Below, in pieces: positions 1-46,047 of a DNA stretch of 46,047 nucleotides (within the stretch, counting starts at the first letter, position 1; each line of letters begins with the position of its first letter). The translations under genes were made by a program, and so were the position numbers. This DNA is from Oscillospiraceae bacterium (lineage in GTDB: Bacteria; Bacillota; Clostridia; Oscillospirales; Ruminococcaceae): positions 1 through 46,047 of the forward strand of contig JAFXZM010000028.1 of assembly GCA_017541275.1 (NCBI GenBank), given 5' to 3'. Under the pieces are notes generated by a model that was given only the letters and a program-made list of their open reading frames with translations, searched no databases and was not told the DNA's origin.

Positions 1-267
1 ACCACAACCACCACAACCACCACGGAAGCCCCGCCTCCGATTGTATGGGGCGATACGGATTGCAGCGGCGAGGTGAATATCATGGATGCGGTGCTGCTTG
101 CACGCGCAGTCGGCGATGACCGCTCCCTCACCGACGCGGAATACACCGTGCAGAGCAAGAAAAATTCCAACGTGAAATATGACGGCAAGGTGGATTTTGA
201 AGACCTGAGTCTTCTCATGCGCTATCTCGCAAAAATTATTCCCTATACTGCACTCGGCCAGCAGTAA
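1..267 (+). CDS. 3' end of a secreted dockerin-bearing protein (partial)
   Basis: The reading frame is open from the first base, so the gene starts upstream of the window. It begins with a Thr-rich linker (repeated TTT, then EAPPP), followed by a type I dockerin. Two F-hand calcium-binding repeats are visible: GDTDCSGEVNIMDAVLLARA and a second built on KYDGKVDFEDLSLLMRYLAK. Both carry the Asp/Asn ligands and the following helix. In this family dockerins plug enzymes or structural proteins into cohesin-bearing scaffoldins of a cellulosome. The catalytic or binding module lies outside the window, so the specific function is unknown. A strong terminator follows. Confidence 0.9.
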   Translation, partial: TTTTTTTTEAPPPIVWGDTDCSGEVNIMDAVLLARAVGDDRSLTDAEYTVQSKKNSNVKYDGKVDFEDLSLLMRYLAKIIPYTALGQQ

Positions 268-288
268 TCCGGCCTTTGAACGAACACA

Positions 289-325
289 GAGAGCTCCTTC
301 CTTGTGAGGGAGCTCTCATTTTTAT
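289..325 (+). terminator. Rho-independent terminator of the dockerin gene
   Basis: A perfect 9-bp stem (GAGAGCTCC at 289-297 with GGAGCTCTC at 309-317) is followed by a T-rich tract. It lies 22 bp after the dockerin gene stop. Confidence 0.85.
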
Positions 326-478
326 TCTCAGCTTCATTTGCACCGGAATGACAGCATGCAAGCTCTGCCTGTGCATGAGAACGAAAGCACGGTATCACGC
401 ACATTGGAAAATGAAGCGTGAAATACATGAGCGAAATTGTGCAATATCACGAAGTTTGTGAAAACTTCATGGGAACGC

Positions 479-507
479 TTGACAAGATACCGGAAAAGTG
501 GTATCTT
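479..507 (+). promoter_or_regulatory. Sigma-A promoter of the hrcA operon
   Basis: TTGACA (479-484), 17-bp spacer, TATCTT (502-507). The CIRCE operator starts five bases downstream of the -10, where bound HrcA would block initiation. Confidence 0.75.
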
Positions 508-511
508 ATAC

Positions 512-538
512 TTAGCACTCTGAGAGATAGAGTGCTAG
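512..538 (+). promoter_or_regulatory. CIRCE operator (HrcA binding site)
   Basis: TTAGCACTC, nine-base spacer, GAGTGCTAG. This matches the CIRCE consensus TTAGCACTC-N9-GAGTGCTAA in 17 of 18 arm positions; only the last base differs. It sits between the promoter and hrcA, the usual place for autoregulated HrcA control. Confidence 0.95.
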
Positions 539-586
539 CAGATGCAAAAGCAGTCTGCAAAACCCGGATGAAAGGATGTGTGCGCG

Positions 587-1642
587 ATGGATGACCGCAA
601 GCTGAGAATCCTTGCAGCAGTCGTCGATGCCTATGTCACGACCGGCGAACCGGTCGGTTCAAAGGCTATCGCGGCACTGCCGGATATTCAGGTTTCTTCC
701 GCGACGATCCGCAATGATATGGCTGTGCTTGAACAGCTCGGCCTGCTCGAACAGCCCCATACCTCCGCCGGGCGCATCCCGACGTTTCAGGGCTATAAGG
801 TCTATATCGAGAAATGCATGCACGGCGCGGCACTGAGCGCGGAGGAGCGCAGCCGCCTCGATTTGATGCTTTCCGGCGACGGCGAGCTGACAGAGGATTC
901 CCTCATCCAGTCCGCTACAACTGCACTGGCCGAAATCACCCAATGTGCGGCGGTTGCGGTCAATGCAATGCCGAAGTTTTCGGTGATCTCAAAGGTCGAG
1001 ATCATCCCGACCGGAAAGCGGCTGTATGTCATCCTGCTCATCACCTCCGGCGGCAGCATCAAAAATAAGGCGTGCCGGCTGGAATTTGATCTCAATGAGG
1101 AGCAGCTTGCGTTCTTTACGCAGTTCCTCACCGAGCATCTGCACGGTGTTTCCGTCAGCGATCTCTCGCCGGAAATGTTCGATCAGCTTGTCACGGCCAT
1201 GGGCACGTATATGGTATCGCTCGGGCCGCTTGTTCACGGGCTCTATGAGCTGAGCCGCGATATGATGCGGCAGGAGCTGACCGTCAACGGAACCCGCAAT
1301 CTGCTGACCTGCAATGAGCTGGATGCAAAGGATATCGTCGAATTCATGGAGCATCAGGATGTCATCATGCCGCTCCTGAACGATACCTTCAGCGGCATTC
1401 ATGTGACCTTCAGTGAGGATGCAAAGCGGGAGAATCCGCAGCAGACCTTCGTGATCGGCAATTCCAGCATGATCGTCGGCCGGTACGAAAAGGACGGCAA
1501 GGAGGCCGGCAGGCTCGGCATTATCGGGCCGATGCGCCTCAACTATGCAAAGGTGATTCCTTATCTTGAATATTTTACGGAGAAGATCAGCAACCTGATC
1601 TCCGAAAAGGAGGATGACGACAATGACGGACGAGATCCGTGA
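587..1642 (+). CDS. hrcA: Heat-inducible transcription repressor HrcA
   Basis: A 351-residue protein (family usually about 340-350) with the N-terminal winged helix (RKLRILAAVVDAYVTTGEPV, then SSATIRNDMAVLEQLGLLEQ and HTSAGRIPT) and the C-terminal effector region ending in GPMRLNYAKVIPYLEYF. It represses chaperone operons by binding CIRCE, which lies upstream of this gene, so autoregulation is expected. I chose the ATG at 587 over the in-frame GTG at 578 because the AAAGGA ribosome-binding site at 571-576 is one base from the GTG but well spaced from the ATG. The 3' end overlaps grpE. Confidence 0.95.
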   Translation: MDDRKLRILAAVVDAYVTTGEPVGSKAIAALPDIQVSSATIRNDMAVLEQLGLLEQPHTSAGRIPTFQGYKVYIEKCMHGAALSAEERSRLDLMLSGDGELTEDSLIQSATTALAEITQCAAVAVNAMPKFSVISKVEIIPTGKRLYVILLITSGGSIKNKACRLEFDLNEEQLAFFTQFLTEHLHGVSVSDLSPEMFDQLVTAMGTYMVSLGPLVHGLYELSRDMMRQELTVNGTRNLLTCNELDAKDIVEFMEHQDVIMPLLNDTFSGIHVTFSEDAKRENPQQTFVIGNSSMIVGRYEKDGKEAGRLGIIGPMRLNYAKVIPYLEYFTEKISNLISEKEDDDNDGRDP

Positions 1643-2237
1643 TGCGGACGGCTGTGAGGACTTCGAGTCTCTTGAGGAAAGCGGTCTGCATGACAGTGCG
1701 CCCGAAAATGCGTCCGAAACGGACAGCACAGCAGGGCCCGATGACCTGACGGAAGGGGAAGCCCCCTCGGAGGAGACAGATGACGGAGCGCCGGATATTC
1801 CGGAAACTGACCCCGCCGAACAGAAATTGCAGGAGGCGAATGACAAGTATATGCGCCTCTTTGCGGAATTTGACAACTTCCGCAAGCGCACCGCAAAGGA
1901 GAAATCCGAAACCTATCAGGATGCGGTCGCAAAGACGCTGCTCACACTGCTCCCCGCAGTTGACAGCTTTGAGCTGGCGATGAAATCGCCCTGCACCGAC
2001 GATGCCTACCGCAGCGGCATCGAGAAAATCTACACCCAGATGACCGATCTGCTGAAAAAGCTCGGTCTGGAGGAGATTCCTGCGCTGAATGAGCCCTTTG
2101 ACCCGAAGGTGCATAACGCGATCCGGCAGGTCGAGGACGAGAACTTCGGCGAAAGCACCGTCTGTGAGGTTTACCAGAAGGGCTACCGCCTCGGCGACAG
2201 GATCGTTCGCTGCGCAATGGTGAGCGTTGCGAATTAG
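1623..2237 (+). CDS. grpE: Nucleotide exchange factor GrpE
   Basis: GrpE releases ADP from DnaK and acts as a dimer in the cytoplasm. The 204-residue product has an acidic, low-complexity N-terminus, then the coiled-coil dimer helix (EQKLQEANDKYMRLFAEFDN, FRKRTAKEK) and the C-terminal beta domain ending in GYRLGDRIVRCAMVSVAN, typical of the family. It overlaps the end of hrcA by 20 bp, suggesting translational coupling. ATG 1623 is preferred over ATG 1614 because the AAGGAGG at 1607-1613 abuts the latter and is 9 bases from the former. It belongs to the CIRCE-controlled operon. Confidence 0.95.
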   Translation: MTDEIRDADGCEDFESLEESGLHDSAPENASETDSTAGPDDLTEGEAPSEETDDGAPDIPETDPAEQKLQEANDKYMRLFAEFDNFRKRTAKEKSETYQDAVAKTLLTLLPAVDSFELAMKSPCTDDAYRSGIEKIYTQMTDLLKKLGLEEIPALNEPFDPKVHNAIRQVEDENFGESTVCEVYQKGYRLGDRIVRCAMVSVAN

Positions 2238-2296
2238 CGATACCGGCAGTGTATGAATGCCCTGCATGATTATGATAACGGAAGGAAGGCGCGGAT

Positions 2297-2548
2297 ATGT
2301 GGCTGAAAAACGGAAACAGTATGTATAATCTCGAAAATTACGGCAAAATCGAACTGAAGATCGAGGATGTCGAATATTTCTTTGTTCTGTCTGCCTTATC
2401 AGACGGAAAAGCCGTGCCGGCAGATAAGATCGGCCCGTTCAATCTGACAGAGGCCGACACATATTTCACGGCAATCACCGATGCCATGAATGCCGGCAAA
2501 AGCGTCTGGGCATTCCCGGACAGCGTTGACGATTTAGGAATCCGCTGA
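2297..2548 (+). CDS. Small uncharacterised protein inside the dnaK operon
   Basis: An 83-residue acidic protein with no recognised domain, membrane segment or signal peptide. A good ribosome-binding site (AAGGAAGG, 2282-2289) lies 7 bases before the ATG, and base composition resembles its neighbours, so it is probably translated. It contains WLKNGNSMYNLENY and KIELKIEDVEYFFVLSALSD, then a helical segment FNLTEADTYFTAITDAMNAG. The position between grpE and dnaK implies co-transcription and heat-shock control. I do not recognise a family; a chaperone-related role would be guesswork. Confidence 0.65.
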   Translation: MWLKNGNSMYNLENYGKIELKIEDVEYFFVLSALSDGKAVPADKIGPFNLTEADTYFTAITDAMNAGKSVWAFPDSVDDLGIR

Positions 2549-2563
2549 AAAAAAGCAATCCCG

Positions 2564-2585
2564 CATCATGACCGCGGTCATGATG
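2564..2585. repeat. 22-bp perfect palindrome upstream of dnaK
   Basis: CATCATGACCG is followed directly by its exact reverse complement CGGTCATGATG. It lies 16 bp after the stop of the 83-residue gene and 28 bp before dnaK. No T-run follows, so it is not a classic terminator; it may be a protein-binding site or an mRNA stem at a processing point. Confidence 0.75.
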
Positions 2586-2613
2586 ACTGATAAGTTTACT
2601 GGAGGTAACAATT

Positions 2614-4458
2614 ATGAGCAAGATTATCGGTATTGACCTTGGTACGACCAATTCCTGTGTCGCTGTTATGGAAGGCGGCAATGCAGTTGTCATCCCGAAT
2701 GCAGAGGGTGCCAGAACGACCCCGTCTGTTGTCGCAGTGTCCAAGACCGGCGAGCGTCTGGTCGGCCAGATCGCAAAGCGTCAGGCAATTACGAACCCGG
2801 ATAACACCGTCATCTCGATCAAGAGAAAAATGGGTACGAACCAGAAGGTCACCATTGACGGCAAGTCCTATACCCCGCAGGAAATTTCCGCAATGATCCT
2901 TCAGAAGCTGAAGGCCGATGCGGAGGCATATCTCGGCGAAACCGTCACGGAGGCGGTCATCACCGTTCCGGCATACTTCACCGACTCCCAGCGTCAGGCA
3001 ACCAAGGACGCTGGCCAGATCGCCGGCCTCACCGTCAAGAGAATCATCAACGAGCCGACTGCCGCAGCACTGTCCTACGGCATCGACAAGGAGGATGAGC
3101 AGAAGATCATGGTCTTTGACCTCGGCGGCGGTACGTTCGATGTCTCGATCATCGACATGGGCGACGGCGTTACGGAGGTTCTCGCGACCGCCGGCAACAA
3201 CCACCTCGGCGGCGACGACTTCGACCAGAGAATCATCGACTGGATGGTCAAGGAATTCAAGGCGGCAGAGGGCATCGACCTCACAAACGACAAGAGCGCG
3301 ATGCAGAGACTGAAGGAAGCCGCTGAAAAGGCAAAGATCGAGCTTTCCTCGATGACCACGACCAACATCAACCTGCCGTTCATCAGCGTTGACGCAACAG
3401 GCCCGAAGCACCTCGACCTCACGCTGACACAGGCAAAGTTCAACGAAATGACCGAAGACCTTGTCCGTGCGACCATGGGCCCGGTCGATCAGGCACTCCG
3501 CGATTCCGGCCTCAGCCCCTCTGACCTTGACAAGGTTCTGCTCGTCGGCGGTTCTTCGAGAATTCCGGCCGTGCAGGAGGCTGTCAAGGCAAGAATCGGC
3601 AAGGAGCCGTTCAAGGGCATCAATCCGGATGAGTGCGTCGCACTCGGCGCGGCATATCAGGGCGGTATCCTCGGCGGCGACGTCAAGGGCGGCCTGCTCC
3701 TGCTCGATGTCACACCGCTGTCTCTCGGCCTCGAAACCATGGGCGGCATCTGCACCAAGCTGATCGAGCGCAACACGACCATTCCGACGAAGAAGTCGCA
3801 GGTCTTCTCGACCGCTGCCGACAATCAGCCCGCCGTTGACATCGTTGTGCTTCAGGGCGAGCGTGAGTTCTCCAAGGACAACAAGAAGCTGGGCGAATTC
3901 CGCCTCGACGGCATCGCACCGGCACCGCGCGGTGTCCCGCAGATCGAAGTCACCTTTGATATCGACGCAAACGGCATTGTGCATGTTTCCGCAAAGGATC
4001 TCGGCACCGGCAAGGAGCAGAATATCACGATCACATCCTCGACCAATATGAGCAAGGACGATATCGACCGCGCTGTCCGCGAGGCAGAGCAGTTTGCCGA
4101 GGAGGACAAGAAGCGCAAGGAATCCGTCGATGCGAAGAACAACGGCGAGGCAATGGTGTTCCAGTGCGAGAAGGCACTTAAGGACTTCGGCGACAAGGTC
4201 GATGCGTCCGACAGAGCGAATGTCGAAACCGCCGTCAATGACCTCAAGGAGGCGCTCAAGACCGACAGCACCGATGATATCAAGGCCAAGACCGAGGCGC
4301 TTCAGAATGCATTTTATGCGCTGAGCTCGAAGGTCTATCAGCAGGCAAATCCGGATGGCGGCGCCCCGAACTTCTCCGATATGGGCAGCATGGGCAATAT
4401 GGGCGGCAATGACAACGGCGACGATACGGTCATTGATGCCAACTATACTGAGAACTGA
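2614..4458 (+). CDS. dnaK: Hsp70 chaperone DnaK
   Basis: Full-length Hsp70 (614 residues). The N-terminal ATPase domain shows the phosphate 1 motif [15 protein letters not shown], phosphate 2 [14 protein letters not shown] and the adenosine motif [16 protein letters not shown]. The substrate-binding domain follows from about residue 365 ([20 protein letters not shown]). The helical lid ends in a Gly/Asn/Met-rich tail. It folds client proteins with the DnaJ and GrpE encoded on either side. The start has a strong GGAGG site at 2601-2605. It is the last chaperone gene under the CIRCE promoter, because dnaJ has a separate promoter 1.1 kb later. Confidence 0.98.
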
Positions 4459-4479
4459 ACGAACAAATCAATAAGCGTC

Positions 4480-4504
4480 AGGGGTGGAATTTCCTTCCGC
4501 CCCT
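4480..4504 (+). terminator. Hairpin after dnaK (possible weak terminator)
   Basis: AGGGGTGGAA (4480-4489) pairs with TTCCGCCCCT (4495-4504) over 10 positions with one G-U. No T-run follows, so it may act in RNA processing or partial termination rather than as a full terminator. Confidence 0.4.
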
Positions 4505-4552
4505 CTCGCCGTATACAAAGCATCCTGCATTCCGCATGAAAGGAACACAGAT

Positions 4553-4711
4553 ATGAACGACAACAAACGGACACGCACAATTACATTTGCAATTCTGGCA
4601 GCGATCATTCTTGCAGGAATCCTGCTGTTTGCGCTGTTTATGAAGCCGATTCCCGAGCTGACGTTGAACGGCGCCTCCTCCTCGGCAAAGCTGCTGCATG
4701 CGGGGCTGTGA
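4553..4711 (+). CDS. 52-residue single-pass membrane peptide
   Basis: A short protein with a charged N-terminus (MNDNKRTRT), one hydrophobic segment (ITFAILAAIILAGILLFALF) and a short extracytoplasmic tail. The ATG at 4553 has AAAGGA 8 bases upstream; the longer frame from 4484 lacks such a site. Its stop overlaps the GTG start of the next lipoprotein gene, which argues that the pair is translated together. No family is recognised. It is placed between dnaK and dnaJ but need not be related to chaperones. Confidence 0.55.
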   Translation: MNDNKRTRTITFAILAAIILAGILLFALFMKPIPELTLNGASSSAKLLHAGL

Positions 4712-5577
4712 GGGTGAAGCCGTACATATCCGCCGGCGCACTGCTGCTCGCAGGGATGCTTTGCTGTACGGGCTGCGGTGCAAAGAAAAAAGCGGAATCG
4801 GAGCCGGCCGGCACTTCATGGGAGCCGACGGCATATAAAGCAGATGATCTGCCGGAGCTGATGCCGGAGAACTATACCCTGCCGCATACGCCTGATGCGG
4901 ATGATACCTCGGATGAGGCGCTGCGGGCATATAATCTGCTGCTGGGCTATCTCGAAAACGAGCTGCATATCGAATATCAGCTCTGTGACTATTACTATGT
5001 GGATTTCGATGAGATCCCGCACTGCTATGTCATCAAGGTCGTGCCGGACGGGGAACCGCCGGAGTTTACCAAAGACGTACAGGCGGTGCCGGAGAATGCC
5101 GTGATGCTGTCTGTTTATCCGGACGGAAGCCATGCGGAGAGCGGTGTCGTGCCGCATCTCATGGCGCGGAAATGGACGGAGGATCTGCGCGCAGAACTCG
5201 CAAAGTCACATCCGGATTGGCATATGAATACATGGTATCTGGTGCTCGATCACATCGTCCCGCCGATTGCCGGCTATGAATATGCCGATATCCGGGATTA
5301 TCACGAGCTGCTGGACGGAAAGCTCGCGGCTGCGGGCAATACGGACATGTGCATCAACCTGCTGCTGCCGCCCGGTACGCCGGAATCGGACGCAGATGCG
5401 GTCTTTGCAGAGCTGGAGCCGCTGCTGAAGCAGTATGGGGTCACGGAGATCAGGCTGGTCACGCCGAAGGACGATGCCGCCATGCAGCAGTATCTTGCGG
5501 CGGAAAAGCAGACCGGCAATCAATATGGCTATATGCGCGAACCGAATGCATGGACAAAGAGCTGTTCCGTGAAATGA
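4708..5577 (+). CDS. Uncharacterised secreted lipoprotein
   Basis: A 289-residue protein with a lipoprotein-like signal peptide (basic MRVKPY, hydrophobic GALLLAGML, then a Cys-rich CCTGCG, where either the first Cys pair or the last Cys could be lipidated). The mature part is acidic and Tyr-rich with no recognised catalytic motif. It is expected to sit on the outer face of the membrane. The GTG start at 4708 overlaps the preceding stop, so translation is probably coupled to the small membrane peptide. The gene ends just before the dnaJ promoter. Function is unknown. Confidence 0.7.
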
Positions 5578-5596
5578 GAAAAACACCGCGGAGCTC

Positions 5597-5625
5597 TTGC
5601 ATTCGGCAGATATTTGTGCTATAAT
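5597..5625 (+). promoter_or_regulatory. Sigma-A promoter of dnaJ
   Basis: TTGCAT (5597-5602), 17-bp spacer, TATAAT (5620-5625). There is no CIRCE element here, so dnaJ is probably not directly under HrcA unless read through from upstream. Confidence 0.8.
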
Positions 5626-5719
5626 ATCCATAATTGCGCGTGCAGATTCCGGAACGGGCTGCACAACGGTACGGCGTGCCGCAAACAGAACGAACAAATC
5701 ACACGAAAGGGTGTCAGAT

Positions 5720-6871
5720 ATGGCTGATAAAAGAGATTATTATGAGGTGCTGGGCGTCAGCAAAAGCGCGACGGATGATGAGCTGAAAAAAGCATACCGT
5801 CAGCTCGTAAGGCAGTATCACCCCGATCTGCACCCGGATGATCCGACAGCAGAGGATAAATTCAAGGAGATTACCGAGGCCTATGAGGTGCTTTCCAATA
5901 AGGAAAAGCGCGAGATGTACGATCAGTACGGCCACGCCGCATTTGAAAACGGCGGCATGGGCGCGAATATGGGCGGCTTCTCCGATGTCAGCGAAATTCT
6001 CGAAAGCATTTTCGGCGGCATGGGCGGCATGTTCGGCGGCGGCTTCCGTTCGCAGAGCGCAAATGCCCCGCGCAGAGGCGCCGATATCCAGATGAATCTG
6101 ACGATCGAGTTCATGGAGGCCTGCAAGGGCAAGCAGCAGGTGCTGAAGGTCAACCGCATGGAGACCTGCCCGGACTGCCACGGCAGCGGCGCGGCTGGCG
6201 GCGCGGATTCCGAAATCTGTAAGGAATGTCAGGGACGCGGTACGGTCAAGGCAATGCAGCGCACGCCCTTCGGCATGATCTCCTCCTCCAAGACCTGCCC
6301 GCACTGCGGCGGCAAGGGAAGGGTCATCAAGAATCCCTGCCAGAAATGCAGAGGCGTCGGCAGAGTCCGCATGCCGCGTGAAATCACGGTCGATATCCCG
6401 GAGGGCGTCGATGACGGCACAATCGTCCGGCTGGGCGGCAGAGGCGATGCCGGTGTGAACGGCGGCCCGAACGGCGATCTGCTGCTGAGCATCGGTGTCA
6501 AGCCGCATCCGCTGTTCACGCGTGAGGGCTATGATATCCACTGCGCAATCCCGATTACCTATTCGCAGGCCGTGCTCGGCGATGAGATCGTTGTTCCGAC
6601 CATTGACGGCAATGAGAAAATCCGCATCGGCGAGGGCACACAGAACAATACACCCTTCCGGCTGCGCGGAAAGGGCGTGAAGCGGCTTCAGCGGAATGAC
6701 CGCGGCGACCAGTATGTCAGGGTGTATGTGGAGATCCCGAAGGGACTGAACAAAAAACAGAAGGAGCTGCTCATGCAGCTTGAGGAATCGCTCGAATCCA
6801 AGAATTATGCCAAGCGCGAGGGCTTTTTCAAAAAGATCAAGGATATGTTCAATAAGGGCGATAAGGAATAA
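5720..6871 (+). CDS. dnaJ: Chaperone DnaJ (Hsp40)
   Basis: A canonical type I DnaJ of 383 residues. The J domain (about residues 4-70) carries the HPD motif in [11 protein letters not shown] that stimulates DnaK ATPase. A Gly/Phe/Met-rich linker follows. Four CXXCXGXG-type zinc motifs are present ([32 protein letters not shown]). The C-terminal substrate-binding domains contain the usual [14 protein letters not shown]. The ATG at 5720 has AAAGGG 8 bases upstream; the open frame reaches back to 5597, but that segment covers the promoter and is not family-like. It delivers substrates to DnaK. Confidence 0.97.
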
Positions 6872-6878
6872 CAATGCA

Positions 6879-6918
6879 GGCCGGCAGCAGGAAAAAGATT
6901 CCGCTGCCGGCCGTTTTT
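6879..6918 (+). terminator. Rho-independent terminator of dnaJ
   Basis: A 10-bp perfect GC stem (GGCCGGCAGC at 6879-6888 with GCTGCCGGCC at 6903-6912), then G and five T. Confidence 0.92.
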
Positions 6919-6940
6919 CCGGCTGATTGGATATGAAATT

Positions 6941-6991
6941 GTTATAAATAACAGATATCTGCTAGATTTTCTGTACGATTCGGATTATAAT
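6941..6991 (+). promoter_or_regulatory. Promoter region of the GH16 gene
   Basis: A clear -10 (TATAAT, 6986-6991) has only a weak -35 at the usual distance. Upstream are two small inverted repeats: GTTATAAATAAC (6941-6952) and the palindrome CAGATATCTG (6952-6961). A poor -35 next to dyad sequences suggests activator-dependent control, for example by carbohydrate supply. This is inference only. Confidence 0.45.
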
Positions 6992-7044
6992 TACGATAAA
7001 GATGTCTCCGCACCCCCTTCTGCGGAGAAACAGGAGGAATGACC

Positions 7045-8496
7045 ATGAAACACAAACTCAGAATCCCGGCACTGCTTGCAGCAGTTTCACTGCTGAGCGG
7101 CTGCGGCAATTCTGACAGCAGCAGCAGCTCATCTGCGGATTCGGCCGCCGACACAACGGGTACGACTGAGGCGGCGCAGACCACGACGACGGAGACAACC
7201 TCCGCCGCAGAAAAGCCCGATGACACGGATGTTCCCGCAATCGACGGCTATGAGCTGCTCTGGCACGACGAATTCAACGGCGATAAGGTCGATGACACAA
7301 ACTGGAGCTTTGAGAAGCGCCCTTCCGGCTGGACGAATCAGGAGCTTCAGGAGTACACAATCGCCGGCGACACGATCTTTGTACGCGACGGCTGTCTCGT
7401 GCTGAAGGCGATCAAATCTGAACGCGACGGCAAGGATTATTACGAATCGGGCAAGGTGAATTCCCAGCACAAGCGGCAGTTCACCTACGGCAAGGTCGTT
7501 GCACGCGCCAAGGTTCCTGAGGGTCAGGGCCTCTGGCCGGCAATCTGGATGATGCCGGAGGATGAGCAGCATTACGGACAGTGGCCGAAGTGCGGCGAAA
7601 TCGACATCATGGAGGTGCTCGGCAGTGCGACCGAGACCGCCTACGGTACGATTCATTACGGCGCACCGCATGCCGAGCAGCAGGGAACTGTCGTGCTGGA
7701 CAGCGGCACCTTCGCAAGCGATTTCCATGAGTATTCCGTGGAATGGGAGCCGGGCGAGATCCGCTGGTACATTGATGACAAGCTGTATCTGACCGTCAAT
7801 GACTGGTTCACCGCCGAGGAAGGTCAGGATGAAAAGCCTTATCCTGCACCGTTCGATCAGCCGTTCTTTGTGCAGATGAATCTGGCCGTCGGCGGAACTT
7901 GGCCGGGCAATCCCGATGACACCACGGACTTTGACAAGGCAGAGTTCGAGATTGACTATGTGCGTGTCTACCAGAAGCCGGAGTACGATACGAATGTCAC
8001 GAAGCCGGAGGCACAGTACCGTGAGGCACTGGAGGACGGCAACTTCATCTTCAACGGCGACTTCGCTGAGGCCGAGGATCTGACCGACGACGTCAACTGG
8101 AAGTTCCTGCTCTTTGAGGGCGGTGACGGCGCTGCGGAGATCAAGGACAACACCATGATTATCACGACAAAGAACGAGGGTACGGTCGATTATTCCGTGC
8201 AGCTCGTGCAGCCGGAACTCCCGATGATTAAGGGCAAGAAATACCGCGTCACGTTTGATGCATGGGCGGATGAAGAGCGCGATATCGTTGTGTGTGTCTC
8301 CGCGCCGACTGCCGGCTGGATCCGCTATTTGCAGGATACGACACTGACCGTTCCGAAGGAGAAAAAGACCTTCACCTATGATTTCGAGATGAAGGATAAG
8401 GATGACCCGAACGGCCGTTTGGAATTCAATCTCGGACACAGAGGCTCCACTGCGACGGTCTATATCACGAATGTCCGCGTTGAGGAAGTCTCATAA
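7045..8496 (+). CDS. GH16 family endo-beta-glucanase lipoprotein with C-terminal carbohydrate-binding module
   Basis: A 483-residue secreted lipoprotein: lipobox LLSGC with Cys20, Ser-run and Thr-rich linker, then a glycoside hydrolase family 16 catalytic domain from about residue 68 (YELLWHDEFNG) to 310. The catalytic signature EIDIME (Glu185, Asp187, Glu190) is intact and is preceded by GLWPAIWMMP. GH16 members cleave beta-1,3 or beta-1,3-1,4 glucans such as laminarin or lichenan; which one cannot be told here. Residues from about 330 (FIFNGDFAE) resemble a CBM4/9-type beta-sandwich. ATG 7045 is chosen over ATG 7039 for its spacing from AGGAGG (7032-7037). It has its own promoter and terminator. 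Confidence 0.92.
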   Translation: MKHKLRIPALLAAVSLLSGCGNSDSSSSSSADSAADTTGTTEAAQTTTTETTSAAEKPDDTDVPAIDGYELLWHDEFNGDKVDDTNWSFEKRPSGWTNQELQEYTIAGDTIFVRDGCLVLKAIKSERDGKDYYESGKVNSQHKRQFTYGKVVARAKVPEGQGLWPAIWMMPEDEQHYGQWPKCGEIDIMEVLGSATETAYGTIHYGAPHAEQQGTVVLDSGTFASDFHEYSVEWEPGEIRWYIDDKLYLTVNDWFTAEEGQDEKPYPAPFDQPFFVQMNLAVGGTWPGNPDDTTDFDKAEFEIDYVRVYQKPEYDTNVTKPEAQYREALEDGNFIFNGDFAEAEDLTDDVNWKFLLFEGGDGAAEIKDNTMIITTKNEGTVDYSVQLVQPELPMIKGKKYRVTFDAWADEERDIVVCVSAPTAGWIRYLQDTTLTVPKEKKTFTYDFEMKDKDDPNGRLEFNLGHRGSTATVYITNVRVEEVS

Positions 8497-8518
8497 AGCA
8501 TAATCCGCATACAAATTC

Positions 8519-8558
8519 AGAGCCCGGAAACGGTGAATGCCGTTTCCGGGCTCTTTGT
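8519..8558 (+). terminator. Strong terminator after the GH16 gene
   Basis: A 15-bp perfect stem (8519-8533 with 8540-8554; arms begin AGAGCCCGG and end CCGGGCTCT) is followed by a short T stretch. It separates two convergent genes and may also serve the minus-strand gene ending at 8583, although the minus-side T-run is poor. Confidence 0.85.
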
Positions 8559-8582
8559 CTGCTGAGAAAGCGGTGTGTCTGA

Positions 8583-11465
8583 TTACGTAAACGGTGTAAA
8601 GGAGAACAGTGCATACCGGTCGGCTCCGATGTTTGCAAGACCGGTGCAGATGCCGTTTTCTACATGCACCGCATAGAGGGTCGCGATATCCGTGCTGCTG
8701 CGGAAAACGGTCTCTCTGCGGCTGAGTGTGCGGTCATAAGCATAGATCGTGCCGGCGTTGTCCTGTATCAGGATCATGCCTTCGCAGTCGGAGAAATCCA
8801 AATCCGTAATACTGGGCATCGGGAAATCGCAGATGATCTGCTCCTCTTTGGTGCTGAGATCATAGCTGATCCATTTGTCATCCGTGCTGCGGTAGTAGAA
8901 GTGTCCGCCCATGACGGTCCACTGATCGTAATCGAGCTTCGGCAAATCATAATATGTACGGGCGCCGGTCTGCGCATCAATGCGCATGAGCTGCATGGTC
9001 TGCTCCGTGTAATGGGTCGTCCAGAGCGCGGTATCGTCGTCATAGGCCGGCGCACAGTATCCCCAGTTGACGCAGTCCTCCGAGAGCTTGCTCAACGGCA
9101 TCGGCTGATCGGCAAGGACAGTCACGCTGCCGTCGGAAACGCGGTAGAGCAGATCAATCTGCTGGTAGGGGTTGACGCTGTTGTCCGGATTGAGGAACTC
9201 TCCGGTTAGGGAGATATAGAGAATGCTGCCGCCGCAGAGCGGTCTCACCGTATCATAGATGACATAGTGGAAGCGTTTGCCGCTGTTGTCCTGACTGACG
9301 GTGAGCAGTTCGGTTTCCGAGCCGTCCGGATTGATGCGGTTCAGCGTAAAGTCGCCGTTCTGCCGGAAGCCTGAGCCGAAGTCCAGCAGCTTTCCGCGGA
9401 GAATGTGAACCGGGCAGTCTTCCGAATTATGTTTGCAGCCCTCTTGGGTGCAGAGCGGTGTGAATTCCAGCTCGCCGATGGCAGCCTTTGCGCGACTTTC
9501 CCCGGCGATATCGTAGATATACTCGTCGTCCCACAGATAGCCTGCGTTGACCATGATCGAGTCTGCATTGAAATAGCGGAGCTTTCCGTGTCCGCCGAGC
9601 TCGTTCAGACCGAGTCCTCCGGTGATAACGGTGCCGGCAGCAGCGGCTGTTGTCTGGGTGATTTCTGTGTGTACGGCATCGGCTGTGCCGGATGTCCCTG
9701 TGCCGGTGGACTGATTTCTCGCTTGAACCGGCAGCATTTCATAGTGATACTGTCCGGCATCTTCATCGAATTGCAGGAGATACGTGCCGAGGGAGGATGT
9801 CAGAACCAGCTCTCTGCCCTGCGCATCGAGCCAGTATTCGCAGCGGACGACGCCGGAGCCCCATGCGCAGGCCCATGTTGTCAGATTGTTGAGCTTTGTT
9901 TCAAAATCAAGGATGTCTTCGCTTTCGTCAGCGAGATCGCGGATCATCTGCGCATTCAGGCCGTCTAACGCATCCGGGTCGAATTCCTCGTTCCAGCAGT
10001 TGCCCATCAGCGGCAGTGAGGCGACGATCGCGTCGCTGTCAAGTGCGCTGTGCGCGGCATCGCGGATCGGGAGCATTCTGCAGCACTGCACCTCACCGAG
10101 CCCGTCAGCAACATGCTCCGGCGGGATATAGTAGACCGAGAGGTCGCCCTCTGATTCGGTGACATAGCCCTCAGACGGTCTTTCTTCTTCTCTGACGGTC
10201 TGATCGGCGGCGGTCAAGAGCTGATAGCTGCCGTCCTCCGTGTTGATGCGGATGATGCGGATTGTGTCCTCCGTGCCGTATATCTGCGATATTGCGAAGA
10301 TGACACCGTCCGCCTTGATGAATTCATAGTTCTGTGTCATACGGTAGGTGTAGCTGTCGCCGGGGAACACCTTTTCGGCCGGTGCACGGAAGATCTCTCT
10401 GCCGTCCGTACCGTCAAACGTCATTTCGGTGTAGACCTCAAAGCCGTCTTCAAAACTGATCTGATACAGTGCGTCCCTGCCGATGAGCCAGCGCTTATCG
10501 AAGGTGTCGCTGCGGAACAGCTCCTTGGTTTCGCCGCTCTGCATATCGTACTGAAAGCAGGCGATGCCGGAGGCGCTCGGATCGCTGATGAGATAGCAGA
10601 GCTTTGAGCCGGAAACAGTCCATGCATCAATATACTCGCTGTCGTTGATATCCGGTGCTGTTTCGAGAATATACTCATACTGCGACGGTGCGCTGTAGGG
10701 GTGCTTCAGGATCGCTTCCGTGACATTCTCCTGTGTGCGTGCATACCAGCCGGAGCCGTCTGCATCCGCACGGACATTCGGGGACGATTCCGCGGTGTGG
10801 CAGCTTGCGATGACGCGCTTTTGTGCGGCATCGTAGATCACGGTGCGGTAGGGGCCGAGGCTGTCCAGTGCACTGCTGTAGGAGATTGCGTAATAATCGC
10901 CGGAGAGATGCCGCAGCGACCCGAAGGAGAACAGCGCATCGTCCTTTGCGAGACTGTAGGCGGGGCAGTCCTCCGTGAGCGTAAAGAAATCGGATGTTTT
11001 GCCGCTGCTGTCGATGACAGAGAGCGTCAGTCCGTCTGCTTTGTACATCCGTTCGCCGTCAGAGAGAATATGACAGTTTTCGGGCAGGAACATGATTTTG
11101 TTGTCTGCGCCGGCATAGGCGGTCGGCTCCTTCTGATTGAACTGGAAATAGGTGCGCGAGCGGTCGCAGAGAATGACCGCGCTGCCGTAGCCGATATACG
11201 GCTTCAGCTCGCCGTAGCCGCCGAGAAAATTCTGTTCGGAATCCTGAAGCAGCTCGGAATTCGCGATGCGCAGATTCCGGTCTCTTGCACCGTAGGCGAT
11301 CACGCCGACTGCAACGGCAATCGCGGCGGCAATCGCACCGATGCCGAGCGTCATGCGCCGGATCATGCGGCTCCGTCTGCGTTCTGCGCCGTCCCAGCGC
11401 AATGCTTCATCTATATATTCCCTGCGGATATGCCGCATGGTGTCGAGATAATCTTTTTCCTTCAT
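8583..11465 (-). CDS. Large membrane-anchored sensor, probable anti-sigma partner of the adjacent ECF sigma factor
   Basis: A 960-residue protein with a short charged cytoplasmic N-terminus (about residues 1-38, MKEKDYLDTMRHIRREYIDE), one transmembrane helix (about 39-59) and roughly 900 extracytoplasmic residues. The outer part looks like two beta-propeller-type regions rich in Tyr/Trp/Asp strands, joined by a Thr/Ala/Gly linker near residues 590-615. The second half carries LCTQEGCKHNSEDCP, a C-x4-C-x-H-x4-C arrangement that could bind a metal. Its ATG overlaps the sigma-factor stop by 4 bp, the usual arrangement for a sigma/anti-sigma pair. The ligand is unknown. It does not match RsgI in its N-terminus as far as I can judge. 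Confidence 0.7.
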   Translation of the reverse strand: MKEKDYLDTMRHIRREYIDEALRWDGAERRRSRMIRRMTLGIGAIAAAIAVAVGVIAYGARDRNLRIANSELLQDSEQNFLGGYGELKPYIGYGSAVILCDRSRTYFQFNQKEPTAYAGADNKIMFLPENCHILSDGERMYKADGLTLSVIDSSGKTSDFFTLTEDCPAYSLAKDDALFSFGSLRHLSGDYYAISYSSALDSLGPYRTVIYDAAQKRVIASCHTAESSPNVRADADGSGWYARTQENVTEAILKHPYSAPSQYEYILETAPDINDSEYIDAWTVSGSKLCYLISDPSASGIACFQYDMQSGETKELFRSDTFDKRWLIGRDALYQISFEDGFEVYTEMTFDGTDGREIFRAPAEKVFPGDSYTYRMTQNYEFIKADGVIFAISQIYGTEDTIRIIRINTEDGSYQLLTAADQTVREEERPSEGYVTESEGDLSVYYIPPEHVADGLGEVQCCRMLPIRDAAHSALDSDAIVASLPLMGNCWNEEFDPDALDGLNAQMIRDLADESEDILDFETKLNNLTTWACAWGSGVVRCEYWLDAQGRELVLTSSLGTYLLQFDEDAGQYHYEMLPVQARNQSTGTGTSGTADAVHTEITQTTAAAAGTVITGGLGLNELGGHGKLRYFNADSIMVNAGYLWDDEYIYDIAGESRAKAAIGELEFTPLCTQEGCKHNSEDCPVHILRGKLLDFGSGFRQNGDFTLNRINPDGSETELLTVSQDNSGKRFHYVIYDTVRPLCGGSILYISLTGEFLNPDNSVNPYQQIDLLYRVSDGSVTVLADQPMPLSKLSEDCVNWGYCAPAYDDDTALWTTHYTEQTMQLMRIDAQTGARTYYDLPKLDYDQWTVMGGHFYYRSTDDKWISYDLSTKEEQIICDFPMPSITDLDFSDCEGMILIQDNAGTIYAYDRTLSRRETVFRSSTDIATLYAVHVENGICTGLANIGADRYALFSFTPFT

Positions 11466-12028
11466 AGCAATCCCTCCTCCTCAAGCTGAGCTCTGAGGTC
11501 GTTCCGTGTACGCAGCAGCGTCATTTTGACCTTGCTCTGTCCGACGCAGCATTTGTCTGCAATCTCCCTGATGCTGAGATTGCTCCAGTAGCGCAGGACA
11601 AACATTACGCGCGTTTCGGGAGCAAGGCCGCTCAGAAACCGGTTGATCGCATCCGCAAGCGCCATTTTGTCGATCACATGCTCCGGGTTATCCGGTGCGG
11701 CAATCACATTTTCAATCTCAGAGAGCGCGGCTGCAATTTCGCCGCCGCCGCGTTTTTCGGCTCGGTTTGCGGCTCTGCGGTTGCAGGCGAGATTGCGCAC
11801 GGCAACCGACAGATAAGCGATCAGGCTTTTGGGTTTAGCCGGCGGTATGGACTCCCACATTTTCAGCAGTGCATCATTCAGGCATTCCTCGGCGTCCTCC
11901 GGATTCCCGAGAATACCGTTCGCGATGCTGCGGCAAAGTCCGCCGTATTTTTGCTGTGTCTGTGCAAGTGCCTGCTGATTGCGTTCAAAATAGAGTGAAA
12001 CGATTGCTTCATCAGTGATGCTGTGCAT
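11462..12028 (-). CDS. RNA polymerase sigma factor, ECF (sigma-70 family)
   Basis: A 188-residue ECF-type sigma factor. Region 2 is seen in GILGNPEDAEECLNDALLKM and the following SLIAYLSVAVRNLACN. Region 4 is seen in PETRVMFVLRYWSNLSIREI and ADKCCVGQSKVKMTLLRTRN, an intact helix-turn-helix that reads the -35 element. The open frame extends to 12211, but the ATG at 12028 has a good AAGGAG site about 8 bases before it. The stop overlaps the start of the large membrane protein, so the two are probably made together and the sigma factor held inactive until the outside domain senses a signal. Targets are unknown; the secreted glycan enzymes nearby are plausible candidates. Confidence 0.93.
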   Translation of the reverse strand: MHSITDEAIVSLYFERNQQALAQTQQKYGGLCRSIANGILGNPEDAEECLNDALLKMWESIPPAKPKSLIAYLSVAVRNLACNRRAANRAEKRGGGEIAAALSEIENVIAAPDNPEHVIDKMALADAINRFLSGLAPETRVMFVLRYWSNLSIREIADKCCVGQSKVKMTLLRTRNDLRAQLEEEGLL

Positions 12029-12076
12029 ACGGTCATCTCCTTTCAGCGGATTTGATTGAGCGGCCCCTCTGCTATT

Positions 12077-12104
12077 TACGACAGCATCCGGAGGGTGTGC
12101 GTCA
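12077..12104 (-). promoter_or_regulatory. Possible ECF-type autoregulatory promoter of the sigma operon
   Basis: On the minus strand TGACGC (12104-12099), an 18-bp GC-rich spacer and CGTA (12080-12077) lie 49 bp before the sigma gene. The layout resembles ECF promoters (a conserved -35 and a CGTA-type -10), but the consensus for this sigma is unknown. Confidence 0.3.
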
Positions 12105-12295
12105 CAAAAAAGAGAAATCTTTTTTTGAAAATAAGGATTTCGCGGCTTTTCTGATAAAAAAGGCAGCAGATAGGAGTGTCTGCTGAGATAATCTAAGAAT
12201 CCTAATATCAATCAAAATGGCGCGGCACATTAGGGGGCAAGGGGTCAGGAAAGCGGGGGTTCGGGGGAATCAGCGTACGCAGTGAGCGTTTCCCC

Positions 12296-12420
12296 TGTCC
12301 CACTGGGTTGTCACCCCCGATTTCCGGGGAGAAGCAGGTCTGCTGTTTTTGTTGTTTTGATTGGGGGTGTTTCTCCCGTATATACGAATTTATCTGAAAG
12401 CCACACCGCTGGGCTGACGC
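12296..12420 (+). repeat. Intergenic repeat family 2, copy 1
   Basis: This stretch shares TGGGTTGTCAC (12304-12314), CCGATTT, a later GTGTTTCTCCC and TATATA with 29672-29770, in the same order and orientation. About 35 extra bases separate the first blocks in this copy. The blocks TTGTCACCCCC and GGGGGTG could fold together. No coding sequence is credible here. It fills most of the gap between the sigma gene and the RNA gene. Confidence 0.45.
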
Positions 12421-12442
12421 CCTGCAAGGGGGCTGCCTTAAC

Positions 12443-12480
12443 AGACAAAAAAACAGGCGGATCCATACAGAATCCGCCTG
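12443..12480 (-). terminator. Minus-strand terminator after the probable 6S RNA
   Basis: Read on the minus strand, a 9-bp stem CAGGCGGAT/ATCCGCCTG (12480-12472 with 12462-12454) is followed by seven T. It points in the direction of the RNA at 12481-12687. Confidence 0.85.
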
Positions 12481-12687
12481 TAATGTTTTAGGTCCGCCTT
12501 GCCGTCGCCCGAAGAATAAAACCCGCACGAAGCAGGTGGGTATCCGCCTATGCCGCGCATGCTCCCTAGCAACCGCCGAAGCGGGAGGCCTGCAATTCTG
12601 GACACAGAGCGCAATTCCCTATTCACAAATGTTGGATTATATCAAATCAGGCTTGCTCGCACAAGGCAGAATCATTTTTCCTTGCTG
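12481..12687 (-). ncRNA. ssrS: Probable 6S RNA
   Basis: A region without an ORF flanked by a sigma-A promoter and a terminator on the minus strand, giving a core of about 200 nt, the usual 6S size. Its ends pair: CTGCCTTG (12669-12662) with CAAGGCGG (12501-12494). Internally the block GCGGTTGCTAGGGAGCATGC resembles what I recall of the central part of E. coli 6S (GCGGUUGGUGAGCAUGC). 6S RNA mimics an open promoter and binds sigma-A RNA polymerase in stationary phase. The class call rests on size, rod-like closure, context and this recalled similarity; a covariance-model search was not possible. Otherwise it is an unassigned small RNA with good boundaries. Confidence 0.6.
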
Positions 12688-12692
12688 TGCTT

Positions 12693-12722
12693 AGTATAAC
12701 ACGAAATGCGCCAAAAAGTCAA
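12693..12722 (-). promoter_or_regulatory. Promoter of the probable 6S RNA
   Basis: On the minus strand TTGACT (12722-12717), then TATACT (12698-12693) with an 18-bp spacer, or TTATAC with 17. The predicted start is near 12687. Confidence 0.75.
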
Positions 12723-12764
12723 TCGGTAAATTCAACCAAAATTGGTATCATATTTTGGATAATA

Positions 12765-13127
12765 TTACTCAGTCTGCTGAGCGTCCGCTTCGTCATCCTC
12801 GTCGTCGTAATCCTCGTCGAGGCGGTCAATAAAGATCTGTGCAATGCGCTCATATTCCTCATCGCTCTCGATCGGCACAAGAATATCCTCGCCGTCATCG
12901 CCGGAAGTCACGGAGAGAACAACAAGCTCGCATTCGCCCTCCAGCAGCTCCTCCGGATCCTCAACATGCGGGATCAGCGCAAAATAGACCTTGCCGTCCT
13001 CTTCAAGAATATCAATCAGCTCGAACAGCTTTTCATTGCCTTCCTCATCGACAAGCGTATAGAGTTCAGGTGTTTCGTTCAGTTCCTCCGGGGTGACCGG
13101 CGTAATCGGTTCGTTCTGGTCAGGCAT
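12765..13127 (-). CDS. DUF1292 family protein
   Basis: A 120-residue, very acidic cytoplasmic protein. The core LYTLVDEEGNEKLFELIDIL, DGKVYFALIPHVED and the tail of Asp/Glu fit the DUF1292 (YrzB-like) family found across Firmicutes, whose function is unknown. AGGAG lies just before the ATG. It has its own consensus promoter, divergent from the large RNA gene. The usual genomic partners of this family (Holliday junction resolvase YqgF, IreB-like protein) are not beside it here. Confidence 0.85.
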   Translation of the reverse strand: MPDQNEPITPVTPEELNETPELYTLVDEEGNEKLFELIDILEEDGKVYFALIPHVEDPEELLEGECELVVLSVTSGDDGEDILVPIESDEEYERIAQIFIDRLDEDYDDEDDEADAQQTE

Positions 13128-13188
13128 ATGATTCTCCTATTCCGCCGGGTGCAGCCGGCTGTCTATTTGCGGAAATCCGCATATCCAT

Positions 13189-13217
13189 ATTGTAACCGAT
13201 TTTCCGGAAAATGTCAA
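13189..13217 (-). promoter_or_regulatory. Promoter of the DUF1292 gene
   Basis: Minus strand TTGACA (13217-13212), 17-bp spacer, TACAAT (13194-13189). The spacer holds the dyad TTTTCCGGAAAA. It lies back to back with the plus-strand promoter at 13273. Confidence 0.8.
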
Positions 13218-13272
13218 CCCCAAAATATATGAAAAAAATCCCCAAAAAAATAAAAAAAGTTGCAGAAAACTA

Positions 13273-13301
13273 TTGACAAACAACGAAAGATGTGCTATAA
13301 T
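13273..13301 (+). promoter_or_regulatory. Perfect consensus sigma-A promoter of the large RNA
   Basis: TTGACA (13273-13278), exactly 17 bp, TATAAT (13296-13301). This matches the sigma-A consensus at all twelve positions, so strong constitutive transcription is expected. No gene with a ribosome-binding site follows for 800 bp. Confidence 0.9.
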
Positions 13302-13307
13302 AAGACC

Positions 13308-14104
13308 ATAAGAACAGCACAGACCATTCCGAAGCGAACAGACAAGGGCATACAGATTCTTTTGAGGAGAATGTCCGTACTTCTTACACAGCCTGCCGTT
13401 CGCTTTTATCGTTCCGAAGCTGCTGGTCTTTACTTGGAATCTTGCGGCGTTTCCGGCCGGTCATATGCTTGATCGGTTTCGTAACGGCATATGCGTGTAT
13501 GCCGGGATCCGGCCGTAAATTCAGATTCAGAAAGGTGCGTGAGTCCAATGGAAATGGCGGAAGTCATCCCGGTCATTGACGAAGGCTCGTGCAGTCGAAT
13601 CGCAGCGTTTTCTGTGTGACATTTTTGCACGCTTTGCGCCGGCAATGTGCTTTTGAGAGCACCTTGGGTGAGCCGGCAGGCACGTGCAGTTCCGATATGG
13701 AAACCCGGCACAGAAAACCGCCGCTCGACGGAGTGGTGCGTCTGCGTGCCGAGGCAGAGCCGTAATTCAGCAAGAGGATATGTTCAGGACTGTAGCGGCT
13801 ACAGTCGCCGGCGGAGATTGCTTGACTGCATCGGTTCAGATGTACGGCAATCGGCGGGTCGCCGAAGAGAATGGTACAGTCGTCATTGACAAGACGGGAA
13901 GGGATTTTTACCTCTGTGCGGTCATATTCAAAGCACGATTGGATATGGGTTCGCTGGGGATTTGAGAGGCGCATGACCGACATGCGGCAGAATCTCCTTA
14001 CAAATGCGGCGGTCAGCTGCATTGATATATAATCCTTTCTATACCATTAAAAATTGAATAAAAAATAAGGGGAGGCTTTGGAATGAAAGCCTCCTTTATT
14101 TTTG
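13308..14104 (+). ncRNA. Large structured noncoding RNA candidate (about 790 nt), class not recognised
   Basis: Between a perfect promoter and a strong terminator no ORF on either strand looks protein-like or has a ribosome-binding site. The sequence is full of complementary segments: AGACCA 13321-13326/TGGTCT 13424-13429; AAGCGAAC 13332-13339/GTTCGCTT 13398-13405; GGGCAT 13346-13351/ATGTCC 13371-13376; CGGCCGG 13454-13460/CCGGCCG 13509-13515; CGGCATA 13485-13491/TATGCCG 13498-13504; GTTTTCTGTG 13607-13616/CACAGAAAAC 13709-13718, extended by GTCGA 13594-13598/TCGAC 13725-13729; GCCGGC 13638-13643/13672-13677; GACTGTAG 13788-13795/CTACAGTC 13799-13806; GATTGC 13816-13821/GCAATC 13847-13852; CGGTCAT 13919-13925/ATGACCG 13973-13979; AATGC 14003-14007/GCATT 14019-14023. 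The helices nest like a domain-built ornate RNA. RNase P, tmRNA, SRP and group II intron signatures are absent. Size is in the range of the ROOL/GOLLD/OLE classes, but I cannot assign it to any. Confidence 0.62.
14071..14104 (+). terminator. Terminator of the large RNA (probably bidirectional)
   Basis: A 9-bp perfect stem GGAGGCTTT (14071-14079)/AAAGCCTCC (14086-14094) with TTTATTTTT after it and an A-rich AAAAAATAAGG before it. It can therefore stop both the plus-strand RNA and the minus-strand operon ending at 14172. Confidence 0.88.
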
Positions 14105-14171
14105 TATGTATGGCATAGAGTATCGCTCCCGTTTTTAAGCGGGGGCGATTCGGTTTGCAGATAAAAAGCAG

Positions 14172-15068
14172 TCAGTGCTTTGCGGTGCGGATCGTTTCCT
14201 TTTTGTAAACGTGAATATGCATCAGGAGGAACAGCAGCAGCAGCACGGCGGCGCAAATGCCGACGATTGCCATTTGCGTTGCCGCCTCGGTCAAGGAATA
14301 GAGGAAGCCGGTGACGGCGGCAAACACATGATCGGTTTTGATCGCAAAGCGGTCAAACCAGCAGGTGCGGATGAGCCACCGTGCAGGGATCAGCAGCAGA
14401 AGCGAGGCGATCAGCAGGCTGATGCCGGTCCAGTAGAATCCGTGCCGGCCCTCCGCATGATTGGTCATGAACAGGAACAGAATCAGCAGCAGTGTGACAA
14501 GTCCGGCACCGATCGTCAGAAAGCCCGACCACTTCAGCACATGCTGCGCCTTGCTCATTACGCCTGCATCATCGAGTGTCCGGAAGCGGTACACATCGCA
14601 TGCATTGAGAATCGCAGCCTTAGCGCCTGTAAGCGATTCCTTGACGGCGATCTCATAGCTTGCGTTCTTTTCGATTTTATGCTGATCGGCATAGTCCTCG
14701 AAGAAGGCGCGCATATCCTGCTCCAGAACCGAAAAATCCGGTTCGGTGCCGACCTTTGCGGTGCGGCCGTTCAGGTAGGAAAAGCCGTTTTTAACGGAAT
14801 CGCGGATGATTGTTTCGCAGGCCTCGGCGGTAATCGAATTTTCGTAGACCGAGACCGGAATGCCGGTTGTATTTTCCTGATCGGTAAAATACTGCGTCAG
14901 GCTCTCATGCACAGCCTGTGCGAGCTGCTTATCCTGCACGATTTGCAGGCAGGTGTCGGCTTCCATGCCCTTGAAGTGCATCAGCGCGATCAGCCCGGTC
15001 ACGAGAAACGAAAAGATCAGCAGGATCGAGAGAAATACACTGATGAGATAAATATGCGGTTTTTTCAT
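14172..15068 (-). CDS. Uncharacterised multi-pass membrane protein of the sortase cassette
   Basis: A 298-residue protein with an N-terminal hydrophobic segment (YLISVFLSILLIFSFLVTGL), an extracytoplasmic stretch of about 150 residues, and three further membrane helices (WSGFLTIGAGLVTLLLILFL, WTGISLLIASLLLLIPARWL, AIVGICAAVLLLLFLLMHIH). No catalytic motif is seen. It lies 14 bp after the sortase gene in the same direction, so it is probably the third gene of the surface-protein/sortase operon and might assist assembly or anchoring. That role is inference from position only. Confidence 0.7.
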   Translation of the reverse strand: MKKPHIYLISVFLSILLIFSFLVTGLIALMHFKGMEADTCLQIVQDKQLAQAVHESLTQYFTDQENTTGIPVSVYENSITAEACETIIRDSVKNGFSYLNGRTAKVGTEPDFSVLEQDMRAFFEDYADQHKIEKNASYEIAVKESLTGAKAAILNACDVYRFRTLDDAGVMSKAQHVLKWSGFLTIGAGLVTLLLILFLFMTNHAEGRHGFYWTGISLLIASLLLLIPARWLIRTCWFDRFAIKTDHVFAAVTGFLYSLTEAATQMAIVGICAAVLLLLFLLMHIHVYKKETIRTAKH

Positions 15069-15082
15069 CTGTCATCCTCCTG

Positions 15083-15760
15083 TCAGTCTGCGGCCTTCTG
15101 CTTGAATTTCCGGTCAACCGGCTCACAGCGCACGCCGATCCGGACATCCGAGCTGCCGAGCACCTGCGGCTTGCAGGTGTAAAGCGTCAGATATTCCTCG
15201 TCGGTGACGGCAACATACCGCTTGTCGGTTTTATCGAAGGTGATCTGCTCGGTGACACGGTAGGTAAAAATGCCGTATTTGGTATAGAGCGTGATTTCAT
15301 CGCCGGGTCTGAGCTTTTCAAGATCGGAGAAATACGTATTGACATGTGCGTCGATGACGGTATTGCCGCCCTCGCCGATGATCGCCGAGCCGGTAGACTG
15401 GCATGCTCCGCGGGAGAGCAGCTCGGAGGTCACGCCGTAATACACGCCGACCGTCAGATTGATTGTCTTTGCCTCCAGCATTGCATACTGTTCGCCGAAG
15501 GTCGGGTAGATGATCTTCCCCTCGTCATAGGTTTTGTCAGGGGTGTTCATGTCGATCTCATCCTCAATGATGCGCAGTCCGGAGGAGGCCGAGCTGGTCT
15601 TGAGGTTGTCCATAAAAGCGAGACTGAGATATTTCTGGAGCTGATGCGCAGGGGCGAGTACATAGCAGAGCGCGAGCACGCCGCCTGTCAGGATCAGCAG
15701 CAGCAGCGGGGTCAGCAGGTAGATGAGCAGGCCGCCGCGTTTTTTTGCTTTTTCACTCAT
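15083..15760 (-). CDS. Sortase (transpeptidase)
   Basis: A 225-residue membrane-anchored sortase: N-terminal membrane helix (LLIYLLTPLLLLILTGGVLA), then a sortase beta-barrel. Catalytic residues are visible: His139 in VIDAHVNT, Cys196 in the TLYTC motif, and Arg207 or Arg211 in SSDVRIGVRC. Sortases cut a C-terminal sorting signal and join the protein to the cell wall or to another protein. It overlaps the end of the upstream surface-protein gene by 8 bp, marking that protein as the likely dedicated substrate. The class cannot be fixed by eye; the Asp-Ala before His (usually a Gly-His) is slightly unusual. Confidence 0.9.
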   Translation of the reverse strand: MSEKAKKRGGLLIYLLTPLLLLILTGGVLALCYVLAPAHQLQKYLSLAFMDNLKTSSASSGLRIIEDEIDMNTPDKTYDEGKIIYPTFGEQYAMLEAKTINLTVGVYYGVTSELLSRGACQSTGSAIIGEGGNTVIDAHVNTYFSDLEKLRPGDEITLYTKYGIFTYRVTEQITFDKTDKRYVAVTDEEYLTLYTCKPQVLGSSDVRIGVRCEPVDRKFKQKAAD

Positions 15761-16616
15761 CGTTCTCAGTCTCCTTTCGGCTGCGGAACGCGAGCCAGAC
15801 CAGTCCGCCGGCAGAGAGAAGCACCGCGCCGGTCGAAACGATAAACGGAACCGTCAGATCCCATCCGGTATCGTCAACGCCCGCACCGATCGAGGAGCTG
15901 TCGAGCAGAACACCGTCGGAATTGCGGACAGAATAGCTGATGCCGTCTGCGCCGCCGATGTCATCGACGGTGACATGCATGCCAAGCTGCTCGCCGGCAT
16001 TGATGAAGCCCTGCATGACGTTGGCCTGTGAAGCGGGATCCATCTGCTTCAGGATGCTGTTGCGCTCTGCATTCGAGAGCCCGGCGATGAACGCGACGCG
16101 CTCCTCCTGCGGCAGACTGTTGACATAGTCCTTTTTCTCGTCGAGCGTCATCTGGGTGAAGGAAATCGCGGTTGTGACGGAGGGCTTGGTCGTGGTGATC
16201 GCGGGCGTGACCGTTGTTTTGGTCGAGCCGGTGCCCTTCGAGCTATCGGCGGGGACGGTTTCAGTCGGCTGGGTCGCGGTCGCATAGCTCGCTTTCAGCT
16301 CCTCGCCGGAAAGCCCGAACTGCTTGCCGACCTCATCCCAGATGCTGTCCTGATTGATCTCCACAAGATCGGCCCAGACATCATAAGTATAGTAAGTACC
16401 GTTGATTGACATGCCTTCGTCATCGTGCGGGGTATTCTGAAACTGTGTTTTCGCATTCTGAATCAGCGATTCGGGCATGCCGATCCGCCGCATGGCATCG
16501 TACACATCCTGCACGCTGCCCTCCGCAGAGGCATTGACCGAACCGCAGACCGCAGTCAGCGCTGCGGTGAGTACGGAGGCCGCGAGCACCGTCAGACGTT
16601 TTTTTGTTTCCTTCAT
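15753..16616 (-). CDS. Secreted surface protein with a non-LPXTG sorting-type C-terminus
   Basis: A 287-residue protein starting with a Sec signal peptide (MKETKKRLTVLAASVLTAAL, cleavage probably after NASA). Two small helical domains (about 33-112 and 152-245) flank a Thr-rich linker (about 115-150). The C-terminus has the layout of a sorting signal: VDDTG at 247-251, a hydrophobic segment VPFIVSTGAVLLSAGGLVWL and a basic tail RSRK. The pentapeptide is not LPXTG. The ATG at 16616 has AAAGGA upstream; the frame extends to 16739 over the promoter. It is first gene of the operon with the sortase. Function of the N-terminal domains is unknown. Confidence 0.75.
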   Translation of the reverse strand: MKETKKRLTVLAASVLTAALTAVCGSVNASAEGSVQDVYDAMRRIGMPESLIQNAKTQFQNTPHDDEGMSINGTYYTYDVWADLVEINQDSIWDEVGKQFGLSGEELKASYATATQPTETVPADSSKGTGSTKTTVTPAITTTKPSVTTAISFTQMTLDEKKDYVNSLPQEERVAFIAGLSNAERNSILKQMDPASQANVMQGFINAGEQLGMHVTVDDIGGADGISYSVRNSDGVLLDSSSIGAGVDDTGWDLTVPFIVSTGAVLLSAGGLVWLAFRSRKETENDE

Positions 16617-16710
16617 GCTGAATTCCTTTCTCCGGTGTGTGCAGGCGTACAGCAGCCCCCGCACACAAATGCCGTACTGTCCGCAGGAAAAGCGGAACAG
16701 CGATACAGAA

Positions 16711-16739
16711 AGTATACCATAATCCCCGGAAAAAATCAA
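16711..16739 (-). promoter_or_regulatory. Promoter of the sortase cassette
   Basis: Minus strand TTGATT (16739-16734), 17-bp spacer, TATACT (16716-16711). It lies about 95 bp before the surface-protein start. Confidence 0.75.
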
Positions 16740-16853
16740 GCATTGTGCGTGTTTTCACATGCTTTTCAGAATCCGGCAGGCAGTGACATGATACCGGCAG
16801 GCCGGCTGCTGTATGCAGCAGTAAAAATGTTTTATAAATTTTAGGAGATTTGC

Positions 16854-16882
16854 TTGACAATTCGTAGAAATTCGAGTATAAT
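16854..16882 (+). promoter_or_regulatory. Perfect consensus promoter of the V-ATPase operon
   Basis: TTGACA (16854-16859), 17-bp spacer, TATAAT (16877-16882), identical to consensus. Transcription should start near 16889, leaving a leader of about 165 nt. Confidence 0.9.
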
Positions 16883-16898
16883 GATGCTGTGTTTGAAG

Positions 16899-17026
16899 GT
16901 CGGGTTTGTGCAGATTTCCGAAATGAAAGACAATAAAGCCGGAATATAAGGCTCTGTATCGCCGGATATTCGGAAAATCGGAAGCAAATGTTGTTTTATG
17001 TTCGTGAAATTGCACAAAAAACCGAC
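16899..17026 (+). promoter_or_regulatory. Structured 5' leader of the V-ATPase operon (candidate cis-regulatory RNA)
   Basis: The leader folds on itself end to end. GTCGG (16899-16903) pairs with CCGAC (17022-17026); TTTGTGCA (16905-16912) with TGCACAAA (17011-17018); GATTTCCGAA (16913-16922) with TTCGGAAAATC (16970-16980, one bulge). The central part holds AGCCGG, AAGGCT and CGCCGG, which can form a further stem. The outer helix closes 15 bases before the ribosome-binding site of the first gene. No known riboswitch class is recognised and no terminator is seen, so any control would be at translation or RNA stability. Confidence 0.5.
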
Positions 17027-17055
17027 GAGGAAGAATCAGGAAAGGAGCGGCGTCA

Positions 17056-17376
17056 GTGGATCAGACGATCAGACAGATATTAGAGCTGGATGCAGCTACG
17101 GAGCAGCGGCTGCGGGCCTCGCAGGCAGCCTGCGAGCAGAAGCGGCTCGATGCTGCCGCACAGGCGGATGCGATCCGGCAGGCGCAGGAGCACCAGACCC
17201 GCGACACGATCATTGAATTTGAGGAGCAGGCACGCGCCTCCTGTGAGCAGAAGCTGACAGAGCAGCGGCAAACCTTTGACAAGCAGGCCGATGCGCTTTC
17301 AAAGCAGTTTGAGGAGCAGCATGAGACACTGCTGGAAAGCCTGTATGCCGAAACGCTGCTCGAAGCGGAGCGCTGA
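17056..17376 (+). CDS. V-type ATP synthase peripheral-stalk coiled-coil subunit (G/H-like)
   Basis: A 106-residue, almost wholly helical protein rich in Gln, Glu, Ala and Arg (for example RLRASQAACEQKRLDAAAQA). This fits the small coiled-coil stalk subunit (G in eukaryotes, H in archaea, NtpF in Enterococcus) that pairs with subunit E. The GTG start at 17056 has AAAGGAG with good spacing. It is first in the operon and 3 bp from subunit C. Sequence of this subunit is weakly conserved, so the call rests on helix content, size and position. Confidence 0.8.
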   Translation: MDQTIRQILELDAATEQRLRASQAACEQKRLDAAAQADAIRQAQEHQTRDTIIEFEEQARASCEQKLTEQRQTFDKQADALSKQFEEQHETLLESLYAETLLEAER

Positions 17377-17379
17377 GCC

Positions 17380-18426
17380 ATGCAGAGAAAACATCAGGCG
17401 ACCGTCGCCGCAATCCGTGCGGCCTACGGCAGAAGACTGATGCCCGCGGATTACCGCGAGCTGGTGAATTTGCATTCCGTGCCGGAGGTCGTTGCCTACC
17501 TGAAGGAAACGGAGGCCTACGGCGATCTGCTGCGGGAGTTTGATCCGGCAATCACGCACCGCGGCTATCTGGAAATGCTGCTCAAACGAAATCAGTTTAT
17601 GCAGTGCCTGCATTTCTGTTCATTGGAGCATTTGCAGAAAACACCGTTTTTCCGTTTTTTTATCTATGATTATGAGGTGCGCGAGCTGGTGAAGAAGCTC
17701 CAGCTTCTTTCCGTCGGCCCGCATGCATATATCTCGGAAATGGACACATGGCTGCTGCCGTACCTGAGCTTTTCAGGCGAACAGCTTGCAAGAGCGGAAA
17801 CATCGGAGCAGGTCGTCGAGGCGGCCGCCGGAACGCCCTATGCTGCGGTGCTGAAAAAAATCCGGTTCAATCCGGAACGGAGCAACCAGTATTATACCGA
17901 CTGCGAGATCGCACTCCGGGCATGCTATCTGGAGCGTATCCGCAGGGAGGCGGAGGAGACCCTGCACGGCGCCGATCTGGAGGCGCTGAACGGCCTCATC
18001 GGCGAGCAGGTCGATCTCATCAACCTGATAAACGCTTACCGCCTGAAGCATGTGTTCCACCCGGACGAGGAAACGCTGCGGAGCATGATGCTCCCGGTAA
18101 AGGGCAGACTGCCGCAGCGCATCTGTGATGAACTCTATGCCGCGCCGGATGCGGCAGCCTTCATCGAGCTTGTGAAAACAACCCGGTACGGCAGACTGCT
18201 TTCCGGCCTGCCGGATATTGATTCCGTGGGCTTTGAGCATGCGTTCCAGTCTCTGCGCTGCCGGAATGCGCGCAATGCGCTGCATTTTTCCGGGCATGCC
18301 GCCGTCAGCATCTATGCGGTGCATTTTCTTTACCAGACAGAGGTGCAGAACCTCATTACGATCATCGAGGGAATCCGATACGGAAAGCCTGTGTCCTTTA
18401 TGCAGGCGCTGCTCATCACCGAATGA
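17380..18426 (+). CDS. ntpC: V-type ATP synthase subunit C
   Basis: A 348-residue helical subunit of the V/A-ATPase C (eukaryotic d) family, which sits as a funnel on the membrane rotor and links it to the central stalk. Family-like segments include YGRRLMPADYRELVNLHSVP near the N-terminus, ALNGLIGEQVDLINLINAYR in the middle and NLITIIEGIRYGKP at the C-terminus, with the repeated helical lobes expected. The ATG follows the previous stop by 3 bp, so translation is probably coupled. Placing C before I differs from the common order in which C follows E. Confidence 0.93.
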   Translation: MQRKHQATVAAIRAAYGRRLMPADYRELVNLHSVPEVVAYLKETEAYGDLLREFDPAITHRGYLEMLLKRNQFMQCLHFCSLEHLQKTPFFRFFIYDYEVRELVKKLQLLSVGPHAYISEMDTWLLPYLSFSGEQLARAETSEQVVEAAAGTPYAAVLKKIRFNPERSNQYYTDCEIALRACYLERIRREAEETLHGADLEALNGLIGEQVDLINLINAYRLKHVFHPDEETLRSMMLPVKGRLPQRICDELYAAPDAAAFIELVKTTRYGRLLSGLPDIDSVGFEHAFQSLRCRNARNALHFSGHAAVSIYAVHFLYQTEVQNLITIIEGIRYGKPVSFMQALLITE

Positions 18427-18462
18427 ACGGCATGATTCCCGAACCATACGGGAGGTGTTATT

Positions 18463-20430
18463 TTGTCCATTGAAAAGCTGGAGCTGGTCAGCATAGCCGG
18501 CACACTCCCGCACCTCAATGACGCGATCGTCGCCTGCCTGCAAAGCGGTGTGTTTCATATCGAAAATGCCGCGAAGCTGCTGGGCAGTGCGGAGGAGGCC
18601 GGCACGGGGCGCACGGAGCTGAACCCCTATGCCGAGCCGCTCAGGGCGCTGTCAGAGCTTGATCTGCGGCAGATTCACATAGACCCGGCGGCAGAGCCCG
18701 CTCCGGGAGAATTTACGCCGGAGCAGATCATGCAGGAGACCGCCCGGATTACCGACAGCATGCGCACGGTCCGCGACGGAATCGTGGCAGCGGAGAAAAA
18801 AATCGCGGATTATGAAAACAGCGCGATTCACCTGAAGCACCTAAAGCAGGCCGATATTGATCTGGGTGAGCTGGTCAAGTGCAGACATATCGTCTACCGC
18901 TTCGGCAGAATGCCGGAGGAAAATATGCTGAAGCTCGATTTTTACAGCGATGAGGGCTTCATTTTCCAGACCTACCACACCGCGCATGAATATGTCTGGG
19001 GCTTTTATTTCGCAACGCAGGAACGGATCGCCTCCGTCGATGCGATCATGAAGGGACTGCTCTTTGAGCGGTATGAGCTGCCGGAGGATATCAGCGGTAC
19101 ACCGGAGCAGGCACTTGCCGGGCTTCAGAGCCGCCTGACTGAGAAAAAAACAGAGCTCGCAGAGCTGCAAAAGCAGGAAAAGCAGATCTATGATACCGAG
19201 GCGGAGCTGCTACGCAATATGTACCGCCATGCAAGATATCAGAGCGAGGTTTACCGTTTGCGGTCAAACTGCGTGATTATGAAGGATAAGTTCAACCTCA
19301 TGGGCTATATCCCCGCGTCGGAGCATGATCGGTTCAAAAAGCGCATTGACTGGGTGCCGGAGGTCACCGCGACCTATGAGGCGCCGTGGGCTGATTCCAA
19401 GGTGCAGCCGCCTGTCCGCCTGAAAAACGGCTGGTTCTCCAAGCCGTTCTCCATGTTCGTGGAGATGTACGGGCTGCCGAATTACAACGGCTATAACCCG
19501 ACGACCTTCGTCGCAATTACCTATACGCTGCTGTTCGGCATCATGTTCGGTGACCTCGGACAGGGTCTCGTGCTCGCAGCCATTGGCATGTTTCTCAGCA
19601 TCAAAAAGGGCATCACACTCGGCGGCGTCATGACGCGCATCGGCATATCGAGCGCATTTTTCGGTACGCTGTACGGCTCGGTGTTCGGCTATGAGGAAAT
19701 GCTCGACCCGCTCTGGGAAAAGACCGGCATTCCCTATCTGCCGCTGAAGGCCATGGAAAATATGAATGTCTTTGTGTACGGCGCGATCGGGCTCGGCGCA
19801 GTCATCATCATCGTGTCCATGCTCATCAATATTGCCGTGAACCTGCGAAGGCGCAATTTCACCGAGGCCGTGTTCGGAAATAACGGTGTCGCCGGACTGG
19901 TATTCTTCGCGAGCGTGATGACGCTGATCGTCGGGCTCGTGACCGGAAAGCAGCTTCTGCCCAAGACGGTTGCCTTTGCGATCCTCGGTGCGACGCTGCT
20001 GCTGATGTTCTTCCGTGAGCCGCTCGGCCACTGGCTGGCGCATAAGCATTATGAATCCGAGGGACTGGCGGATTTCATCGCCGGCAACTTCTTCGAGTGC
20101 TTTGAGTTCCTGCTCGGCTATACCTCGAATACGATTTCGTTTATCCGTGTGGGCGGCTTCGTGTTCTCCCACGCCGGCCTGATGGCCGTTGTCATGACAA
20201 TCGCCGACATGATCGGCGGCGACCACAAGTCGATCATTACCGTCATCATCGGCAATATCATCGTCATGGGCTTTGAGGGGCTGATCGTGGGCATTCAGGT
20301 CATGCGTCTGGAATTCTACGAAATCTTTTCCCGCTGCTACGACGGCGACGGCAAGCCGTTTACGCCGATCTCTGTCAGCTTTGACGATTTATCCGAAAAC
20401 AAGCAGTCCGAGCAGACTGCGAACGCATAA
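18463..20430 (+). CDS. ntpI: V-type ATP synthase subunit I (membrane stator)
   Basis: A 655-residue subunit I (eukaryotic a). The N-terminal half is a soluble helical stalk with coiled coil near residues 225-260. The C-terminal half holds about seven membrane helices and forms the ion half-channels next to the K ring. Family hallmarks are FGIMFGDLGQGLVLAAIGMF, FFGTLYGSVFG, NTISFIRVGGFVFSHAGLMA and the C-terminal EGLIVGIQVMRLEFYEIFSR, which includes the conserved channel Arg region. It starts at TTG 18463, supported by GGAGGT at 18451-18456 and a good match of SIEKLELVSI to family N-termini. Confidence 0.96.
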   Translation: MSIEKLELVSIAGTLPHLNDAIVACLQSGVFHIENAAKLLGSAEEAGTGRTELNPYAEPLRALSELDLRQIHIDPAAEPAPGEFTPEQIMQETARITDSMRTVRDGIVAAEKKIADYENSAIHLKHLKQADIDLGELVKCRHIVYRFGRMPEENMLKLDFYSDEGFIFQTYHTAHEYVWGFYFATQERIASVDAIMKGLLFERYELPEDISGTPEQALAGLQSRLTEKKTELAELQKQEKQIYDTEAELLRNMYRHARYQSEVYRLRSNCVIMKDKFNLMGYIPASEHDRFKKRIDWVPEVTATYEAPWADSKVQPPVRLKNGWFSKPFSMFVEMYGLPNYNGYNPTTFVAITYTLLFGIMFGDLGQGLVLAAIGMFLSIKKGITLGGVMTRIGISSAFFGTLYGSVFGYEEMLDPLWEKTGIPYLPLKAMENMNVFVYGAIGLGAVIIIVSMLINIAVNLRRRNFTEAVFGNNGVAGLVFFASVMTLIVGLVTGKQLLPKTVAFAILGATLLLMFFREPLGHWLAHKHYESEGLADFIAGNFFECFEFLLGYTSNTISFIRVGGFVFSHAGLMAVVMTIADMIGGDHKSIITVIIGNIIVMGFEGLIVGIQVMRLEFYEIFSRCYDGDGKPFTPISVSFDDLSENKQSEQTANA

Positions 20431-20447
20431 TTTAGGAGGTACTTCCC

Positions 20448-20900
20448 ATGTCTGTTTTTGAAATTCTCGAACTGATTTTGCTGCCGCTGCTGATCGTGGC
20501 ACTGCTCTCCCTGCCGGTTTATGCCGCAATCAAGAAGAAAAAGGACGGCAAATCCATGCGCCGCGCAATGCTGACGAATCTCTGCGCATTCGGCGCGGTG
20601 ATGCTGGCTGCGATCGTGCTGCCGCTGGGCGGCTTTGTCTCTGCGGAGACCGCTGAGGCCGCTGCGACCGCCGCATCCGCATCCTCGAACGGTCTGGGCT
20701 ATCTTGCCGCCGCACTGGCAGTCGGCATCGGCTCGATCGGCTGCGGCATCGCCGTCGGAAACGCAGCCCCGGCTGCGATCGGTGCGCTGGCTGAGGATCC
20801 GAAGTCCTTTGCAAAGGCGCTGATCTTCGTCGCACTGGGCGAAGGCGTCGGCATTTACGGTACCCTGATCGCAATTCTGATTATCGGCAAGCTGGGCTGA
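20448..20900 (+). CDS. ntpK: V-type ATP synthase subunit K (proteolipid rotor)
   Basis: A 150-residue proteolipid with four predicted membrane helices. The C-terminal hairpin is classic (LAAALAVGIGSIGCGIAVGN, then KALIFVALGEGVGIYGTLIA), with the ion-binding Glu in ALGEGVGIYG. The N-terminal two helices (FEILELILLPLLIVALLSLP and LCAFGAVMLAAIVLPLGGFV) are not a second copy of that hairpin: they lack an acidic residue mid-helix and are joined by the basic KKKKDGKSMRR. So there seems to be one ion site per four helices. It builds the rotor ring next to subunit I. A strong AGGAGG site precedes the ATG. Confidence 0.93.
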   Translation: MSVFEILELILLPLLIVALLSLPVYAAIKKKKDGKSMRRAMLTNLCAFGAVMLAAIVLPLGGFVSAETAEAAATAASASSNGLGYLAAALAVGIGSIGCGIAVGNAAPAAIGALAEDPKSFAKALIFVALGEGVGIYGTLIAILIIGKLG

Positions 20901-20901
20901 T

Positions 20902-21210
20902 ATGCGCTGCTACTTACTCAGCGACAATACCGATACCCTCATGGGCATGCGCCTTGCGGGCATCGAAGGGGAGCTGGTGCATGAGCGCGAGGAGCTGCTG
21001 AAGGCGCTCCGGGCGGCCATGCGCAGAGAAAATGTCGCTGTCATCATGCTGACGGAAAAGCTCGCGGCGCTCTGCGAGGCGGAGCTGACGGAGCTGAAGG
21101 AGCGCGCCGCAAAGCCGCTTCTGGTCGTGATTCCCGACCGCCACGGCAGCGCGGATATGACCGCGTCGATATCCCGTTATCTGGCGGAAACCGTCGGAAT
21201 ACACATCTGA
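20902..21210 (+). CDS. ntpG: V-type ATP synthase subunit F (central stalk)
   Basis: A 102-residue central-stalk subunit (NtpG in Enterococcus naming). It has the alternating alpha/beta fold, with MGMRLAGIEGELVH and LLVVIPDRHGSA typical of the family. It binds subunit D inside the catalytic hexamer and modulates ATPase activity. The ATG is 1 bp after the stop of subunit K, and no strong ribosome-binding site precedes it, so translation probably depends on coupling to subunit K. A terminator-like hairpin follows. Confidence 0.92.
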   Translation: MRCYLLSDNTDTLMGMRLAGIEGELVHEREELLKALRAAMRRENVAVIMLTEKLAALCEAELTELKERAAKPLLVVIPDRHGSADMTASISRYLAETVGIHI

Positions 21211-21223
21211 ATGGATGCAGAGA

Positions 21224-21310
21224 GCAGGAGGGCGCAGGTACAAGGCAGAATGCACAGGGCGGAAAACCCGCTGCATCTGCTGCCTGCACCTGCTGCCCGC
21301 CTGCTTTTTT
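21224..21310 (+). terminator. Long terminator-like hairpin between V-ATPase subunits F and E
   Basis: A long imperfect stem: GCAGG (21224-21228) pairs with CCTGC (21300-21304). GGGC, GCAGGT and GGCAGAATGCA on the left have matching ACCTGC, GCTGCATCTGC and GCCC on the right; the loop is CGGAAAA. Six T follow at 21305-21310. It has the form of an intrinsic terminator inside the operon and would set a ratio between promoter-proximal genes and E-A-B-D. Confidence 0.7.
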
Positions 21311-21338
21311 CACAATAGATAGAATGGATTGATCTGAA

Positions 21339-21929
21339 ATGGAAACAAATCAGAAGCTCGCACAGTTCATGGATGCCGTGAACCGCAGCACCGATGCAGA
21401 GATTGCAAGGGCGGAGCAGGAGGCGGAGCAGGAAGCACAGGAGCTGCTGAAGAACGCGCAGGCACAGTGCAGTGCCGAGGCGGCGCGGGAGCTCACCGAG
21501 CAAAAAGCAGCAATCACCGCGAAGTATCAGAAGCGCCTGTCGCAGATCGGCTACCGCGGCAAAACCTCGCTGCTGGGACGCAGACAAATGCTGCTGATGC
21601 AATTGTTTGACGATCTGCGCAGGCGGCTCGCGGAATTCACTGCTTCTCCGGAGTATCTGCCGTGGCTGAAGAAGCTGCTGGGCATTCAGCCGCCGGAGGC
21701 AGATGCCGTGATTCTGCTGCGCGAGGCCGATATGAAATATCAGGAGCAGCTTGAACAGGCAGTCAGCGTGCCCTGTACATTCCGCATTGACCGCACGATT
21801 CGTATGGGCGGTCTTTCCGTGCTGTCCGCAGACGGCCGGCGCTGTGAGAATCATACGCTGGATGAGGCCTATGCGTCAAAGCTGCGGAATTTCTACCGCG
21901 ACCATAAAATTGACGGGGGTGAGGAATGA
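21339..21929 (+). CDS. ntpE: V-type ATP synthase subunit E (peripheral stalk)
   Basis: A 196-residue peripheral-stalk subunit: N-terminal coiled coil (about residues 1-80, rich in Ala/Glu/Gln) and a C-terminal globular domain ending RIDRTIRMGGLSVLSADGRR, the conserved segment that contacts subunit B. It pairs with the G/H-like subunit at the operon start. The ATG has only a poor ribosome-binding site. The stop overlaps the start of subunit A. It is the first gene after the internal hairpin. Confidence 0.9.
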   Translation: METNQKLAQFMDAVNRSTDAEIARAEQEAEQEAQELLKNAQAQCSAEAARELTEQKAAITAKYQKRLSQIGYRGKTSLLGRRQMLLMQLFDDLRRRLAEFTASPEYLPWLKKLLGIQPPEADAVILLREADMKYQEQLEQAVSVPCTFRIDRTIRMGGLSVLSADGRRCENHTLDEAYASKLRNFYRDHKIDGGEE

Positions 21930-23701
21930 TGCAGCAGCCTGTGATTTACAGTGTCAACGGCCCGGTCGTCAAGGTGCGAAATACGAATGTATTTGCGATG
22001 ATGGAAATGGTCTATGTCGGAAAGCGCCGCCTGATCGGCGAGGTCATCGGCCTGACGGACCTTGAAACGACAATTCAGGTTTACGAGAGCACCTCCGGCC
22101 TGCAAACCGGCGAGCCGGTCGAGCCGACGGGCGCACCGATGTCGGTCACGCTCGGCCCCGGTATCATGACGAATATCTTTGACGGCATCGAGCGGCCGCT
22201 CCGCGCATTGGAGGACGCCTCCGGTGCATTTATCGGGGACGGCCTTGCCGTGCCGGTGCTGGATACAGAGAAGGAATATGAGGTTGACGTCAAGGCGCAG
22301 AAGGGAACCGTGCTTCAGCCGGGAGAGGCCTATGCCTCCTGCCCGGAAACCTCCGCGATCCTGCATCTGTGCATGGTGCCGCCGAATCTCTCCGGAAAAG
22401 TCGTATATGCGGCAAAATCCGGCAAATACAGAATCAATGACGAGATCATCCGTCTGGAGGATGCCGCCGGAACGGTGCATTCCCTGACGCTCTGTCAAAA
22501 GTGGCCGATCCGCCGTGCAAGACCGGCAGCGAAGCGGCTCGCGCCCTCCCGCCCGATGATTACGGGTCAGCGTGTGCTCGATACGCTGTTTCCGATTGCA
22601 AGAGGCGGTACGGCGGCGATTCCGGGCGGCTTCGGTACGGGAAAGACCATGACACAGCACCAGATCGCGAAATGGTGCGATGCGGATATCATCGTCTACA
22701 TCGGCTGCGGCGAGCGCGGCAACGAAATGACGCAGGTGCTTGAGGAATTCACCGCACTGACCGACCCGCGCACGGGCAAGTCGCTGATGGAGCGCACCGT
22801 GCTGATTGCGAATACTTCAAATATGCCGGTTGCTGCGCGTGAGGCGTCGATCTACACGGGCATTACGCTCGCGGAATATTACCGCGACATGGGCTATCAT
22901 ATTGCAATCATGGCGGATTCGACCTCCCGCTGGGCGGAGGCGCTCCGCGAGATCTCCGGCCGACTGGAGGAAATGCCGGCGGAGGAGGGCTATCCGGCCT
23001 ATCTGCCGTCGCGTCTGTCCGAATTCTACGAGAGAACCGGCGCATACGAAACGCTCAACGGCCGCGAGGGCAGCGTGACGGTCATCGGTGCGGTCTCGCC
23101 GCAGGGAAGCGATTTCTCCGAGCCGGTCACGCAGAATACCAAGCGCTTTGTGCGCTGCTTCTGGGGACTGGACAAGGCATTGGCCTATGCCCGCCACTAT
23201 CCCGCGATTAACTGGACAATGAGCTACAGTGAATATATGGACGATCTGGCGCCGTATTATGAGCGAGAGGTCGATCCGAAATTCAACGCATACCGCACAG
23301 AGCTGAGTGCGCTGCTGAAAGAGGAGCAGACGCTCATGGACATCGTGCGCCTGATCGGTTCCGACGTTCTGCCGGAGGATCAGAAGCTGGTCATCGAAAC
23401 GGCGCGGCTCATCCGCGTGGGCTTTTTGCAGCAGAACGCCTATCACAAGGAGGACACCTATGTCCCGCTGCAAAAGCAATTCCTGATGATGAAGCTGATT
23501 CTGCATTTCCACCACCGGGCAAAGGCTCTGATCGCAGAGCATGTCGAGCTGAAGGCAATCCGCGAGAGCGGTGTGCCCGACATGATCGTGAAGGTGAAAT
23601 ACGATATTCCGAACAGCCGGCCGGAGCAGTTCGGCGAGCTGACGCAGCAGATCGACGGGCTGCTCGACGCGCTGCGGAGCCGGAAAAAGGAGGTGCTGTA
23701 A
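21926..23701 (+). CDS. ntpA: V-type ATP synthase catalytic subunit A
   Basis: A 591-residue catalytic subunit. The Walker A motif GGFGTGKT (residues 234-241) has Thr where Cys is usual in GAFGCGKT. The catalytic-loop region [18 protein letters not shown] and the Walker B region [20 protein letters not shown] are intact, and the A-specific non-homologous insert lies before Walker A. Three copies alternate with B around the D/F shaft. Start is ATG 21926 (overlapping the E stop) or ATG 21929; the latter is slightly better spaced from the upstream GGTGAGG. Whether the enzyme makes or uses ATP and moves H+ or Na+ cannot be read here. Confidence 0.97.
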
Positions 23702-23704
23702 CGC

Positions 23705-25123
23705 ATGAGTCTGCAATATTTCGGGCTGCACAGCATCAGCGGCTCCCTGATCGTGCTCGATCATGTCGAGGGTGCGCAGTTTGATGAAATGGCGCGCATC
23801 GTGCTGGATGACGGCACCGAGCGCACCGGCAGAGTGGCGATGCTGGAGGGCGATAAGGCGATTCTTCAGGTTTTTGAGGGCACGCACGGCCTCTCGCTGA
23901 CGAATACCCGCACACAGTTCACCGGCCGCCCGATGGAGATGCCGCTTTCCGGCGAGCTGCTGGGCAGAGTGTTTACCGGCGCGGGACGTCCCGCAGACGG
24001 GCTGGGCGAAGTCATGCCGGAAAAATTCGGCGATATCAACGGCGCACCGCTGAATCCGGTATCCCGTCAGTATCCGAGAAACTTCATCCAGACCGGCATT
24101 TCGTCGATCGACTGCCTGATGACGCTGATTCGCGGCCAGAAGCTCCCGATCTTCTCCGGAACGGGCCTTTCTCACAATAAGCTCGCGGTGCAGATCGTCC
24201 AGCAGGCGCGCATCGCGAAGGATTCCGGCTCGGAATTTGCGGTTGTGTTCGCCGCAATGGGCATTCAGAATGACGTTGCGGATTATTTCCGCCGCAGTTT
24301 TGCCGAGAGCGGCGTGCTCCAAAATGTCGTGATGTTCCTGAATCTTGCGAATGACCCGATCGTCGAGCGTATCATCACGCCGCGCTGCGCACTGACCGCC
24401 GCGGAATATCTCGCATATGAAAAGCACATGCATATTCTGGTCGTCATGACCGATATGACCGCCTATGCGGAGGCACTGCGCGAATTCTCGTCCTCAAAGG
24501 GTGAGATTCCGGGCAGAAAGGGCTTCCCCGGCTATCTGTATTCCGATCTCGCATCGCTGTATGAGCGTGCAGGCATCATCGAGGGCATCGAGGGCAGCGT
24601 GACGCAGCTCCCGATTCTGACAATGCCGAATGACGATATCACGCATCCGGTGCCGGACCTCACCGGCTATATCACGGAGGGGCAGATCGTGCTGGACAGA
24701 GGACTGGAGCAGGGCGGCGTTTACCCGCCGATCTCGGTGCTGCCGTCGCTGTCGCGTCTGATGAAGGACGGCATCGGCGAGGGCTATACGAGAGCCGATC
24801 ATGCGGCAGTCTCGAACCAGCTTTTTGCTGCATATGCACAGGTGCAGGACTCACGCTCGCTGGCATCGGTCATCGGTGAGGAGGAGCTCTCCGAGCTTGA
24901 CCGCAAATTTCTGGAATTCGGAAAATATTTTGAAAAATGCTTCCTGACCCAAGGGTTCACGGAAAACCGCTCGATCGAGGAAACGCTTGATCTGGGCTGG
25001 ACGCTGCTGTCGCTGCTGCCGAAATCGGCGCTCGACCGCGTGGATGATACCGTGCTGAATGCGCACTATGACCCGGACGGCGCGGCACTGCTGGTGCAGA
25101 AGGTGAGGGAGCGCGATGGCTGA
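23705..25123 (+). CDS. ntpB: V-type ATP synthase regulatory subunit B
   Basis: A 472-residue subunit B, the non-catalytic partner of A in the A3B3 head. It lacks a Walker A motif, as expected ([18 protein letters not shown] occupies that place). Family sequence is strong throughout: [40 protein letters not shown] and [19 protein letters not shown]. The ATG is 3 bp after the subunit A stop with AAGGAGG upstream. Its end overlaps the start of subunit D by 8 bp. Confidence 0.97.
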
Positions 25124-25727
25124 TCAGGTATTCCCGACGAAAGGAAATCTGATTGCGGCAAAGCGCTCGCTGGCACTGAGCAAGCTGGGTTATGACCTGA
25201 TGGACCGCAAGCGAAACGTGCTGATCCGCGAGCTGATGCAGCTTGTGGACCGTGCCAAGGAGCTGCGCGGGTCGATCGAGGAAACCTATCAGAAGGCATA
25301 TGCGGAATTGCAGAAGGCGAATATCACGCTGGGCGTGGTCGGCCGTTTTGCGAGTACCGTGCCGCTGGATGAATCGGTCGGAATCAGAACGCGGACGGTC
25401 ATGGGCGTAGAGATCCCGATGATCTCGCACGAGGACGAGATGCCGACGTCGATTCCATACGGCTTTCTGGAAACAAATGTGCAGCTTGACGAGGCATATG
25501 CTGCATTCGTCAAGGTGCGGAATATGACGCTGATGCTGGCAGAGGTTGACACAGGCGTGTTCCGGCTGGCAACGGCAATTTCCGCGACACAGCGCCGTGC
25601 GAACGCGCTGAAAGAGGTGCTGATCCCGAAGTATACGCGGATCATCCGCACGATCTCCGATGCGCTGGAGGACAAGGAGCGCGAGGAATTCACCCGCATG
25701 AAGATCATCAAGGCAACGAAGAAGTGA
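25116..25727 (+). CDS. ntpD: V-type ATP synthase subunit D (central shaft)
   Basis: A 203-residue central-shaft subunit. The two long antiparallel helices are evident: N-terminal [40 protein letters not shown]; and C-terminal [40 protein letters not shown]. Both are highly conserved in the family. It rotates inside the A3B3 head with subunit F. It overlaps subunit B by 8 bp and closes the ATPase operon, with the methyltransferase gene 45 bp on and no clear terminator between. Confidence 0.96.
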
Positions 25728-25772
25728 GGGATCGCTTCGCCGGAGACGCATGATGCAACGGAGGTGAACCGC

Positions 25773-26549
25773 ATGGCAGAGAGACCGGTCGTCGCCGATG
25801 TCACACAGCATTTTTATGACAGCATGGCATCGAAATATGATCTGTTCTATTCCGACTGGGATGCAGCGGTGCAGGATGAGGCCGTGTTTCTGCAAAAGCT
25901 CTTTCGGGAGCAGGGTTTTCGTGATGATGCGCGGGTGCTGGACTGCGCCTGCGGCATCGGCACACAGGCGATCGGGCTGGCGCTTCTCGGCTATCCGGTC
26001 ACGGCCTCCGACCTGAGTGCCGGAGAGATTGTGGAAGCGAAGCGGAGAGCGGCTGCGCGCAGGGCATCCCTGCGGTTTGCGCAGGCGGATTTCCGCGCCC
26101 TTGCGGATGTGTTCCCGGAGCAGTATGATATTGTGATCGCGATGGACAATGCGCTGCCGCATATGCTGACGCATGAAGATTTTGTGCAGGCGGTGCGCAG
26201 CATCATCGGCAGGCTCCGCACGGGCGGCATGTTCGCGGCGAGCATCCGCGATTACGACGCGCTGCTCGCGGAAAAACCTGCATTTTCGCCGCCGTATGTC
26301 CACAAGACCGAAACGGGGCAGCGCGTGCTGTTCCAGACATGGGACTGGATCGGAGAGAACTACCGCTTCACGCAGTATATCATCGAGGATGACGGAGAGG
26401 CATCTGTCAGCAAGTTTTCCTGTGAATACCGGGCGACCCGGCGTGAGGAACTGACGCAGGCGCTTTATGATGCCGGCTGCCGGGAGGTCATCTGGAAATT
26501 TCCGGAGCAGACAGGCTTCTATCAGCCGGTCGTGATCGCGAAAACATGA
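25773..26549 (+). CDS. Class I SAM-dependent methyltransferase
   Basis: A 258-residue methyltransferase. Motif I VLDCACGIGTQAIGLALLGY binds S-adenosylmethionine; TASDLSAGEIVEAKRRAAAR carries the acidic ribose contact; DIVIAMDNALPHML is motif IV-like. The fold resembles glycine/sarcosine-type small-molecule methyltransferases, but the substrate is not determined. The ATG at 25773 has GGAGG 8 bases before it; the in-frame GTG at 25764 overlaps that site and is rejected. It lies between the ATPase operon and aguB and is probably read through from upstream, since no promoter is visible. Confidence 0.88.
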   Translation: MAERPVVADVTQHFYDSMASKYDLFYSDWDAAVQDEAVFLQKLFREQGFRDDARVLDCACGIGTQAIGLALLGYPVTASDLSAGEIVEAKRRAAARRASLRFAQADFRALADVFPEQYDIVIAMDNALPHMLTHEDFVQAVRSIIGRLRTGGMFAASIRDYDALLAEKPAFSPPYVHKTETGQRVLFQTWDWIGENYRFTQYIIEDDGEASVSKFSCEYRATRREELTQALYDAGCREVIWKFPEQTGFYQPVVIAKT

Positions 26550-26574
26550 CAGATCATCGGGAAGGAGAGAGCCA

Positions 26575-27456
26575 ATGAGCAGACTGGTTACCGCGGCTGC
26601 GGTGCAGATGCAGTGCAGCACCGACCCTGCGGAGAGCATGGCAGCGGCAGAGCGCCTGATTCGTCAGGCGGCAGCGGACGGCGCGCAGATCATTCTGCTG
26701 CCGGAGCTGTTTGAGCGGCAGTATTTCTGTCAGGAGCGCCGCTATGAATACTACGCATTTGCGCAGAAAACGGAGGAGAATTCCGCCGTATTGCGCTGCA
26801 TGGCGCTGGCGAAGGAGCTGGGTGTCGTATTGCCCGTGAGCTTTTACGAGCGCGACGGCAGCCGCCTGTTCAATTCCGTCGCCGTGATCGACGCAGACGG
26901 CACGCTGCTGGGCGTATACCGCAAAACGCATATTCCGGACGATCATTATTATCAGGAGAAGTTCTATTTTTCGCCGGGCAACACGGGATTCCGCACATGG
27001 AAAACGCGCTTTGGCGTGATCGGCGTCGGCATCTGCTGGGATCAGTGGTTCCCGGAGACCGCACGGTCGCTGGTGCTGAACGGCGCGGAGCTGCTGTTTT
27101 ATCCGACCGCGATCGGTGCAGAGCCGATTCTGAACACGGACAGCGAGCAGCACTGGCAGCTCTGCATGCAGGGGCACGCTGCATCGAACATCACGCCGGT
27201 AATTGCAGCGAACCGTATCGGACTGGAGACAGTCACGCCCTGCGCGGAGAACGGGATGCAGGAATCGTCGCTGCTGTTCTACGGCTCATCGTTCCTGACG
27301 ACCGCGACCGGCGCGATCGCAGTGCAGGCAGACCGCACGCATGAGGCGGTGCTGATGCAGACCTATGATCTGGATGAGATCGCGCAGCAGAAGCTGGAAT
27401 GGGGACTGTTCCGCGACCGCCGGCCGTCCTGCTACGGCAGCATAACCGAAAAATAA
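26575..27456 (+). CDS. aguB: N-carbamoylputrescine amidase
   Basis: A 293-residue member of the nitrilase superfamily that hydrolyses N-carbamoylputrescine to putrescine, CO2 and ammonia. The catalytic triad is visible: Glu44 in LLPELFERQYF, Lys117 in YRKTHIPDD and Cys154 in GICWDQWFPE. The motifs around them (YYQEKFYFSPGNTGF, HWQLCMQGHAASN) match AguB rather than other amidases. The agmatine deiminase partner AguA is not in the window, so the polyamine route is only partly represented. It lies 25 bp after the methyltransferase and is closed by a strong terminator. Confidence 0.92.
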   Translation: MSRLVTAAAVQMQCSTDPAESMAAAERLIRQAAADGAQIILLPELFERQYFCQERRYEYYAFAQKTEENSAVLRCMALAKELGVVLPVSFYERDGSRLFNSVAVIDADGTLLGVYRKTHIPDDHYYQEKFYFSPGNTGFRTWKTRFGVIGVGICWDQWFPETARSLVLNGAELLFYPTAIGAEPILNTDSEQHWQLCMQGHAASNITPVIAANRIGLETVTPCAENGMQESSLLFYGSSFLTTATGAIAVQADRTHEAVLMQTYDLDEIAQQKLEWGLFRDRRPSCYGSITEK

Positions 27457-27457
27457 T

Positions 27458-27515
27458 AATCGCTTCGCGATGATGAACAAGGGACGCAGCCCGTTCCGAT
27501 CATCGCGAAGCGATT
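27458..27515. terminator. Bidirectional terminator between aguB and the SGNH gene
   Basis: A 17-bp perfect stem (27458-27474 with 27499-27515; arm AATCGCTTCGCGATGAT) encloses a second small stem GAAC/GTTC with GGG/CCC. T-rich sequence lies on the plus side and TTATTATTTTTC on the minus side. It separates convergent genes. Confidence 0.92.
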
Positions 27516-27528
27516 GTTGTTTATTTGT

Positions 27529-28854
27529 TCAGCTTGTCATGAGGCCGAGCAGGATGAAGCCTTCAGCAGTGCTGTTCTCGGACATTTTGACGGTTACGGT
27601 ATGTGCCGATTCGGCATCGGCGGTAAAGACCTCGTCCGCCTCCGCGTAATTGCCCCAGCCGTTCCCGAAGTGGCCGTTGAGCGTCCTGACGAATTGCCCG
27701 TCCACAAAGACGTCATATTGGCCGCTTTTGCCGTCGATCGTGCGCTGATAAAGGATGCCGATATTCCGCGCCGTGACGTCGAAGGTGATTTCACCTGCGG
27801 TCTCTGTTTTCCAGTTTCCGGAAAAATCCTTGCGGACATCGGTCTGAACGAAGCCGGTCATTCCGGTCGGCGTGACGGTTTCCGCATTGAGAATCTGCCC
27901 GTTCTGATAGCGGTCCTCGCTGACCGGCGGTGCAGTGAAGCTGAGGTCGGAGGTGTCGATACGGTCAAGATCGGCCAGCACAGAGTTAAAATAGTTCCAG
28001 AGCAGCTCGGCAGCGATGCCGTGACCGTCGCTGTTGGGATGAATGTTGTCCGGCGAGATATCCTTCCACGTAAACCGTCCCGCGTCGATTTCGGGCAGCA
28101 CAGCATTTTTATAGCTTATCATCGGCAGGTCATAGGCCTCGCCGATTTTTCTGTGTGTATTGACGAGTGAAGTGCCGTTATCCTGCGTCATAAACAGCAG
28201 AATGACAGCGGGATGATTCGGCTGCTCCAGAATCCGGCGGACAAGGCTGTCATAGCTCTGGAAATTGAGCGTGGGGTCGGTGTCATTGACCGAGAATTCC
28301 ACGATCACAACATCCGGGTTCTGGCTGAGCAGGTCACGCGCAGCGCGGTGAACGCCGATATAGCTGTCGGTTGCGCCGATGCCGGCATTGACATACTGTA
28401 TTTTTGCGGCGGCATCGGGAAAGCTCCTGATCCACCACGCCAATGCGCGCTCGGCATATTTATCCTGTGCGCCGGACGCACCGGTTCCCTGTGTAATGGA
28501 GCCGCCGATCACGCCGAAGGTGATGCCCTCGCCGTTCTGCGCGCGCTTCATGACGTCCGCAAGGCGGGCGCGGTTTCCGGTGTTCAGCACGGAGCGTCTG
28601 ACCATGTCCTCCGTGGTGCGTCCGAGATCAAGCGTCTGATATCCGAGTGAAGCATCGGCCGGGCTCCAATCCGTATCATAGGCTTCGGTTGTAACGGCAG
28701 GCTCCGGCGTGTCATTCTGATTGGCTGCTGCGGTTCCGGCCGGTTCAGCGGCACTGCTGCTGCCGCTTTCGGAATTGCCGGTGCCGCATCCGGCTGCCTG
28801 CATCAGCATGAAGCCGGCAAGCAATGCGGACATGAATTTTTTTGGTACATTCAT
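27529..28854 (-). CDS. SGNH/GDSL-family hydrolase lipoprotein (probable carbohydrate esterase)
   Basis: A 441-residue lipoprotein (lipobox MQAAGC, Cys23) with a Ser/Ala/Thr linker. The SGNH hydrolase fold shows block I GVIGGSIT (nucleophile Ser119), block II Gly160 in NAGIGATDS, block III Asn190 in EFSVND and block V Asp269/His272 in DNIHPNSDGH. From about residue 310 a C-terminal beta-rich domain (ITFDVTARNIGILYQRT) probably binds or orients substrate. Such enzymes commonly deacetylate plant polysaccharides; the substrate here is not known. It lies 71 bp after the phosphatase gene with no clear promoter between, so co-transcription is likely. Confidence 0.88.
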   Translation of the reverse strand: MNVPKKFMSALLAGFMLMQAAGCGTGNSESGSSSAAEPAGTAAANQNDTPEPAVTTEAYDTDWSPADASLGYQTLDLGRTTEDMVRRSVLNTGNRARLADVMKRAQNGEGITFGVIGGSITQGTGASGAQDKYAERALAWWIRSFPDAAAKIQYVNAGIGATDSYIGVHRAARDLLSQNPDVVIVEFSVNDTDPTLNFQSYDSLVRRILEQPNHPAVILLFMTQDNGTSLVNTHRKIGEAYDLPMISYKNAVLPEIDAGRFTWKDISPDNIHPNSDGHGIAAELLWNYFNSVLADLDRIDTSDLSFTAPPVSEDRYQNGQILNAETVTPTGMTGFVQTDVRKDFSGNWKTETAGEITFDVTARNIGILYQRTIDGKSGQYDVFVDGQFVRTLNGHFGNGWGNYAEADEVFTADAESAHTVTVKMSENSTAEGFILLGLMTS

Positions 28855-28925
28855 AATATTTCTCTTTCTGATGAAGGAATGGATTTCGGATCATATGGGA
28901 AGCAGAGCTTCAGAGCGGAGCGCGG

Positions 28926-29531
28926 TCAGTCGGCCATAGCAGCCTTGATCGCAGCGAGCAGCTCATCGTATTCCTCAAAGGCGGGCAGCTCCGGGTAATC
29001 CTTTTTGATCTGCTCCGTGCTGCGGAACAGGAAGCCGGCCTTGCTGGCCTGAATCATGCCGAGATCGTTAAAGCTGTCGCCGCTTGCGATTGTCTGATAG
29101 CCGATCGACTGAAGCGCTTTCACCGTTGTGAGCTTTGATTTTTCACAGCGCATTTTGTAGCCGGTGATCGAGCCGTCCTCAGCGACCTCGAGGGAATTGC
29201 AGAAAATGGTCGGCCAGCCGAGCTTTTCCATGAGGGGGGCAGCGAACTGCGAGAAGGTATCGCTGATGATAATCACCTGCGTAAAGGAGCGGAGCTCATC
29301 GAGAAACGCCTTTGCGCCCGGCATCGGTTCGATTTTCGCGATTGTTTCGCGGATTTCTCTGAGGCCGAGGCCATGCTCTTTGAGGATTGCGAGGCGATAC
29401 TTCATGAGCTTATCGTAATCGGGCTCATCGCGGGTTGTTTTTTTCAGCTCCGGGATGCCGCTGGCCTCCGCAAAAGCAATCCAGATTTCGGGTACAAGGA
29501 CGCCTTCCAGATCAAGACAGGTGATATACAT
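28926..29531 (-). CDS. thrH: ThrH-like phosphoserine phosphatase / phosphoserine:homoserine phosphotransferase
   Basis: A 201-residue HAD-superfamily enzyme. The first motif is CLDLEGVLVPEIWIAFAEAS, with the DLEG form (nucleophile Asp7, Glu9) diagnostic of ThrH rather than the DXD of SerB. Motif II is VIIISDTFSQFAAPLMEKLG and motif III ASGDSFNDLGMI. ThrH of Pseudomonas can dephosphorylate phosphoserine or move its phosphate to homoserine, linking serine and threonine synthesis. The gene has its own promoter and is probably co-transcribed with the SGNH hydrolase downstream, with no obvious functional link. Confidence 0.92.
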   Translation of the reverse strand: MYITCLDLEGVLVPEIWIAFAEASGIPELKKTTRDEPDYDKLMKYRLAILKEHGLGLREIRETIAKIEPMPGAKAFLDELRSFTQVIIISDTFSQFAAPLMEKLGWPTIFCNSLEVAEDGSITGYKMRCEKSKLTTVKALQSIGYQTIASGDSFNDLGMIQASKAGFLFRSTEQIKKDYPELPAFEEYDELLAAIKAAMAD

Positions 29532-29591
29532 GGTTCATTTCTCCTCTTTGATGAAATTCGGCGGGCTGCGGAATGCAAGCCTTTCGCCTAC

Positions 29592-29620
29592 AGTATACCA
29601 TATTTCGCTGAAAAATGCAA
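29592..29620 (-). promoter_or_regulatory. Promoter of thrH
   Basis: Minus strand TTGCAT (29620-29615), 17 bp, TATACT (29597-29592). The spacer and -10 (CAGCGAAATATGGTATACT) are nearly identical to those of the acetyltransferase promoter at 37513. Confidence 0.8.
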
Positions 29621-29671
29621 GTGCCTCGGCGCAGGAGTGCGCCGCAATTTACGCCCATACTTTCCATTTTC

Positions 29672-29770
29672 CCCCTTGGGTTGTCACTCCGATTTATTGG
29701 GAGTATTTCTCCTGTTTGACAGCGCCGGAGTGCATCCTATATATTTCCGATCAGCCACTCTCCGCCGCTG
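29672..29770 (+). repeat. Intergenic repeat family 2, copy 2
   Basis: It shares TGGGTTGTCAC (29677-29687), CCGATTT, GTATTTCTCC and CTATATAT blocks in order with 12296-12420, lacking about 35 bases found there. It lies just upstream of the guaA promoter and has no credible coding content. Confidence 0.45.
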
Positions 29771-29777
29771 ATATCTC

Positions 29778-29806
29778 TTGCAAAAAAAGTTTTTTTGTGA
29801 TATAAT
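29778..29806 (+). promoter_or_regulatory. Promoter of guaA
   Basis: TTGCAA (29778-29783), 17-bp A/T-rich spacer, TATAAT (29801-29806). The leader to the ATG is only about 55 nt, too short for a purine riboswitch. Confidence 0.82.
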
Positions 29807-29867
29807 GCATATGTAATGATGCCGCCGGATCCCGCGGCATCCCGCTTTATCAAAAAGGAGGAACTGC

Positions 29868-31421
29868 ATGGCAAATCAGCTCTGTATCGTGCTCGATTTC
29901 GGAGGGCAGTATAACCAGCTCATTGCACGGCGCGTCCGTGAATGCGGCGTTTACTGCGAGATCAGGCGGTATGACACTCCGCTCGACGAGATCAAAGCCC
30001 TCAATCCCGCCGGCATCATCTTCACCGGCGGCCCGAACAGCGTTTACGACGAGACATCTCCGCATATTGCAAAGGAATATTTCGACCTCGGCATTCCGAC
30101 CCTCGGTATCTGCTACGGCTGTCAGCTTATGGCCTATACGCTCGGCGGCACCGTCGAGAGCTGTACGAAATCCGAATACGGCAAGATCGACGTCACGCAC
30201 GGCGAGGGCAGCCTGCTTTTTGCCGGCGTACCCGATACCAGCACCGTCTGGATGAGCCACACCGATTTCGTGAGCAGGCTGCCGGAGGGCTTTACTGTCA
30301 CTGCACATTCCGCAGACTGCCCCTGTGCAGCATTTGAATGTCCCGAACGGAAGCTCTATGCAGTGCAGTTTCACCCGGAGGTGACACACAGTCAGTACGG
30401 CAGAGAGATTCTGCATCATTTCCTCTATGTTGTCTGCGGCTTCACCGGCGATTGGGTCATGAGCGATTTTATTGACAATACCGTACAGAAGCTCCGTGAG
30501 CAGATCGGGGACAAGCAGGTCATTCTCGGCCTCTCCGGCGGCGTCGATTCCTCTGTCGCGGCAGCGCTGCTCAGTAAGGCAGTCGGCAGACAGCTCACCT
30601 GTGTTTTTGTCGATCAGGGTCTAATGCGCAAGGATGAGGGCGATTTTGTTGAGCAGACCTTCACGAAGCTGTTTGATATGAATTTCGTCCGCGTGAATGC
30701 GCAGGAGCATTTTCTCGAAAAGCTCAGGGGCGTGTCCGATCCGGAAGAAAAGCGCCGGATCATCGGTACGGAATTCTACAAAGTGTTCTGGGACAAGGTG
30801 CGCGAAACCGGTGCAGACGGATTCTTTGCACAGGGTACGATCTACCCTGACCGCATTGAGAGCGGCAAGGGCAATCAGGCCGGACAGGGCAGCACCGCTG
30901 TCATCAAAACGCATCATAATATGGTCGAAAAACCGGCAGATATCCGTTTTGCCGGAACGATCGAGCCGCTTGCTGACCTCTTTAAGGATGAGGTGCGCAG
31001 GGTCGGCGAAAAGCTCGGCATTCCGCATGAGCTTGTCTGGCGGCAGCCGTTCCCCGGCCCCGGCCTCGGTGTGCGCATCATCGGAGAGATTACTGCCGAA
31101 AAGGTGAAAATACTTCAGGAGGCCGATGCTGTCTTCCGCGACGAGATCCGGAAAAGCGGCCTTGAAAGTGAACTCAAACAGTTCTTTGCCGTCCTCCCTG
31201 ACGTCCACACTGTCGGGGTTATGGGCGACCACAGAACCTACGATCATCTCATCGCGATCCGCGCCGTCACGACCGATGACTTTATGACCGCCGACTGGGC
31301 CCGCATCCCTTATGATGTCCTTGCCCGTGTCTCAAACCGCCTCTGCAATGAGGTCGAACATGTCAACCGCGTCGTCTATGATATTACCTCCAAACCGCCC
31401 GGAACGGTCGAGTGGGAGTGA
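29868..31421 (+). CDS. guaA: GMP synthase (glutamine-hydrolysing)
   Basis: A 517-residue enzyme converting XMP to GMP with ATP and glutamine. The N-terminal class I glutamine amidotransferase domain has GICYGCQL (catalytic Cys82) and the His/Glu of QFHPEVTHS. The ATP-pyrophosphatase domain has the P-loop [14 protein letters not shown]. The C-terminal dimerisation domain includes [16 protein letters not shown] and ends [18 protein letters not shown], the standard GuaA terminus. AAAGGAGG precedes the ATG. It is monocistronic, with its own promoter and terminator. Confidence 0.98.
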
Positions 31422-31538
31422 GCCCGGAGCCCGGGCAGGCATTTCTGCTTGGAATAAAACGGCGCATTTGCGCAATTTTCCGTATACTCACAAGCAACAG
31501 CACTTTCGCAACAAATCTTATTGATACACAGAAAAAGA

Positions 31539-31576
31539 GCGAACCGGTTTTCAACTGCAAACCGGTTCGCTTTTTT
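31539..31576 (+). terminator. Terminator of guaA
   Basis: A 12-bp perfect stem GCGAACCGGTTT (31539-31550)/AAACCGGTTCGC (31559-31570), then six T. Repeat family 1 copy A begins right after. Confidence 0.93.
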
Positions 31577-31720
31577 GTTTGTTGATAAAGTGTTTTCGAC
31601 GGATTCAAAATGGGGGATGCTCCCGCACAGAGCTTTGTTAAGTTTGCGTTCAGATTCATAGTAAAGCGTGCAAGGCACCGATATCATAAACGCGAAGCGA
31701 TATCTGTTTCTACAAGCTGA
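31577..31720 (+). repeat. Intergenic repeat family 1, copy A
   Basis: Contains the core CGACGGATTCAAAATGGG (31597-31614), then CATAGTAAAGCGTGC, then GCGAAGCGATATC and TTTCTACAAGCTGA. The same blocks in the same order occur in copy B (37602-37760). After it a 9-bp hairpin CTCTGATTC/GAATCAGAG (31726-31734/31741-31749) lies before the CarD-like gene end. No protein-coding potential is apparent. Confidence 0.7.
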
Positions 31721-31800
31721 GAGCCCTCTGATTCGGGAAAGAATCAGAGAGCTCAGATTTTCGGGGAATCCGCTGCAAAAGGTTGGGGCAGCGGGCAGAC

Positions 31801-32331
31801 CTACTGCACTTTTTCGACCTGAAGGCGGTCACAGATGTACTGGCCGGCCTCTCTTGGAGACATGCCGAGAGAAAAGCCGAATTCCTCATCGAGCAGTCTT
31901 GCGGCATCCTTCCGCGCATTATCGTCGGCGGCAGCGAGATGTTTGCCGACGGCCAGAAGCTCAGCGCGGCGCTTCAGAATACAGCGGATCATTTGCAGCA
32001 AAGACTGTGCATCGCCGCCGGCTAAGATTTTCCGGAATTCCGCGGCACGCAGCTTACGGTCCTCCTGCCACGGCAGAGCATCCAGTTCAATGGCGTTATC
32101 GAGCATGCGGTCGATTTCCTCTTTTGTGCGAAGCGGCTGCATTCTGGCGCAGAGCAGCGCATTATCCAGCGGAACCGAGATTTCCATGCTCATATTTCTG
32201 ACCGGCCGCAGCACATAGCATATCCGGACCGGCTGATCTCCGGGATAGGGCACCTCTCCGATGCGTTCAATCAGACAGATACCGGTTCCGCCGTATCGGA
32301 CATGCATGCCCGCCTGAAATTGCTCCTGCAT
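31801..32331 (-). CDS. CarD-like transcription regulator
   Basis: A 176-residue protein. The N-terminal 65 residues (FQAGMHVRYGGTGICLIERI, then CYVLRPVRNMSMEISVPLDN) form a Tudor-like CarD/TRCF RNA-polymerase-interacting domain. The remainder is helical (PLRTKEEIDRMLDNAIELDA onward), as in CarD/CdnL proteins that bind the RNA polymerase beta subunit and stabilise open promoters. The ATG at 32331 has AAGGAGG with good spacing; the frame runs on to 32403 but would include promoter sequence. It has its own consensus promoter and appears monocistronic. Confidence 0.85.
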   Translation of the reverse strand: MQEQFQAGMHVRYGGTGICLIERIGEVPYPGDQPVRICYVLRPVRNMSMEISVPLDNALLCARMQPLRTKEEIDRMLDNAIELDALPWQEDRKLRAAEFRKILAGGDAQSLLQMIRCILKRRAELLAVGKHLAAADDNARKDAARLLDEEFGFSLGMSPREAGQYICDRLQVEKVQ

Positions 32332-32391
32332 AGTGAATGCCCCTCCTTTTCCTGACAGCAATCCGCTGCCGGATGCTGTATATATATACAT

Positions 32392-32420
32392 ATTATAGCA
32401 CAAAATGAAAGAAAATTCAA
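32392..32420 (-). promoter_or_regulatory. Promoter of the CarD-like gene
   Basis: Minus strand TTGAAT (32420-32415), 17 bp, TATAAT (32397-32392). Confidence 0.8.
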
Positions 32421-32464
32421 TGGGAAAAGGAAAAATACATTCACCGCTGCATGCAGAGTGCGCT

Positions 32465-33154
32465 TCAGCCCTGTCCGTAATAGGCGTTCTTACCGTGCTT
32501 GCGGAGATAATGCTTATCGAGCAGTTCCTGCTGCATGAAGCCGATGCCGGGATTGAGCATGACCGTATGGAAATTCATGAAGGCGATCTCCTCCAGCACA
32601 ACGGAATGATGCACGGCCTCAAAGCTGTCCTTGCCCCAGGTAAACGGGCCGTGGCTCCGCACGAGCACAGCAGGCACGGTCATCGGGTCGATGCCCTGAA
32701 ATGCCTCAATGATGACCGTACCGGTTTCCTTTTCATATTCGCCGTTGATCTCATCGGGCGTCATGGCACGGGTGCAGGGAATCTCGCCGTAGAAGCAGTC
32801 GGCATGGGTTGTGCCGAGCGGAGCGATGCCGCAGCCGGCCTGCGCAAAGGCAGCCGCCCATTTGCTGTGTGTATGGACGATGCCGCCGATCTGCGGGAAA
32901 GCGCGGTAAAGCTCCAGATGCGTCGGGGTATCGCTGGAGGGTCGGTATTTGCCCTCGACCACATTGCCGTCGGGATCGAGCACGACCATATCGGCGGCAG
33001 TCATGCCCTCATAGGAAACGCCGGAGGGCTTAATCACGATCAGGCCGGTTTCGGGGTCGCGCTCGGAGGCATTGCCCCATGTAAATTTCACGAGGCCGTA
33101 TTCCGGGAGCTGCAAATTTGCAGCGAGCACTTTTTCCTTCAGTTGTTCGAGCAT
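32465..33154 (-). CDS. araD: L-ribulose-5-phosphate 4-epimerase (AraD family)
   Basis: A 229-residue class II aldolase/epimerase. Zinc and substrate motifs are present: GNASERD near the N-terminus, [27 protein letters not shown] and, later, [15 protein letters not shown] and the C-terminal [15 protein letters not shown], all typical of AraD/UlaF/SgbE. It interconverts L-ribulose 5-phosphate and D-xylulose 5-phosphate in arabinose (or ascorbate-type) sugar use. The ATG at 33154 has GGAGG upstream; the longer frame to 33313 runs through a hairpin. No araA or araB lies nearby, so the source pathway is uncertain. Confidence 0.9.
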
Positions 33155-33210
33155 GGTATTATCCTCCCTGAGTTGAAACGGAATCGGCAGAAAAAGCCGA
33201 AAAAGCAGCA

Positions 33211-33247
33211 ATTCCCCCGTCCGGCGCGCACCGGAAAAAGGGGGAAT
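33211..33247 (-). terminator. Hairpin between the RING-like gene and araD
   Basis: ATTCCCCC (33211-33218) pairs with GGGGGAAT (33240-33247), and TCCGG (33220-33224) with CCGGA (33231-33235). On the minus strand a T-run follows only 8 bases after the stem, so termination is uncertain. araD could be co-transcribed with the gene upstream. Confidence 0.5.
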
Positions 33248-33260
33248 CGTGTTCATGCAG

Positions 33261-34142
33261 TTACCGCAGCATGGTGACGATATAGACAAATGCGGCGGCG
33301 AGCGAGACCTCAATCACGAGGGTCAGCACGATGTTCCAGCCATTGGTGCCGCCCTCGGTCTGGATGCGGTCATGCATGGCGGCCTCGGAGCCTGCGCCCC
33401 GTTTGATGCTGCGGATGCGGCGCACGGTATGCCGGTAATAGAGGTAGTTGGCGAACAGGCCCCAGAAGGCGGAAACGATCAGTCCGACGACCGAGCAGAC
33501 GGAGTCGAGGCGTGCAAAGCCGGCCGAGTTGACGTTTGCCCATGAAACGGAGATGCCGAGCTGCTCATACATGTAGACGAGCACACGCGGGATGCCGAGC
33601 AGCATTTCGAGCAGCATCGAGCCGATTGTCAGCACCCACATTTTGCGGTTTGCGAAGTAGAAATGCGGGAAGAACAGGCAGACCAGATTGAACGAAAACT
33701 TCCTGCCGGTCTGCTTCATCAGGCGGAACCGCGGGAGATAGTAGAAGCGGTTTGTGCCGACGAACTCTGCGACCTCGCGCATTGTAGCGCCGTCGAGTGT
33801 TTCCTCCGGATCCAGCCCGACGCAGGGGTCATAGGGGTTCAGGCGCACGCCGTCATACAGAGAGCCGTTGAGCATCTTCGGCGCATCGCCGCGCTCACGT
33901 TCCGCAGCCTGTTCCTCCTGCTCGGCGCGTTTTTCCGCACGCAGCTCCGCAGAGATTGCTCTCCGGCGCTCAGTGACCCAGCTTCCGCCGGTTTCGTGCA
34001 GTTCGGTGTTGACGCAGCATCCGACCTTCTTATAGCATGCACGGTGATACGGCGTGCCGCATTCGGGGCAGGTGACGATATCGTCCGCCTCAGAGAATGC
34101 GTCGCCGCAGATCATGCAGGGCTGTCCCTGATATTCGAGCAT
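33261..34142 (-). CDS. Membrane protein with N-terminal RING-like zinc domain
   Basis: A 293-residue protein. The N-terminus carries a treble-clef/RING-like metal site: Cys9, Cys12, Cys25, Cys28, His33, Cys36 and Cys42/43 in C-x2-C...[13 protein letters not shown] spacing. This fits the bacterial RING-finger-like family (Prok-RING). A charged helix ([20 protein letters not shown]) follows, then three hydrophobic segments in the C-terminal half ([60 protein letters not shown]), similar to DUF2628-type proteins. The zinc domain should face the cytoplasm. Function is unknown; ubiquitin ligase activity should not be assumed. Confidence 0.78.
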
Positions 34143-34223
34143 GAAAAGCCATCCTTTCCGGTCATGGGTATCTCAGCCGGGCTCCGGCGCCGGGAACGCA
34201 GGAACCGGCAATTCTTCACCTTA

Positions 34224-34252
34224 TTGTACCACAATCGCCGGCGTTTTACAAG
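34224..34252 (-). promoter_or_regulatory. Promoter of the RING-like gene
   Basis: Minus strand TTGTAA (34252-34247), 17 bp, TACAAT (34229-34224). Confidence 0.7.
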
Positions 34253-34352
34253 CCCGGCGGGGTGATTTTCATGTATTATTCATCTTTTTCCGCGATTTCG
34301 GCGGTTCGTTTTCATGCGTTTTCCGGAATGTGAAAAAAATTATGAAAAGGGC

Positions 34353-34381
34353 TTGCATTTTGAGACGGGATATGATATAAT
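34353..34381 (+). promoter_or_regulatory. Promoter of secG
   Basis: TTGCAT (34353-34358), 17 bp, TATAAT (34376-34381). It is divergent from the RING-like gene promoter. Confidence 0.82.
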
Positions 34382-34439
34382 TATGGTAATCGCTTTTTTG
34401 ATAAAAGCAGACCGTGAACGAAAGAAAGGATTGTCATTC

Positions 34440-34712
34440 ATGAGTATCATTGAAATTGTCGGCGGCATTGTTCTGCTGATTGCCTGCACGCTGCTGATTA
34501 TTCTGGGACTGATGCAGGATTCCAAGCAGGATCAGAACATGACCTCCGCGATCACCGGCGGCAGCTACGATTCGCATTTCAGCAAGAACGAGGGCAACAC
34601 CAAGGAGGCACGCCTCAAGAAGTGGACGACCTTCTTCTGCGTCGTGTTCTTCCTTGCCACACTTGTGATAGTGATTGTACCGGCATGGTTCAACGGCAGC
34701 AGTGCCGGCTGA
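34440..34712 (+). CDS. secG: Preprotein translocase subunit SecG
   Basis: A 90-residue protein with two membrane helices (IVGGIVLLIACTLLIILGLM and FFCVVFFLATLVIVIVPAWF) joined by a loop containing the family-like MQDSKQDQN and ITGGSYDSHFSKNEG. SecG assists SecYE in protein export. The ATG at 34440 has AAAGGA 9 bases before it; the frame from 34314 extends over the promoter and is not real. rnr follows, the common Firmicute pairing, but a terminator lies between them. Confidence 0.92.
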   Translation: MSIIEIVGGIVLLIACTLLIILGLMQDSKQDQNMTSAITGGSYDSHFSKNEGNTKEARLKKWTTFFCVVFFLATLVIVIVPAWFNGSSAG

Positions 34713-34735
34713 CCGGCAGCAGTCAGTCAGAATGT

Positions 34736-34774
34736 ACGCCCTGTTTTCCGGAATCGGAGAGCAGGGCGTTTTTA
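34736..34774 (+). terminator. Terminator or attenuator between secG and rnr
   Basis: ACGCCCTG (34736-34743) pairs with CAGGGCGT (34762-34769); an inner TTCCG/CGGA stem adds to it. A run of T follows. rnr has no obvious separate promoter, so partial read-through is expected. Confidence 0.85.
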
Positions 34775-34818
34775 TATACCGCGGGATGCCGCCGCACCCC
34801 GCAGAACGGAGGGATTCT

Positions 34819-37029
34819 ATGGCAAAGCGTTCCTATGGGCATAAAACAAGACGCGCCACGAAGAAAAATCAGCGGGAGGCGAAGCTCGAACAGCAGCAGA
34901 CGCAGAAGGTCAGCGTGCAGATTGATCCGGAGCAGCTCGCGCATTATCGGAACCGGATCTCGGTTTTTCTGCGCAAGGCCGACGGCAGACCGGTTTCCCG
35001 TGCTGACCTTGCGTCCAAATGCAGGGGGCGCGGAAAGGCCGCGTATCTGCGTGCGCTGGCATCGCTGCAAAAGGACGGCCTGATCGCAGAGCGCCGCACC
35101 GGATTTGTCTGGGCGGAGGCGGCAGGGCTGGTGCGGGGCAAAATCACGCGCATCAGCAAGACCTTCGGCTTTGCACAGCCGGAGGCCGGCAGCACGGAAT
35201 TCTTTATTTCGGGGCGGAATCTGAAAGGCTCGCTGCCCGGTGATGCGGTGCTGCTTCAGCCGGAGGGCACCCGCGGGGACGGTCTGCCGGAGGCATCCGT
35301 CGTGACGGTCATACAGGAGGCAAACCCGCAGTTTTCGGGCATGCTTACCGAAGAAAACGGCAGACTGTACTTCCTGTCCGACCGGCTTTCCGGGCATCCG
35401 CTGGAAATCGTCAATCCGGCGGAATGGACTGCACATGCGGGGGAAAAGGTCATCGCTGAGGTCGCAGAGCGCGGCGACCGGCATTCAAGGCACACCGTCC
35501 GCATTCTGCTCTCATTCGGCGGTGCCGATACGGCGAGAGCCTGCTCGGAGGCGCTGGTCGCGGTCAGCGGGGTACCGGCGGTCTTTTCGCAGCAGGTGCT
35601 TGACGAGGCAGAGGCACTCGAAGCCCGCGGCATTCCGGCGGATGACCTGAACGGCCGCCTTGACCTGCGTGAGCCGGAGGATATCATCTTCACGATCGAC
35701 GGCTTTGACGCAAAAGACCTTGATGATGCGATTTCGATTTCAGAGACCGCAGAAGGCTATCGGCTCGGTGTGCATATTGCGGATGTTTCGCACTATGTCC
35801 GGCCGAATACGCCGCTTGATGACGAGGCGATTGCAAGGGGCACCAGCATTTACTATGCCGATCAGGTCATTCCGATGCTCCCGAAGGCATTGAGCAACGG
35901 CATCTGCTCGCTGCATCCGGATGTAGACCGGCTTGCGTTTTCGGCGCTGCTGGAGCTCGACCGCAGCGGAGAGATTGTCAGCTCACGCTTTGAAAAAACG
36001 GTTATCCGCTCAGCGGTCAAGGGCGTGTACCGCGAGGTCAATGCGCTGCTGGAAGGCACCGCATCTCCGGAGATCGAAGAAAAATATGCACCGGTAAAAG
36101 CATCGCTGCTGCTGCTCGATCAGCTTCGCGAGAAGCGCCTTGCCGCACGCAGACAGCGCGGCGCCGCAGACATTGAAGCGGAGGAGAGCATGTTTCTGCT
36201 GGATGAAAGCGGCGTATGCAGAGAAGTCGCCGTCCGGACCAGAGGCCGGGGCGAGGAGCTCATCGAGGAATGCATGCTGCTTGCAAATGAGGCTGCCGCA
36301 AGGCTCGCGAAGGAGCGGCATCTGCCGTTTGTTTACCGTGTTCATGCAAAGCCGCCGGAGGAAAAGGCGATGCGGTTAGAGGAGATGCTCAACCGTCTGA
36401 GCCTGCCGCATCCGGCACTTGACAGCCCGAAGCCGCGCGATTATGCGCAGGTGCTCAAAAATGCGGAAAACAGTCCGCTGAAGGCCGCCGTGCATCAGAT
36501 GGTGCTGCGGAGCATGGCCAAGGCGGATTATGAGACCGATCCTGCCGGACATTTCGGTCTGGCGCTGAATGATTATGCGCATTTCACCTCACCGATCCGG
36601 CGTTATCCCGATCTTGCGGTACACCGCATCCTATCGGCATTTATCCGGGGAGAAAAGCCCGCGAACATGATGCAGTTTGCGCAGGCAGCGGCGGCGGCCG
36701 GCTCTGTGACGGAGCAGCGGGCGCTTCAGCTTGAGCGGGACTGCGAGGACCGCTACCGTGCGGAATGGGCGAATCAGCATATCGGCGAGAAATTTGACGG
36801 TACAGTTTCCGGCGTAACCGAGAACGGGGTTTATGTGATGCTGGAAAACTCTGTTGAGGGTCTGATTCTGCTGGATTCGCTGCCGTATGATGATTATGAA
36901 TGCGACGGCTTTTATTCGCTCCGTGCGAAGGGCAGCGGCCTGACGTTCACGCTGGGCATGCCGGTGCGCATCACCTGTGTCCGGGCGGATATCAACAGCG
37001 GAAACATTGATTTTGCGCCGGCGGATTGA
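34819..37029 (+). CDS. rnr: Ribonuclease R (VacB family exoribonuclease)
   Basis: A 736-residue 3'-to-5' exoribonuclease that degrades structured RNA. It has a basic N-terminal extension (MAKRSYGHKTRRATKKNQRE), a winged-helix region, cold-shock-type beta-barrels (GKITRISKTFGFAQPEAGST), the catalytic RNB domain with FTIDGFDAKDLDDAIS supplying the metal-binding Asp residues, HFGLALNDYAHFTSPIRRYP, and a C-terminal S1 domain (FDGTVSGVTENGVYVMLENS). It lacks the long Lys-rich tail of E. coli RNase R. The ATG at 34819 has GGAGGG upstream. The stop is 2 bp from the convergent acetyltransferase stop, with no terminator visible between. Confidence 0.96.
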   Translation: MAKRSYGHKTRRATKKNQREAKLEQQQTQKVSVQIDPEQLAHYRNRISVFLRKADGRPVSRADLASKCRGRGKAAYLRALASLQKDGLIAERRTGFVWAEAAGLVRGKITRISKTFGFAQPEAGSTEFFISGRNLKGSLPGDAVLLQPEGTRGDGLPEASVVTVIQEANPQFSGMLTEENGRLYFLSDRLSGHPLEIVNPAEWTAHAGEKVIAEVAERGDRHSRHTVRILLSFGGADTARACSEALVAVSGVPAVFSQQVLDEAEALEARGIPADDLNGRLDLREPEDIIFTIDGFDAKDLDDAISISETAEGYRLGVHIADVSHYVRPNTPLDDEAIARGTSIYYADQVIPMLPKALSNGICSLHPDVDRLAFSALLELDRSGEIVSSRFEKTVIRSAVKGVYREVNALLEGTASPEIEEKYAPVKASLLLLDQLREKRLAARRQRGAADIEAEESMFLLDESGVCREVAVRTRGRGEELIEECMLLANEAAARLAKERHLPFVYRVHAKPPEEKAMRLEEMLNRLSLPHPALDSPKPRDYAQVLKNAENSPLKAAVHQMVLRSMAKADYETDPAGHFGLALNDYAHFTSPIRRYPDLAVHRILSAFIRGEKPANMMQFAQAAAAAGSVTEQRALQLERDCEDRYRAEWANQHIGEKFDGTVSGVTENGVYVMLENSVEGLILLDSLPYDDYECDGFYSLRAKGSGLTFTLGMPVRITCVRADINSGNIDFAPAD

Positions 37030-37031
37030 GC

Positions 37032-37463
37032 TTACAGCGGCTTTTCCATGTGGATGCAGGTAAAGGTCTCACCGCGGATGATGCGGGCGGGGTCGGCAGT
37101 ATAGCCGAGGCGTTCATAGAAGTGCTGTTTTTCGGTGCGCGCCTCCAGAACGGCGGTGCGGAAGCCGAGCTCAGCAGCCCAGCGCTCCGCCTCCGTGACG
37201 ACTTTGCTGCCGAGGCCCTGCCGGCGGTATTCCTCCAGCACAACGATTCTGCCGAGCATAACCCGCTCGCTGTCGAGCGCATAGAGCCGTCCGGTTGCGA
37301 CAGGCAGCACGCCGTCGTAGATGACGATATAGCGTGTCTGCGGGGTATCGTGTTCGTCGAACTCCTGCTCCGGCGTGATCTGATGCCGCAGCGCCATAGC
37401 CTGAATGCGCACATAGTAAGCGCCGGTGCGCTGTGCGAGTGTTTCCGTCCGCACGATCTGCAT
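37032..37463 (-). CDS. GNAT family N-acetyltransferase
   Basis: A 143-residue GNAT protein. The acetyl-CoA motif A is ERVMLGRIVVLEEYRRQGLG (the Q/R-x-x-G-x-G/A form as RRQGLG), followed by KVVTEAERWAAELGF and the C-terminal FYERLGYTADP. These features resemble ElaA/YjcF-type proteins. The substrate is unknown. The ATG at 37463 is used because the ATG at 37481 lies before the AGGAGG that serves this start. It has its own promoter and converges on rnr. Confidence 0.88.
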   Translation of the reverse strand: MQIVRTETLAQRTGAYYVRIQAMALRHQITPEQEFDEHDTPQTRYIVIYDGVLPVATGRLYALDSERVMLGRIVVLEEYRRQGLGSKVVTEAERWAAELGFRTAVLEARTEKQHFYERLGYTADPARIIRGETFTCIHMEKPL

Positions 37464-37512
37464 ATGATGTACCTCCTGCATCTGCGCTGCATGCGCAGAG
37501 TGTTCTGCTCAA

Positions 37513-37541
37513 AGTATACCATATTACGCTGAAAAGTTCAA
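37513..37541 (-). promoter_or_regulatory. Promoter of the acetyltransferase gene
   Basis: Minus strand TTGAAC (37541-37536), 17 bp, TATACT (37518-37513). The spacer CAGCGTAATATGG is nearly the same as in the thrH promoter. Confidence 0.78.
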
Positions 37542-37601
37542 TGGCAGCATTGCTGTTTTTTGCAGGGGAGCGGCCCAATCGCGGGTTTGATTACTTGCAT
37601 A

Positions 37602-37760
37602 ACAGTCTGTACAAGAAAAAGTGTCTCCGACGGATTCAAAATGGGAACTCCCTTTGGCGGAGTTTGCGTGAGTTTGCGGCGCAAACTCATAGCGAAGCGT
37701 GCGGGAGCCTCGTTATCAATGCATCGCAGATACCACTTTACCGACAAGCTGAAACGCCGG
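37602..37760 (+). repeat. Intergenic repeat family 1, copy B
   Basis: Begins with CAGTCTGTACAAGAAAAAGT, contains the core CGACGGATTCAAAATGGG (37628-37645), an inner hairpin-rich part (AACTCC...GGAGTTTGCG and GAGTTTGCGGCGCAAACTC), CATAGCGAAGCGTGC and ends ACCGACAAGCTGA. It aligns with copy A along its length. It accounts for much of the 37540-37850 gap, which otherwise shows nothing. Confidence 0.72.
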
Positions 37761-37849
37761 CAAAGCTGACGTACCAAAAACTTTATTTTGGCAGCAGCGG
37801 AAATTATCTTATACCCCCCGAATGTCCGCACCTTTTTCGCAAAATGTGC

Positions 37850-37878
37850 TTGACAAACCGATCAAAGTATGGTATGAT
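37850..37878 (+). promoter_or_regulatory. Promoter of the rpmG-secE-nusG-rplK-rplA operon
   Basis: TTGACA (37850-37855), 17 bp, TATGAT (37873-37878). Confidence 0.85.
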
Positions 37879-37884
37879 AGTAGT

Positions 37885-38063
37885 ACCTCTTTGCGGAGGC
37901 GTTTTTGTTGTGCCCCGAAAAATGTCTGCCCTTTGTGCTTCGGCAGACCGCGGCACCCCGGATCACCGCCCGCCGCAGCAAAAGAGGGAGGCTGGCTTTC
38001 TTCCGCTGCCGCCGCATACCCATTGCTTCGGCAACGGAAAATATTAGAAGGAGGTGCCGACTG
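37885..38063 (+). promoter_or_regulatory. Structured leader of the rpmG operon
   Basis: About 180 nt without a credible ORF. A small CCTC/GAGG hairpin followed by CGTTTTTG (37887-37909) could attenuate. GTCTGCC and GGCAGAC pair within GTGCC/GGCAC just after. The element ends at AGAAGGAGG before rpmG. I recognise no known riboswitch or protein-binding leader class. Confidence 0.35.
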
Positions 38064-38213
38064 ATGCGCGTAAAAATCACACTTGCTTGCACCGAATGCA
38101 AGCGCAGAAACTATGTTTCCAAGAAGAACAAGAAAAATGACCCGGACAGACTCGAAATGAAGAAGCATTGCAGATTCTGCAACAAGCATACCCTGCATAA
38201 GGAAACCAAGTAA
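38064..38213 (+). CDS. rpmG: 50S ribosomal protein L33
   Basis: A 49-residue L33 with four Cys in two CXXC pairs (CTECKRRNY and [12 protein letters not shown]), so this is the zinc-binding C+ form. [12 protein letters not shown] and [13 protein letters not shown] match family sequence. AAGGAGG lies before ATG 38064. It is the first gene of the translation/secretion operon with secE and nusG, a widespread order in bacteria. Confidence 0.97.
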
Positions 38214-38279
38214 GATTCCATACCCCGCCCGGGTACAGCCGCGAATCGCGCTCTGAACCCGCGCAGAAAGGAAGATACC

Positions 38280-38603
38280 ATGGCGAAGGAAAAGGACAAG
38301 AAGGAGCTCGCAGTCTCTGAAAAAGCCGAGAAGGCCGAAAAGGCTGTCAAGGCAGCGAAAGCCGATAAGGCTGACAAGAAGGACGCGAAGAAAAAGGACA
38401 GCTCCAAGAAGCAGGGTAAGATCAGCAGATGGTTCAAGGATCTGAAGCAGGAGATGAAAAAGGTCGTATGGCCGTCCAGAAAAGTCGTCGTTGCAAACAG
38501 CATCGTCGTCTTTGCTGCCATGCTCGGATTCGCTGCTTATACCTTCCTGCTCGATAAGGGCTTCCTCTGGCTCTTCGAGAAAGCAATCAGCGGCAAATCA
38601 TAA
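38280..38603 (+). CDS. secE: Preprotein translocase subunit SecE
   Basis: A 107-residue SecE. The conserved part is WFKDLKQEMKKVVWPSRKVV followed by one membrane helix (SIVVFAAMLGFAAYTFLLDK). The first 45 residues are an unusual Lys/Ala/Asp-rich highly charged extension (KAEKAEKAVKAAKADKADKK) not needed in minimal SecE. It clamps SecY in the export channel. It has AAAGGAAG before the ATG and lies between rpmG and nusG as in most bacteria. Confidence 0.95.
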   Translation: MAKEKDKKELAVSEKAEKAEKAVKAAKADKADKKDAKKKDSSKKQGKISRWFKDLKQEMKKVVWPSRKVVVANSIVVFAAMLGFAAYTFLLDKGFLWLFEKAISGKS

Positions 38604-38683
38604 TCCGCTGAACCGGAAGCACAGAAATCCGCACAGTGCAAAGCGCTGCACGAAATCATGAAAGGAAAGCAGGGAAACACAGA

Positions 38684-39223
38684 ATGAGTGAAAGCAGTAC
38701 CCCCAAGGCAGAGTGGTATGTCATCCATACCTATTCCGGCTATGAGAACAAGGTTGCGCAGAGCATTGTAAAAAAGGCCGAGAATCAGCAGCTCACCGAT
38801 ATGATTCTTGAGGTGCAGATTCCGACCGAGCAGGTGCGCGAGATCACGGACGGCAAGGAGAAGGAAATCACAAGAAAGATCTTCCCCGGCTATGTGCTCG
38901 TTCACATGATTCATAACGACGAGGTCGCATATCTCATCCGCAGTATCCGCGGCGTGACCGGCTTCCTCGGCGCAGACCCCAATCAGCCGATCCCGCTGAC
39001 ACCGGCAGAGATCGCTGCAATGGGCGTCGATCTGGGCGAAACCGTCGAGATCAATCTCAGTGTCGGCGACAATGTCCGTATTGTCGGCACTGCAATGGAC
39101 GGCTTTACCGGTGTGGTGCAGAGCATCGACATTGAGGAGGGCACCTGCGAGGTGCTTGTATCCATGTTCGGTCAGGAGACACCGACCAAGCTCAAGCTGA
39201 CAGAGGTCGCAAGAGCAGACTGA
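38684..39223 (+). CDS. nusG: Transcription termination/antitermination factor NusG
   Basis: A 179-residue NusG. The NGN domain is seen in WYVIHTYSGYENKVAQSIVK and RKIFPGYVLVHMIHNDE, with GVTGFLGADPNQPIPLTPAE. The KOW domain is VGDNVRIVGTAMDGFTGVVQ. It binds the RNA polymerase clamp and affects pausing and Rho or ribosome coupling. ATG 38684 is chosen over 38636 because family homology begins at SESSTPKAEWYVIHTYSG and an AGGGAA site precedes it. It is co-transcribed with secE and rplK. Confidence 0.97.
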   Translation: MSESSTPKAEWYVIHTYSGYENKVAQSIVKKAENQQLTDMILEVQIPTEQVREITDGKEKEITRKIFPGYVLVHMIHNDEVAYLIRSIRGVTGFLGADPNQPIPLTPAEIAAMGVDLGETVEINLSVGDNVRIVGTAMDGFTGVVQSIDIEEGTCEVLVSMFGQETPTKLKLTEVARAD

Positions 39224-39254
39224 TCCGGTTACAGAGAGCCGTTTACCCCTGTCA

Positions 39255-39289
39255 GACAGCATCCCGCTCTGTGAAAGGGACGTGCTGTC
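39255..39289 (+). other. Intergenic stem-loop between nusG and rplK
   Basis: GACAGCA (39255-39261) pairs with TGCTGTC (39283-39289), continuing TCCC (39262-39265)/GGGA (39277-39280). No T-run follows, so it is not a terminator; it may be a processing site or a ribosomal-protein binding site near the rplK start. Confidence 0.55.
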
Positions 39290-39367
39290 GTGGGAGAGAC
39301 CGCCGCTGCCGCAGAGAACCGGCCGGGGGTCCCGCCATATACCACATTATTTGGAGGTTAAATTACC

Positions 39368-39793
39368 ATGGCACAAAAAGTAGTTGGCTTTATTAAGCTT
39401 CAGATCGCCGCAGGCAAAGCAACCCCTGCACCGCCTGTCGGCCCGGCGCTCGGTCAGCACGGCGTCAATATCATGGGCTTCTGCAAGGAGTTCAATGAGC
39501 GCACCAAGAATGAGGCCGGAATGATTATCCCGGTCATCATCACCGTATATGCAGACCGTTCGTTCACCTTTATCACAAAGACCCCGCCTGCGGCAGTCCT
39601 GATTAAGAAGGCCTGCGGCATCGACAAGGCTTCCGGTGTCCCGAACAAGAACAAGGTTGCTACCATTACGAAGGAGCAGATTCAGAAGATCGCGGAGACC
39701 AAGATGCCTGACCTCAATGCAGCTTCCCTCGAAGCAGCAATGAGCATGATCGCCGGAACCGCTCGCTCGATGGGTGTCGTCGTCGCAGACTGA
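39368..39793 (+). CDS. rplK: 50S ribosomal protein L11
   Basis: A 141-residue L11 that binds the GTPase-associated centre of 23S rRNA. The N-terminus [20 protein letters not shown], then [20 protein letters not shown], and the C-terminal RNA-binding domain ending [12 protein letters not shown] are canonical. GGAGG lies 8 bases before the ATG. It sits between nusG and rplA as usual. Confidence 0.98.
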
Positions 39794-39888
39794 TGTCCCC
39801 GACGGCGTCGCCGGTGGGAGGAACAATTCCGTTAGCCGGGAAGCATTTCCGGCATACCACAGATTGATGATAAAGGAGTTTTTCATAG

Positions 39889-40584
39889 ATGAAACACGGA
39901 AAGAAGTATGTTGAGAGCGCGAAGGCTCTCGACAAGGCAAAGCTCTATGAGCCGAATGAGGCGCTTGGCACTGTCTGCCAGCTCGCAAAGGCAAAGTTTG
40001 ATGAGACCGTTGAGGCACATATCCGCCTCGGCGTAGACTCCCGTCACGCAGACCAGCAGGTTCGCGGCGCTGTCGTTCTGCCGAACGGCACCGGTAAGAC
40101 TGTCCGCATCCTCGTTTTCTGCAAGGAGGATAAGTATGAGGCAGCCAAGGCAGCCGGCGCAGATTATGTCGGCGGTCTGGATATCGTCGAGAAGATTCAG
40201 AAGGAAGGCTGGATGGAGTTTGATGTCGTCATCGCTTCGCCGGATATGATGGGCGTGGTCGGCCGTCTGGGTAAGATTCTCGGCCCGCGCGGCATGATGC
40301 CGAACCCGAAGGCCGGCACGGTCAATGCAGACGTCGCAAAGGCTGTCGCAGAAGCAAAGGCCGGTAAGATCGAGTACAGACTCGACAAGTCCAACATCAT
40401 TCACTGCCCGATCGGCAAGGTTTCCTTCGGTGCCGATAAGCTTGAGGAGAACTTCAATACCCTGCTTGAGGCAGTTGTGAAGGCAAAGCCGGCAGCAGCA
40501 AAGGGTACCTACCTGCGCTCTGTCACCGTCGCTTCCACCATGGGTGTCGGCGTTCCGGTTCTGACCACCAAGTTCGGTGTGTAA
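39889..40584 (+). CDS. rplA: 50S ribosomal protein L1
   Basis: A 231-residue L1 of the ribosomal L1 stalk. Typical segments are [20 protein letters not shown], the motif [19 protein letters not shown] and [18 protein letters not shown] at the end. L1 often represses its own operon by binding mRNA; I see no certain L1-binding leader. A strong terminator 16 bp after the stop separates it from rplJ/rplL, which are not in this window. Confidence 0.98.
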
Positions 40585-40600
40585 TTTCAAATGCGAATGG

Positions 40601-40636
40601 GGCAGAGAACGGTTCAGAGCTGTTCTCTGCCTTTTT
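40601..40636 (+). terminator. Terminator of the rpmG-rplA operon
   Basis: A 10-bp perfect stem GGCAGAGAAC (40601-40610)/GTTCTCTGCC (40622-40631) followed by five T. Confidence 0.93.
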
Positions 40637-40710
40637 CATTCTGAAACGGAATCCTGATTCTCGGCTGGAAAGCCGTGCATGTCGAAACGGAAAAGGAAGT
40701 GAGTGAGATT

Positions 40711-41622
40711 ATGTTTATCACTTGCCCGAAGTGCGGCTATCAGCTTGTCCGGGCGGAGGAAAAACGCTGTACCGTCTGCGGATTTCGCTTTGGTGAGCCT
40801 GCCGGACAGCAGCAGAAGAAAAAGGCCGGCGGATACCGGCTTGCAGTGGGAGCCGGCGCAGTGCTGCTGGTTGCAGCCGTGGTGCTGACCGCAGCCGAAC
40901 TGCTCAGCGGCGGCAGTCCGAAGGGCGGCAGGCAGAACAGTGCGCAGGTTTCCGGCACGGAACCCGGCACTGTCTCCGCCACGCAGACAACCTCTGTCAC
41001 GCAAAAATTGACAACGACCTCCGCCCTGCCGACAACATCAGCGGCAACCGCAAATACCGTGCCGCAGACGGTTACACAAACGGTTACACAGACGGTCACA
41101 ACAACGGCAGCACCCGCGCCGCCGGCAGTGCAGCGCACTTATGCGGATTATTATACAGCGATTCTCGAACGCAAGACCGATCGGTTTACGTTCAGCGGCG
41201 ATGCATACGATGTCGAGCTGTTTAATTATTCGCTGCTTGATCTGAACAAAGACGGCGTCAAGGAGCTGCTCTGCAATTACAACACGCCGGATATGATGGC
41301 GCTGCCGTTTGTGCGATGCTTCCGGATCAGCGGCGATTCGGTTGAAGCATGTCCGCCCTACGGGGACAATCATGTCATTGAAACCTATCTGGCCGCCGAC
41401 GGAAACGGCCTGATCCAGCTTAGCTATCATCCGAATGTCTATTCATATGCGCGCATGCAGCCGATCACCGGCAAGATTGATTACATTGCCGATTTCGACG
41501 ACAACGGCGACCAGAGCTATTTCGACCGGGAATATGCGAAAATGAAGCAGCTATGCGGCGAAAGGCTGGAGTATATTCCGCTGGAGAACCGGTATCCGCT
41601 CAGCGAGACCGTGCCGGGCTGA
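40711..41622 (+). CDS. Zinc-ribbon membrane protein with EF-hand-like motif (paralog 1)
   Basis: A 303-residue protein with an N-terminal zinc ribbon (CPKCGYQLVRAEEKRCTVCG), one membrane helix (about residues 43-63, LAVGAGAVLLVAAVVLTAAE), a long Thr/Val/Gln-rich linker with TQTVTQTVT repeats and an outer domain. The outer domain starts with a Ca-binding-like loop in LLDLNKDGVKELLC. The zinc ribbon should be cytoplasmic and the C-terminal domain outside. ATG 40711 is matched to the paralog start; GTG 40675 is less likely. The neighbour is a clear paralog, so the pair arose by duplication. Function is unknown. Confidence 0.75.
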   Translation: MFITCPKCGYQLVRAEEKRCTVCGFRFGEPAGQQQKKKAGGYRLAVGAGAVLLVAAVVLTAAELLSGGSPKGGRQNSAQVSGTEPGTVSATQTTSVTQKLTTTSALPTTSAATANTVPQTVTQTVTQTVTTTAAPAPPAVQRTYADYYTAILERKTDRFTFSGDAYDVELFNYSLLDLNKDGVKELLCNYNTPDMMALPFVRCFRISGDSVEACPPYGDNHVIETYLAADGNGLIQLSYHPNVYSYARMQPITGKIDYIADFDDNGDQSYFDREYAKMKQLCGERLEYIPLENRYPLSETVPG

Positions 41623-41654
41623 CGCGAAATTGCCGAAAGGAAGTGTAGCCTCAA

Positions 41655-42668
41655 ATGTTTATTACATGTCCGCAGTGCGGCTATCAGCTTGTGCGGCCGG
41701 AGGAAGGCCGCTGTACGGTCTGCGGCTACCGGCTCGGAACCGCACCGCAGCCCAAACAGAAGCAGCCCAAGGCCGGGCGGATCGCTGCCGGAATCGGTGC
41801 GGTGCTGCTGGTTGCGGCCTGCGTGATGATTGCAGCAGACCTGCTGCGGGGCGGCAGCGGCGGAAAAACAAATGACAGCAGCAGTACCGCCGGCATCGCG
41901 CAGGTGCAGAATGACAGTTCCGCGGCAGAATTGACAGTGCCGCCGGTGAGCAGCAGTACGACCGGTACGGTGTCGCTGACAGCGGCGCAGACGACGACCG
42001 CAGCGCCGGTTACGACCGCGCCCGCGCCTGCCGATCCGGAGGGCTATCTTGCGCTGTATCAGCCGGCTGTTGAGCAGGCATTGCGCGATTACGGCCAGCC
42101 GGTGTATAATGAAACCTCATGGAATGACGGTGCGTTTATCCGGCTTTATGATTTTGACAATGACGGCATCAGCGAGCTGTATCTGACCGGCTTTCCTGCA
42201 TGGGAGCGCTCCGGAATGGGTGAAATCAAAGTCTATACCGTTGTGAACGGCGCGGCGAAGGAGATTTTTCAGTACCGGCAGTTTCCGCTGACGACTGTTG
42301 ATACGTCAGAAAGTCTCCTTAGAGACAGCCGAACCGGAAAGCTCAATATCTATGAGATCACCTGCGACGGCCTTGTGCCCGGCTACTACGGCGATTATAT
42401 CTCGACATGGTGCAAAAACGGGGATTCGTTTATCCAGAACAGTGCCTATCTGCTGATGCTTGATACCACGTACAACAACCCCGCGCCCGGCACGAAGGTC
42501 GGCGGATATACCGTGATCGGCAATATTTCGGAGACTGAATATGACTGGGAAACAGGACCCGATGATCCGTTCGGGAAGGAATACGGCGCGCACTGCAATA
42601 AAGGGCAGGAGGAGTATCAGATTACGCTTGATGCCATCCGGCGTATCCGGGAAGCCCGAATGCAGTAA
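41655..42668 (+). CDS. Zinc-ribbon membrane protein with EF-hand-like motif (paralog 2)
   Basis: A 337-residue paralog of the previous protein: MFITCPQCGYQLVRPEEGRC and TVCGYRLG zinc ribbon, a membrane helix (IGAVLLVAACVMIAADLL), a Ser/Thr-rich linker and an outer domain with the Ca-binding-like loop YDFDNDGISELYLTG. The N-terminal third is nearly identical in design to paralog 1, while the outer domains have diverged. It lies 32 bp downstream with a similar AAAGGAAGTG site, so the two are co-expressed. The function may be sensing or structural at the cell surface; nothing in the sequence decides. Confidence 0.75.
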   Translation: MFITCPQCGYQLVRPEEGRCTVCGYRLGTAPQPKQKQPKAGRIAAGIGAVLLVAACVMIAADLLRGGSGGKTNDSSSTAGIAQVQNDSSAAELTVPPVSSSTTGTVSLTAAQTTTAAPVTTAPAPADPEGYLALYQPAVEQALRDYGQPVYNETSWNDGAFIRLYDFDNDGISELYLTGFPAWERSGMGEIKVYTVVNGAAKEIFQYRQFPLTTVDTSESLLRDSRTGKLNIYEITCDGLVPGYYGDYISTWCKNGDSFIQNSAYLLMLDTTYNNPAPGTKVGGYTVIGNISETEYDWETGPDDPFGKEYGAHCNKGQEEYQITLDAIRRIREARMQ

Positions 42669-42704
42669 GTACGGAGCGGAATGAATGATTATAGAAGTAA
42701 ACGT

Positions 42705-43459
42705 ATGAAAAACTGATTCAGATTACAGGTGTATTTGTGCTTGCCGCCGCGATGCTGACCGGCTGCGGAGCGCAGTCCGCAGAGAGCAGTGCGGATTCTG
42801 TAACAGCGCCCGCAGCGGCACTGTATTCCGATTCCCGTGCCGTAACGGAATCCCCGAAGTGGGTCACGAAGCTGGATGCGGCAAAGGAAGCAGAGCAGTT
42901 GATCGTCGTGGCGGGCTATGACAAAAATACCGCCTACATCTCCATGCACGAGAAGCAGGACGGCAAGTGGATGAAGCTGCTGTCCACCCCCGGCTATATC
43001 GGGCTGGACGGACTGGGCAAGGCGAATATCGAGGAGGCGCTCACACCGGTCGGCACATTTACGATCGACAAGGCATTCGGCATCGCCGATGACCCCGGCT
43101 GTCAGATGGATTATATCAAGGTCGATGATTCCTATTACTGGTCGGGCGACCCGAATCATCACTTCAACGAGCTGGTTTCCGTCAACGATGTCAAGGAACT
43201 CGACACAGAGGAGAGCGAGCATATCACGGATTATCAGTTCCAGTATCAGTATGTGCTCAATCTCGGCTACAATTCGGAATGCGAGGTACAGAACGGCTAT
43301 GCGTTCTTCTTCCACTGCTTCGGCGACCGGAAGCCGTATACCGGCGGCTGCGTTTCGGTGCCGGAGAACATCATGAAGCAGATTATGCAGAAGATTCGCC
43401 CGAACTGCAGGATCACCATTGATACAATGGAGAATCTTCATGCAGATTTCAATGACTGA
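42705..43459 (+). CDS. L,D-transpeptidase-like lipoprotein, frameshifted just after the start
   Basis: The body of the gene is open from 42701 in the frame of GTG 42737. It encodes a lipoprotein signal (VLAAAMLTGCG) and a domain with FFFHCFGDRKPYTGGCVSVP, the His and Cys of YkuD-type L,D-transpeptidases, which cross-link or attach proteins to peptidoglycan. The only ATG with a sensible signal N-terminus is 42705, which is one base out of frame: ATG-AAAAA-CTG reads MKN-stop. One more A would give MKKLIQITGVFVLAAAMLTG, an ideal signal peptide. So either a base was lost in the A-run, or the site slips, or a shorter GTG start is used. It is not clearly dead, because the rest is intact. Confidence 0.72.
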
Positions 43460-43477
43460 TTGCAGAAGCGGCGCTGT

Positions 43478-43521
43478 ATAGCAGCAAAATCATTGTGAAG
43501 CGATACCATTATTTTCAAGCT
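43478..43521 (+). repeat. Intergenic repeat family 1, partial copy D (3' end)
   Basis: TATAGCAGCAAAATCATT then GTGAAGCGATACCATTATTT and TCAAGCTGA correspond to the 3' end of copies A and B. As in copy A, a hairpin follows immediately (CCGTTCC/GGAACGG). It lies just before aroE. Confidence 0.45.
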
Positions 43522-43557
43522 GACCGTTCCTGCGCGGAACGGAAAACGGAGGTCTGT

Positions 43558-44843
43558 ATGACTGATTTCAAAACACCCTGCGGTCTGATCGGGCGGAAGC
43601 TCGGTCACAGCATATCGCCGGAGATTCATGCGGCGCTGGGCAATCCGCAGTATTCGCTCTATGAGCTGGAACCGGACGAACTGCCGGTGTTTCTTGCTGA
43701 CGAACGCCTGAAAGCGCTCAACGTCACCATTCCGTATAAAATAGACGTCATACCGCTGTGTGCGTCGCTTGATCCGCTTGCGGAGGCGATCGGCAGTGTC
43801 AATACGCTGGTGCGGCAGGAGGACGGCTCATGGAAGGGCTATAATACCGACGCCTACGGCCTGCGGTGCATGATGCGGGCGGGCTGTCATTTGACGGCGC
43901 AGATGTTCTGGTGCTGGGAAACGGCGGCGTGTCCCAGACGATACAGGCGATTGCGCGGCTTGACGGATGCAGGACACTGACGGTTCTGGATCTGCAAGGC
44001 ACGGCGCACACCTATGATGACCTGCCGGAATTCTATGCAGACACGACGCTGATTGTCAATGCAACACCGGTCGGAATGTACCCGAATGCGGGCAAATCGC
44101 TGGTTGATCTCACGAAATTCGCGAAGCTGAAGGGCGTCGCGGATGTGATTTACAATCCCGCGAGAACAGCTCTGCTGCTTCAGGCGGAGGCGCTCGGCAT
44201 ACCGTATGCGGGCGGCCTGACGATGCTGGTCGCACAGGCCAAGCAGGCGGCGGAGCATTTCTTCGGCCGGGCGATTGACGACGCAAAGATCGCAGAGATC
44301 GGCGCAGATATGCAGCGGGATGCAGAAAACATCGTGCTGATCGGAATGCCGGGCTGCGGCAAGAGCACGATCGGCAATGCGCTCGAAGCCCTGACCGGCA
44401 GGCGGCAGATCGACCTTGATGCAGAGATTGTGAAGAAGGCGGGCAAATCCATTCCGGAAATCTTTGCGGAGGGCGGCGAGGAAGCATTCCGGCAGATCGA
44501 AACGGAGACTGTGCAGGAGCAGAGCGCAAACCGCGGCGTGATTCTGGTCACGGGCGGCGGCGTTGTGACCAGAGCGGAAAATTACGCGCCTCTGCGCAGC
44601 AACGGCAGGCTGTATCACATCACAAGGCCGGTCGCGGAGCTGAGCCGCGAGGGCAGACCGCTTTCCCTGCATGCCGATCTGAACGAAATGGCAGCAAAGC
44701 GGATGCCGCTATACAGGAAATTTGCGGATACTGAGATTGCAAACAGCAGCACGCCGGCGGAAGCGGCAGAACAGATATGGAGGGATTTTCATGCATATAC
44801 TCGTGCTGAATGGGCCGAATTTGAACATGCTCGGCATACGTGA
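43558..44843 (+). CDS. aroE: Fused shikimate dehydrogenase-shikimate kinase (AroE-AroK), frameshifted
   Basis: The first frame (43558-43884) encodes the AroE substrate domain: GLIGRKLGHSISPEIHAALG, NVTIPYK with the catalytic Lys, and NTDAYG. It then loses homology. From about 43878 the next frame continues exactly where AroE should: GLSFDGADVLVLGNGGVSQT, then VNATPVGMYPN and YAGGLTMLVAQA. It runs without a stop into a shikimate kinase (AroK) domain with IVLIGMPGCGKSTIG and IDLDAEIVKKAGKSIPEIF, ending at 44843. One G missing from GGGCGGG (43877-43883) would restore canonical spacing. The enzyme catalyses two consecutive steps of the shikimate pathway. aroQ overlaps its end. Either the gene is mutated or the base is a sequencing error. 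Confidence 0.85.
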
Positions 44844-45234
44844 GCCGGAGCACTACGGCACACAGACTTTGGCTGACCTGACCGCGATGATTGAAGCAGA
44901 GGCGGCGCGTCTGGGCATCACAGTGGAATGCCGGCAGTCGAATCATGAGGGCGAGCTTGTTGACTGGATTCAGGGTGCATACGGCAAAGCGGACGGCATA
45001 CTCATCAATCCGGCAGCGTATACGCACACGAGCGTCGCGCTGCTCGATGCGGTCAAGGCGGTGTCGCTGCCGACCGTAGAGGTACATATCTCCGATCCGG
45101 ATACGCGCGATGAATTCCGGAAGATCTCGTATATCCGGCAGGCCTGCATTGCGACGGTCAAGGGCAAGGGCTTTCCGGGCTATATTGAGGGAATGCAGAT
45201 TCTTGTCCGTCATATCGCAGCGAAGCGCCGGTAA
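44791..45234 (+). CDS. aroQ: 3-dehydroquinate dehydratase, type II
   Basis: A 147-residue type II dehydroquinase that makes 3-dehydroshikimate, the substrate of AroE next door. Family motifs are complete: LVLNGPNLNMLGIREPEHYG (catalytic Tyr), QSNHEGELVDWIQ, LINPAAYTHTSVALLDAV and VEVHISD. ATG 44791 follows GGAGGG and lies inside the aroK coding end (53-bp overlap), so it depends on the same mRNA. Together the two genes cover three consecutive shikimate steps. Confidence 0.96.
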   Translation: MHILVLNGPNLNMLGIREPEHYGTQTLADLTAMIEAEAARLGITVECRQSNHEGELVDWIQGAYGKADGILINPAAYTHTSVALLDAVKAVSLPTVEVHISDPDTRDEFRKISYIRQACIATVKGKGFPGYIEGMQILVRHIAAKRR

Positions 45235-45239
45235 AGCGG

Positions 45240-45303
45240 TCATTTATCATGAGACTCCCCGCGCTGTCCCCACTTTGAATCCGTCGGAGACAATTCTTTG
45301 ACA
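45240..45303 (-). repeat. Intergenic repeat family 1, copy C (inverted, 5' part)
   Basis: On the minus strand it reads CAGTCTGTCAAAGAATTGTC and then CCGACGGATTCAAAGTGGGG (core at 45286-45269), matching the start of copy B with one core mismatch (AAAGTGGG). It lies right after the gap terminator in the minus direction, as copy A lies after the guaA terminator. Confidence 0.65.
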
Positions 45304-45308
45304 GACTG

Positions 45309-45346
45309 AAGCGCCCGCCGTACTTTTTCTGTACGGCGGGCGCTTT
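45309..45346 (-). terminator. Terminator of gap (minus strand)
   Basis: A 13-bp perfect stem GCGCCCGCCGTAC (45311-45323)/GTACGGCGGGCGC (45331-45343), extended by A-T pairs. It sits 26 bp after the gap stop; it may also stop aroQ transcription on the plus strand (TTT follows). Confidence 0.85.
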
Positions 45347-45371
45347 GCATACATGATTGCGCTTCAGCGGA

Positions 45372-46047
45372 TTAGCCCAGCTCTGCGAAATACTTGATGG
45401 TGCGAACCATCTGGCTGGTGTAGGAGTTCTCGTTGTCGTACCACGAAACAACCTGAACCTCATAGAGATCGTCAGCAATCTTTGCGACCATGGTCTGGGT
45501 TGCATCGAACAGAGAACCGTAGGTCATGCCGATGACGTCGGAGGAAACGATCTGATCCTCGTTGTAGCCGAAGGAAGCAGATGCAGCAGCCTTCATTGCG
45601 GCATTGATGCCTTCCTTGGTCACATCAGCACCCTTGACAACAGCAGTCAGGATGGTGGTGGAGCCGGTCGGAACCGGAACACGCTGTGCAGAGCCGATCA
45701 GCTTGCCGTTCAGCTCCGGAATAACCAGACCGATTGCCTTTGCAGCACCGGTGGAGTTCGGAACGATGTTTGCTGCGCCTGCGCGTGCGCGGCGGAGATC
45801 ACCCTTGCGGTGCGGGCCGTCGAGGATCATCTGGTCGCCGGTGTAGGCGTGAATGGTGCTCATGATACCGGACTGGATCGGAGCATAATCGTTCAGAGCC
45901 TTTGCCATCGGAGCCAGGCAGTTGGTGGTGCAGGATGCAGCAGAGATGATCTGGTCATCAGCTGTCAGGATACCTTCGTTAACAGAGAATACAACAGTCT
46001 TCAGATCATTGCCGGCCGGAGCAGAGATAACAACCTTCTTAGCACCA
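45372..46047 (-). CDS. gap: Glyceraldehyde-3-phosphate dehydrogenase (5' end outside the window)
   Basis: The minus-strand frame is open to the window edge, beginning [20 protein letters not shown]. The catalytic Cys is in [17 protein letters not shown] and the substrate-site residues follow in [40 protein letters not shown] and [12 protein letters not shown]. It ends [20 protein letters not shown]. About the C-terminal two thirds (225 residues) are present. It is the glycolytic enzyme that oxidises glyceraldehyde 3-phosphate. Codon use is more biased than its neighbours, fitting high expression. The NAD-binding N-terminus is not in the window. Confidence 0.98.

Follow-up and report, generated by a model that had tools for sequence, protein, structure and literature searches.

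The locus raises a simple question: what is the transcription unit of about 800 nt that runs divergently from a DUF1292 gene, and what might it do? The window considered here is the whole stretch of DNA that was analysed (46,047 nt), one 46-kb contig of a 2.04-Mb host genome that is assembled in 66 contigs and is 75.6% complete. The elements that frame the unit are the following:

12487 to 12675, minus strand: probable 6S RNA behind the DUF1292 gene (RF00013, 43.3 bits against a gathering score of 46.4, E 2.6e-7)
12765 to 13127, minus strand: DUF1292 gene, the divergent neighbour (PF06949, E 5.6e-16)
13273 to 13301, plus strand: sigma-A promoter TTGACA-17-TATAAT with an extended -10 element (TG), 12 of 12 consensus matches and the same form in homologues
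13308 to 14104, plus strand: the RNA, about 800 nt, its start predicted from the promoter and its end from the terminator
14063 to 14104, plus strand: intrinsic terminator (14068-14097 with the T-rich tail), helix 28, with 16 pairs of which 5 show two-sided changes

A first-pass annotation of the sequence had proposed a perfect consensus promoter, a strong terminator and, between the two, a unit of about 790 nt; all three are borne out, since promoter and terminator bracket about 800 nt. On the strength of its promoter, length and terminator, the predicted transcription unit is real. The next large open reading frame (ORF) on the 3' side, at 14172-15068, lies on the opposite strand and, because no gene follows in cis, the RNA is not a cis attenuator; the terminator at 14063-14104 and the orientation of this gene likewise rule out a cis-acting leader or an upstream ORF. 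ORFs of 80-149 amino acids overlap the RNA region on both strands; the homologues (23 extracted RNAs) span 632-837 nt by our own delimitation and show many indels. In the same neighbourhood are found an ECF-type sigma factor (11462-12211, minus strand), a sortase-domain protein (15083-15760, minus strand) and a family 16 glycoside hydrolase (7039-8496, plus strand).

The RNA was also said to match no known family, and the covariance models agree. No Rfam model reached its gathering score anywhere in the window, a permissive scan of 13200-14200 with E up to 5 returned no credible match, and 38 related loci, of which some overlap, yielded only 6S RNA and one tRNA, both outside the RNA. OLE, ROOL, GOLLD and HEARO gave no match, so that by model the RNA belongs neither to OLE, ROOL or GOLLD nor to another Rfam class. 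An RNA class this large whose structure is strongly conserved and which has no match in Rfam 15 is rare in itself. The placement among chromosomal genes rather than in a prophage holds as well: a phage collection yielded only 64 nt of the promoter region, in six records, a plasmid collection yielded nothing, and a 19-mer from the window had no match in viral contigs. A mobile origin is rejected on the phage and plasmid results. ROOL and GOLLD, like this RNA, are large and ornate, with 600-800 nt and more, and passages of PMC12286853 describe them as encoded in phages or prophages, often near tRNA islands; this RNA, in contrast, has neither an Rfam match nor a long phage or plasmid match, and no tRNA was found in the window. 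The locus is not described in the article texts searched, supplementary tables aside (among them PMC11109978, PMC8632094, PMC12286853 and PMC8708949).

The probable 6S RNA is not peculiar to the window. Among 20 related loci, eight matches to 6S above the gathering score lie beside DUF1292, at seven distinct places; 18 further loci add six matches, two being repeats. This makes 11 distinct related places with 6S RNA next to DUF1292; many of the remaining loci end before the 6S position. The order 6S RNA, DUF1292 and divergent long RNA is the predicted arrangement in the window's bacterial family. 6S RNA binds RNA polymerase. It differs from the long RNA in sequence, size and strand and is not its homologue; the likeness is a functional analogy only, that of an RNA occupying a central machine, encoded at the same locus. 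The closeness of the two genes hints at a possible common use in slow growth.

Within the window's genus the RNA is widespread. A BLASTN comparison across 30 genomes, the window's own included, gave homologues extending past the promoter in 23, and a covariance model of the RNA core, R1, added two more (G209, E 1.2e-15; G208, E 8.4e-7). R1 found no match at the DUF1292-adjacent place in G108, where a promoter, an SD-like motif (SD, Shine-Dalgarno) and a terminator nevertheless delimit an RNA-like unit; since this unit adjoins DUF1292 divergently, G108 was counted as a homologue by position. The RNA is thus present in 26 of 30 genus genomes (23 by BLASTN, two by R1 and one by position). No homologue was found in G201, G219 and G222, whose genomes are 75-82% complete. 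In G188, which is 96% complete, a predicted stand-alone transcript of about 400 nt (1032-1440 of locus L191) ends in a terminator; its promoter and 5' end are similar to those of the RNA, and it carries four SD-led ORFs of 2, 9, 1 and 4 codons. DUF1292 was not found in the stretch fetched around it. As for the 23 extracted RNAs, DUF1292 adjoins 19; the flanks fetched for the other four (L012, L020, L023 and L024) showed none.

The most solid result concerns the fold. A consensus structure of 169 pairs was obtained from an alignment of 21 homologues (L018 and L022 excluded; 20 of the rows are distinct). In this structure 89.6% of the cells are paired, against 35.6-43.1% when the structure is slid by one to three columns, and covariation scores 0.295, with 0.088 as the highest value for a slid version. 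Because one alignment served both to derive and to assess the structure, some of this advantage is inherent, and the two-sided changes are more telling: they occur in 91 of 169 pairs, against 33-42 in the slid structures and 48.5 in shuffles, none of which (0/500) reached as high a value. Moreover, the window's own RNA folds better as a single sequence than its shuffles (z = -2.56, 0/20 as good). The main helices, all on the plus strand, are these:

13308-13318 with 13422-13432: helix 2, 11 pairs, 5 two-sided
13443-13454 with 13505-13517: helix 4, 10 pairs, 6 two-sided
13573-13582 with 13880-13889: long-range helix 10, 10 pairs, 9 two-sided
13584-13593 with 13753-13761: long-range helix 11, 9 pairs, 4 two-sided
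13607-13617 with 13708-13718: long-range helix 13 (GTTTTCTGTG), 11 pairs, 9 two-sided
13719-13726 with 13731-13738: helix 18, 8 pairs, 6 two-sided
13788-13794 with 13800-13806: helix 20 (the GACTGTAG hairpin), 7 pairs, 5 two-sided
13956-13962 with 13992-13998: helix 25, enclosing helix 26, 7 pairs, 5 two-sided
13970-13975 with 13981-13986: helix 26, within helix 25, 6 pairs, 2 two-sided
14003-14008 with 14018-14023: helix 27, 6 pairs, 6 two-sided

Helices 10 (9/10 pairs two-sided), 13 (9/11), 27 (6/6), 18 (6/8) and 4 (6/10) are the best supported. Two pairings that had been read from the window's sequence alone recur in the consensus, namely 13607-13616 with 13709-13718, in helix 13, and the hairpin at 13788-13806, helix 20; a third, 13332-13339 with 13398-13405, occurs in the minimum-energy fold of the window's RNA and is absent from the homologue consensus. 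The search for compensatory changes among the genus homologues thus confirms a large structured RNA, and the locus almost certainly holds an RNA gene with conserved structure.

Such a fold invites comparison with OLE RNA, which is likewise large, chromosomal, ornate and structured and belongs to Gram-positive bacteria. The RNA of the window could be a scaffold or ribozyme of this sort, in which the fold does the work and the small ORF described below is incidental or serves only for ribosome loading. The extensive covariation, the long-range helices and the size of the RNA in the window's genus all fit this explanation. It should be noted that OLE itself has a proposed link to the ribosome, through RpsU/bS21, in passages of PMC12286853 and in PMC12054373. 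Unlike OLE, the present RNA adjoins DUF1292 and 6S RNA, carries an SD-led small ORF and has no Rfam match.

The small ORF and the element that leads it are these:

13529 to 13535, plus strand: Shine-Dalgarno-like AGAAAGG, seen in the sequence and conserved among homologues
13548 to 13619, plus strand: small ORF of 23 codons, MEMAEVIPVIDEGSCSRIAAFSV followed by UGA, with AUG and frame kept

The distance from GG to AUG is 12 nt, longer than ideal. The AUG is present in 23/23 homologues, and the stop (UGA or UAA) stands at the same column in 21/23 and farther on in L019 and L022. Across the 21 aligned rows there is only one indel inside the ORF, of 9 nt, and frame 0 is without stops in 21/21, against 14 rows for frame 1 and five for frame 2. 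Codon positions 1, 2 and 3 differ 25, 24 and 29 times, and the synonymous fraction among changed codons is 19/59 in the ORF frame, against 9/53 and 15/57 in the shifted frames; the coding signal is therefore weak, in a region where three long-range helices also have their 5' strands. We hold with moderate confidence that the small ORF is a maintained reading frame, and it is probably translated. The absence of a ribosome-binding site and of an ORF, asserted in the first-pass annotation, cannot stand in that form, as AGAAAGG and the AUG at 13548 open the kept 23-codon frame. The label "noncoding" is only partly apt for an RNA with the SD-like element, the AUG and the kept frame of about 20 codons. 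The same three kept elements count against a scaffold or ribozyme of the OLE type.

A further structural feature touches this start site. Strand 13584-13593 of helix 11 can alternatively pair with GUGAGUCC, located between the SD and the AUG; this second pairing (13537-13547 with 13584-13592) would compete with helix 11 and would enclose the point where the small ORF begins. As it shows no two-sided changes, a switch between the two pairings is inference only.

With a maintained frame of this kind, the RNA might also be regarded as a messenger for small peptides, the first of about 20 residues, with others of about 9-16 residues in other genera. The weak coding signal speaks against it, as does a covarying structure that goes far beyond that of a plain messenger.

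The picture changes outside the window's genus. When R1 was run on 396 genomes of the family, only five genomes, every one from the window's genus, gave strong matches (E <1e-30); weak matches (E 0.004-0.065) came from 16 genomes of other genera, and eight of these 16 lie beside DUF1292. Since such adjacency is far above chance, we take these eight as true homologues. The transcripts at such loci repeat a GG-N-GUGAGUCC motif, and in many copies AUG, a single codon and a stop come immediately after it. Of 118 family genomes, 112 gave a DUF1292 gene. Forty stretches upstream of DUF1292 were fetched, and the count took in the 16 (15,940 nt) that show both the motif and an evident divergent promoter; L078 and L096, which also list such units, were left out of the counts. 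A minigene was defined as an SD-like word 5-15 nt 5' of AUG or GUG, followed by one to four sense codons, the start included, and a stop. By this definition the 16 transcripts hold 45 minigenes in sense and none in antisense (shuffles: mean 10.2, maximum 19, n=200). Thirty of the 45 have two sense codons (2.8 in shuffles, maximum 7, n=300), three are a bare AUG-stop, and 37 carry CCN directly 5' of the start (0.34 in shuffles, maximum 3, n=300). Loci were chosen and the definition was framed after the motif had been seen, so that these counts are a description with a control and not a blind test. Thus SD, start, one or two codons and stop recur in the transcripts of other genera, and here too "noncoding" is only partly apt, the corresponding transcripts bearing rows of minimal ORFs.

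Most of these transcripts start with a longer SD-led ORF, of 14-23 codons at the 15 loci where it is AUG-led, and in some of them ORFs of 9-16 codons behind good SDs come later on. Both of these ORF kinds would suit a messenger for small peptides; 30 of 45 minigenes, on the other hand, would encode a mere dipeptide, and we consider such a messenger improbable. In the window's genus the same definition yields 11 minigenes in 23 RNAs, which are related sequences, against 5.2 in shuffles, and ten of the 11 are the final codons of the small ORF; the enrichment there is not clear, and one 23-codon ORF takes the place of rows. The lack of rows in the window's genus accords with an OLE-like scaffold or ribozyme, to which the wealth of SD-led minimal ORFs in the other genera is opposed. 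A cross-genus alignment of the 5' part, poor and limited to eight sequences, has 85.3% of its cells paired and ten two-sided pairs against three to six when slid, too small a margin to build on; in it only a hairpin around the small ORF and one other hairpin look shared, a further point against a function residing in the fold. An OLE-like role for the whole RNA is, in sum, rather unlikely.

An enrichment of plain pairing to the 16S end was looked for and rejected: sites number 222 against 184 in shuffles for the 16 transcripts and 279 against 249 for the genus, hardly above the shuffled level. The repeated motifs contain GGA, as would befit a sponge for CsrA resembling CsrB. CsrA, however, was present in only eight of 20 genomes tested, and as a shared function the sponge was discarded, CsrA not having been found in the window's own genome, in three congeners or in the array-bearing G093, G063 and G078; this argues against it unless incomplete genomes miss CsrA or another protein substitutes. 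The sponge is exceedingly improbable.

What is printed on minigenes offers another starting point. According to passages of PMC8708949, ribosomes on two-codon minigenes behind strong SDs initiate anew without leaving and peptidyl-tRNA is released; such minigenes can be toxic. SD-led two-codon ORFs are common to the axe-txe and LEE1 leaders described there and the transcripts of other genera; in the leaders the minigenes are single or paired and act in cis on the following gene, whereas in the other genera they form rows, and the transcript that bears them runs into a terminator with no gene following it. For a stand-alone RNA with minigenes in rows no counterpart was met in the literature searched, supplementary tables aside. 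RNAIII is a dual-function RNA, a structured regulator with a small ORF of its own. The present RNA resembles it in joining structure and a small ORF and differs from it in having no Rfam sequence match and, in relatives, rows of minigenes.

The best overall explanation, to which we give a probability of roughly 40%, is a stand-alone RNA that engages ribosomes and serves, next to 6S RNA, as a decoy or sensor in translation. Ribosomes would start on the SD-AUG sites of the RNA. Translation of the small ORF in the window's genus would require three long-range helices to be opened, since the ORF contains their 5' strands; the RNA could thus be folded or ribosome-occupied, but not both at once. In the other genera an initiating ribosome would be caught at each minigene, where a very short peptidyl-tRNA would be made before the stop. 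From the minigene behaviour reported in passages of PMC8708949 we infer that the RNA may capture or sense initiating ribosomes, and acting in trans it would sense or soak up 30S subunits with initiator tRNA. The long RNA would then be the translational companion of the neighbouring 6S RNA. That ribosome engagement is the function of the RNA is a tentative proposal; that it acts as a decoy in trans, rather than being put to another use, is more doubtful. Several observations weigh against ribosome engagement: the lack of minigene rows in the window's genus, the near-shuffled level of 16S-end pairing, the weak coding signal and long SD spacing of the small ORF, and the array repeats whose SD-like motif has no start codon after it. 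A similar doubt attaches to the broadest form of the idea, a family-wide RNA with conserved SD-led start-stop units that would trap or count initiating ribosomes and initiator tRNA as a counterpart of 6S RNA. If the RNA does trap or count initiating ribosomes, it would represent a new way of controlling translation capacity and, if the whole proposal is true, one locus could damp transcription and translation together in slow growth.

Alternatively, loaded ribosomes could shield a lengthy untranslated transcript against nucleases and premature termination, the real work of the RNA being of another kind. The distribution of SD-AUG units along the transcripts would suit this role, and the authors of PMC8708949 suggest, in the passages concerned, that minigene ribosomes may protect mRNA. 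Two-codon minigenes, however, cover little RNA, and the window's genus has a single unit only; a purely protective role is unlikely.

The range of the minigene rows bears on how general a ribosome-engaging RNA of this kind might be. The exact minigene pattern GTGAGTCCRATGAAATAR was searched across 84,980 genomes and occurs at 44 loci, about 30 being expected by base counting; it has one match in viral contigs. At 18 of the 44 loci, all Clostridia by title and at least four of them (L119, L149, L153 and L155) repeating records already in the family sample, DUF1292 lies on the opposite strand at 0.5-2.2 kb, in divergent orientation. They include Candidatus Soleaferrea massiliensis AP7, Negativibacillus massiliensis Marseille-P3213 and Provencibacterium sp. 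The remaining 26 comprise 15 from other phyla, one Staphylococcus and ten Clostridia, in some of which the stretch ends near the match. A search of the order, taking one DUF1292 copy per genome, the best-scoring among the matches listed, supplied 29 new stretches upstream of DUF1292, 27 of them from other families and some short (464-1087 nt). Those from other families contain nine minigenes by the definition given above, and in none of the nine does CCN precede the start. As far as this limited sample goes, the rows of minigenes look confined to one family, which we take, from the named records, to be the Ruminococcaceae (GTDB).

The arrays themselves show some further regularities. A second kind of repeat is found in L097, L098, L101, L102 and L104, consisting of SD-led ORFs of about 10-16 codons, several of which end in LNI plus one residue (e.g., MKRFNAYHDLNIY and MITFKAATHFGLNII). 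In L097-L102, L104 and L115 there are copies of the SD-like motif in which CCGCC, CCACC or CCGACAGG replaces CCAAUG, without a start codon, and several arrays finish with such a start-less copy. Finally, several near-identical tandem repeats lie behind the array transcript of L093, at about 1600-1900.
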